NCBI GenBank assembly: GCA_023144895.1
Contig: JAGLEV010000005.1
Coordinates: 1 to 43,540 of the forward strand
Reading direction: 5' to 3'
Source: Thiotrichaceae bacterium
GTDB lineage: Bacteria; Pseudomonadota; Gammaproteobacteria; Thiotrichales; Thiotrichaceae
Length of the DNA stretch: 43,540 bases
Shown here one piece after another: positions 1-43,540 of the stretch. Position numbers and translations under genes: made by a program. The notes below the pieces were generated by a model. It had not been told where the DNA came from and did no database searches. It was given only the letters and a program-made list of their open reading frames with translations. Positions within the stretch are counted from its first letter, which is position 1. Each line of letters opens with the position of its first letter.

Positions 1-1
1 T

Positions 2-211
2 TTAGTTGCTTTACGTACTAAAAAAGGGGTTCATAAACTTATACCTGGTCTCACGGGTTGGGCACAAGTCAACGGTCGAGATGAATTACCAATACCACAG
101 AAAGTTGAGCTAGATTTTGAATATTTACAAAAACAATCTTTCTTTTTTGACTTGAAAATCATTTGGCTAACTTTTCTAAAGGTTGCGAAGCATGATGGGG
201 TTTCTCATTAA
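2..211 (+). CDS. C-terminal part of a bacterial sugar transferase (exopolysaccharide priming glycosyltransferase), cut by the window edge
   Basis: Open from the window edge to TAA at 209-211, giving 69 residues. It contains LIPGLTGWAQVNGRDE, the signature near the end of the bacterial sugar transferase family (PF02397; WcaJ, WbaP and PglC type). These membrane enzymes move a sugar phosphate from a nucleotide sugar onto undecaprenyl phosphate to start a polysaccharide or glycan repeat unit. The C-terminal FFFDLKIIWLTFLKV segment is also typical. The N-terminal half lies outside the window, so substrate and exact subfamily cannot be judged. A polysaccharide locus probably extends to the left. 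Confidence 0.85.
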   Translation, partial: LVALRTKKGVHKLIPGLTGWAQVNGRDELPIPQKVELDFEYLQKQSFFFDLKIIWLTFLKVAKHDGVSH

Positions 212-320
212 CTACCAATGCTCTTATGTTATTATATTGGTTCTGAAATTAAAGTGGGATAAATTATGGAATGGGCAAAAATTGTAGACAACCCACTATT
301 ATAAAATTTACTGGTAGTGA

Positions 321-698
321 TTATGTTTTGACTGCTATTGATATATTATAGTTATCAACAAATAGTTTGGTTACCCTGTGATACCAAACTACTTTTTTAG
401 AAAAAGATAATGTTTTTCGTACATAGTGTGAAATTCTTCGGCATAAGGTGTTATTTCAGCGCTCAATCTGAGCCGTCTCTCCCGTCTCCTTTCCTATACT
501 TTGATGTGTTTTAACATCAAATACTTTTTCATAAGTACTCCAAAAGTCACTCTATGTATGGGAATACTTGTAAGGTTCAGGGATTTTGTTCCACAGTTTA
601 CGACCACTCTTTTCCCCTCCCCTTTTGGTGACAAAGGCAACAACTTGTCGATTTCTATGACAAAGTACAACCCAAGCCCACGGCTTAGGTAAACATCA
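321..698 (-). pseudogene. Decayed IS1-family transposase fragment (InsB-like)
   Basis: Read on the minus strand from about 698 down to TAA at 321-323, the translation follows IS1 InsB: WAWVVLCHRNRQVVAFV, LWNKIPEPYKYSHT, SDFW, GKETGETAQIER, NNTL and VRKTLSFSKK. The frame is broken by TGA at 696-698, TAG at 552-554 and TGA at 456-458. The second catalytic Asp (SDFW) and the Glu region survive, but the N-terminal part with InsA and the first Asp is missing. It is therefore an inactive remnant. I did not find terminal inverted repeats or a target duplication, so the element's limits are unknown. Confidence 0.8.
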
Positions 699-729
699 AC
701 AGAGCCTAGTCTTATTGCAATAGAAATTT

Positions 730-776
730 GTAGGTTAGACTTCAGTTACTACTGATCAAACTAAAGTCTGACCTAC
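730..776. repeat. Imperfect 18-bp inverted repeat (terminator or small palindromic repeat)
   Basis: The arms at 730-747 and 759-776 (GTAGGTTAGACTTCAGTT and its near reverse complement, two mismatches) flank an 11-nt loop. It sits 18 bp beyond the stop of the minus-strand CDF transporter gene, between that gene and the IS1 remnant. It could end the minus-strand transcript, but no clear U-tract follows. It could also be a dispersed palindromic repeat. Confidence 0.5.
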
Positions 777-793
777 ATTAAGATTACTAAAGC

Positions 794-1753
794 CTAGGTT
801 GATTTAGGTTCATTACTATTATCTGCCTCTAAAGTCTTACGATAATGAGCTATTGATTCTGCTTCAATAAATATCTTTTTCACCATAGGAAATTTTTTCT
901 TAATATTCAATTCTAAGGTAGCAATTGTCTTTTCTACTTGCTCAAAACTAATACCTGAAGCAAAATCTGCACTAATATTAACCAATATAAACTCAGGGCC
1001 CATATGCATGGTAAGCGCTTCATTTAGGTGCTCAATTTCATCCATGTCATTAATTAGGTTATTGATCCCTTCACGAATAGGTTGATTGGCACTTTCACCA
1101 ATTAATAAGCTTTTTGTTTCAATAGCCATCCATAGTGCTGTACCCGCTAGTATAAAGGCGATAATAACGGATGCGATACCATCAAAAATAAAGTTTCCAG
1201 TCACTTGTGCTAAGACAACACCGAGGAAGGCAACGATTAAGCCTAGCATTGCTGCGCTGTCTTCAAAAACAACAACAAAGAGTGATGGATCTTTGCCTTT
1301 TTGCACCGCTTCTATATAGCCCAGAGGTCCTTTAGCCGCTTTAAACTCACGGACAGCATAGAATAATGCGGCTCCTTCAAAGAGCATTGCTAAACCCAAT
1401 ACAATATAATTAATCATTGGATTAGAAATGGCATTGGGATGAAATATATGATGAATACCCTCATATAAAGAGATACCCGCACCTAGAGCGAACACCATAA
1501 TGGCAACAATAAAACTCCAAAAATAGATTTCTTTACCATGTCCATAGGGAAAGTCTTCATCTGCGGGTTTTTGGGACTGTTTAATGCCATGGAGTAGGAG
1601 CATTTGATTCCCTGTATCAACCAAGGAATGGATGCCCTCTGACAGCATAGCGGAGCTTCCCGTCATTGAGGCTGCGATAAACTTAGTCACAGCAATGAGT
1701 GAGTTACCGACTAATGCGGCATAGATGACTTTTTTTGATGAAGATGTAGACAT
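794..1753 (-). CDS. Cation diffusion facilitator (CDF) family transporter, SLC30A9-like
   Basis: A 319-aa inner-membrane CDF transporter, probably exporting a divalent metal such as Zn2+ or Mn2+ in exchange for protons. Several transmembrane helices are visible. SEGIHSLVDTGNQ in the second helix carries the His/Asp metal-site residues. Helix V reads FEDSAAMLG, with Glu-Asp where classical zinc CDFs have HxxxD; this is typical of the SLC30A9-like branch. A soluble C-terminal domain follows. The start ATG is followed by a Ser/Lys-rich N-terminus. It is the last gene of a minus-strand run with the TatD gene and the small membrane-anchored protein. The substrate cannot be set from sequence. Confidence 0.85.
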   Translation of the reverse strand: MSTSSSKKVIYAALVGNSLIAVTKFIAASMTGSSAMLSEGIHSLVDTGNQMLLLHGIKQSQKPADEDFPYGHGKEIYFWSFIVAIMVFALGAGISLYEGIHHIFHPNAISNPMINYIVLGLAMLFEGAALFYAVREFKAAKGPLGYIEAVQKGKDPSLFVVVFEDSAAMLGLIVAFLGVVLAQVTGNFIFDGIASVIIAFILAGTALWMAIETKSLLIGESANQPIREGINNLINDMDEIEHLNEALTMHMGPEFILVNISADFASGISFEQVEKTIATLELNIKKKFPMVKKIFIEAESIAHYRKTLEADNSNEPKST

Positions 1754-1764
1754 AAAATTATTTT

Positions 1765-2232
1765 TTATTGAATGACAAGGACAGCTCGTTGTGTCTTTTC
1801 ATTGTAAATTAAGCTGAGTATTTTCTTTTTATGGTGACCAGTAAACCATGTTTTACGTTGCAATGCATCGGGTTTCCACCACGGTATTGTTGTATCAATA
1901 AAGACTTTCTGCATAGCGCTTGCTGTGAGTTCTTTTTGCTTTAACTGGCGTTTAGTAATGAAAGCTCTAACCACATCAGGCGGTGTACTAAAAGAGAAGC
2001 GTGCAATAACGCGGTCTTTCCTTATTTGACGTATGCCTTTGGCATCAACAAAAAGGGTTTTAGGGGCATCGAACCATTCTGCTAAAGCGGATTGAATCGC
2101 ACCTTCCTTACCTCTAATGGTGCTTGAAGCATCATCTTTAAAAATTATTGAGCCAATAATGGGAGTTAGCGCTAATACAAAGCCAAGTAATATGACTATT
2201 ATCATAACGCCTTGTGTTACTTTTTTCATCAT
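1765..2232 (-). CDS. Small membrane-anchored protein of unknown function
   Basis: A 155-aa protein with one N-terminal transmembrane segment (about residues 8-28, rich in Ile/Val/Leu) and a soluble, basic remainder that probably faces the periplasm. I do not recognise a family. Its ATG overlaps the stop of the upstream TatD-family gene in an ATGA arrangement, so the two are probably translationally coupled. The CDF transporter starts 11 bp downstream of its stop. The conserved-looking WWKPDALQRKTWF stretch near the C-terminus would be useful for a profile search. Confidence 0.7.
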   Translation of the reverse strand: MMKKVTQGVMIIVILLGFVLALTPIIGSIIFKDDASSTIRGKEGAIQSALAEWFDAPKTLFVDAKGIRQIRKDRVIARFSFSTPPDVVRAFITKRQLKQKELTASAMQKVFIDTTIPWWKPDALQRKTWFTGHHKKKILSLIYNEKTQRAVLVIQ

Positions 2233-2999
2233 AATGAAAAGACTTCCTTTATATTTGCTGTCGTCTGAGTGGCAACCTCTTCAATACTAAGTTTTTTAAG
2301 TTCAGCCATTATTGTTAAGCTGTCGATTATATAGGCAGGTTGGTTGCGTTCACCATAATGTGGCTGAGGCACTTGGTCAGGTGCATCACTTTCTAATACC
2401 AATTTTTCTAACGGTAGTTTGCTGACTAAATGTCGCAATTTTGTTGCTCGAGAATAAGTCATTGGTCCACCAAACCCTAGTAAAAATCCTGCTTTAATAC
2501 AATATTCTGCTTGTTGTAAGCTACCAGAATAAGAGTGAATAATACCATTCAATCCACCATATTTTCGTATCATTTTCAGAACAATATCAATCGATTTTCT
2601 GGCATGGATGATAACAGGTAATTGAAATTCTTTGGCTAATTTTAATTGTTGATCAAAATATTCTATTTGTAAGTTGATTTCACTTTGACTTTGCCCTGAT
2701 GGATAGAAGTCTAAACCACATTCACCAACAGCAATCGCATTTCCTTGAAAGAGCTTTTGATGCAATAGGGTAATGTGTTCAGGTTGGTGTTGTCGCATGA
2801 ATAGGGGGTGTAAGCCGTAAGCTAGGGCGCTGATAGGGTGCTTGGATTGTGTCTCTTCCATACGTTGCCAGTATTGTTGGCTTATAGCAGGAATGATAAT
2901 TCGTGAGATATTGTTGTGCTGTGCTTGTTTGATGACAGCAGATCTATCTTGATCGAAGATAGGGAAGTCTAGGTGACAGTGAGAATCTATTAAGGTCAT
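2229..2999 (-). CDS. TatD family metal-dependent hydrolase (YjjV-like)
   Basis: A 256-aa TIM-barrel metallohydrolase of the TatD DNase family. All the metal-binding motifs are present in order: DSHCHLD (HxH) near residue 6, GECGLD with the bridging Glu, IIHAR, GIIHSYSG and LESDAP. Characterised members are Mg2+-dependent 3'-5' DNA exonucleases. Length and motif spacing fit the YjjV/TatD group. It starts a small minus-strand set with the membrane-anchored protein (4-nt overlap) and the CDF transporter. The LemA gene ends 56 bp upstream and may belong to the same transcript. Confidence 0.9.
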   Translation of the reverse strand: MTLIDSHCHLDFPIFDQDRSAVIKQAQHNNISRIIIPAISQQYWQRMEETQSKHPISALAYGLHPLFMRQHQPEHITLLHQKLFQGNAIAVGECGLDFYPSGQSQSEINLQIEYFDQQLKLAKEFQLPVIIHARKSIDIVLKMIRKYGGLNGIIHSYSGSLQQAEYCIKAGFLLGFGGPMTYSRATKLRHLVSKLPLEKLVLESDAPDQVPQPHYGERNQPAYIIDSLTIMAELKKLSIEEVATQTTANIKEVFSL

Positions 3000-3055
3000 A
3001 ATAATAATACTTTCTAAAGATAGGGCGAGAAGCTGAATAGCGAGCCAAGAGAATA

Positions 3056-3640
3056 TTATTTAATACTATCGGTAATTGCTGGAGGTTCTGTTGCTGATTC
3101 ATTAGCAATAGCAAAGTTAGGTTTAGTATCATAATCAAAGAGTTTTCCAGGGAAACGCTGTACTGTGAGGTTATAGTCTCGCACCCTATCAATATAACGC
3201 TTTTTTGCTACCGTAATACGGTTCTCAGCCTGTTCTAACTGTGCTTGCAGTGCCAAGAAATTAGCATTAGATTTAAACTTAGGATCACGTTCAACCGTTA
3301 CAAATAAATGATTCAAAACAGAACCTAATTGCCCTTGTGCTTGGGTAAATTGTTGGAATATTTCAGGGTTATTCAATGTTTCTGTGGAGACTTGTATTTT
3401 AGCAACTTTAGTGTGTGCTTCTATGACTGAGGTTAATACATCGTTCTCATCTTGAGAAAAACTTTTCACTGTACTCACAACATGAGTAATAAGATCTGCA
3501 CGGCTCTGAAATTGAGCAATGACCTCTGACCATGCCACTGTAATATTTTCATCATTTGTTTGAATGCGGTTATAAAGACTGACAGCAACAAAAATAGCAA
3601 AAACAATGGTAGCAAAAATAAGACTCGTTAGTCTTTTCAT
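3056..3640 (-). CDS. lemA: LemA family protein
   Basis: A 194-aa protein with an N-terminal membrane anchor (about residues 5-24), followed by a predominantly helical soluble domain. It shows LemA hallmarks: YNRIQTNDENITVAWSEV, then RADLITHVVSTVKSFSQDE. The C-terminus matches the usual family end (RDYNLTVQRFPG). The cellular role of LemA proteins is poorly defined. In many genomes a TPM-domain (YgcG-like) gene is adjacent, but none is seen here. The protein carries an extra polar, Thr/Pro-containing tail of about 25 residues. Confidence 0.9.
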   Translation of the reverse strand: MKRLTSLIFATIVFAIFVAVSLYNRIQTNDENITVAWSEVIAQFQSRADLITHVVSTVKSFSQDENDVLTSVIEAHTKVAKIQVSTETLNNPEIFQQFTQAQGQLGSVLNHLFVTVERDPKFKSNANFLALQAQLEQAENRITVAKKRYIDRVRDYNLTVQRFPGKLFDYDTKPNFAIANESATEPPAITDSIK

Positions 3641-3936
3641 GGCGATCCTTTAGTCAATTTTAGCAGTGAGAATTTTGCCTGAGAGCATAAAATTTGATGA
3701 AAAAGACAGTTTACTGGTGTCAATGAGTATATTCTAGTAGAAATTTAGCTTAGTGCGTAACATCAGTTAAAATATTGATAAGTACCTAAAAGTTGCTATA
3801 AACGTCCGAGTGATGTTTGTAGCAGAAGAGTGACAAACCGATTACTTTCACATTCTCATCGATAGTCTCCGCCCGATACACCACTAATGATCAACCTCTA
3901 CTTTTGGGCATATTTCTAATCAAATCAGCAAACTCA

Positions 3937-5064
3937 TCAGGAAGTCTTTCTTGTCGAGACTAAATGATTATCCCAGCGATAATCTGTAAATAAATGAATA
4001 AGATCATCATTTGATTTTTGCCGTTGATAATGATGAATTTCCCCCATACCACTACTTAAGTAAAAGCTATTGTCATCATGACCCATTGCAATCCCGCAGC
4101 CATCATTCAGTCTTTGAGAAGATAAATATTTACCCTGATCACTCCAAAAGCTAATCAAGTTTCCTCTTGGTGATGACACAGCAAATGACTTGCCTGATTG
4201 ATCAACACAAACACTGCCACAATAATTTTTCATCTGATCAAGTAAAGGCTTAGGGGTATCCACTAATTGTAATGTTGATTGCCCTTGCTGATGAAAGCCA
4301 ACTAATGGCAAACGATGCTGACGTACACCTTGGTATTGCATCGCAAAGCAAACAGTATCCTCTGAGTTAATATCAAAATGACGAATACTTAGCTGATGAT
4401 ACTTTTTTGCTAATTGGTAATCTGCAATAACTTTGCCATCACCTGCATTTAAATAGGTTAAAGCAGGGGTCATACGATCTAAATTAAGCTTAGAACGACC
4501 AGAATCAGGATGAGTTAAAATACCACCATTGGCAACGACTAAGGTTTTACCATGACTTAGCAACCCAATCTCATGGGGGCCGATACCATTGGATGAAAAT
4601 TCATTGATTTTTTGGTAACCATTCTTTGCATCTAAAACCTGAATAACCCCCTGTCCTTTATCAATATCATTGGCTGTGAGGTAAAGTATTTTACCATTCA
4701 GCGAAAAAACGCCATGACCGCACAGTGGACGGTTTTCCTCTGTTTTAATACGCTGGATTACTTGCCCTGTTTGAGCATCTAAGACAAATAAAAAATAACC
4801 TGGACGACGAGAAAAAACAATCACCTGATTCTCATTAGGGCGCACTAATAGAGCATGAGCACGAGCAGGTAATGGTGTTTTAAATATCAATCGACCTTGC
4901 TCAGAAACAGCCATAGCAAAATAGTTTCCCTGTTTATCTATTGCCGCACTATAAAGAATCATGGGTATTTCAGCTTTTGATTTCATTGCCAGACTTGTGA
5001 GCGGGCTAAGCAATACAGTCATTCCAAAAGTCATTTTGATAAAATCTCGACGCGATAATGACAT
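3937..5064 (-). CDS. DUF1513 domain protein of the imelysin iron locus
   Basis: A 375-aa exported protein. SRRDFIKMTFG resembles a Tat signal (SRRxFxK), so export may be of a folded protein. The remainder looks like a beta-propeller with repeated blades and motifs such as RPGYFLFVLDAQTG. DUF1513 genes usually close the imelysin / di-haem oxidoreductase / imelysin cluster, as here. I chose the ATG at 5062-5064 because GGAG lies 9 nt upstream. An ATG five codons earlier (5079) would overlap the previous gene and has no good ribosome site. Its molecular role in iron uptake is not established. Confidence 0.85.
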   Translation of the reverse strand: MSLSRRDFIKMTFGMTVLLSPLTSLAMKSKAEIPMILYSAAIDKQGNYFAMAVSEQGRLIFKTPLPARAHALLVRPNENQVIVFSRRPGYFLFVLDAQTGQVIQRIKTEENRPLCGHGVFSLNGKILYLTANDIDKGQGVIQVLDAKNGYQKINEFSSNGIGPHEIGLLSHGKTLVVANGGILTHPDSGRSKLNLDRMTPALTYLNAGDGKVIADYQLAKKYHQLSIRHFDINSEDTVCFAMQYQGVRQHRLPLVGFHQQGQSTLQLVDTPKPLLDQMKNYCGSVCVDQSGKSFAVSSPRGNLISFWSDQGKYLSSQRLNDGCGIAMGHDDNSFYLSSGMGEIHHYQRQKSNDDLIHLFTDYRWDNHLVSTRKTS

Positions 5065-5068
5065 GAGC

Positions 5069-6118
5069 TTAGTCTCCATCTAGGCTATTGAAACCTAATG
5101 GAATATCAATGGCGATAGGTAAATCACTATTAATCGTCATTTTTAACGCTGTAATCGATTGAATCCATTGCTGTAATTTTTCTAAATGATCTTTATGTGC
5201 AACAGCTAAAGGCAAGGCTAATGCTTTACCTTCTTTTATTGCCTTATCAAATAATTCTTGCTGCTTTTTTAATAACTTTTTATCACTAATATAGGAAGAA
5301 AAACCAATATTATAGAGTCTTTTTGATGCGGTAATATTAAGTAAAATATTGTGTAATGAACGTTGACTACGCCATGATTCTGCTCGTGTTAAACGAAAGT
5401 GATTATGACCTAAAGGGCGTTTGAATTTCTGCGTTAATACTACTTGTAACTGAGTATTTAAGTCATTTAAAAACTGTGCTGTTACTGCTTTATGTGTTTC
5501 AAATTGCTTATTATCTTTACTCGGCTGACTCAACGTTTTACGATAATCTTCTTGCCATGCTTTTAATAATTCATGGGATATTGTCTGTATATTTTGACTG
5601 ATTGTTTCAACTAAATGACACGTAAAGTTAGCCTTCTCTTCTGTTTTGAAATCATTAAGGTTTACCTCTTCAGAAAAAATAATTCGCTCCATTGCCGATA
5701 AGCCTTGTATTGCTGTACTGGCTTTAGCAAATTTCTCTGCTTTTAAACTCTCAGGATTTGCTTCTTTTTGTAATTTACGCAAATGCTTAGATGCAGCATT
5801 GCTGCGATCAGGCCACATTTCTAAACGATAAAAACGCATCTCTTGCATTGCTGGACCAGAACGTAAAATCTGTGCAATTTGCCAAGCATCCATACTGAGG
5901 TGAAAACTCTTTTTTAAGTGATCAAAATGCTTTTCATCAATATTCTCACAGAAATCTTTACTACTTTTAACCAGTTGCTCACTCGTTTGCAGTAAAGTTT
6001 CATAAGTAGGAACAGCAAACTTATTGATTATCGCCTTATTGGCTTGTGACCAATCTGATTCAGCCGATGAAATTGTGCTCAAGCTCAACAGAATAATGCT
6101 AAGAAGTAATTTATTCAT
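5069..6118 (-). CDS. Imelysin family protein (second copy)
   Basis: A 349-aa protein with a signal peptide (cut near SSAES, residue 19) and an all-helical imelysin fold (peptidase_M75). Imelysins are periplasmic or outer-membrane-associated proteins of iron uptake; the proposed metal site is GxHxxE. In this copy the site reads GLSAMERIIF, so the His is replaced by Ser, while the imelysin at 8578-9855 keeps it. Its ATG directly abuts the stop of the di-haem oxidoreductase gene, which suggests coupled translation. It is probably an accessory paralogue rather than a duplicate with the same activity. Confidence 0.85.
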   Translation of the reverse strand: MNKLLLSIILLSLSTISSAESDWSQANKAIINKFAVPTYETLLQTSEQLVKSSKDFCENIDEKHFDHLKKSFHLSMDAWQIAQILRSGPAMQEMRFYRLEMWPDRSNAASKHLRKLQKEANPESLKAEKFAKASTAIQGLSAMERIIFSEEVNLNDFKTEEKANFTCHLVETISQNIQTISHELLKAWQEDYRKTLSQPSKDNKQFETHKAVTAQFLNDLNTQLQVVLTQKFKRPLGHNHFRLTRAESWRSQRSLHNILLNITASKRLYNIGFSSYISDKKLLKKQQELFDKAIKEGKALALPLAVAHKDHLEKLQQWIQSITALKMTINSDLPIAIDIPLGFNSLDGD

Positions 6119-7444
6119 TTATAAAGTCCCCAAAAATTCAAGTAAATGTTGCCGATCTTTTTTAGCAAGATGAATATAAAAGTCACGTGCTTTTTTTGCC
6201 TCACCGCCATGCCATAAAATAGCCTGCTGTAAAGTTCTAGCACGCCCATCATGTAAATAATAGTGATGTCTATTGATAGCATCAGTATGACCGATACCCC
6301 ATAAAGGGGTTGTGCGCCACTCTTGTCCATTAGCTTCACCTTCAGGACGGTGATCTGCTAGCCCTTCACCCATATCATGCAAAAGTAGATCACTATAAGG
6401 TGAAATGACTTCTTTATCTAGTTTATAGCTTGGACGATGGCAAGCATGACAGCCTGCTTGGATAAAATATTTTTGTCCTATGAGAGCAGGGGGGGTTAAA
6501 GGTTTAGGTTTTGCTAAGGTGAGATGACTCACATAATAAAGTACAGCATCACTCGCTATTTTAGGAACTTCTAAATGTTGCTGAGAAGCATCGTCGCCAT
6601 GAGGAGCGTTGATACAATTGGCTTGTGTTGGCATACAGTCACCCCATGGTCTAGGAAATAGTGGAGTAGAAAGTCCAATATCACCCGCAAAAGCACTTTG
6701 ATTTTGTTCATCCAAAGTGGCTATACCTGCTTTATAACCAAAGCGCCCTAGCATGACCTTTTTAAACTCTCGACTCCAAACTTGATTGGCTTTGCCCGAA
6801 ATACCATCATTATTTTTATCTTCTGGATCACTATATTGCAAAATATCTTCTGCTTTTATCTTTGCTAATAAACCCATCCCCACCAAAGCAGGAGCAAGTC
6901 GTGGTGATAATAAAGTGTCAGGGTGTAGCTTTCCGTATTGTAAGTGATTAAGCTGATATTTTGGCTTTTTTAATACCACGACTTCATTATCCGATAAATT
7001 AATGACAACATCGCTATAACGAATGTGTAAATCCCCTTCTGCATCCAATCCTGTCACAGCAAAGGTCTGAAACTGTGTACCATAATTTGGTTCAGCAATA
7101 ACCGTTTTTTTATGTTGTTTTAGTGCTTCTTTGTCGGCTTTATTTTGGGGGGGGATGGATAGGCGCATGAAGAGAGAGATAGCAGGTTGATCTTTTTTTG
7201 GAACCTGACCACGTCCTGCATTGATATGACATTGAAAACAAGAGCGTGCATTATATAAAGGACCTAGCCCATCAGAAGCCTTGGTTGTACTAGGGGCTGC
7301 TATCCAGAGTTTTTTAAACAGGCTACGACCGACAGCAAAATTGATTGACTTATCAGAGGAGTGATGAGTTAACACATCAGCAAGACTATTGCTAATAATA
7401 AGCAATAGACTCAGTAATGTTAGCAATAAATACTGCATTTTCAT
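6119..7444 (-). CDS. Di-haem oxidoreductase (DUF1111, CxxCH cytochrome c-type)
   Basis: About 441 aa, exported (hydrophobic signal MQYLLLTLLSLLL). Two covalent haem-binding motifs are visible: CFQCH near residue 69 and CHACH in the C-terminal third. This is the layout of the DUF1111 family, called di-haem oxidoreductase or thiol oxidoreductase and related to MauG and cytochrome c peroxidase. The family typically sits between two imelysin genes, as here, and may handle redox steps of iron release in the periplasm. The frame is open upstream to TTG at 7480, but the ATG at 7442-7444 precedes the signal peptide directly and is the better start. Confidence 0.88.
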   Translation of the reverse strand: MKMQYLLLTLLSLLLIISNSLADVLTHHSSDKSINFAVGRSLFKKLWIAAPSTTKASDGLGPLYNARSCFQCHINAGRGQVPKKDQPAISLFMRLSIPPQNKADKEALKQHKKTVIAEPNYGTQFQTFAVTGLDAEGDLHIRYSDVVINLSDNEVVVLKKPKYQLNHLQYGKLHPDTLLSPRLAPALVGMGLLAKIKAEDILQYSDPEDKNNDGISGKANQVWSREFKKVMLGRFGYKAGIATLDEQNQSAFAGDIGLSTPLFPRPWGDCMPTQANCINAPHGDDASQQHLEVPKIASDAVLYYVSHLTLAKPKPLTPPALIGQKYFIQAGCHACHRPSYKLDKEVISPYSDLLLHDMGEGLADHRPEGEANGQEWRTTPLWGIGHTDAINRHHYYLHDGRARTLQQAILWHGGEAKKARDFYIHLAKKDRQHLLEFLGTL

Positions 7445-7513
7445 TCGATATAAATAAACCCTGTGAGCTAATCTTAGCAAAGAATGATAGAGTAAAAAGC
7501 TAAGGTTAAATCA

Positions 7514-8422
7514 TTAAAATTCATAGGATAATTGCAATGTGCTGACCGTGTCTTTAGCACCACCATAAGCGGCTGTTTTCATTACTTCAGCAGCAAATCC
7601 AACTTGCCCATAAATAGGTCGACTATAAGCAATGCCTAAGGATTTTTCTACTAGATCAGTAGCGGCACCATCAGCATCTTTCGTTTTTTGTAGAGCCAAA
7701 GCCAGTGTACGGTCTGCACCCAAATCAAAGCCTAATTCTAAATTAGTAGCACTTGGCTTATCATTATCACTCGTTGTAGCAACTTTAAGATGTTCAGCAA
7801 TGAGCGTGGTACGACCTATTGATTTTTTTGCATGAATAGCAAAACCTTTGGCAGAATGCGTCGCATCTGATTTCTCATTAACATCAGAAATAAGGCTAAT
7901 ACCTGTCGCAAAAGATTTATTTTCATAGCCAAAGCTCAGACCATAATCATCCACCTTACCCGTACCATCCTCCTCATCTCTAAATATATAAAGATGCGTA
8001 CTAAAAGCCCCTGAAGAGAAAGCTAGATCAATGGCTTCTTCTTGTGTTTCACCTAATTCTAGAGTGAGTGGATCGGAGACCATATTGGATTCAAACTGAC
8101 CAAAGGGAACATACAAACGACCGATATTAATTGCTGCTTGTTTTGTGGGGTGTAGTGTAATCGTTGCTGTATCTACGGCAATATTATCGTTATTCTCACC
8201 TTGCTCATATAAAAACAATACAGCGGCTTCTGCTCTTTCATTAAGAGAATGGGCAATGCCTAGTTCAAATGTAGCAAGAGAAATATCGCTATCATCTGAT
8301 CCAAAACCAGCCTCAACTTCAATAACACCACTAATTTTTGGTAATGTTGAGGGCTCATCTGCAAAAGCAGGTAGTGTTAAAATGCTTAATGCCAATGCAC
8401 TAATATAAGAGTGAAATTTCAT
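7514..8422 (-). CDS. LbtU family siderophore porin
   Basis: A 302-aa outer-membrane beta-barrel protein: signal peptide ending LPAFA, alternating amphipathic strands and a C-terminal aromatic end (LQLSYEF) typical of outer-membrane insertion. It matches the LbtU family. Legionella LbtU imports a siderophore without TonB. AAGGATT lies 8 nt before the ATG. The gene sits between the two imelysin modules, which supports a role in bringing iron through the outer membrane. The siderophore used is unknown, and no siderophore synthesis gene is visible. Confidence 0.8.
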   Translation of the reverse strand: MKFHSYISALALSILTLPAFADEPSTLPKISGVIEVEAGFGSDDSDISLATFELGIAHSLNERAEAAVLFLYEQGENNDNIAVDTATITLHPTKQAAINIGRLYVPFGQFESNMVSDPLTLELGETQEEAIDLAFSSGAFSTHLYIFRDEEDGTGKVDDYGLSFGYENKSFATGISLISDVNEKSDATHSAKGFAIHAKKSIGRTTLIAEHLKVATTSDNDKPSATNLELGFDLGADRTLALALQKTKDADGAATDLVEKSLGIAYSRPIYGQVGFAAEVMKTAAYGGAKDTVSTLQLSYEF

Positions 8423-8463
8423 TTAGTAATCCTTAAATACAATAAAATATAAATAACAAAAAG

Positions 8464-8541
8464 GTCACAAACTAAGTTATTGCAGGAGCTTGAAGGTTTC
8501 TACATAATTCTTTATGAGGAGAATCAAACTCAGCTTGTGAC
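8464..8541 (-). terminator. Long-loop stem with U-rich tail between the imelysin and lbtU-like genes
   Basis: On the minus-strand RNA, GTCACAAGCTGAGT (8541-8528) can pair along all 14 positions, with two G-U pairs, with ACTTAGTTTGTGAC (8477-8464). A U-rich run (CTTTTTGTTATTT) follows. The loop is about 50 nt, longer than in a textbook terminator. It lies between genes of one likely operon, so it may set the relative expression of imelysin and the downstream genes. Confidence 0.5.
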
Positions 8542-8577
8542 AAAGGCTCTATCTGTTAATTTCCTTATAGGTATTAT

Positions 8578-9855
8578 TTAGCCACCTGCTCCAACTTTCT
8601 CAGGTGCGTCTAAACTATCTGATCCTTCAAATTCTATTTTAGAAAGTCCCAATACTGGCAGTACTTTCTCTAATTCTTTGGCTTGGTCAACAAGGGAATC
8701 AATCGATGCTTGTACCTTTTTATTCCCTTCTTTATTGCCCTCTGCAATCATTTGATCATAGGCTTCTCCCTCTTTACCTGAATCAACTAATACCTGCATA
8801 TTGCTGAGTGTTTTTGCAAAACGTTTTTGTAAAGTCTTATCCATTGACTTATCTTTTGCAGCAACTAAGTTAGCAAGACTGGCTCCTGTTACTTCAGATC
8901 CATCAATGCGCTGATATTTTCCAAGGTAAACATTTTGTATACCTTTAGCATCATAGTAATGTGAGTTATAGGTATTATCACTAAAGCAATCATGCTCTTC
9001 TTCTGGATCATGTAACATCAGACCTAGCTTCATACGCTCACCCGCTAATTCACCATAAGACAAACTTCCCATGCCCGTTATAATGATTGATAAGGCTTCT
9101 TTCTCGTCTTTTTTCAATAGCTCAGTACGTGCCTTGCCAGACTCCTTCCATTGCTTAGCCATCCACTCCAGATCATCAACTAATAGCTCTGCGGCGGCTT
9201 TTAAGTAGGCTGCTCGGCGATCACAATGGTCATTGGTACAATTTTGAGTATCATAATCCGTTGCTTTACGCTCACCAGCACCTTTTTTAGTGCCATTTAA
9301 ATCTTGACCCCAAAGGAGAAATTCAATCGCGTGGTAGCCTGTTGCAACATTAGATTCAACTTCTCCTGCTTCATGAAGGCTTTCTAGTAATGTTTTATTA
9401 ATCGTAGTGACATCGACTTCTTTCCCCATAATTTTTATTTTTTTACTGGAAATGATATTTGCAGTATAAAGGGGATTTTCATCAGACTTTTTGCCATAGC
9501 TATCACGACTGACATAGTCAATCAAACCTTCATCTAAAGGCCAAGCATTCACCTTGCCCTCCCATCCATCAACGATTGGATTACCAAAACGATAAGCTTC
9601 TGATTGTTGATATGGAACGCGTGATGCTTTCCAAACGGCTTTAGCAGAATCTAACGTTGCTTCACTTGGTGCAGCGATAAGCACATCAATCGATTTTTGT
9701 AATACTTCTGCCATTGTTAATGAATCCTCATAAACAGCTTGAGCAATATCGGCATAAGTTGTTAATACCTCATCGCTAGAAACTGTTTTCGCCATAGAGA
9801 CGGATGAAGTTAGCAATAAGCTACTGACAAGACTACTGAATAATAATTTGTTCAT
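8578..9855 (-). CDS. Imelysin family iron-regulated protein (IrpA-like)
   Basis: A 425-aa exported protein with a signal peptide ending SVSMA. The intact imelysin motif GYHAIEFLLWGQD (GxHxxE) is present, followed by CTNDHCDRRAAYL, typical of the iron-regulated IrpA/ICMP branch. Imelysin proteins bind or sense iron in the periplasm or at the outer membrane; a protease activity was reported for some, but the family role is mainly iron uptake. AGGA lies 10 nt before the ATG. It heads the imelysin - LbtU - DUF1111 - imelysin - DUF1513 series and follows the ferritin gene by 79 bp. Confidence 0.9.
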   Translation of the reverse strand: MNKLLFSSLVSSLLLTSSVSMAKTVSSDEVLTTYADIAQAVYEDSLTMAEVLQKSIDVLIAAPSEATLDSAKAVWKASRVPYQQSEAYRFGNPIVDGWEGKVNAWPLDEGLIDYVSRDSYGKKSDENPLYTANIISSKKIKIMGKEVDVTTINKTLLESLHEAGEVESNVATGYHAIEFLLWGQDLNGTKKGAGERKATDYDTQNCTNDHCDRRAAYLKAAAELLVDDLEWMAKQWKESGKARTELLKKDEKEALSIIITGMGSLSYGELAGERMKLGLMLHDPEEEHDCFSDNTYNSHYYDAKGIQNVYLGKYQRIDGSEVTGASLANLVAAKDKSMDKTLQKRFAKTLSNMQVLVDSGKEGEAYDQMIAEGNKEGNKKVQASIDSLVDQAKELEKVLPVLGLSKIEFEGSDSLDAPEKVGAGG

Positions 9856-9934
9856 TACGTTGATTTCCTACTTTTTGGGACGGGCTAATTATTGGCTATC
9901 CTGCCAATTTAAAATGGTGAATAAAGGTTTTATT

Positions 9935-10450
9935 TTATTCTGATAATGAGGATGCTCGAGTAAGAGCGCTTGCAGAGAGTTCTTTATCAATCATTAATAT
10001 ACCTAATTTACTACCATCCACCATTTTGATACGCTCAACAATACCCATAAATAAATTCTCTTCTTCATGTTGCTCAGCGACATACCACTGGAGAAAATTT
10101 AGTGTTGAATAATCATTAGATGTTGTCGTGGTTGCTACTAATTCATTAATCGTTGTGGTGACATAACACTCATGTGTGTAAATAGCTTCATACACCTCAA
10201 GTAAAGAATCATATTCATAAGGTGGTTGCTCTAACTGAGGAATCAGCGCCTGCCCACCAGTATCATTGATATAATCAAAAATACGACGCATGTGTGACAT
10301 TTCTTCATCCGCATGTTCTGATAAAAAACTGGCAGAACCTGTATAGTTATTAGCTTCACACCATGATGCCATTTGTAAGTATAGATTGGATGAATAAAAC
10401 TCAACTTCAATTTGTTGATTCAGTTTTTGAAGAATTTCTGGTAATAACAT
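9935..10450 (-). CDS. ftnA: Ferritin (non-haem, FtnA type)
   Basis: A 171-aa cytosolic iron-storage ferritin that oxidises Fe2+ and stores it as a mineral core in a 24-subunit shell. With the ATG at 10448-10450 the residues fall on E. coli FtnA numbering: Glu17, Glu50 and His53 (HADEEMSH), with AEQHEEE holding the third-site glutamates. The frame is open 19 codons further upstream, but that extension has no family match and would shift the numbering. The gene lies inside the iron-uptake block, which couples storage with acquisition. A Fur-like site is present 64 bp upstream. Confidence 0.9.
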   Translation of the reverse strand: MLLPEILQKLNQQIEVEFYSSNLYLQMASWCEANNYTGSASFLSEHADEEMSHMRRIFDYINDTGGQALIPQLEQPPYEYDSLLEVYEAIYTHECYVTTTINELVATTTTSNDYSTLNFLQWYVAEQHEEENLFMGIVERIKMVDGSKLGILMIDKELSASALTRASSLSE

Positions 10451-10513
10451 ACACTTTTTCTCAAGAATATTATGGGGGTAATGGTTTAATATTAACACTG
10501 TAAACAAGAATGT

Positions 10514-10534
10514 GATTGATAACTATTCTTATTT
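10514..10534 (-). promoter_or_regulatory. Possible Fur-like site upstream of ferritin
   Basis: GATTGATAACTATTC followed by TTATTT resembles the Fur half-site pair GATAAT-N-ATTATC with several mismatches. It lies between hemP and ftnA, upstream of the ferritin start. This is a visual match to a known consensus in an iron gene cluster and no more. Confidence 0.35.
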
Positions 10535-10585
10535 AGGAGTTGGTGGCATCTTAGTATTTGCTAATATAGATGTCAACCCTAATTT

Positions 10586-10738
10586 TTATTTTTTTGAAGA
10601 TTCTGCGAGAGTTAAAATGAGTTTTCCTCTTCGTGTGATCGAAAGTAAATAAGATTTACTGTGATGAAGTAAAAGGATTTTACTACCTCCTTCCATTAGG
10701 TCTTTTACGGCAAACGTTGGTAACTTTGAGTCAATCAT
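10586..10738 (-). CDS. hemP: Hemin uptake protein HemP (small, 50 aa)
   Basis: A short minus-strand gene from ATG (10736-10738) to TAA (10586-10588). The 50-aa product contains ILLLHHSKSYLLSITRRGKL and ends ILTLAESSKK. This is the HemP pattern (PF10636): a basic strand followed by Y-x-L-x-x-T-x-x-GKLILT. HemP proteins are small iron-regulated proteins; in some bacteria they help induce haem-uptake genes. The start lies 2 nt after the stop of the iron-binding protein gene, with AGGA inside the end of that gene as ribosome site, so the two are co-transcribed. No haem receptor gene is seen in the window. Confidence 0.8.
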   Translation of the reverse strand: MIDSKLPTFAVKDLMEGGSKILLLHHSKSYLLSITRRGKLILTLAESSKK

Positions 10739-10740
10739 CA

Positions 10741-11778
10741 TTATTTCCATCCTGCTCTATCCATTAATTTAACCGCTTCAGTATTGAGTTCGCCAAGTTT
10801 AGAGAGATTTAAGGTGTCTGTTTTAAATTTTCCCCATGATTTTAAATCTTCGCTCCATTCAACATCAGTAATCACAGGATATTCATGATTCGATTCGGCA
10901 TACCATTGTTGTGACTTAGGGCTCACTAAGAATTCTATTAATTTAATCGCATTATTTTTATTTTTAGCCGCTTTAGTCACCGCAATACCACTAACATTCA
11001 CATGTGTGCCACGACCTAATTGGTTTGGCCAAAAAATTGCCATTGCCTCTGCAAATTTTTGCTGTTGAGGGTCTTTTTTAGCATTAAGCATTTTGCCAAA
11101 GTAATAAGTATTAGCAATCGCTATATCGCACTGCCCAGCAGCGGCTGCCGCTATTTGGTCACGGTCTCCACCTTTTGGAGGCTTAGCAAAATTTGCTACT
11201 AGACCTTTAGCCCACTTTTCTACCACTTCTTTTTTATTATTTTCTAACATAGAAGCTACGAGCGATTGGTTATAAATATTACTTGAAGAACGAATGCAAA
11301 TTTGACCTTGCCATTTTGGGTTTGCTAAATCTTCATAAGTTGAAAGTTCTTTAGGGTTAACACGATCTTTGACATAAAAGATCGGTCGTGCACGCTGTGA
11401 AAGCCCATACCAAAATCCATTCGGTTCGCGTAAATGGCTAGGAATGGCTTTATTTAAAATACTGGATTGAATGCTTTGTAAAACACCCGCCTGCTGTGCT
11501 CTATATAAACGTCCAGCATCCGAGGTAATAAAGATATCAGCAGGGCTGTTTTTACCTTCGACCTGTAAGCGTTTTAATAAGGCATCCGCCTTACCTGTCA
11601 CTAAATTAACTTTAATATTGGTTTTTTTCGTGAATTCATCAAGTAATGGTTTGATTAATTTTTCTTTGCGGGCTGAATAGAGGTTAAGTTCTTCCTGTTT
11701 TTCAGAGCAAGCACTAGGAATTAAAAAAGACAAACATAGTACGCCAAGCAATAAAGGCTTGTAGGTAAAAGGGAACAT
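10741..11778 (-). CDS. fbpA: Iron(III) ABC transporter substrate-binding protein (FbpA/FutA/IdiA type)
   Basis: About 345 aa. A signal peptide (PLLLGVLCLSFLIPSAC) is followed by ELNLYSARKEKL, the start of the iron-binding protein fold. The end of the first domain carries SPADIFITSDAGRLYRAQ, and IANTYYFGKML holds the paired tyrosines that bind Fe3+ in this family. The periplasmic protein hands ferric iron to an FbpBC permease/ATPase, but those genes are not adjacent here. The ATG at 11776-11778 directly precedes the signal peptide; a longer frame to 11838 would run over the Fur-like palindrome. The PSAC sequence is only a weak lipobox. Confidence 0.9.
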   Translation of the reverse strand: MFPFTYKPLLLGVLCLSFLIPSACSEKQEELNLYSARKEKLIKPLLDEFTKKTNIKVNLVTGKADALLKRLQVEGKNSPADIFITSDAGRLYRAQQAGVLQSIQSSILNKAIPSHLREPNGFWYGLSQRARPIFYVKDRVNPKELSTYEDLANPKWQGQICIRSSSNIYNQSLVASMLENNKKEVVEKWAKGLVANFAKPPKGGDRDQIAAAAAGQCDIAIANTYYFGKMLNAKKDPQQQKFAEAMAIFWPNQLGRGTHVNVSGIAVTKAAKNKNNAIKLIEFLVSPKSQQWYAESNHEYPVITDVEWSEDLKSWGKFKTDTLNLSKLGELNTEAVKLMDRAGWK

Positions 11779-11814
11779 GAGTTTTATCTCGACACTTTGA
11801 ATAATCCGAATAAT

Positions 11815-11839
11815 ATTGCAAATGAGAATGATTTGCAAT
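11815..11839 (-). promoter_or_regulatory. Fur-box-like palindrome upstream of fbpA
   Basis: A perfect inverted repeat with 9-bp arms ATTGCAAAT and ATTTGCAAT around the 7-bp centre GAGAATG. The core AAATGAGAATGATTT resembles gammaproteobacterial Fur boxes. It lies 37 bp before the fbpA ATG and just downstream of the likely -10 element, where a bound repressor would block transcription. Iron control of fbpA-hemP is the natural inference. Confidence 0.65.
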
Positions 11840-11841
11840 AT

Positions 11842-11869
11842 TTTATATAAGTTCCCTTATATTGCTTAA
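11842..11869 (-). promoter_or_regulatory. Candidate promoter for fbpA-hemP
   Basis: On the minus strand TTAAGC (-35-like, weak) is followed after 16 nt by TATAAA (-10). The Fur-like palindrome begins 2 bp after the -10. The rest of 11870-12360 holds one short perfect palindrome (12000-12019) and no gene I can support. Confidence 0.4.
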
Positions 11870-11999
11870 TAGGAATGATCATTTTTGTCAGTTTCCTCTA
11901 CTGATAAAATTCTGTTCACAGTAGACTCAATAGAATAAAGACCTTCATCCAGCTTAAAATAAGGAATGACAGGAATTCCCTACCACAAGTAGCTCTATT

Positions 12000-12019
12000 C
12001 AATACTTAGGTAAGTATTG
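12000..12019. repeat. Perfect 9-bp-arm palindrome in an intergenic region
   Basis: CAATACTTA and TAAGTATTG are exact reverse complements separated by GG. It lies in the 580-bp space between fbpA and the hypothetical gene at 12361. The short spacing is more like a dimeric regulator's operator than a terminator; no U-tract follows on either strand. No regulator is assigned. Confidence 0.4.
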
Positions 12020-12360
12020 ACCTTCATTTTTAATTGAATAACCCGCATTATTCTTGTTATCAATAATCTGACTAAATGGGCGAGTCTGTTATTTTTGTTG
12101 ATGCTAATATCAGACGTTGCCATTTTATTAAGAAGCAGATAGGTAATATTAACAAACAGGATATTACTCTGCCTAAAATCATGACTTTGTACCAATAAGT
12201 TATGTGCTTGTTATATTAGTTATATTCACTTGGATTATTTGGCTTTAAAAGAAATATAGGGTGTGGGCTTGTTGAAAAAGAATATAAAGTAGACAGCCCC
12301 CCCTAAACGTGTATATTGTGTGATTTATAAACAATTTAGGTCAAATATTGGACAATCGAC

Positions 12361-13080
12361 ATGCTCAACAAACAAGTATTCACAATCGTCTGTTCTATCT
12401 TTTATTTACTTCCTTTCTCTACTGAAGCAAATAACAAGGTAAGTTACTGCAATTTTTATGCTCAAACTGCCATGACCCAAAGTGAAAAAAATATAAGTTA
12501 TCAATGTGGTTTTAAAAGTAAATATTGGAACCCTAAAGCGGTGACTCACAATACATGGTGCTTAAAAAGTAATAAAGGTGCAATGCAAACGATAGAGGCG
12601 AATCGAAAAAAATTATTAGGGGCTTGTTATAAGAAGTTTGCCACAATTAATAATCCAAAAAATCACCTTGAGCTACCGAGCAGTTGTATCGAGAGCCAAG
12701 GTAGGTTTACTCCTATTCGTTCATATTATGACTTACATACCCACTCTAAAGATAAGCTGCAATCTCCTGTTAAAGAGGGTTTAATTAAGAATGATTTTAA
12801 TCATGATAATATTTATGACTATGTTTTTATTGAAGAAAATTCTTTTAAAAGAATACAACTAGTTGCTTGTTTTAGTCGCAAGGGAAAACCTTATCAACGC
12901 ATCATTACTAATACTCATCTTTCTTATGCCAAGAAAAATCTAAAGGGAAGTTATCACTATTATATTGAAATGCAAGAAAATTTATTACAAATAACTAAAC
13001 GCTATACACATACAAAAGGGAGTAGTTCTGCAACGTTGACTTATCAATACAATGGTAAGGGTTTTAGACCGCTTGATTAA
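12361..13080 (+). CDS. Exported Cys/Trp-motif protein of unknown function
   Basis: A 239-aa protein with an N-terminal signal peptide (cut near FSTEA). The first half carries the spacing C-x2-YA-x2-A-x3-Q, then CGF, then YW, then HNTWC, which I associate with a family of small periplasmic proteins of unknown role. The second half contains DFNHDNIYDY, a calcium-loop-like D-x-N-x-D pattern as seen in FG-GAP or dockerin-like repeats, followed by beta-strand-rich sequence. No ribosome site is obvious. The neighbour at 13143 starts 62 bp after its stop. No function can be assigned. Confidence 0.65.
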   Translation: MLNKQVFTIVCSIFYLLPFSTEANNKVSYCNFYAQTAMTQSEKNISYQCGFKSKYWNPKAVTHNTWCLKSNKGAMQTIEANRKKLLGACYKKFATINNPKNHLELPSSCIESQGRFTPIRSYYDLHTHSKDKLQSPVKEGLIKNDFNHDNIYDYVFIEENSFKRIQLVACFSRKGKPYQRIITNTHLSYAKKNLKGSYHYYIEMQENLLQITKRYTHTKGSSSATLTYQYNGKGFRPLD

Positions 13081-13142
13081 TTAAACTAACGGCTTAATAT
13101 GCTAGATAGTAAGACTTTAGTAAAAAAGCCATTGGAGGTTTT

Positions 13143-13442
13143 TTGCATCATTCTCCTATAGAATCAATGTCTACACCTACCTTGGCTGAAGAAGGAATAA
13201 AGCGTACTTGGCGTTTGGCTTGTTCAAAAGAAAATATTGACCCCTCAAAACCATCACGATTACCTTTAATCTTTGCAATAGACAGCCTTCTTAATATTAA
13301 AGATGGTTTCAAATATTCATTAAATTGTGAAACCTCTTCATCGACGGGTTACTGTGCTGCACATATCGCTTGTGCTTCTGGCTGTAGTGGAGCGTCAGGC
13401 AGCCCTGATTCTAGTTCTGATGGTGGTTGCATGGGAGATTAA
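13143..13442 (+). CDS. Small orphan protein with Cys/Gly/Ser-rich C-terminus
   Basis: A 99-aa frame from TTG at 13143, preceded by a strong GGAGGT with 4-nt spacing, to TAA at 13440-13442. No signal peptide or membrane segment is visible. The middle (LPLIFAIDSLLNIKDGF) could fold as a short helix. The last 35 residues are unusual: YCAAHIACASGCSGASG, followed by Asp/Ser/Gly residues and a final Cys. I do not recognise the family. The tail recalls secreted or metal-binding cysteine-rich ends, or a modified peptide precursor, but no modification enzyme is nearby. That reading frame may be real because of the excellent ribosome site. Confidence 0.5.
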   Translation: MHHSPIESMSTPTLAEEGIKRTWRLACSKENIDPSKPSRLPLIFAIDSLLNIKDGFKYSLNCETSSSTGYCAAHIACASGCSGASGSPDSSSDGGCMGD

Positions 13443-13592
13443 CCTCTCTATTTTTTCTAATAGAAAAGTTGGCATCGTTCATTTTCTACCTTGTTATGAA
13501 GCATGCCCTTTTAACTTAGCAAGATGGTTATGATAACTCTCTTCATAAAGTAATCGAGTAGCTTCAGCCACAATCATCATTCCTTGTTGTAT

Positions 13593-16154
13593 TTAAAATA
13601 GCTGCTCAGGTATCTCAAAGGCTTGACCATCAATATCAATCGTTCGTGTTTGAGCTTGGGGTGCGTTTTCAGGTAGAGTTGCATTAATATCTTCCAAGTT
13701 GGTATCCAATATACTCATGTTATGGTCAATAAGATAATCATTGGTTAATGTAATCGTTGGCTTATTAGGATTATTGACTTGTAATATATTACCGTTGTAG
13801 AGAAAATTTGGGGGGAGCATCCCTGGTATTTGTGCTTTAACTAACATCTCAGAAACCGTTTCTTTAGAGCGCTTGTCAGCAATAAATCCTGTTAAAGCAT
13901 CCATTGTTAATGAGCGCATTCCTTTGGGTGGCTTGAGTCGAGCTTGTGGTATATCTTTTAGTGCAACCTTCATAAAGTCTATCCATGTAGGGAGCGCAAG
14001 CCCTGTCGCTGTTTCACGTCGTCCCATTGGCTTAATTTGATCAAATCCCATCCATACTGTTGTCACCTTTTGGGGTGTAAACCCAGAGAACCAAGCATCT
14101 TTTTGGTCATTTGTTGTACCTGTTTTACCACCAATATCATTTCTTTTTAAGACACGAGTTCGTACTGCTGTGCCTGATGTAGCAACCGATTGCAACATGC
14201 TATTAATTTGATAATTAACATGGGGTTTCATAATCCGCTTGGCAATATTAACGGGTCTTGGTTTCGCCATATTTTTTTTGCTTTTGGAATCACAATGTTT
14301 ACAAACGGTATTAGGGAAGTGTCGCCAAATACTATTATTAAGATGATCATCAATATGGCTAATGAAATAAGGTTCTACTTTATAACCACCATTAGCAAAG
14401 GTAGAGTAAGTTCCTGCCATTTGCATTGGCGTAACAGAGCCTGTGCCCAAAGCCATCGTTAAATTAGGCGGGACTTCTGATCGATTAAAACCAAATTTTT
14501 CAACATAGGTACGAGCATAGTCAATACCAATCTCACGTAAGAGTTGAATAGAAACCAAGTTTCTAGATTTCTTTAGACCATAACGTAGACGTGTAGGACC
14601 AAAGCTTTTGCCACTATAATTCTGAGGTCGCCACTTGCTACCAGAGATTCTAATAGGGCTATCATTGACCACGCTGGCAGGAGAATAGTTTTTAGCTAAG
14701 GCAGAAGCATAAACAAACGGCTTAAAGCTAGAGCCTGGTTGGCGTTTCGCTTGTGTTGCTCGATTAAATCGAGACTGGCGATAATCAAACCCACCAACAA
14801 CGGCATTGACTGCACCATCCACTGGGTTCATAGAAACAAGTGCACCCGCCACAGAAGGTAAGGGGGTTAGACTCCATTCACCCTTATCATTTTTATTGAC
14901 ACGAACAATATCACCCATTTTTAGTACATTACTCACAGACTTAACTTTCTTGCCTCGGCGATTCTCACTAATATGCTTTCGTGCCCATTTTATCTGTTTT
15001 AATGTGAGTGTTACAGTGACATTATCTCGGGTTTTAAGCGTTGCTTTCGCTTTGCTAGTACTCATTACCACAGCAGGTATTAGACCTGCAATCTCACTGT
15101 ATTTATTTAAATATTTTAGTAATGCCTCAGGGCGATTGTAATAATCAGAGAGTTGTATATGCGCCTCAGGGCCCGTATAGCCATGACGTTTATGATAGCT
15201 AATCAGATGTTTACGCATGGTTTTAATGGCATGTTCTTGTTCATTGCTATCAATCGTTGTATAGACTTTCATGCCTCTTTCATAAACGAGAGCTTCACCA
15301 AAGCGTTTAACCATTGCAGTACGTACCATTTCAGCAACATAAGGGGCTTTAGTTTCTGTTTTTGCACGAGAATGGACTTTTGCTGTGATAGGTTCAGCGA
15401 GTGCTTGTTGATAATCAGCATCCGTGATTTTTTTGAGCTGAAACATGCGTAGTAAGATATAATCTCGACGAATCTTGGCACGCTTGGGATTTTTTATAGG
15501 GTTATACAGTGCAGGGGCTTTAGGTAATCCCGCAATCATGGCATTTTGAGCCAATGTTAGTTCTTGTATTTTTTTACCATAATAAACTTCTGCCGCAGAG
15601 CCAACACCATAAGAACGTTTACCAAGGAATATTTTATTGAGATAAAGCTCCAGTATCTGGTCTTTAGTGTAGATTTCTTCTAATTTACCCGCTAAAAGAA
15701 TCTCTTTGAGCTTTCTGTCTAGTTTCTTGCGACGACTGAGGAAGTAGTTTCTAGCCACTTGCATCGTGATTGTACTCGCGCCTTCACTAACATTTCTGGT
15801 TTTTAGTGCTTTAACAACCGCTCGGGCAACACCATAGAAATCAACACCTTTATGTTCATAAAACCGTGAATCTTCAATAGAGACAAAGGCATTAATCATA
15901 TTGGCAGGAATATCTTCAATTTTTTCTGGACGACGACGAAACTGTCCAAATTCTGCAATGAGCTTTTTTTCTTTACTATAGATTCTTAACGGCAATTGTA
16001 AGGAAACATTATTCAGTAATACTTCTTTGCTTGGTAGTTGAGTAGAGTAATAAGACCATGCCACAACAATGACGATTAATCCAAGTACAGAGAGTGTTAA
16101 TAATGGTCCTAGTAACCATCGAAAAATATAGCTTATCAACTTGAAAAAAAACAT
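13593..16154 (-). CDS. mrcA: Penicillin-binding protein 1A (bifunctional peptidoglycan glycosyltransferase/transpeptidase)
   Basis: An 853-aa class A PBP anchored by one N-terminal helix (about residues 11-35). The glycosyltransferase domain (GT51) shows SIEDSRFYEHKGVDFYG with catalytic Glu94, EGASTITMQVARN, and KLKEILLAGKLE. The transpeptidase domain has the serine motif SSFK (Ser475), SRN near 530 and KTGT in GGKTGTTND. It polymerises and cross-links peptidoglycan in the periplasm. An OB-like insertion between the domains (about residues 325-430) is typical of gammaproteobacterial PBP1A. Its gene diverges from pilM, the arrangement known from Pseudomonas. Confidence 0.97.
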   Translation of the reverse strand: MFFFKLISYIFRWLLGPLLTLSVLGLIVIVVAWSYYSTQLPSKEVLLNNVSLQLPLRIYSKEKKLIAEFGQFRRRPEKIEDIPANMINAFVSIEDSRFYEHKGVDFYGVARAVVKALKTRNVSEGASTITMQVARNYFLSRRKKLDRKLKEILLAGKLEEIYTKDQILELYLNKIFLGKRSYGVGSAAEVYYGKKIQELTLAQNAMIAGLPKAPALYNPIKNPKRAKIRRDYILLRMFQLKKITDADYQQALAEPITAKVHSRAKTETKAPYVAEMVRTAMVKRFGEALVYERGMKVYTTIDSNEQEHAIKTMRKHLISYHKRHGYTGPEAHIQLSDYYNRPEALLKYLNKYSEIAGLIPAVVMSTSKAKATLKTRDNVTVTLTLKQIKWARKHISENRRGKKVKSVSNVLKMGDIVRVNKNDKGEWSLTPLPSVAGALVSMNPVDGAVNAVVGGFDYRQSRFNRATQAKRQPGSSFKPFVYASALAKNYSPASVVNDSPIRISGSKWRPQNYSGKSFGPTRLRYGLKKSRNLVSIQLLREIGIDYARTYVEKFGFNRSEVPPNLTMALGTGSVTPMQMAGTYSTFANGGYKVEPYFISHIDDHLNNSIWRHFPNTVCKHCDSKSKKNMAKPRPVNIAKRIMKPHVNYQINSMLQSVATSGTAVRTRVLKRNDIGGKTGTTNDQKDAWFSGFTPQKVTTVWMGFDQIKPMGRRETATGLALPTWIDFMKVALKDIPQARLKPPKGMRSLTMDALTGFIADKRSKETVSEMLVKAQIPGMLPPNFLYNGNILQVNNPNKPTITLTNDYLIDHNMSILDTNLEDINATLPENAPQAQTRTIDIDGQAFEIPEQLF

Positions 16155-16256
16155 TCAAATGAACCTGTTAGTTATTATAGTTATGATAAACTTCGTTAAG
16201 ACCTGCCATACGAATTCCACCCCATTGTAGAGTACTATATTCTAAAGTATCTAAAA

Positions 16257-16379
16257 CCGCTTATCCATATAGTTTTAGCGTGACTACAGCACACTGCTAT
16301 GATAATAAACGCGCCACAAAAACACAGTAGTACCCGACTAATGACAGTTCGGATAAGCGGGCTTTCCCTGCTAAAACTA
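16257..16379. repeat. Two crossing 10-bp inverted repeats in the mrcA/pilM divergent region
   Basis: CCGCTTATCC (16257-16266) pairs with GGATAAGCGG (16351-16360), and TAGTTTTAGC (16270-16279) pairs with GCTAAAACTA (16370-16379). Both are perfect 10-bp complements, and the order A-B-A'-B' means they cross. A local 7-bp hairpin, CTAAAAC/GTTTTAG (16251-16278), is also possible. They fill the centre of the 383-bp spacer, where the divergent promoters must be. Confidence 0.6.
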
Positions 16380-16537
16380 GTAGTTTCAATATAAGTTGTT
16401 AAAAAAAATAATTAAAAACTCTAAACGTTGTGGCGGAAACAAGAACAAAATAAATAACTAAGGATAGTTATGCTTATCAATAATAAAAATAAGTACGGTA
16501 ATAACCATAGCATAATAATAATTATAAGGAAAAGCGA

Positions 16538-17596
16538 GTGTTTTCACTACGACCAAAAGGTAACTTATTGGGGATAGATATTAGTTCATCCGCAGTAAAA
16601 CTTATCGAATTATCGAAATCAGGTAAAGGATTTTTGCTGGAAAGCTACAATGTCATCCCACTGCCTGAAAATGTCTTTCAAGGCCGTGACCTATCTGATG
16701 AGGAAGCAATTAGTGCGGTAGGTACGGCGATTCGTCATCTTGTTAAAAAAAGTGGCACAAAATGTCGGCGCTGTGCTTTAGGCATCCCTTCCTCTGTTGC
16801 GATCAGTAAAACGATCTCATTGCCTGACTCTTTAGCAGGTAGTGATTTAGAATCTAATATTATCCTTGAGGCGGAACAGCATATCCCCTATCCCATGGAT
16901 GAGGTAAATTTTGACTTTGAAGTGATTGGTAAATCTAAGCACTCTCGTGACTCTATTGATGTACTACTCGCGGCAACACGCTCGGAGAATGTTGAATCAC
17001 GTGTAGCCGCTGCCGAAATGGCAGGTTTAAAGGTAGATATTGTTGATTTAGAATCACATTCATTAGAGTTGGTATCTTCTATTCTTGTTGAGGATGTTAG
17101 GAATAAAAATACCGTTGCTATTGTTGATTTTGGTGCTTCAATGACAGGTATGACCGTATTTGAACAAGGTCAAACAAGCTTTTCACGAGAACAAGCTTTT
17201 GGTGGAAAAGAGTTAACAGAAGAAATTATGCAGCGCTATGGTTTGACTTTTCAAGAGGCAGGTCTTGCTAAGAAGACGGGTGACTTACCTGAAGGCTATG
17301 TCTCTGAAGTACTTGATCCTTTTCGTGAAAATATGGTGCGCCAAGTCAATCGGTTTTTACAGTTTTACTTTGCTTCTACCCAGAAAACTTCGGTTGATAA
17401 AATATTGCTTTCTGGAGGTAATGCCAGTATTTCGGGTATTGATCAACAAATCCAAGCATCGACAAAAATTCCAACCGTATTAGTCAATCCGTTTACTTCG
17501 ATGAAACTTAATTCACGTATTAATCCCACTCGATTTACTAATGATATTCCTTCTTTATTAGTCGCTACGGGCTTGTCACTACGAGGGTTTGATTAA
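16538..17596 (+). CDS. pilM: Type IV pilus assembly protein PilM
   Basis: A 352-aa cytoplasmic actin-like protein. LLGIDISSSAVKLIEL at the N-terminus is the phosphate-1 nucleotide site; VAIVDFGASMTGMTV is phosphate-2, and ILLSGGNASISGID the adenosine motif. PilM binds the N-terminal tail of PilN and forms part of the inner-membrane alignment platform for pilus extension. The start is GTG, with AAGGA 8 nt upstream. It opens the pilMNOPQ operon and is followed by pilN with no gap. Confidence 0.96.
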   Translation: MFSLRPKGNLLGIDISSSAVKLIELSKSGKGFLLESYNVIPLPENVFQGRDLSDEEAISAVGTAIRHLVKKSGTKCRRCALGIPSSVAISKTISLPDSLAGSDLESNIILEAEQHIPYPMDEVNFDFEVIGKSKHSRDSIDVLLAATRSENVESRVAAAEMAGLKVDIVDLESHSLELVSSILVEDVRNKNTVAIVDFGASMTGMTVFEQGQTSFSREQAFGGKELTEEIMQRYGLTFQEAGLAKKTGDLPEGYVSEVLDPFRENMVRQVNRFLQFYFASTQKTSVDKILLSGGNASISGIDQQIQASTKIPTVLVNPFTSMKLNSRINPTRFTNDIPSLLVATGLSLRGFD

Positions 17597-18181
17597 ATGG
17601 CTTCTTTGAATTTATTACCTTGGCGTGAAAAAGCCAAAGAGAAAAGTCGTAAGAATTTTATAACAATGGTTTTTTTTGCAGGAATTGCGGGTGTCAGCAC
17701 GGTTTATGTTGGTAATCATTGGATGCAAGGAAACTTAGATTATCAAGATCAGCGTAATGCTCGTATTAAGTCAGAAACCAAAAAACTTGATATCACCATT
17801 GCCGATATAAAAAAGCTAGATGTTAAGCGTAAAGCACTACTTGATAGAATTGGAATTATTGATAATTTGCAATCGACACGTCCTAGTATTGTTCATCTTT
17901 TTGATGAAATGGTTGTCTCTTTACCTCAAGGTGTCTTTCTTACTAGTCTTAGACAGAGAGGTAATAATATAAAAATTACTGGTAAATCAGAATCTAGTGC
18001 ACGGGTGTCTACCTATATGGATAAGTTGAATGCTTCGGATTGGTTAAGTTCAACAAAGCTTAATATTATTTCCAAAGATAGAAGAAAATCAGATATTCAA
18101 TTACGTAGCTTTGAGTTAAATGTGACTCAGTTACTAAAGCCAAAAAAGCATGACTCTGACTATAGGGGAGATCGTAGCTAA
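17597..18181 (+). CDS. pilN: Type IV pilus assembly protein PilN
   Basis: A 194-aa bitopic inner-membrane protein. The conserved N-terminal motif INLLPWRE appears here as LNLLPWREKAKEK, the PilM-binding tail. One transmembrane segment lies at about residues 21-40, then a coiled-coil and a periplasmic ferredoxin-like domain. It pairs with PilO and transmits the alignment complex across the membrane. The gene begins directly after the pilM stop and its stop overlaps pilO by one base. Confidence 0.95.
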   Translation: MASLNLLPWREKAKEKSRKNFITMVFFAGIAGVSTVYVGNHWMQGNLDYQDQRNARIKSETKKLDITIADIKKLDVKRKALLDRIGIIDNLQSTRPSIVHLFDEMVVSLPQGVFLTSLRQRGNNIKITGKSESSARVSTYMDKLNASDWLSSTKLNIISKDRRKSDIQLRSFELNVTQLLKPKKHDSDYRGDRS

Positions 18182-18765
18182 TGGATTTACAAGATATTAA
18201 TAGTCTGGCAGATGATCCTTCCAGTGTTCCAATGCCGATTCGAGTGGGCGTTATTATTGCTATTTTTGCTTTGATTGTCTTTATGGGTTTTAAGGTGTTT
18301 GTTGCTGATAAATTTGTTAATTTAGAACAACGAGAAAATACTGAAGTTACACTAAAGAAGACGTTTGAAAGTAAGCAACTTAAGGCTAGTCAGCTCCCTG
18401 CGTATCGTAAGCAATTAGAAGAAATGCGTTTTTCATTTGGCACTTTGGTAAAACAATTACCAGGTGAAACAGAGATTCCTGAGTTGATCTTAGATATTTC
18501 TGAGAAAGGTATTTTTCATGGTTTGGAGATTGATCTTTTTAAACCAGGTAACGAGATACACCAAGAATTCTATATTATCAAGCCGATTACTTTACAGTCA
18601 CGGGGTACATATAACCAGCTTGCATCATTTGTGAGTGATATTTCGGGTCTTTCAAGAATCGTGACCATCAATAATATTAACTTGGTACCCACTAAAGATA
18701 AGCGTTTATCAATGACTGCAACGATTAATACCTATCGCTATGCAGAGGCACATGTGAAAAAATGA
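18181..18765 (+). CDS. pilO: Type IV pilus assembly protein PilO
   Basis: A 194-aa inner-membrane protein with a transmembrane helix at about residues 21-44, a coiled-coil (LEQRENTEVTLKKTFESKQL) and a periplasmic domain. SFGTLVKQLPGETEIPELI is the family signature. It forms heterodimers with PilN and contacts PilP. Its ATG shares a base with the pilN stop and its stop overlaps the pilP start by 4 nt, so translation along the operon is coupled. Confidence 0.95.
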   Translation: MDLQDINSLADDPSSVPMPIRVGVIIAIFALIVFMGFKVFVADKFVNLEQRENTEVTLKKTFESKQLKASQLPAYRKQLEEMRFSFGTLVKQLPGETEIPELILDISEKGIFHGLEIDLFKPGNEIHQEFYIIKPITLQSRGTYNQLASFVSDISGLSRIVTINNINLVPTKDKRLSMTATINTYRYAEAHVKK

Positions 18766-19322
18766 TCATTCCGCATAAAATATCTGTGATTTTTAAATCT
18801 TTAGCCCTACTTGTTGTACTTGGCACATTAAGTGCTTGTAATGAAGAAAAACATCAAGAGTTGGAAAGTTATTTAACTCATGTAAAAAATCGCTCAGGAC
18901 AGCCGATTACACCGATTCCTGTTATCAAGCCTTATTTACGCTTTATTTATCCAGAACATGAGGTTGATCCTTTTGATATTACGGTACTTACACCGATTAT
19001 TGATACAGGTGAAGAAGTGACAAATGATGAAAAGCCTAAAGGGATTGTTCTTGATAAAACAAGAGTTCCTGAGTTTTTAGAAAGCTTTCCGTTAACCAGC
19101 TTAAGGATGGTGGGGACAATTAACAAAAAAGGTGAACTTTGGGCCTTAGTGAAGACTTCTAAGGGGGGCATTCAACGAGTAAGAGCAGGCAATTATCTTG
19201 GTGAGGACTACGGCAAGATTACCCTTATCTCTGATAGTAAAATATCAGTAAGTGAAATTATTCCGAATGGATACGGTGGGTATAAAGCCCAAGAAACAGC
19301 TATTAATTTATTTGCAGATTAA
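18762..19322 (+). CDS. pilP: Type IV pilus lipoprotein PilP
   Basis: A 186-aa lipoprotein. The signal peptide ends in the lipobox LSAC. The C-terminal half is the PilP beta-sandwich domain: FLESFPLTSLRMVGTI, then GGIQRVRAGNYLGEDYGKI. PilP links the PilNO complex in the inner membrane to the PilQ secretin. The gene starts inside the pilO stop (ATGA) and ends 44 bp before pilQ. Confidence 0.95.
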   Translation: MIIPHKISVIFKSLALLVVLGTLSACNEEKHQELESYLTHVKNRSGQPITPIPVIKPYLRFIYPEHEVDPFDITVLTPIIDTGEEVTNDEKPKGIVLDKTRVPEFLESFPLTSLRMVGTINKKGELWALVKTSKGGIQRVRAGNYLGEDYGKITLISDSKISVSEIIPNGYGGYKAQETAINLFAD

Positions 19323-19366
19323 GTAATTAGATTTTTTAAAATAATAATAAAGTTAAGGTTATTACC

Positions 19367-21595
19367 ATGAATACATTGGGTCATTTATTAAAGTTAGCGT
19401 TACTACCAGCTGCGATAACTCTCGCTATTGCTGGTGAAGCAAACGCACTTCAATTAATGGGGGTCAATAATGTTATTTCGCCAGACTCTACAGATGTCGT
19501 ATTTAACTTTGATTCTACGGTGGCTTCACCGAAAGCATTTGTTTTACATAATCCACCTCGTTTAGTTCTTGACTTCTATGACATTGATAAGAACCATGAT
19601 CTTGCTAAAACTCTTGCGGGTAAAGGGCGTATTAAACGGATTAACCTTTCACAATCAAATAATAGAGTAAGAGCGACTTTAACACTGGATTCAGTGAATA
19701 AATTTCACACTATCAATAAAGGTAATAAGATCCACCTACGGATTATGAATGATACGATTGTTGCTAATAAACCTCAGTCTAGGCTGGAGAAAGATACAGC
19801 TTGGCTTAATGAGGTAATGAAGTCCAAGCAAGCTCCACAAGTGACTTATGAGTCTGAGACTCGACCACCGCTTGAAAGCAAAGTCGTTCCTCATGCCCAA
19901 GGTTCAACTCGGATAATGAGTAATGAACGTCAAGCGCCACCACCGCCACCTCCACCTGTTCAACAAGCTAGCTCTGTACAGCACGATTATAATGCCAATG
20001 TAGACTTTACTCGTGACTCAAAGGGTAGTGGTAAGATTAATATTGCTTTGCCAGGGTCTCATGTACGACCTATTATAAAACGTTCAGGCAACTTTATTGT
20101 GGTAACACTAAAAGGTGTTCGTAGTCGTGTTAAACAGAAAGCTTATAATGTATTAGATTTTGCTACACCTGTTAAGAATATTTCGGTGCTTGCTCAGGGT
20201 GCCAATACTAAGTTTCGTATTTCTGTACGTGGGGACTTTAAGTTTTCTAATTATCAGAAAGATAATAAGCTGGTTATTACTGTTGATAAAGTGATTAAAC
20301 ACAAAACGATCAAAGATATTATTACACAAAAGAAAGTTTATAAGGGTGAAAAGCTGACGCTTAATTTCCAAGATATTGAAGTACGTTCGGTCTTACAGTT
20401 ACTCGCTGATTTTACAGATAAAAATATCGTTGTGAGTGATGCGGTGAGAGGTAGTATTACATTACGTCTTAAAGATGTTCCTTGGGATCAGGCGATGGAT
20501 ATTGTTTTACGCTCAAAAGGTTTGGGTATGCGTAAGAATGGTACGGTTATCTGGGTTGCACCAGAAGCTGAGCTTGCTGCTAGAGAGAATCGACAGCTTG
20601 AACAGCTACAAAAAAAGCAGAAGCTAGAACCATTAACGACAGAATATCTAACAATTAACTTTGCTAAAGCTGCAGATTTAATTAAATTAATTAATTCAGA
20701 CGGTAACAAAAGTCGTTCAATGTTATCTGATCGTGGCAATATTTCTTTTGATCAGCGTACTAATACTATTTTGATTCATGATACAACCGAACGTGTGAAT
20801 GATGTTCGTGCGATGGTGAAAAGTCTTGACGTTCCTGTGCGTCAAGTTTCCATTCAATCAAGAATTGTTATTGCTAATGATGAATTTAGTAGAGAAATTG
20901 GTAGTCGCTTTGGCATGACAGGGCTGGTTGGATTTAATAAATCCTTAGTTAAAGATGGTGGTATTTCAAGCTCTGGCTCAACAGATGCAACGGGTGCTAT
21001 GTCAGGAGGAGCAGGTCTTCCTGGTATTAATGATCGCCTTAATATTAACCTACCTGCTGCTGGTGCTCCACGATTAGCATTCTCTTTACTCAGTAAAGAT
21101 TATCTTGTTGACCTCGAACTATCAGCCTTACAAGCGGAGAGTAAGGGTGAAATTATCTCAACACCTCGTGTGGTAACAACGAATCAACAAAAAGCCACTA
21201 TTGAGCAAGGTGTTGAAATTCCATTTTTACAAGCATCATCAAGTGGTGCTGCCAATGTTGCCTTTAAGAAAGCGGTATTAAGTCTTGAAGTGACACCACA
21301 AATTACACCTGATGATCATGTGATTATGGATCTTAGGGTGAATCAAGACACTATTGGTCGAGTATTCAATGGTGTACCTAGTATTAATACACGACAAGTA
21401 CAGACTAGAATATTGGTTGAGAATGGTCAGACGATTGTACTGGGTGGGGTACATGAAGAAACTAACCAAAATGATGTGGATAAAGTCCCTATTTTAGGTG
21501 ACCTACCTATTGTGGGTAGACTCTTTAAACATACTCGAAAAAATACGGATAAACGTGAGCTATTAATTTTTGTTACGCCTCAAATTTTGGATTAA
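19367..21595 (+). CDS. pilQ: Type IV pilus secretin PilQ
   Basis: A 742-aa outer-membrane secretin. After the signal peptide (AGEANA) come two AMIN domains that bind peptidoglycan, with a proline run (APPPPPPPV) near residue 190 between them. N0/STN and N1 domains follow (LNFQDIEVRSVLQLLADFTDKN), then the secretin domain with VPILGDLPIVGRLFK near the end. It forms the multimeric pore through which the pilus leaves the cell. It closes the pilM-Q operon. The expected aroK/aroB genes are not next; ssb follows instead. Confidence 0.96.
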   Translation: MNTLGHLLKLALLPAAITLAIAGEANALQLMGVNNVISPDSTDVVFNFDSTVASPKAFVLHNPPRLVLDFYDIDKNHDLAKTLAGKGRIKRINLSQSNNRVRATLTLDSVNKFHTINKGNKIHLRIMNDTIVANKPQSRLEKDTAWLNEVMKSKQAPQVTYESETRPPLESKVVPHAQGSTRIMSNERQAPPPPPPPVQQASSVQHDYNANVDFTRDSKGSGKINIALPGSHVRPIIKRSGNFIVVTLKGVRSRVKQKAYNVLDFATPVKNISVLAQGANTKFRISVRGDFKFSNYQKDNKLVITVDKVIKHKTIKDIITQKKVYKGEKLTLNFQDIEVRSVLQLLADFTDKNIVVSDAVRGSITLRLKDVPWDQAMDIVLRSKGLGMRKNGTVIWVAPEAELAARENRQLEQLQKKQKLEPLTTEYLTINFAKAADLIKLINSDGNKSRSMLSDRGNISFDQRTNTILIHDTTERVNDVRAMVKSLDVPVRQVSIQSRIVIANDEFSREIGSRFGMTGLVGFNKSLVKDGGISSSGSTDATGAMSGGAGLPGINDRLNINLPAAGAPRLAFSLLSKDYLVDLELSALQAESKGEIISTPRVVTTNQQKATIEQGVEIPFLQASSSGAANVAFKKAVLSLEVTPQITPDDHVIMDLRVNQDTIGRVFNGVPSINTRQVQTRILVENGQTIVLGGVHEETNQNDVDKVPILGDLPIVGRLFKHTRKNTDKRELLIFVTPQILD

Positions 21596-21616
21596 CAATC
21601 ATTAAGTAGAAGAAGA

Positions 21617-21648
21617 TGAACATAAAAACAATCATGATTTTATGTTCA
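21617..21648. repeat. 11-bp perfect inverted repeat between pilQ and ssb
   Basis: TGAACATAAAA (21617-21627) and TTTTATGTTCA (21638-21648) are exact complements with a 10-nt loop. It lies 21 bp after the pilQ stop and 49 bp before ssb. There is no U-run after it, so it may be a weak terminator for the pil operon or an operator for ssb; it does not match a LexA box. Confidence 0.5.
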
Positions 21649-21697
21649 CTTATGCGTACAATTGCTCTAAAGAGTCGATAAACGTATAGGAGTTAAT

Positions 21698-22243
21698 ATG
21701 GCAAGTGTGAATAAGGTCATTCTAATCGGTAACCTCGGTGGTGATCCTGAAGTTAAGTATATGCCTAGCGGTGGAGCTGTAGCTAATATTACTATAGCAA
21801 CAACGGATACATGGAAAGATAAAAATTCAGGTGATAAACAAGAACGTACTGAGTGGCACCGAGTCGTATTTTTTAATCGCCTTGCTGAAATTGTGGGTCA
21901 ATACCTTCGTAAAGGTTCACAAGTGTATATTGAAGGCAATCTAAGAACGAGAAAATGGCAAGATCAAAGCGGTCAGGATCGTTATACAACTGAAATTGTT
22001 GCTAGAGAGATGACAATGCTTGGTTCACGAGCAGGAGCGGGTGCGGCAACAGAGGGTGGTTTTACTCCTAATGCTTCTGCACCACCAGCACAGAGTAATC
22101 AACCTCAATTTCAACCACAACAGGCATCAACACCAATACAACCGCCACAAAATAATAACTCAGCGCCACAGAATAATAATCCAGCGCCTCAACAGGGAGC
22201 TTCTGCATCCTTTGATGATTTTGAGGATGATATTCCTTTCTAG
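21698..22243 (+). CDS. ssb: Single-stranded DNA-binding protein
   Basis: A 181-aa SSB with an N-terminal OB fold ([19 protein letters not shown], then [21 protein letters not shown], and [16 protein letters not shown]). A long Gln/Pro/Asn-rich linker and the acidic tip DFEDDIPF, which recruits repair and replication proteins, complete it. It coats single-stranded DNA in replication, repair and recombination. AGGAG is positioned 6 nt before the ATG. The linker is richer in Asn than in many homologues. The next 312 bp (22244-22555) hold no gene I can support. Confidence 0.97.
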
Positions 22244-22555
22244 AAAATTGAATAGCTGAAACCTGATTGAGTCGGTCTATTTTAGTAATAATTTGACTTG
22301 ATCAGTTTCTTGATAGATGGTGGATAAAACGTTATCATAATAAAAAATTTCTATCTATCCATTAATAGCCGATTAGGCAGGCTTCTTATTGATGGTAGAC
22401 TTTATCTATTTGACAAAATCACTTTACAGAATCAAATTTTCACGATAGCTATATTAAAATAATATCAAGTGCTTGTTTATACTATAAATTTATTCTTTTA
22501 TCAATATTTTCTTTGCTCTCACCATGAATTTGTTCTCATATAAAGTTCTAACTTT

Positions 22556-24295
22556 ATGTATAAATTATTAGCTTTACCCTTCATCATCATACTGACAGCT
22601 TGTGGTACTTCCGTTACTGAAAATCCAATTAAGATTAGCTCTGAACCTAGTAGTCTGGCACAAAACTCAATAACAGTACCCATAGATAAACCTACAATAC
22701 CAACAATAGTATCGATAGATAATCCTACGATATCAACACCACAAAGAAATAGACTTACAGTAAGTGAAAACAAGATTAGTTTACCATTCAATCTATCACA
22801 AGATATTGATCTATTCCCTCATAACTCAAGCACTAGACCCAGCCAGTATACCATTATCAATAAACCACACTTTGGCTCTTTGACTGCCATAAAGAATGGG
22901 TTACCTGGAGAATATACCTATACCCCTATGGGAGAATATATTGGTTATGATGTATTCACTTACCATATTGATAATAACGGAGGGCAGCAAGCAATCACCG
23001 TAACAGTCAAATTAACCTCAGCAACATGGCCAGTCTCCTTTGCTGGTAAAAATCAAACAGTCTATGCCAATACCCAAGTATTATTACGAGGCAAAGGCTT
23101 TAATAGTGGTCTATCAGCTTATGATGATCAGGGGAATAAGTTACCACTGTCTTATGACTGGGAGCAGGTCGATAATAGTGGGATTACAGTCGTTATGCAG
23201 GGCAAAGATAACGCATTACTGAGAATCCAAACCCCTGATGTTGTTAATCCTGTCCAGCTTAAATTCAAATTAAGTGTTGAAACAACACAGGGAGTGATTG
23301 ATACCGATACTGTGCTTATCACGATTAAACCCGCATCAAGTCAAGCTCATGTGATATTGGGAGCCTTTGTTACTAAAGATGCATGGAATCCTAATAAAAT
23401 TGATCGTTTCAATACAGCCACTGGAATGCCAGTATCGATTGTGAACTTATTTACAGGTTTTGAAGGACAATGGTCACGGCTAAAAACTCAATTAGACAAT
23501 GTACGTTCTCGTAATGCCGTTCCTATGATTACATGGATGCCACAGCTCGCATCATCTCCTGAGACACGATTACTTGATAAAATAAATCAAGGTGATTGGG
23601 ATACTTATATTAATGATTGGATTACAGGGCTGAAAACATGGCAAGCCAGCTATCCAACAGATGCTAAGCCTCGTGTATTGATTCGTTTTGCTCATGAATT
23701 TAATGCTAAATGGTATCCATGGGGTAATGATCCTGTCGCTTATCGACAGGCATGGCAATATATCCATGATCGTTTTAGTGCTGCAAATGTTCAAGGTGTC
23801 GAATGGGTTTGGTGCATGAGTACGACAGACTACGATGATTTTAACGATGTGACACGGTATTATCCTGGTGATGATTATGTTGATTGGACTTCAATTGATG
23901 GCTATAACTGGGGAAGTAATCGCCGATATCATCCTTGGAAGAGTTTTAGTGAGGTATTTAGTTCCGCATATAACACCTTAACGAGCCATTATCCTCGCAA
24001 GCCTATTATGATTGGTGAGGTTTCCAGTGCTGAGCCAAGCGATTTACCCGAAGAAAATGGATTCAATGGTGATGATAGTGATGCAGATGAAAGCAAAGGT
24101 GCTTGGATTACCGACCTCTTTGCAAGTTTGGAGACTTCCTTTCCTGCTATTCGTGCATTGGTGTGGTTTAACCATGATAAAGAATTAAGCTGGGCTTTAG
24201 ATGGAGAAAACAGTACTGGAGCAGCTGCCTATAAAGAAGTCGTGAATCAAAATGATTACTTTGGTGGGGTTTATGTGCCTGCTAGTGATTATTGA
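22556..24295 (+). CDS. Modular GH26-type glycoside hydrolase lipoprotein
   Basis: A 579-aa lipoprotein (lipobox LTAC, Cys16). A low-complexity Thr/Pro/Ile linker (to about 65) leads to a cadherin/VCBS-like beta-sandwich (about 66-155, with YTPMGEYIGYDVFTYHIDN) and a PKD-like domain (about 158-260). The C-terminal catalytic domain (about 265-575) resembles GH26: RFAHEFNAKWYPWG supplies the acid/base Glu381 and IGEVSSAE the nucleophile Glu488. GH26 enzymes cut beta-mannan or related beta-glycans. Anchored at the envelope, it may trim an exported polysaccharide. Substrate is not predictable; it stands alone with no polysaccharide gene adjacent. Confidence 0.8.
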   Translation: MYKLLALPFIIILTACGTSVTENPIKISSEPSSLAQNSITVPIDKPTIPTIVSIDNPTISTPQRNRLTVSENKISLPFNLSQDIDLFPHNSSTRPSQYTIINKPHFGSLTAIKNGLPGEYTYTPMGEYIGYDVFTYHIDNNGGQQAITVTVKLTSATWPVSFAGKNQTVYANTQVLLRGKGFNSGLSAYDDQGNKLPLSYDWEQVDNSGITVVMQGKDNALLRIQTPDVVNPVQLKFKLSVETTQGVIDTDTVLITIKPASSQAHVILGAFVTKDAWNPNKIDRFNTATGMPVSIVNLFTGFEGQWSRLKTQLDNVRSRNAVPMITWMPQLASSPETRLLDKINQGDWDTYINDWITGLKTWQASYPTDAKPRVLIRFAHEFNAKWYPWGNDPVAYRQAWQYIHDRFSAANVQGVEWVWCMSTTDYDDFNDVTRYYPGDDYVDWTSIDGYNWGSNRRYHPWKSFSEVFSSAYNTLTSHYPRKPIMIGEVSSAEPSDLPEENGFNGDDSDADESKGAWITDLFASLETSFPAIRALVWFNHDKELSWALDGENSTGAAAYKEVVNQNDYFGGVYVPASDY

Positions 24296-24467
24296 TCGTT
24301 TGAGAATTAATTTTTAAGGAAATGCTGATATATTTTAATACCATAAAGGTAATATTAGATATTAGGAATACAGGTTGATGAAATATAAAAACCTAGTACT
24401 AGAGTTAGGTTACTCTGCTGACTCTGTTATTGGTATAAATACTGTAAGTCGTTCTAAATCAATTCTA

Positions 24468-24842
24468 TTAAAGCACCTGCACCCAATATTGAAAGCTATT
24501 CTCGGCACCTGATGACAAACTGGGTAATGAGCGTGATACCGTTTGAGCACTAACTTGTGTTGCAGAGTCAGCACCATGTAATAAGGTATATGCTGGAATT
24601 TGTCCTTTTATCTGCACATTCTGAACCGCCAAATGCCCTGTATTTTTAGCACTTACTTGATAAACAATACACTGCTTAGGCTTGATACGAATAAATTGAG
24701 AGTGTAGTACTGTATCGGCAATACCATCACAATTTGCATCACTAGCATGCTTTAGTATTAAGTGAATATTTTCAGCCCATGCTAGGGGAGTACTGAGCAA
24801 TAAAGCCAAACTGATGACGATACTTTTCTCTAATATATTCAT
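24468..24842 (-). CDS. Small exported DUF11-like protein
   Basis: A 124-aa protein with a signal peptide ending PLAWA. The mature part fits one DUF11/TIGR01451-type beta-sandwich repeat: IKPKQCIVYQVSAKNTG, followed by VQNVQIKGQIPAYTLL. A preceding DANCDGIADT stretch looks like a calcium loop. Such single-domain proteins occur alone or as parts of large surface proteins; function is unknown. The gene is divergent from trmJ and convergent with the GH26 gene. The 172 bp between the two convergent stops show no clear terminator. Confidence 0.65.
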   Translation of the reverse strand: MNILEKSIVISLALLLSTPLAWAENIHLILKHASDANCDGIADTVLHSQFIRIKPKQCIVYQVSAKNTGHLAVQNVQIKGQIPAYTLLHGADSATQVSAQTVSRSLPSLSSGAENSFQYWVQVL

Positions 24843-25002
24843 GAGGCAATCTACTTTTTACTAAATAATATAGTATTCACTTTGAGTTAAGTGAGATAGC
24901 CTGTCTATTGAGCAAATCATAAACTGCTTGAATTTTGCTATGAAAGGCTATTTTTGCCCTGTATTCTTCACCTCTATTAGCAAAAGAGTAGAGACCTTTA
25001 TT

Positions 25003-25719
25003 GTGTTAGATAATATTAGAATTATTCTCGTTAGAGCGTTCCATCCTGGCAATATTGGTTCGGCGGCTCGTGCAATGAAAAACATGGGTATTACTTCACT
25101 TTATTTAGTTGATCCAACACAATTCCCTAATCCAGAAGCAAATAAACTAGCCTGCAATGCGGTTGATTTAATTGATAATGTTACCATTGTTGATAGCGTC
25201 TATGAGGCATGTAAAGACTGTCGTGTGGTGATTGCAAGCACTGCAAGAGTAAGAAATTTTGATCTACCTGAACTGAACCCTCAGGAATCTGCCGAATTAC
25301 TCAATCATCATGCTAAAGAGGCTTCTGTTGCATTACTTTTTGGTCCTGAAAGAATGGGGTTAGGTAATGATGATATACGCTATGCTCATTATCGGGTGAT
25401 GATTCCAACGAGTCCTTTGTATCCTTCATTAAACTTAGCTTCTGCTGTGCAAATGTTATGTTATGAAATTTATAAACAGCAATTATCTAGCGTTGTGACG
25501 AGTGATCATCATTTGCGTGGTCAAATACCACCAACAACAGAAGAACTCGACTTGCTCTATCAGCATTTACAAAAAATATTAATAAAATCTGATTTTATAA
25601 TGAAAAAACATCCTGGTAAGATTATGGATAAGATACGTACATTCATTACTCGTTCTGAAATTCGTCAACAGGAAGTCTCTATATTAAGAGGGATTTTGAG
25701 TGCTATAGAGAAAAGATAA
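25003..25719 (+). CDS. trmJ: tRNA (cytidine/uridine-32-2'-O)-methyltransferase TrmJ
   Basis: About 238 aa, a SPOUT-class RNA methyltransferase that uses S-adenosylmethionine to methylate the ribose of nucleotide 32 in tRNA anticodon loops. NIRIILVRAFHPGNIGSAARAMKNMG is split here as NIRIILVRAFHPGNIG and SAARAMKNMG. ALLFGPERMGLGNDD and PTSPLYPSLNLASAVQ are the knot motifs. I chose GTG at 25003-25005, immediately before the conserved domain. In-frame TTG (24928) and ATG (24940) would add 25 or 21 residues without family support. The following 386 bp (25720-26105) hold no gene, only a short 8-bp inverted repeat and a small repeat. Confidence 0.92.
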   Translation: MLDNIRIILVRAFHPGNIGSAARAMKNMGITSLYLVDPTQFPNPEANKLACNAVDLIDNVTIVDSVYEACKDCRVVIASTARVRNFDLPELNPQESAELLNHHAKEASVALLFGPERMGLGNDDIRYAHYRVMIPTSPLYPSLNLASAVQMLCYEIYKQQLSSVVTSDHHLRGQIPPTTEELDLLYQHLQKILIKSDFIMKKHPGKIMDKIRTFITRSEIRQQEVSILRGILSAIEKR

Positions 25720-26105
25720 AGCCGATGATGAGAGCAGGTTTTATCTTTACGACAAAGTGGCTTAATTATGATAAGTTGTTGATAATAAAGGTTGAAAATA
25801 CGATTCTACTAAAGCCTAAGAAGTAGACAGCCCTAAACATTATGCTGAAAACTGTCCATATATCTTTGATTGCTTGTTTCATTATGGACAAGTGCTAGAA
25901 TCAAAAATAATCATCCTAGTGTATAGTGAATACTTGAGCTAAGAGGATAACAATAATAGAAAATGGGCATATTCAGTCAATAGGAATATTGTACCCATAC
26001 CCAAGGGGGGCTTGATAAAATAATAATCCTTTATGATATTGTAATATCTTGAGGTGCATTTTTATTGAATCTTGAGTTCTAAGTGACCAATAATAATTAA
26101 ATCAT

Positions 26106-26999
26106 ATGAGCACATTTTCACTAACATTACAGAACAGTTCACTAGCAAAAACAATGCCTTTTGCTTTACTTTTTCATGCGTTGATAATCTTTGGTATTGG
26201 CTTTGGTATTAAACAAACAAGCCAGCTATTTCCTAGTTCCAAACTTGATGTCACCATTGTCAATGTCCACTCAGAAGTCGCACCAGATAAAGCCGATATT
26301 ATTGCACAAGTTGACTTACTTGCCAGTGGTGATACGGCTGAGGATAATCGACCCACCAGCATGATGTCGGCAAGTAATATGAATCCTTCTGATGATATCT
26401 CTCCGTTAAAATCAGAACAATCTTCACCGAATCACCCCCCCGTTTTACAGCCATTACTATTGACAACCAAGGGAGAAACTTATAAATATATTCCCAAGGT
26501 AGAAGAAGTACCTGAACAAGAAGAGCCAACAAAGGTCTCTGAGGAAACAACGGATAAAACCTATGAGGAGGCACAACTTTCTAGCGAGCTAGCCACTGAT
26601 GAGGCTAATTATTCAAAAATGCCTAAAACACGTTTCTTAAATTCAAGTAATGCAAAAAGTGCTATTGAGGCAGCTTATATTGATTCTTGGGCTAAGAAAA
26701 TTGAACGCATTGGAACCACTAACTTCCCAAAAGAAGCGATTCGCTTAGGAAAGAGTGGAAAGCTGATTGTTAATGCTATACTAGGTAAAGATGGTAGAGT
26801 GGTTAGCTCTGAAGTACAAACTTCATCTGGGTCACGTGTTCTTGATAATGCGGCTTTGCGTATTATTAAAATAGCATCACCTTATGATGCATTACCATTA
26901 GCTGTTAAACAAAAATTCGATCGCTTGCAAATAACTCGTACCTTTATATTTAATACGGGTGTAAAAGGAAAGGGGTCGCGGGGATTGAGAACTGAATAA
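26106..26999 (+). CDS. tonB: Energy transducer TonB (TonB3-like)
   Basis: A 297-aa inner-membrane protein: short cytoplasmic N-terminus, one transmembrane helix (about residues 16-36), a Pro/Glu/Ser-rich periplasmic spacer (about 95-165) and a C-terminal TonB domain (about 190-285) with GKLIVNAILGKDGRVVSSEV and DNAALRIIKIASPY. TonB proteins pass proton-motive energy to outer-membrane receptors. The position directly before yqgE-ruvX-pyrR-pyrB matches Pseudomonas aeruginosa tonB3, which is linked to pilus assembly and twitching, so that role is plausible here. No exbB/exbD is adjacent. Confidence 0.88.
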   Translation: MSTFSLTLQNSSLAKTMPFALLFHALIIFGIGFGIKQTSQLFPSSKLDVTIVNVHSEVAPDKADIIAQVDLLASGDTAEDNRPTSMMSASNMNPSDDISPLKSEQSSPNHPPVLQPLLLTTKGETYKYIPKVEEVPEQEEPTKVSEETTDKTYEEAQLSSELATDEANYSKMPKTRFLNSSNAKSAIEAAYIDSWAKKIERIGTTNFPKEAIRLGKSGKLIVNAILGKDGRVVSSEVQTSSGSRVLDNAALRIIKIASPYDALPLAVKQKFDRLQITRTFIFNTGVKGKGSRGLRTE

Positions 27000-27003
27000 G
27001 ACC

Positions 27004-27570
27004 ATGTCAGAAAATCATTTTAAATTACAAAATCAGTTACTGATTGCTATGCCAGGTATGAGTGATCCACAATTTGAACATAATGTTATTTTAGTCGCTC
27101 GTCATACAGACCAAGGCTGTTTTGGTCTCTGTATTAATCAGCCATCAGAAACTAATTTAGGTGATTTATTTGAACATCTGAATATTGATGTGATGGATAG
27201 TAATATCAATCATAAGCAAATTCTTAAAGGTGGCCCCGTTCAGCCAGAACAGGGTTTTATCTTACATGATAGTGACCAACGCTGGGAAAATACCTTGCCA
27301 GTGTCAAATGAGCTAGCAGTGACTGCATCTAAAGACATACTCAAGGATATTGCCGATAATAAAGGTCCCAGTAACTTCCTCTTAATCCTAGGTTGTGCCA
27401 GTTGGACAGCAGGGCAAATTGAAGCAGAGATGCTCGATAATGTCTGGCTAACTTGTCCCGTTGAATCAAACATTTTATTTGAGGTGCCCTTTCATCGACG
27501 TTGGAAAGAGGCTTCTAAAACATTAGGTGTTGATGTTTCATTGATGACTGAATTTTCTGGTCACGCATAA
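27004..27570 (+). CDS. yqgE: YqgE/AlgH family protein
   Basis: A 188-aa cytosolic protein of the YqgE/AlgH family (UPF0301). Recognisable parts are NQLLIAMPGMSDPQFEHNV, CFGLCINQPSE, LKGGPVQPEQGFILH and LGCASWTAGQIEAEM. The molecular function is not established; AlgH was linked to alginate control in Pseudomonas. It starts 4 bp after tonB and ends 4 bp before ruvX, a packing that suggests one transcript. Confidence 0.95.
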   Translation: MSENHFKLQNQLLIAMPGMSDPQFEHNVILVARHTDQGCFGLCINQPSETNLGDLFEHLNIDVMDSNINHKQILKGGPVQPEQGFILHDSDQRWENTLPVSNELAVTASKDILKDIADNKGPSNFLLILGCASWTAGQIEAEMLDNVWLTCPVESNILFEVPFHRRWKEASKTLGVDVSLMTEFSGHA

Positions 27571-27574
27571 TACG

Positions 27575-27994
27575 ATGAATATTATGGCCTTTGATTTTGG
27601 TTTACAGCGAACAGGTATTGCGATTGCTTCACAAATAACAGGTATTGCAACACCACTGTGTACAGTGCAAAGCATTAACAATAAACCTGATTGGCTTAAG
27701 ATAGAAGCCTTATTACAAGAATGGAATAGTCAGCATCTTGTCGTTGGTTTACCCTTACACACTGATGGTAGCCGTAGTGAAATGACCAAGAAGGCAGAGC
27801 GTTTTGGTCGGCAACTAGAAGGACGCTTTGGCTTACCCATTAGTATGGTCAATGAGCAGCTGAGTTCACTAGAAGCTGAGCAACGTTTAATACAATCACG
27901 CCAATCAGGTCGTAAAAAAAAGATTCAAAAGACCGATATTGATCAGCTCTCAGCCGCTATTATTTTAGAAACATGGTTAATCACAAATGCATAA
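27575..27994 (+). CDS. ruvX: Putative pre-16S rRNA nuclease / Holliday junction resolvase RuvX
   Basis: A 139-aa RNase H-fold protein of the YqgF/RuvX family. MAFDFGLQRTGIAIAS carries the first catalytic Asp, VVGLPLHTDGS the strand after it, and VNEQLSSLEAE the catalytic Glu; DIDQLSAAIILETWL contains the last Asp. YqgF matures the 5' end of 16S rRNA in E. coli, and a resolvase role was also proposed. Its last 8 nt overlap the start of pyrR. Confidence 0.93.
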   Translation: MNIMAFDFGLQRTGIAIASQITGIATPLCTVQSINNKPDWLKIEALLQEWNSQHLVVGLPLHTDGSRSEMTKKAERFGRQLEGRFGLPISMVNEQLSSLEAEQRLIQSRQSGRKKKIQKTDIDQLSAAIILETWLITNA

Positions 27995-28493
27995 GACTTC
28001 CTATGATGTTCAATCCACACTGACTGAAATGGCAATTCAACTGAATCAGTATTTGGATAAAAATAATATCACTGATCCATTAGTTATCGGAATTCGTACT
28101 GCAGGTGTTTGGTTAGCTGAGCATTTGCATCAAGAGTTGGGTTTACCTGATGTTATTGGTGAATTGAATATTAATTTTTATCGTGATGATTTTAGTCGTA
28201 TTGGTTTGCACCCACAGATTACGCCATCCAACTTACCTTTCTCCATTGAAGATCGGCATATTATCTTGGTTGATGATGTTTTGTTTACAGGTAGAACAAT
28301 CCGTGCCGCCATGAATGAGCTTTATGATTTTGGACGGCCTTCTAGTATTATTCTTGCTATCTTATTTGAACGTGAAGGAAGAGAGTTACCTATCGCTGCG
28401 CAAGTCACTGGAATTAAACAAGACTTAGATGCAAATCAGTATATTTCTTTATCTGGGCCAGAAAATATGCAACTCAGAGTGGGAAATAAGTAA
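27987..28493 (+). CDS. pyrR: PyrR, bifunctional pyrimidine regulator / uracil phosphoribosyltransferase
   Basis: A 168-aa phosphoribosyltransferase fold protein. The PRPP loop reads ILVDDVLFTGRTIRAA; GIRTAGVWLAEHL and INFYRDDFSRIG also match PyrR. In Firmicutes PyrR is an mRNA-binding attenuation factor; in Pseudomonas the gene in the same pyrRBC' position regulates the operon in a different way. It overlaps ruvX by 8 nt and lies 55 bp before pyrB. I did not recognise a PyrR-binding hairpin in that space. Confidence 0.92.
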   Translation: MHKTSYDVQSTLTEMAIQLNQYLDKNNITDPLVIGIRTAGVWLAEHLHQELGLPDVIGELNINFYRDDFSRIGLHPQITPSNLPFSIEDRHIILVDDVLFTGRTIRAAMNELYDFGRPSSIILAILFEREGRELPIAAQVTGIKQDLDANQYISLSGPENMQLRVGNK

Positions 28494-28548
28494 ACAAATC
28501 AATGATGGCATGTATAATCGATAAACTGCCAAACTGGGGAAACAGTGA

Positions 28549-29562
28549 ATGGACTCCAACTTATCATCGATGATAGACCTATCACCAGGGCCATTGCCCT
28601 CAAGCTTACAACTCACTAGAGAAGGTAAGTTGCGCCACTTTCTCACCATTGAAGGCTTATCACCTTTAATGCTTGAAGAAATATTAGATCGAGCAGAACA
28701 ATTCGTTACATTACCTAATAAAAATCAGTCAAAAGCTCCTTTATTGCGTGGCAAGACTGTAATTAATCTATTCTTTGAAAACTCCACCCGCACTCGAATG
28801 ACCTTTGAGTTAGCGGCTAAACGCTTGTCTGCTGATCTTATTAATCTCGATATTAATACTTCAGCGACGAGTAAAGGTGAGAGTTTACTCGATACTATTC
28901 GTAATCTTGAAGCGATGAATGTTGATATGTTTATTGTGCGCCATCAACATAGCGGAGCTGCTCACTTTATTGCGCGTTATGCCGCACCTCATATCAGTGT
29001 ACTTAATGCGGGTGATGGTCATCACTCTCATCCAACACAAGCGATGTTGGATATGTTGACGATTCGTCAACATAAGGGGGCTTTTCCACCGCTTAAGGTA
29101 GCGATTGTTGGGGATATTTTACATTCCCGTGTTGCGCGTTCACAAATCCATGCATTAACAACATTGTGTGCTGGAGAAGTCCGAGTTATTGGTCCACGTA
29201 CCTTGATGCCTGTGGGTGTTGAAGCCATGGGCGTGAATGTTTTTCATGATTTATATGAAGGCTTAGAGGGGGTTGATGTGATTATTATGTTACGTCTGCA
29301 AAAAGAGCGTATGCAAAATGCCTTACTACCTTCTGCTCATGAATATTATAAGCGTTATGGTCTTCGCAAAGAGGCTCTTGCCTGTGCAAAACCTGATGCT
29401 ATTGTGATGCACCCAGGACCAAGTAACCGTGGTGTTGAGATTGATAGTGTGGTTGCCGATGGTTCTCAGTCTGTTATTTTACAGCAAGTGAGTAATGGTA
29501 TTGCAGTGCGGATGGCGGTTATGTCAATGGTAATGAGCGCTCAGTCAGGGAAGTTAAAATGA
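28549..29562 (+). CDS. pyrB: Aspartate carbamoyltransferase catalytic subunit
   Basis: A 337-aa enzyme that joins carbamoyl phosphate and aspartate, the first committed step of pyrimidine synthesis. [12 protein letters not shown] is the carbamoyl-phosphate site, [10 protein letters not shown] and LRLQKERM are active-site segments, and [13 protein letters not shown] ends the core. The N-terminal extension of about 20 residues is typical of the Pseudomonas-type enzyme, which assembles with a dihydroorotase-like partner. GGGGA stands 9 nt before the ATG. The stop overlaps the next gene's ATG by 4 nt, which fits stoichiometric production of the two subunits. Confidence 0.96.
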
Positions 29563-30845
29563 AAATTGTCGTTAATAATGCTCATCTTATTGACCCTGCC
29601 AATGGAGTGGATGAGGTAACTAATCTTTATATTACGGATGATTGTATTAGTCATATTGGCACGGAGGCATTAGATCACTTTGGTGCTGATCAAGTGATTG
29701 AAGCTGAGCAACGTTTATTGATTCCTGGTTTGATTGACCTCTCTGTTTATTTGCGGGAACCCGGTCAAGAATATAAGGCAAAAATTGCGACTGAGAGCGA
29801 GGCAGCCGTGAGTGCAGGCATTACTCAGCTTTGCTGTATGCCAGAGCCTGATACGACGATTGATAGTATGCCCACGGTTGATCTTATTCATAAAATTTCC
29901 AGCCAACAGGGTAAAGCACGAATCAATGTGATTGGTGCGATGAGTAAAGAGTTGCAAGGCAAGCAGCTGACTAATATGGGTGGATTAAAACATGCAGGTT
30001 GTATTGCAGTGACTAATCAACGCCAAGCTTTTACTAGTACTTATACACTAAGAATGGCAATGGATTATGCGGCAACCTATGATTTGTTGGCTTTTTTACA
30101 CCCTATTGATAAGGAGCTAACAGGACGAGGTGTTGTTCATGAAGGGGCTATTGCTACACGTATTGGTTTGCCAGGAATTCCTGCGGCAGCGGAAACGGTT
30201 GCTCTCGCACAAATTATTCATCTTGCTGAAGAGTTAAATATCCCTGTCCATATTTGTCGTTTATCGTCGGCTAAAAGTGTTGAGAAAATTCGTGCGGCGA
30301 AGAAGCGAGGCACTCGTATTACTGCGGATGTTGCTGCTCATCAATTGTTTCTTACTGAGATGGATATTAGTGACTTTAACCCACTGTGTCATGTGCAGCC
30401 ACCGTTTCGGAGTCAGCGCGACCTTGATGCATTAAGAGCGGGAGTGGCTGATGGCACGATTGATGCTATTTGTTCGGATCATCAACCCCATGAGATTGAT
30501 GCAAAGCTTGCACCTTTCCAACAAACACAACCAGGGATTTCTGCTTTAGAAACATTACTTCCTTTGGTCATGCGTTTGAGTGAAGAAACGGCAATTCCTC
30601 TCAATCAATTAATTGCTAGTGTGACTCATAACCCTGCCAAAATTATTCGTTCACTACAGGGAGATTTACAGATTGGTAACCAAGCTGATTTTACTCTTTT
30701 TGATAAAAAGGATCATTGGCAATTAGCCATTGCAGAATTTATTAGCCAAGGCAAAAATACACCTTTTGCAGGTTGGAGCTTTAATGGTCGAACGGCAATG
30801 ACTTTTGTTGCTGGAAAGTGTGTCTTTGATCGTTCGGTTAAATAA
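29559..30845 (+). CDS. pyrX: Non-catalytic dihydroorotase-like subunit of aspartate carbamoyltransferase (PyrC')
   Basis: A 428-aa amidohydrolase-fold protein of the type I dihydroorotase group. The metal-binding HxH that should follow the Asp in PGLIDxHxH is gone: the sequence is [15 protein letters not shown], with Ser62 and Tyr64 replacing the two His. The [11 protein letters not shown] segment survives. This is the state of Pseudomonas PyrC', which is inactive but needed to assemble dodecameric ATCase with PyrB. It overlaps pyrB by 4 nt and shares one base with dgt. The working dihydroorotase must be encoded elsewhere. Confidence 0.88.
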
Positions 30846-31975
30846 TGAAATGCTATGCAGCGCATCCAGAGCTTTCAAAAGGTCGGCAATTTAATGAACC
30901 TTCACCAACTTATCGTAGTGAATTCCAGCGTGATCGGGATCGAATTATTCACTCGACTAGCTTTCGTCGATTAGAATATAAAACACAAGTCTTTGTTAAC
31001 CATGAAGGTGATCTTTATCGTACTCGCCTTACTCATTCCCTTGAAGTCGCGCAGATTGCCCGTTCGATTGCTCGTGCCCTAGGGCTTAATGAAGATCTTA
31101 CCGAAGCGATTGCCTTGGCTCATGATTTAGGGCATACACCTTTTGGACACGCAGGGCAGGATGCCTTGAATCACTGTAATAAAGCTTTAGGTGGTTTTGA
31201 GCATAATCATCAATCGCTTCGTGTGGTTGATTGGCTAGAGCATAGTTATGCTGACTTCCATGGCTTGAATCTTTGTTTTGAAACTCGTGAGGGGATTTTA
31301 AAGCACTGTCACTTAAAGCAGGCTCGTGAATTGGGTGAAGTTGGGCAACGTTTTATTGATCAAACCCATGCCTCATTAGAAGCACAGTTAACGAATATTG
31401 CTGATGAGATCGCTTATAATAACCATGATATTGATGATGGTTTACGTTCAGGATTAATCAAGATAAAGGATCTGCGTGAAGTGGCTCTATTTGAAGAGGC
31501 TTATGTCGCAGTAATAAGCCGTTATCCTACATTGGATGGCAGGCGATTAATTCATGAAATAATTCGTCGTATTATTGGACGATTGGTTGTGGATTTAACC
31601 AAGACGAGTGAATCTAATTTATTGCTTGCACAGGTTAAAAATATTGAAGAAGTGCGTCAGTATCCTCAAGAATTAATTCAATTTAGTACTGAAATGCGTA
31701 TTGCGAGCCGTGAGTTAAAGAAATTATTACGTGAAAAACTCTATTTTCATCATAAAGTTTATCGTATGAGTCATAAAGCAAATATGATTGTAACGGGCTT
31801 ATACCAAGCCTTTATGGATGATGTCAGACTCTTGCCACCAGAGCACCAGCAGTTAGTTAAAGATTATCAACAGCACTATGGTGAGCAGAATAAAAGTAGA
31901 GCCGTTGTTGATTATATTGCAGGAATGACAGATCGTTATGCACGACAAGAATATCAGCGTTTATTTGAAGTTTGA
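30845..31975 (+). CDS. dgt: dGTP triphosphohydrolase-like HD-domain protein
   Basis: A 376-aa HD-superfamily dNTPase. The metal-site residues are in THSLEVAQIAR, AHDLGHTPFGHAG, GGFEHNHQSLR and DEIAYNNHDIDDG. Such enzymes hydrolyse dNTPs to deoxynucleosides and triphosphate. The N-terminus RSEFQRDRDRIIHSTSFRRL is characteristic. The ATG shares its first base with the TAA of the pyrX-like gene, so it closes the operon. A bidirectional terminator follows 30 bp later. Confidence 0.93.
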   Translation: MKCYAAHPELSKGRQFNEPSPTYRSEFQRDRDRIIHSTSFRRLEYKTQVFVNHEGDLYRTRLTHSLEVAQIARSIARALGLNEDLTEAIALAHDLGHTPFGHAGQDALNHCNKALGGFEHNHQSLRVVDWLEHSYADFHGLNLCFETREGILKHCHLKQARELGEVGQRFIDQTHASLEAQLTNIADEIAYNNHDIDDGLRSGLIKIKDLREVALFEEAYVAVISRYPTLDGRRLIHEIIRRIIGRLVVDLTKTSESNLLLAQVKNIEEVRQYPQELIQFSTEMRIASRELKKLLREKLYFHHKVYRMSHKANMIVTGLYQAFMDDVRLLPPEHQQLVKDYQQHYGEQNKSRAVVDYIAGMTDRYARQEYQRLFEV

Positions 31976-32003
31976 ATGGTAGTAATGAATAGTCGATAGA
32001 AAT

Positions 32004-32040
32004 AAAAAAAGACTGCCGAGGCAGTCTTTCTTTGTTTCTG
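32004..32040. terminator. Bidirectional rho-independent terminator
   Basis: Arms AAAGACTGC (32008-32016) and GCAGTCTTT (32021-32029) form a stable hairpin with A-rich sequence before and T-rich after. It lies between the convergent dgt and LysM-lipoprotein genes and can serve both. Confidence 0.9.
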
Positions 32041-32070
32041 GTGTTAATAAAAACACCTAAAAATTACAAG

Positions 32071-33165
32071 CTATTTCAGTCTCAAAATCTGCCCTGGTGC
32101 AATGGTGTAATCAGGTGCTTGTAAGTTGTTAATCTTAATAATAGTCTTCCAATAAACACCCGTATTACGCATGACTTGGAATACGGTATCTTTTGGCTTA
32201 ACAGTATAAGTACTACCATTATTAGCGCTTACAGAGGAAGCCGTAGAGCCATAAGAGGCTGTTGATGTTGGCGCTGGAGCTGCTGTAGTATGCCCACCAT
32301 CATAGTAGCTCGGTGAACGACCACCAGAATAACTTGTTGCGGTATCATGTGTATGGTTTCTGCCAGCTGCAGGAAGTACATGGTTATGTGTTTTACCATT
32401 ATGAATATGTGGTGTTAGCCCTTTGCGAGAGGGAACTTTAACTGCATTGTAATTATAATAAGTTGGTGCTGGCTTAGGTGCTGGAGCTTTTGTAGTAGAG
32501 CCACTATAATCATAGTATGTTGTCGTTGTCTGTGGTGCTGGTCTTCTTGGTTGCACTACAGGTCTTCTTACAGGCTGTACTACAGGTCTTCTTACGGGCT
32601 GTACCACAGGTCTTCTCACGGGTTGTACAGGTCTTCTTACAGGTTGCGCAACGGGACGACGAACAGGCGGTCTATATGCTGCTGGTCGTGCAACGGGTCT
32701 ACGTGCTTGCTGGTTATGTGAGTGATTTGTACCTGATGCAGGTAATGCATGACAATGTCGACGACTTTGATGCATATGGCAGTTACCACTCGCTTGTACT
32801 GCTCTTCTAGGAGGGGTATAAGTTGATCTTTGTGGTTTGTAAGCGCGTGTTACACAAGGCTTACATGTTGCTGGCTTTGCTGGAGCTCTTACTGGCGCAG
32901 GTTGTCTTGGAGCGGGTCTATTAATAGGAGCTTTTGTTGTATTATAGTTATGAGAATGACTTAAGCCTGTTGCTGGTAATACATGTGTATGTGGAATACC
33001 ACTATGAGTATGCATTATACTCCCCCCCTCTGTTGTCGTAGTGGTGGTTTGAATATCTTCGTTTTCAGTATTTGAATGTTGTCCTGTCCCCCCAGTGGTA
33101 GAGCAACCTGTTAGCACGAGAACAAGTAGTGAGAATGAGATTATGTTTTTTGTTTGAATATCCAT
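32071..33165 (-). CDS. Histidine-repeat lipoprotein with C-terminal LysM domain
   Basis: A 364-aa predicted lipoprotein (lipobox LTGC, Cys21). Three copies of a unit with identical spacing, HxH-x4-HxH-x-LPA-x-G-x2-HxH, begin at His52, His130 and His253. Between copies 2 and 3 a basic Pro-rich repeat of the type PVRRPVVQ (residues about 165-209) probably forms an extended, peptidoglycan- or membrane-spanning segment. Residues about 319-363 are a LysM domain, expected to bind peptidoglycan. The His units look like metal sites, but that is inference; I do not recognise a described family with this architecture. AGGG lies 9 nt before the ATG. The 575 bp upstream (33166-33740) hold a long hairpin and no gene. 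Confidence 0.8.
   Translation of the reverse strand: MDIQTKNIISFSLLVLVLTGCSTTGGTGQHSNTENEDIQTTTTTTEGGSIMHTHSGIPHTHVLPATGLSHSHNYNTTKAPINRPAPRQPAPVRAPAKPATCKPCVTRAYKPQRSTYTPPRRAVQASGNCHMHQSRRHCHALPASGTNHSHNQQARRPVARPAAYRPPVRRPVAQPVRRPVQPVRRPVVQPVRRPVVQPVRRPVVQPRRPAPQTTTTYYDYSGSTTKAPAPKPAPTYYNYNAVKVPSRKGLTPHIHNGKTHNHVLPAAGRNHTHDTATSYSGGRSPSYYDGGHTTAAPAPTSTASYGSTASSVSANNGSTYTVKPKDTVFQVMRNTGVYWKTIIKINNLQAPDYTIAPGQILRLK
32539..32673 (-). repeat. Coding tandem repeat, PVRRPV-type
   Basis: Within the His-repeat lipoprotein, about five 21-24-bp units encode PVRRPV followed by AQ, Q or VQ. The units at the DNA level are near-identical (GTAAGAAGACCTGT type on the minus strand), so unit number could vary between strains by slippage. 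Confidence 0.8.
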
Positions 33166-33660
33166 AGAGTTAACCCTGTTAGTTTTATTTCACTAAAAAT
33201 AGACTGTATTAGTGTTGTCAGTCCGACTCATTCTCTAAAATACCTATAACCAGTTTGCCCGTTTTACGTACTGTTACATGGTGTTAATTAGATTCATCAG
33301 GTTTAAAAAGCCCTCTGATGAGAAAATGAATAGGATCAAAATTACAACTTTCGACGATAAGTGGACATTATATAATTATAAAAGGTTCAATAATGTGCAG
33401 ATAAAAGTATACGGGCTTTAAGTCCTATGAGCAAAGAATCAGTCAATTGGCTTGAAAGCCTCTTAAAAATACCTGTGCTTCTTATGGAAAGGAGGATATC
33501 AAGAGTCTTGCTATCATTATTTTCTTTAGCGACGAAGGGTGGGGAGTTAACATGATTTACTGGTAAGGCTGTATTTTTAATGCTATTTTGTGAAAATGGT
33601 ACTTTAGTCTATTGACCCGTTTAAATATCAATATAAATGAATCGATAAGTGTTAATTTAT

Positions 33661-33711
33661 CTCATTGTTTTCACTAGTAACTATATAGTTATTATTAGTG
33701 AAAACAATGAG
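33661..33711. repeat. 51-nt hairpin with 16-bp perfect arms
   Basis: CTCATTGTTTTCACTA (33661-33676) and TAGTGAAAACAATGAG (33696-33711) are exact complements. An inner TAACTAT/ATAGTTA pairing prolongs the stem after a small bulge. It lies 30 bp downstream of the kinase stop. It may end the gspC-kinase transcript, although no U-tract follows on the minus strand; a small palindromic mobile repeat is the alternative. Confidence 0.7.
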
Positions 33712-33740
33712 TCACTCATCAGCCAAATAGGTTGATGTAT

Positions 33741-34607
33741 TCAGTCTAAACGTGCCAATTCAGAAAGCACTTCATTTGCTGAAGAAAAGCGGTCATCAGG
33801 GTGTTTAGCTAATAGTTTGTTAAGAAGATTTTGATAGGATTGCAACCTATCAGGCAACGTCGGAATAGGGGCGAAGACATGTTGCTTAACAAGGTTTATA
33901 GGATCACTTGCAGTATAGGGTTTTTTGTTGGTTAATAGCTCATACAAAATGATACCTAAGCTATAAATCTCAGTCTTCACATTGCATTCACCTGATATTG
34001 CTCTTTCTGGACTGACATAGGAAGGCGTACAATAAATTCCTCCTTCATCAATTAAGCCTGTCTTTATCATCCAGTCAGATTCTATTCCATAATCAATCAG
34101 TACTAACTCATCATCACGAAACATCATATTAGAGAGTTTTAAATCACGGTGTAATAAACCCTCAGAATGCAAAGCAGCAACGGTCTTAATAATAGATTTA
34201 AACCATTGAGTACGTTGAGGTATCATTATTTTTCTATCACTAGTGTTGATTCTATTGAGTAAATTGTCATATTGAAAATACTCCATTAAAATATAAAATC
34301 GTTCGTGACTTAGCCCCGCATTGTAAATATTGACAAGCCCTTTATTTTTTATTGCCTTTACAGCACCAACAGAGTCAATAAATTCATAGACATCATCGTC
34401 ATCCATGTTTGATACTTCATAGTTAAAGCGCTTGATAACAGCATATTTATTATTTTTATGTCGCGCTCGGTAAAGCACCGCATCATCTGATTGATGGATG
34501 ACACGATCAATAGACCACCCTGGTAATGATATTGGATACTCTAATAGACTTTGTTGAAGCTCATAACCAATCACATTGGCGTAAGAGTGTGTTTGAATAT
34601 TATTCAT
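33741..34607 (-). CDS. Serine/threonine protein kinase
   Basis: A 288-aa cytosolic kinase of the eukaryotic-like (Hanks) family. Catalytic Lys59 (AVIKRF), HRDLKLSN (Asp155, Asn160), IDYG (Asp172, replacing DFG) and SPE are visible, and the fold ends at EIYSLGIILYELLTNKKPY plus a C-lobe. The glycine-rich loop is degenerate: VIHQSDDAVLYRA lacks the glycines, as in kinase domains of some bacterial kinase/phosphatase proteins. No transmembrane segment is seen. Its ATG overlaps the stop of the upstream GspC-like gene by 4 nt, so the two are produced together. Target and activity are unknown. Confidence 0.88.
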   Translation of the reverse strand: MNNIQTHSYANVIGYELQQSLLEYPISLPGWSIDRVIHQSDDAVLYRARHKNNKYAVIKRFNYEVSNMDDDDVYEFIDSVGAVKAIKNKGLVNIYNAGLSHERFYILMEYFQYDNLLNRINTSDRKIMIPQRTQWFKSIIKTVAALHSEGLLHRDLKLSNMMFRDDELVLIDYGIESDWMIKTGLIDEGGIYCTPSYVSPERAISGECNVKTEIYSLGIILYELLTNKKPYTASDPINLVKQHVFAPIPTLPDRLQSYQNLLNKLLAKHPDDRFSSANEVLSELARLD

Positions 34608-35548
34608 AAGTCTCGGTTAATAGTTAATGTTTGGTTACCACGTTTAACTTTTAGCGTGAGTGAACTAGCACTAGATACATCACCCATAACTTTTAGCCCA
34701 TTCATCGGGTCATTTAGGCTTATGCCATTTATTTCAATGGCAATATCACCAGGGCGTAGCCCTAGTTCTCTAAAGAATGCACGATTTTTACCGGGTGACA
34801 GGCGATAGCCAATGAGATTTTGATCTTTATCTTTGGCAACCTTAATACTGACTAGCTCAGCAGCACGATGAGGTTCAGAGAGTAGAGTATTTCGTAGCTG
34901 GCTAAGATTGTCGGTGGCTAATGGAGGCAAACCGTTATTGGGTTCTGGTGGAACATGGTTACTTGCAGGTGGCCTATTTCTAGGGCGGCGTTGGCGTACT
35001 AAGCGAGGTTGTTGCTGTTGTGTTTTTTGTACACGTTTATTTTTAGCAAGCGTTTTTTCAGGTAGCTTAAGGGTGACTTTCTCACCCTCATAATCAAGTA
35101 CGACTTCTCTGGTCTTTATTTTGATGAGTTTGACACCTTCTTGTAGCTTATCCCCTCCTACTCGATGTACTTTTGATTTTCCTTCAATCTGAAAAATGGC
35201 AAAACTTGGTTTTGTTTTACGAACAAGAACACCCGTGAGAATAATATTTAAGGGAGGTTTTGTTTTTACAGGCTTAGGTCGGCTTCTCTTTGTGACTTGG
35301 GTTTGAGGTTTTACAATCACTGATTTTCTTTCTTCCTTGCCAAAGAGGTGTAAATTAGCTATTTTTATGCCGTAATTAATAACAGGTTCTGTGGTTGTTT
35401 TATTTTTTTTCATCAGTGGCGTAGCAACTAATGGAGCATCCTCAACAGGAGCAAAAAATTGCCAGAAGAGACCTGCTAATAAGCTACTGGACATAATGAC
35501 GAGTCCCGCTAAAACAAGTCCTAACATTATTTTAATAATAGACCCCAT
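34604..35548 (-). CDS. Type II secretion system protein GspC-like, with PDZ domain
   Basis: About 314 aa. An N-terminal transmembrane helix (LGLVLAGLVIMSSSLLAGLF) leads to a periplasmic GspC-type homology region with IANLHLFGKEE and LTGVLVRKTKPSFAIF. A long basic Gln/Arg/Pro linker follows, and a C-terminal PDZ domain (GYRLSPGKNRAFFRELGLRPGD, split as GYRLSPGKNRAFF and RELGLRPGD) completes it. GspC links the inner-membrane platform of the type II secretion machine to its secretin. No gspD or other gsp gene is adjacent; the kinase takes the next position. The ATG at 35546-35548 has AAGG upstream; an earlier ATG (35566) has none. Confidence 0.82.
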   Translation of the reverse strand: MGSIIKIMLGLVLAGLVIMSSSLLAGLFWQFFAPVEDAPLVATPLMKKNKTTTEPVINYGIKIANLHLFGKEERKSVIVKPQTQVTKRSRPKPVKTKPPLNIILTGVLVRKTKPSFAIFQIEGKSKVHRVGGDKLQEGVKLIKIKTREVVLDYEGEKVTLKLPEKTLAKNKRVQKTQQQQPRLVRQRRPRNRPPASNHVPPEPNNGLPPLATDNLSQLRNTLLSEPHRAAELVSIKVAKDKDQNLIGYRLSPGKNRAFFRELGLRPGDIAIEINGISLNDPMNGLKVMGDVSSASSLTLKVKRGNQTLTINRDL

Positions 35549-35638
35549 AAATACCTTATAAAACATAGGAAAATCTTCTACTTAATATAGTTAAGATTTT
35601 CACGTTTTGCATAATTAATATGCAATTATTGTAATTTT

Positions 35639-36535
35639 TTAATCTTCTGTACTGAGTAATTTTTCAGCTATCTGTTGGTACTGTTCAGCACTTTGTTGAC
35701 GAATATTTGCTGGTAAATGCGGCGCTGGTGCTGCCTTATTCCAATCCAGAGTCTCTAAATAATCACGAATAAACTGCTTATCATAAGAGGGAGGACTGAT
35801 GCCTGGTCGATAACTTGTTGCCGACCAAAAACGTGAGGAATCAGGTGTCAGTGCTTCATCGATTAATACCAATTGCCCTTCATTGTTGGTACCAAATTCA
35901 AACTTTGTATCAGCAATAATAATACCTTTTTTTAAGGCATATTGTGCTGCGGTCTGATAAAGCTTAAGACTAACATCACGGACTTGGTTAGCTAAATCTG
36001 CCCCAATAAGTTCTACCGTTTTGTCAAAGTCAATATTTTCATCATGTTCACCAACAGCAGCCTTGCTTGAAGGTGTATAGATTGCTTCAGGTAATTGATC
36101 TGCTAGTTGTAAACCCGTTGGCAAAGTAATGCCACAGACTTTGCCACTTTGCTGATAGTCCTTCCAGCCAGAGCCAATTAAATAACCACGAACAATGGCT
36201 TCAATAGGTAAAGCTTTGAGTCGTTTGACTATCACTGTACGCCCTTCTAGCAGATGACGTTCTGCTGAAGATAATTGTAGTTGATCAAGATGAATATTGC
36301 TGATTTGATTTGCAATAATATCATCAAGCTTATCAAACCAGAAGTTAGAAACTTGTGTTAATACGATGCCTTTATTAATAATCGGTTCAGGTAAAATGAC
36401 ATCAAAAGCAGAAAGACGATCTGTGGTTATAATCAGTAAATGATCACTGTCAATCGCATAAATATCACGGACTTTACCGCGATGAATCATTTCATAGTTA
36501 TCAAGTTGGGTTTCAAAAACGGCTACAGTATTCAC
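35639..36535 (-). CDS. purC: Phosphoribosylaminoimidazole-succinocarboxamide synthase
   Basis: About 298 aa, the longer PurC type found in many gammaproteobacteria and yeast. It adds aspartate to CAIR with ATP, a late step of IMP synthesis. RGKVRDIYAID, TTDRLSAFDVILPEP, EAIVRGYLIGSGWKDY and DEALTPDSSRFW are the nucleotide and substrate segments. I chose GTG at 36533-36535, which has CAGGA 8 nt upstream and gives the usual family length. An ATG at 36574 would add 13 residues and lacks a ribosome site. The gene diverges from purEK, so the short spacer at 36575-36653 carries both promoters. Confidence 0.93.
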   Translation of the reverse strand: MNTVAVFETQLDNYEMIHRGKVRDIYAIDSDHLLIITTDRLSAFDVILPEPIINKGIVLTQVSNFWFDKLDDIIANQISNIHLDQLQLSSAERHLLEGRTVIVKRLKALPIEAIVRGYLIGSGWKDYQQSGKVCGITLPTGLQLADQLPEAIYTPSSKAAVGEHDENIDFDKTVELIGADLANQVRDVSLKLYQTAAQYALKKGIIIADTKFEFGTNNEGQLVLIDEALTPDSSRFWSATSYRPGISPPSYDKQFIRDYLETLDWNKAAPAPHLPANIRQQSAEQYQQIAEKLLSTED

Positions 36536-36653
36536 AGTTTTTCCTGTTGGTCTAATAGGTTTTGCAGTCTGCATTGATCAAATTTCATACGGTAATGTAC
36601 GCAGAACGTAATATTCCGTATAATACCACCTTTTTTATTGATAATAACTGACT

Positions 36654-37148
36654 ATGTCTAAACCCTTAGTAGGGGTTGTTATGGGGAGTAACAGTGATTG
36701 GCATATTATGTCTCACGCTGTTGACTACCTTATACACCTCGATATTGCTCATGAGTATCAGGTTGTTTCTGCACATAGAACACCTGACCTCCTTTTTGAA
36801 TATGCTAGTACGGCAGAAGAACGTGGCTTGCAATGTATTATTGCTGGCGCAGGGGGCGCTGCTCATTTACCCGGAATGCTGGCAGCCAAAACGACGGTAC
36901 CCATCTTAGGTGTACCTGTGCCTTCGCGCTATCTTAAAGGTCAAGATTCCTTGCTATCAATAGTGCAAATGCCCAAAGGGATTCCAGTGGCTACTTTTGC
37001 TATTGGTGAAGCAGGAGCGGGTAATGCGGCTTTATTTGCTGCATCAATTCTAGCAGTCCATGATCCTGAACTTGCGATTAAATTAAAAGCCTTCCGTGAA
37101 ATACAGCGACAACATGCAATGGCAATGAGCTTGCCCCCAGAATCATGA
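36654..37148 (+). CDS. purE: N5-carboxyaminoimidazole ribonucleotide mutase (class I)
   Basis: A 164-aa enzyme that moves the carboxyl group of N5-CAIR to give CAIR in purine synthesis. [14 protein letters not shown] is the signature at the N-terminus; SAHRTPDLL holds the catalytic His, and [14 protein letters not shown] and [19 protein letters not shown] complete the site. Its stop overlaps the purK ATG by 4 nt. Confidence 0.96.
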
Positions 37149-38290
37149 TATTAGCACCCGCAACGATTGGTATTATTGGTGGTGGACAGTTAGGACGACT
37201 ATTCACCCAAGCAGCACAAGACTTAGGTTATCGTGTCTGTGTCTTAGAGCCTGATCAATATAGTCCAGCAGGTGCCATTGCGGATCAGCATATTGTCGCA
37301 AGTTATGATGATGAAACCGCTCTAAAGCAACTGTCAGTACAGTGTGCTGTGATTACGACAGAGTTTGAGAATATTTCAGCTCCTGCATTAAAGCTATTGG
37401 GCAAAAACAGTTTGGTTCGTCCACAAGACAGTGCTGTAGCGATAGCGCAAGATCGTATTTTAGAGAAAGCTTTTATCCAATCGTGTGGTTTGCGCACCGC
37501 ACCTTATGGCGCTATTACTACTAGCTCTGAAATTGCGACTGCAGCCAAAGCCATTGAATTTCCCTGTTTATTGAAAACAGCTCGTTTTGGTTATGATGGT
37601 AAAGGGCAGATTACCGTGCATAATATGGATGAAGTACGAGAGGGTTTTGTTCATTTTAATCATGCACCCTGTGTACTAGAGCAACGGATTGATCTTGAAT
37701 ATGAAATATCCGTTATTTTAGGACGTAATCGTCAAGGAGAGACACGTTGTTTCCCTGTCGCTGAAAATACACATATTAATGGTATTTTACATAAAACGAT
37801 TGTACCTTCACAAGTCGATAAAGCATTACAGCATTCCGCACAAGCTGCTGCTATTCGTCTTGCTGATAAACTAGATTATATTGGTGTACTCGCTGTTGAA
37901 TTCTTTATTAGCAAGCAAGGTGAGTTGCTCATCAATGAGATTGCACCACGCACCCATAATAGTGGACATTACACACTAGATGCCTGTGTTACTTCACAGT
38001 TTGAGCAACAAGTACGAATGGTCTGTGACTTGCCCTTTGGTGATGTTGATTTATTGTCACCTGTTGTGATGATTAATTTATTGGGTGACTGTTGGGGGCA
38101 AGAGCCTGAGAAAACTCAGCCCCATTGGGATGCGGTATTATCTAGCCCTATGGCTAAGCTACATTTATACGCTAAGCAACAGGCACGACAAGGTCGAAAA
38201 ATGGGGCATTATTGTACTTTGGCGACTCAGCTGGATGTTGCAGAGGCTGAAGCAGAGTTAGTGTTTAAAAATATTGTGAATAAAGACTAA
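37145..38290 (+). CDS. purK: N5-carboxyaminoimidazole ribonucleotide synthase
   Basis: A 381-aa ATP-grasp enzyme that forms N5-CAIR from AIR, bicarbonate and ATP, supplying Pur[18 protein letters not shown] is the N-terminal motif, [17 protein letters not shown] the ATP-grasp loop, and [16 protein letters not shown] the C-terminal metal-site segment. It overlaps purE by 4 nt and its TAA shares a base with the next ATG. Confidence 0.96.
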
Positions 38291-38670
38291 TGGGCATTAA
38301 ACTTTACCTATTTTTATCATGGACACATAGTATTAGTGTCAGTATTTTTATGCTCCAAATACTATGGGCAAGTTATTTACTTTATTATCATCCTACCACT
38401 CTACGGCATCTACTATTTAGACGTACTTTTGCATTCTTAGTCATCACTATTTTTAGTAGTGGTATTGTTATTGCTGCCTTTTCTCCGCTGACTTTGGCTG
38501 CTCCACTGACTCTGATTAAAATTATTGGTATGTTAGTAGCGATTGGCTTAGCTCTAGCTGCTTTTAATGTCGGTCGAACTCAACAGTCTAAGGTTTTATT
38601 TTTAAGTAGTGCTATTTTTATAACAATCACGCTTATTCTTGTTTCCACCACTCATATTTTTGGAATTTAA
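38290..38670 (+). CDS. Small four-helix membrane protein of unknown function
   Basis: A 126-aa, strongly hydrophobic protein with about four predicted membrane segments (residues about 8-32, 44-66, 70-92 and 100-122). I do not recognise a family. The ATG shares a base with the purK stop (TAATG), and the methyltransferase gene follows after 7 bp, so the gene is probably expressed with purEK. Confidence 0.65.
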   Translation: MGIKLYLFLSWTHSISVSIFMLQILWASYLLYYHPTTLRHLLFRRTFAFLVITIFSSGIVIAAFSPLTLAAPLTLIKIIGMLVAIGLALAAFNVGRTQQSKVLFLSSAIFITITLILVSTTHIFGI

Positions 38671-38677
38671 TTTAGCA

Positions 38678-39310
38678 ATGAAAAAGAAATATTCACCTAT
38701 AGATACATCGGCTCCAAGCTACTTGGAAGCACTGCGTAGCGACACCCAGTTTACCCAGTCATTAGGTGGGCAAGAGTTGTGTTTCCGTACAACATGGGGG
38801 ATATTCTCACCAAAACAGATTGATGATGGCACTTTGTTATTAATGAAATATATTAAAGTAAAGCCAGATGCTGACTGTTTTGATCTTGGTTGTGGCTATG
38901 GACCTATTGGAGTGGCTTTGGCTAAGATGGCTCCACAAGGAGAAGTCTTAATGGTCGATAGAGATTTTATCGCTGTTGAGTACGCTAATAAAAATGTGGG
39001 TTTAAATCAGGTTAAAAATGCCAAGGCAATACTAAGTAATGGCTTTAACCATATTGATAAAAATAAGCGTTTTGATGTCATTGTTTCCAATGTTCCTGCC
39101 AAGGTCGGTAAGGAGCTACTTTCTTTGATGTTAAATGATGCAAAGCACTACCTTAAGCCAGAGGGAGAAATTTATCTTGTAACGATCAATGGTTTACGTC
39201 AGTATATGAAAAGAAACTTAATGCTCGTCTTTGGTAACTATAATAAAATTAAACAGGGTGCTAATTACACTATTTCTTATGCACGAAAAGAAAGCGAGCA
39301 TTGCGCTTGA
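38678..39310 (+). CDS. Class I SAM-dependent methyltransferase (RsmC/YbxB-like)
   Basis: A 210-aa Rossmann-fold methyltransferase. FDLGCGYGPIGVALAKM is the SAM-binding motif I, VLMVDRD the acidic end of strand 2, and DVIVSNVPAKVGKE takes the place of the NPPxxxG motif IV of the RsmC/YbxB small-domain group, with Val-Pro-Ala instead of Pro-Pro. The substrate may be rRNA or another base-containing molecule. I chose ATG at 38678; a TTG at 38639 lies inside the previous gene and adds non-family residues. The end overlaps pqiA by 32 nt. Confidence 0.78.
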   Translation: MKKKYSPIDTSAPSYLEALRSDTQFTQSLGGQELCFRTTWGIFSPKQIDDGTLLLMKYIKVKPDADCFDLGCGYGPIGVALAKMAPQGEVLMVDRDFIAVEYANKNVGLNQVKNAKAILSNGFNHIDKNKRFDVIVSNVPAKVGKELLSLMLNDAKHYLKPEGEIYLVTINGLRQYMKRNLMLVFGNYNKIKQGANYTISYARKESEHCA

Positions 39311-39917
39311 AAACTTAAGAATTTGTCACAACTGTGATTTGGCTCAGAGCATACCGACCTTAGCTGGGAGAGTTGTGGTACGTTGTAGGCGTTGTCATTC
39401 AGTCATAGAAAAACATCAAGATAATGCCTTAGAGCGTAGTTTTATACTCGCAGTGACAGGTTTAATTTTCTTTATCATCTCTAACCTTTACCCACTCATA
39501 TCGATAAAAAAAGCGGGATTAACCGTAGATGCAACCTTGCTTTCTAGTAGCATTGAGCTGTATAGAATTGATCGTCCCTTACTTGCATTATTAGTCTTGC
39601 TAACTACCATTATTGTTCCTTTATTTAGCTTAATGGGTATTATTTATATTTTTGTAATCATTAAGTTAAAGCATTACTCCAATTTTACAGCACCTTTCTT
39701 TCGTTTTTTAAGGCGTAATGAAATATGGGGAATGTTAGAAGTCTTTTTGCTCGCACTCTTTGTTGCTGGGGTAAAGCTTGCAGATAGTGCTGACGTTATT
39801 CTTGGTATTTCTTTGTATTCATTCCTCGCTTTAGTTCTAGTGCTGGCATGGCTAAGCGCTACGATTGAGCCTAATAAAATATGGGAAGCAACACACCCAG
39901 TGAAGGCGGAAAATTAA
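39279..39917 (+). CDS. pqiA: PqiA/LetA-like membrane protein, first half
   Basis: A 212-aa inner-membrane protein. An N-terminal zinc-ribbon pair (CHNCDL, then CRRCHS) is followed by about four transmembrane segments. PqiA family proteins of E. coli are single chains with two such modules; here the second module is a separate gene, as in several other proteobacteria. With the partner protein, it is expected to deliver lipids to or from the PqiB tube. The ATG at 39279 overlaps the methyltransferase gene; an upstream in-frame TTG (39231) is unlikely. Confidence 0.85.
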   Translation: MHEKKASIALENLRICHNCDLAQSIPTLAGRVVVRCRRCHSVIEKHQDNALERSFILAVTGLIFFIISNLYPLISIKKAGLTVDATLLSSSIELYRIDRPLLALLVLLTTIIVPLFSLMGIIYIFVIIKLKHYSNFTAPFFRFLRRNEIWGMLEVFLLALFVAGVKLADSADVILGISLYSFLALVLVLAWLSATIEPNKIWEATHPVKAEN

Positions 39918-40564
39918 TGAAGCAGAATATAACAGGGAAATCATTAGGTTTAGTCAGTTGTTTGCACTGTGAGCAAATTTCACAATTACCCAATGACTAC
40001 CATGGTGAAAAAGTCTGTTGCCCACGTTGTCAAGCAAGATTACATAGCAGAATACCGAATAGTTTAGATAAAACAACGGCATTTATTTTAACGGCTGCAT
40101 TGATGTATGTGCCTGCTAATATTTTTCCTATTATGAATATTGTTTACCTTGGTGAGGCAAAATCAGACACGATTATTGGTGGCGTACTACACTTACTCGA
40201 AGGTGGCATGTGGCCAATGGCTTTGATTGTTTTTGTTGCGAGTATTTTGGTGCCTGTGCTTAAGCTCATTGTTATGTCGATTCTTATTATCTCAGTACAT
40301 TTAAAGGCTCATTGGCGACCTGCTGGACGTACCCATTTGTTTTTGATCACAGAATTTATGGGGCGCTGGTCTATGGTGGACATCTTTGTTTTGGCTATTC
40401 TTATTGCATTAGTACAATTTGGCAACCTAGCTTCAGTTGATGCTGGCTTGGGAGCATTTTCCTATGCTGTCGTGGTTATTTTTACCATCCTAGCTGCTCG
40501 TAGCTTTGATCCACGATTGATTTGGGATGTTATTGAAGAACCACAAGTAGGCGATCATGACTGA
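39917..40564 (+). CDS. pqiA: PqiA/LetA-like membrane protein, second half
   Basis: A 215-aa protein with the same plan as its neighbour: zinc-ribbon cysteines (CLHCEQ and CCPRCQ) followed by about four membrane segments, including ALMYVPANIFPIMNIV and EFMGRWSMVDIFVLAIL, both strongly conserved in the PqiA family. The ATG shares a base with the previous TAA and has GGCGGA upstream; an alternative start at 39881 lies within the first gene. It overlaps pqiB by 8 nt. The two products probably form one complex equivalent to full-length PqiA. Confidence 0.88.
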   Translation: MKQNITGKSLGLVSCLHCEQISQLPNDYHGEKVCCPRCQARLHSRIPNSLDKTTAFILTAALMYVPANIFPIMNIVYLGEAKSDTIIGGVLHLLEGGMWPMALIVFVASILVPVLKLIVMSILIISVHLKAHWRPAGRTHLFLITEFMGRWSMVDIFVLAILIALVQFGNLASVDAGLGAFSYAVVVIFTILAARSFDPRLIWDVIEEPQVGDHD

Positions 40565-42509
40565 CTCTATTAATAAAATTAACGATATTAACGATATTAA
40601 TGATATTCCACAGGCTGTTGTAAGCAATAAGTCACATTTTAGTTTATTTTGGATTATTCCTATTGTCGCCTTGGCAATCGGAGGCTGGCTAGGTTATGAG
40701 TATTATCAAAATAAAGGTGTCGATATTACGATTACTCTGAATAATGCTGAAGGGATTGATGAGAGAAAAACACCGATTCGTTATAAAGATGTCACTGTCG
40801 GTAAAGTGACGGGGATAAAGCTCGATGATGATTTAGATAAAGTCATCATTAATGCTGAAATTGTTCCATCGATGGCAAAGCATCTTGGACCTGAGACGCG
40901 CTTTTGGACAGTCCGCCCACAAATTTCTGTACAGGGTATTAGCGGTCTTTCTACTCTATTTTCAGGTAATTATATTGGTATGGATCCTGGTCGAAAAGGG
41001 CAGGCTAAAACCAAGTATCTGGGGGTAGAGAGCCCTCCACGTGTTACTTCATATCGTCATGGTAAAACCTTCATTTTAGAAGCAAGTCACTTAGGAGCGC
41101 TGGGGGTTGGATCACCCGTTTATTATCGTCGAATTAATGTGGGTGAAGTGGCAAAGTATGAGTTAAATAAAGATAATGACACGGTTTCTATTACTATCTT
41201 TATTAAAGACCCCTATAGTCGATTAGTTCGTAACAATAGTATGTTTTGGAATATTAGTGGCTTTGACATTGACCTATCTCTTACGGGGGTTAGTGCACGA
41301 ATGGAGTCTTTAACTTCCTTACTCATTGGTGGAATTGCCTTTGAATCACCAAAAAATTTATCACTTTCATCTCCTGTGAGTAAGGGCTCTATTTTTCCAT
41401 TATATGAAAGTAAAATTGCAGCCAAAGATAAAAATAAAGGTGAGCCATTATACTTTGTGATGTACTTTGATGAGTCTTTGAGTGGTCTTAAAGTGGGTGC
41501 TCCTGTGGAGTTTCGTGGTATTCAAATGGGCAAGATTGAAGATATTCGCCTGCTTATTAGAGAGGTCAATGATATTAAAATCCCTGTGATGATTTCATTA
41601 TATGCTGATAAACTCTCTATCGATGGCGATATTGATGATGCTAGGTTAACCGTTGAAAAGCTAGTTAAAGCAGGAATGTATGGTCAATTAAATACAACAA
41701 GCCTGATTACAGGGGCGCAATATGTCAACTTAACATTTCCTAAGAAAATAAAACCTGGAAAGATCACACTCGATGATGGTCGTACCCTTGGTTTGGGCTA
41801 TAACGAATTACCGACAATCAAGGGTATAAAGTTAGTCGAGCAAGCGATGACTATTGTTGATAATCTGAATGGTGGTATTTCTGATGCACGTGATTTAATA
41901 CAGTCTGTTGATATCAATAAAGTGATGGATGAAGTTTCTGCGGGTATTGCTGATGCGCGTGCTATTCTCAATTCACCTAATGTTAAATCTTCAACACGTG
42001 ACTTAGCTAAAATATTGAATAATATTCAGGGTTTAGTAAGCAAAATAAAACCTGATATTGAAAGATCGGCACGTGATTTAAAAGGGACATTAAGTCAGGT
42101 TAATGGTTTAGTCGCCAAGATTAAGCCTGATATAGAAAAGACAACGGGTGATTTTAAAGGAACAGTGAATGAAGTCCGTTCTTTAGTGCGGAAAGTTAGA
42201 CCTGATGTGGTAGGGTCAGCACGTCATTTAAAAGGTACGTTACAAAAAGCAGAAGCAATTTCTGGCAATGTTAATCGTGAAGTGCGCCCTCTTAGTCTAC
42301 AACTACAAAAAACACTCAAGCACTTGGATGATACTTTAGCAAAAGCAAATACGACATTGGTGAGTGCTAACACTATGTTGAATGAAGATTCTTCCATGCA
42401 ATATGAGCTTCGTTTATTAATTGAAGAAGTGAGTGAAGCAGCAAACTCCTTTAGTATTTTGGCAAATACCTTACAAAGAAAGCCAAATTCCGTTATTTTT
42501 GGGAAATAA
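40557..42509 (+). CDS. pqiB: PqiB, MCE-domain lipid-transport protein
   Basis: A 650-aa inner-membrane-anchored protein with one transmembrane helix (about residues 30-50) and three MCE (MlaD) domains (about 53-145, 165-240 and 295-395), including TPIRYKDVTVGKVTGIKL and GAPVEFRGIQMGKIEDIRL. E. coli PqiB forms a syringe-like hexamer that bridges the periplasm with a C-terminal coiled-coil. This protein is about 100 residues longer, with a repetitive helical tail (about 480-590) in which units such as KIKPDIE..A.DLKGT recur three times. The N-terminus carries a short INDINDIND repeat. It lies between pqiA and pqiC. Confidence 0.92.
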   Translation: MTDSINKINDINDINDIPQAVVSNKSHFSLFWIIPIVALAIGGWLGYEYYQNKGVDITITLNNAEGIDERKTPIRYKDVTVGKVTGIKLDDDLDKVIINAEIVPSMAKHLGPETRFWTVRPQISVQGISGLSTLFSGNYIGMDPGRKGQAKTKYLGVESPPRVTSYRHGKTFILEASHLGALGVGSPVYYRRINVGEVAKYELNKDNDTVSITIFIKDPYSRLVRNNSMFWNISGFDIDLSLTGVSARMESLTSLLIGGIAFESPKNLSLSSPVSKGSIFPLYESKIAAKDKNKGEPLYFVMYFDESLSGLKVGAPVEFRGIQMGKIEDIRLLIREVNDIKIPVMISLYADKLSIDGDIDDARLTVEKLVKAGMYGQLNTTSLITGAQYVNLTFPKKIKPGKITLDDGRTLGLGYNELPTIKGIKLVEQAMTIVDNLNGGISDARDLIQSVDINKVMDEVSAGIADARAILNSPNVKSSTRDLAKILNNIQGLVSKIKPDIERSARDLKGTLSQVNGLVAKIKPDIEKTTGDFKGTVNEVRSLVRKVRPDVVGSARHLKGTLQKAEAISGNVNREVRPLSLQLQKTLKHLDDTLAKANTTLVSANTMLNEDSSMQYELRLLIEEVSEAANSFSILANTLQRKPNSVIFGK

Positions 42510-42513
42510 CATT

Positions 42514-43089
42514 ATGATTAAAATACTTACCATTTTTATGGTCAGCCTTCTTCTGGTCGCTTGTTCATCATTGGGAGGGAAGAAAACATCAACACGTTTT
42601 TATTCTATTTCCCCTATTGTGAAAACAATAGGCAATAATCCTCGTTTAAGCCTAGGTATTGGTCCTATTCGTATTCCCGTCTTATTACGTAGACCACAGA
42701 TTATTAGCCGAATTAGTAATAATGAGCTTAAAGTTTCAGAGCAACATCACTGGGCTGGGTCATTGCGAGAGGATATTAGTCAAGCATTGATTGATAATAT
42801 TGCGAGTTTATCAGGGACTAGTAATGTTGAAAAATTTCCATGGAAGCGGAGTTTTAAACCTAATTATCAAGTACGGGTGCAAATAGAAAAATTGGATGGT
42901 CAAGTGGGTGGAAATATTACTTTAAAAGCTCGTTGGTGGTTAAGAAAGGGTAATGCTGGGAAAGACTTCTGGAGTGAGCAGGCTGTATTACAGGTGACAA
43001 GTAAAGGTGATAATTACAGTCATTATGTTGAGGCTCAAAGTGAGGCGGTTTTTCAATTGTCTAAGCGTATTGTTCAGTCTTTTAAGTAG
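42514..43089 (+). CDS. pqiC: PqiC, ABC-type transport auxiliary lipoprotein
   Basis: A 191-aa outer-membrane lipoprotein (lipobox LVAC) of the PqiC/YmbA (DUF330) family. RFYSISPI, GIGPIRIPVLLRRPQIISR and WAGSLREDISQALIDNI are the family segments. PqiC caps the PqiB tube at the outer membrane and so completes the lipid path. The ATG at 42514 lies 4 bp after pqiB; the signal peptide starts there. The TAG stop is followed within 4 bp by a MITE-end-like sequence. Confidence 0.92.
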   Translation: MIKILTIFMVSLLLVACSSLGGKKTSTRFYSISPIVKTIGNNPRLSLGIGPIRIPVLLRRPQIISRISNNELKVSEQHHWAGSLREDISQALIDNIASLSGTSNVEKFPWKRSFKPNYQVRVQIEKLDGQVGGNITLKARWWLRKGNAGKDFWSEQAVLQVTSKGDNYSHYVEAQSEAVFQLSKRIVQSFK

Positions 43090-43092
43090 TTT

Positions 43093-43112
43093 GGGAACGT
43101 CTAAAAACCTAT
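43093..43112 (+). mobile_element. Isolated copy of the MITE left end
   Basis: GGGAACGTCTAAAAACCTAT differs at one position from the left end of the MITE at 43161. It begins 3 bp after the pqiC stop. No matching right end is visible before the window edge. It is either a solo end, or the left part of an element that the group II intron later entered. Confidence 0.6.
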
Positions 43113-43117
43113 TAAAA

Positions 43118-43540
43118 CGCCCAGCATGGGCGTGAACTAATGAGGTGAAAGTCCTCTGTAGGGAACCTCTAAAAACCTATAGATGAGCAGCTTTAGTCCA
43201 AAATTTTCAATATTTATATTTCCAAGAAAATAAAATACAATAATAATTACAATGACTTACAAGTATCAATATTAAAGATTATGGATTTTTAATCCATATC
43301 ATCCGAGGTTTTTAGAGGTTCCCTGTAGGAGAACCTACCTTATCGCTGTGATAGCGAAAATTATAACTACTAGCCGACGGCAACTGCAAGTCCGTGAGGA
43401 ATTGTGGGTAGGAAGCCCGAGCGCAAAACTGCGAGCTTACGAACAGAAACATCATATTAGGCTGAGTCTCAGGGGTGAGTGAGCCAAGGATCACGAAACC
43501 CACAGGTTCGAGAGATACAGTAAATGATGAGGCAGTGCAG
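43118..43540 (+). mobile_element. Group II intron, 5' domain I region (interrupted, truncated by window edge)
   Basis: CGCCCAGCATGGGCGTG, GAGGTGAAAGTCCTCTGTAGG, GGCAACTGCAAGTCCGTGAGG, GTGGGTAGGAAGCCCGAGCG and CGAACAGAAACATCAT follow the order of domain I of ORF-carrying bacterial group II introns. The usual 5' GTGYG is not intact; AAAACG stands in its place, so the 5' splice site may be lost. The 163-bp MITE splits the region. The reverse transcriptase gene would lie right of the window. Confidence 0.75.
43161..43323. mobile_element. 163-bp MITE inserted in the group II intron
   Basis: Perfect 18-bp terminal inverted repeats, GGGAACCTCTAAAAACCT (43161-43178) and its complement (43306-43323), bound an AT-rich, non-coding centre with a small palindrome at 43281-43297. 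The flanks repeat TGTA (43157-43160 and 43324-43327), or CTGTAG if the outer G/C is counted as target. Removing the element restores continuous intron sequence. It needs a transposase in trans. Confidence 0.88.

Follow-up and report, generated by a model that had tools for sequence, protein, structure and literature searches.

The six-histidine unit carried by a LysM lipoprotein of the window (the whole 43,540-nucleotide stretch of Thiotrichaceae DNA that was analyzed) is an undescribed, family-restricted, and export-associated module. It spans 21 residues with the consensus HxH-x-G-[RK]-x-HxH-x-LPxxG-xx-HxH, and the spacings between consecutive His residues inside one unit are 2, 5, 2, 9, and 2. 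The unit, its conservation, its restriction to one family, and the export signals of its carriers are established by the observations presented in this study. The lipoprotein gene of the window is composed of the following parts.

32071 to 33165, minus strand: open reading frame of the LysM lipoprotein with three six-His units (364 amino acids, ATG start)
33103 to 33165, minus strand: signal peptide and lipobox LTGC, residues 1 to 21, assigned from the sequence
32950 to 33012, minus strand: His unit 1, HTHSGIPHTHVLPATGLSHSH, residues 52 to 72 (exact pattern match; AlphaFold2 strands 49 to 54 and 57 to 62)
32854 to 32865, minus strand: CKPC, residues 101 to 104, upstream of His unit 2 (comparison of orthologues)
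32716 to 32778, minus strand: His unit 2, HMHQSRRHCHALPASGTNHSH, residues 130 to 150 (exact pattern match; AlphaFold2 strands 128 to 132 and 135 to 139)
32533 to 32706, minus strand: basic Pro-rich repeat linker (RRPVxQPV), residues 154 to 211 approximately, assigned from the sequence
32347 to 32409, minus strand: His unit 3, HIHNGKTHNHVLPAAGRNHTH, residues 253 to 273 (exact pattern match; AlphaFold2 strands 250 to 255 and 258 to 263)
32077 to 32208, minus strand: C-terminal LysM domain, residues 320 to 363 (Pfam PF01476)

As stated in the preliminary description of this DNA, each of the three units, at residues 52 to 72, 130 to 150, and 253 to 273, is an exact match to H.H....H.H.LPA.G..H.H. 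They lie in an exported protein and all three keep the exact His and LPxxG spacing by which the module is defined here, with E-values of 4e-10 to 2e-9 against the module HMM; the G-[RK] part belongs to the consensus only, and window units 1 and 2 deviate from it. The units contain 18 of the 20 His residues of the protein, and the chance of one match to the six His together with the L, P, A, and G residues, calculated from the composition (5.5% His), is approximately 1e-12 per site. Since the three units differ in their codons and in the residues between the His, they do not stem from a recent DNA duplication.

The lipoprotein signal consists of LTGC with the lipobox Cys21, which is invariant across 24 homologues, and a Ser at +2, from which the outer membrane is the expected location; the Pfam model LPAM_1 scores below its cut-off on this protein. 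The LysM domain reaches 34.8 bits against a gathering score of 20.9 for PF01476, and in the AlphaFold2 model of the full protein it is a high-confidence fold with a pLDDT of about 90 or more. The lipoprotein-to-peptidoglycan layout proposed earlier, with the LTGC lipobox, the basic Pro-rich repeat, and a C-terminal LysM above the Pfam cut-off, is thereby supported. The Pro-rich linker is lineage-variable and missing from most orthologues, and it is mostly disordered by prediction, with a low pLDDT over most of its length. On the other hand, the CxPC motif upstream of unit 2 recurs in most orthologues of the same genus. These orthologues share the three units and their order, with the exception of L009/L053, whose unit 1 is lengthened by three residues ahead of the final HxH without losing any His, and of L055, which has two units rather than three.

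The six-His unit has no match in Pfam or NCBIfam among the units tested and no relative among the solved structures of the PDB; a likeness to dUTPase (LPxSGLxHKH, E-value of 0.39) was dismissed as chance. The literature search found no paper on histidine-rich or LysM proteins of Thiothrix, nor on histidine-rich HxH LysM lipoproteins. The unit was also compared with an LPxTG sortase-type signal, which was rejected because position 15 is Thr in only 19 of 102 units and because several units can occur within one protein or directly after the signal peptide.

The A of LPA at position 14 is not fixed (57 of 102 units) and is less constant than the Gly at position 5, which is present in 93 of 102. 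Units that break the pattern, collected as relaxed HMM matches, keep the six His, while LP is replaced by FP, YP, MP, or YS, or the Gly is lost. In the sequences compared, LPxxG varies more than the six His do, with the reservation that the conservation of the His is partly by construction, as most units were gathered with a His-containing pattern and the unbiased set is smaller. At the codon level, each of the six positions commonly uses both CAT and CAC, so the codons drift while the residue stays. Homologues with LPAxG and unconserved His were looked for and none was found; LysM homologues collected by whole-protein similarity have complete His units or none, and LPxxG without the His occurs in none of them. 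Of the selection previously proposed on the His and LPAxG positions, the part concerning the His is supported, as they are kept in the variant units, whereas LPA is not fixed and both LP and G vary.

Scanning 84,980 prokaryote species with a degenerate DNA pattern derived from the unit returned 62 stretches, 55 of which are genuine and in frame, all of them in Thiotrichaceae-type genomes; by title or sequence, these belong to Thiothrix, Thiolinea, Thiofilum, Cocleimonas, and metagenome-assembled genomes (MAGs). The out-of-family hits (L048, L060, L061, L063, L070, L082, and L101) are chance matches in frames that are implausible as genes. An HMM built from 36 units detected the module in 47 of 63 Thiotrichaceae genomes, representing 7 of the 8 genera, and a single genome contained as many as 11 matches. 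The 397 other Pseudomonadota searched yielded no module, only weak partial matches covering 11 to 16 of 24 positions. A search at the order level returned the identical 63 genomes, so that order and family coincide in this collection. Thiotrichaceae are a mostly sulfur-oxidizing family of filamentous sulfur oxidizers and their relatives. Plasmid and cultured-phage sequences gave no match to the unit. The pattern did hit two viral contigs of IMG/VR (L103:1726-2214 and L104), in both of which a single His unit sits on the same short exported protein. L103 further encodes terminase-like and endolysin-like proteins, as read by eye, and is apparently a phage of a Thiotrichaceae host.

Six or more kinds of exported protein carry the module. 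LysM lipoproteins carry one to six units each (six in L091), and Sel1 proteins carry either a single unit at the mature N-terminus or tight multi-copy arrays. Further carriers are a DUF4124 protein, a protein with a TolA/TonB C-terminus, and several exported proteins without a known domain. The second carrier in the genome of the window is an exported Sel1-repeat protein with PHTHAGRPHTHNLPAQGVGHRHG right after the signal peptide, and in Cocleimonas flava the carriers number at least six (L065, L078 twice, L083, L087, and L088). Export was recognized automatically in 57 of 60 carriers; the remaining three are one truncated gene and two proteins with visible signal peptides. The preliminary description treated the unit as a feature of one lipoprotein; this frame proved too narrow, since the module is specific to the family and occurs on a wide range of its exported proteins. 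Pro at position 2 lacks the amide needed for an ATCUN-type copper site, and such a site at the mature N-terminus of the Sel1 proteins ([QEV]-P-H) was set aside for this reason. Seven sequences (L045, L057, L058, L075, L077, L098, and L102) form an exported family of approximately 430 to 580 residues with one or two His units and a conserved C-terminal part (NVCAxNVxxQF and FGGGxGxxxL). Within this family, L098 was tested against Pfam and L058 and L098 against NCBIfam, with no match in either case.

A β-hairpin fold of the unit is supported by covariation and prediction. The pair of positions 2 and 7 ranks first at every redundancy cut-off, and the pair 0 and 9 ranks second to fifth of 120 to 136 pairs by Z at each cut-off, falling to rank 20 after average-product correction at the strictest one (35 sequences); relatedness can inflate such signals. 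Only variable columns are testable, and the pairs 1-8 and 3-6 include invariant His. Positions 2 and 7, as well as 0 and 9, face each other directly in a hairpin with a two-residue turn at positions 4 and 5. Cys residues in or just after the units come exclusively in pairs, at 0 and 9 in 6 units and at 4 and 25 or 26 in 12 (18 units in total), and a single Cys within positions 0 to 26 was never found. Cross-strand disulfides favor non-hydrogen-bonded sites such as 0-9, and Cys129 and Cys138 of the window lipoprotein occupy exactly these cross-strand positions in unit 2. AlphaFold2, run on a 38-residue module with 99 sequences, placed strands at unit positions -2 to 3 and 6 to 11 with modest confidence (mean pLDDT of 66.7, pTM of 0.27), and the run on the full window protein gave the same hairpin in all three units within an otherwise disordered chain. 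Covariation, the paired Cys, and the two AlphaFold runs thus agree on a two-residue-turn β-hairpin. From the strand register, His1, His3, His8, and His10 are predicted to lie on one face, whereas the third HxH pair is low-confidence coil; the convergence of all six His that the preliminary description proposed to check is therefore predicted for these four and not seen for the third pair.

That the six His bind metal is the most likely reading and, in our judgment, a reasonably probable one, since nearly fixed ligands are limited to the six His of the three HxH pairs, and four of these His are on one face of the predicted hairpin. Moreover, units with a disulfide-type Cys pair keep all six His, which therefore do not appear to be merely structural. 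The explanation that we prefer regards the 21-residue unit as a putative small periplasmic domain confined to Thiotrichaceae, in which positions -2 to 3 and 6 to 11 would form the hairpin with a two-residue x-G turn and present His1, His3, His8, and His10 on one side. The LPxxG segment would bring the third HxH pair (positions 19 and 21) toward this face, and the six His could then bind one or two ions of Zn2+, Cu2+, or Ni2+ per unit. Plugged into different exported scaffolds, the module may buffer or store metal locally in the periplasm, and in the window protein three such units would be strung on a disordered tether running from the outer membrane, held by the lipid, to the peptidoglycan, held by LysM. 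Taken as a whole, with the hairpin domain, the metal binding, and the role as buffer or store, we consider this the best explanation and a moderately probable one. If metal is bound, the module represents a family-wide periplasmic metal system in Thiotrichaceae that is invisible to the domain libraries searched here.

Against a metal role, the neighborhoods of the carriers, examined by eye, contain no recurring metal-transport gene, and Zur-like and Fur-like operators are not clearly enriched upstream of the carriers. A perfect Zur-type palindrome (GTTATAATATAAC) is located approximately 50 bases upstream of a multi-unit carrier of an uncultured Cocleimonas (L076:7051-7063). This lone exact core is not shared by the orthologues of that carrier, and a metal regulon was rejected on these grounds.

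That a single conserved module recurs on exported proteins of several types, among them LysM, Sel1, TolA-like, and DUF4124 proteins, would also suit a docking tag, in which the His face of the hairpin would recognize an envelope partner shared by the carriers or respond to pH, with no part played by metal. The QQWYID repeat that takes up the same part of the protein in some genera points in this direction as well, as it suggests exchangeable interaction modules. However, six strictly kept His in HxH pairs exceed the usual need of a docking site, and most of the non-His positions, which would be expected to carry the specificity, vary; we therefore regard such a tag as unlikely. A mechanical role, in which units on the tether and on other exported proteins would be cross-linked by shared metal ions and so make the envelope or sheath stiffer, is less probable still. 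It would fit lipoproteins with as many as six units, their long Tyr/Gly/Ser-rich disordered linkers, and their anchoring at two ends by the lipid and LysM, but many carriers have a single unit and no recognized anchor, and a hairpin with four His on one face is better suited to binding within a unit. The surrounding protein is disordered and compositionally biased, as it would be if the units were ordinary His-rich low-complexity linker with no defined fold or function; this is very hard to reconcile with a spacing that is fixed across unrelated architectures, with the paired Cys, the covariation, and the matching AlphaFold2 hairpins, and we give it almost no weight.

PhtD of streptococci, built of small β units, binds Zn2+ and hands it to AdcAII (PMC3842936). 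Like the Pht proteins (Pfam Strep_his_triad), carriers such as the window lipoprotein are exported and repeat a short His motif, here in predicted small β units; however, the Pht motif is HxxHxH, whereas the Thiotrichaceae unit has three HxH pairs and LPxxG with no HxxHxH, lacks a Pfam match, and comes from a different phylum. The module is most like a Gram-negative counterpart of the streptococcal histidine-triad repeats, yet it is no member of them, and it is an undescribed, domain-like element whose taxonomic limits are clear and whose structural model can be tested. SilE and PcoE are disordered His-rich periplasmic metal binders. The likeness to these proteins would be functional only, consisting of repeated short metal-ligand motifs on an exported and mostly disordered protein, whereas the six-His unit differs in its motif, the absence of Met ligands, and the predicted hairpin.

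Two overlapping genes are conserved neighbors of the His-LysM lipoprotein gene in the genus of the window.

33741 to 34607, minus strand: Ser/Thr protein kinase gene (Pfam PF00069; synteny)
34604 to 35566, minus strand: type II secretion (T2SS) GspC-like protein with a PDZ-like C-terminus (Pfam PF11356; synteny)

The nlpD gene of many gammaproteobacteria sits at surE-pcm. In Thiothrix, Thiolinea, Thiofilum, and related MAGs, the gene of a LysM lipoprotein lies after surE and pcm, in some cases also after a yqaA-like gene, and is flanked on the opposite side by a thioredoxin-like gene (genes named by eye and by similarity among the loci). Homologues in other genera are thus adjacent to surE and pcm, whereas the window gene lies beside the kinase and GspC-like genes instead. 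In Yersinia, surE, pcm, nlpD, and rpoS have been studied as one locus (PMC2736372). The window lipoprotein resembles NlpD as a lipoprotein whose LysM weakly matches it (NF008123, 23.7 bits over the LysM part only, cut-off of 311), and it does not score as a member of that family. It combines a C-terminal LysM with His units and lacks M23/LytM (no M23 match in Pfam or NCBIfam), and it therefore cannot activate an amidase as NlpD does. No protein of the 63 Thiotrichaceae genomes reaches the NlpD cut-off, which is strict, since only E. coli exceeded it among the controls, and none of the NlpD matches listed for these genomes joins LysM to M23. From its position and the weak LysM similarity, we infer that the LysM lipoprotein may derive from NlpD. 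A lipoprotein at the NlpD position that lacks the amidase-activating domain and has lineage-specific modules in its place is relevant to the attachment of the outer membrane to the wall and to the control of division amidases in Thiotrichaceae. More tentatively, a metal-binding mini-domain may have arisen in this one family, been added as a plug-in to many of its proteins in the periplasm and outer membrane, and been strung on the NlpD-position tether as a distributed metal buffer or metal-hardened link, a scenario that we consider conceivable rather than likely.

In nine loci (L011, L018, L020, L022, L025, and L031 to L034), from genera in which this lipoprotein has no His units, the LysM lipoprotein orthologues at surE-pcm/trx carry one to six copies of the QQWYID repeat GRTQQWYIDQYNRQQ. 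QQWYID repeats and His units occur together in none of the LysM homologues compared. In L014, a 298-residue frame with a caspase-like sequence (DACRNDPR) ends in the LysM type of the lipoprotein, as judged by eye.
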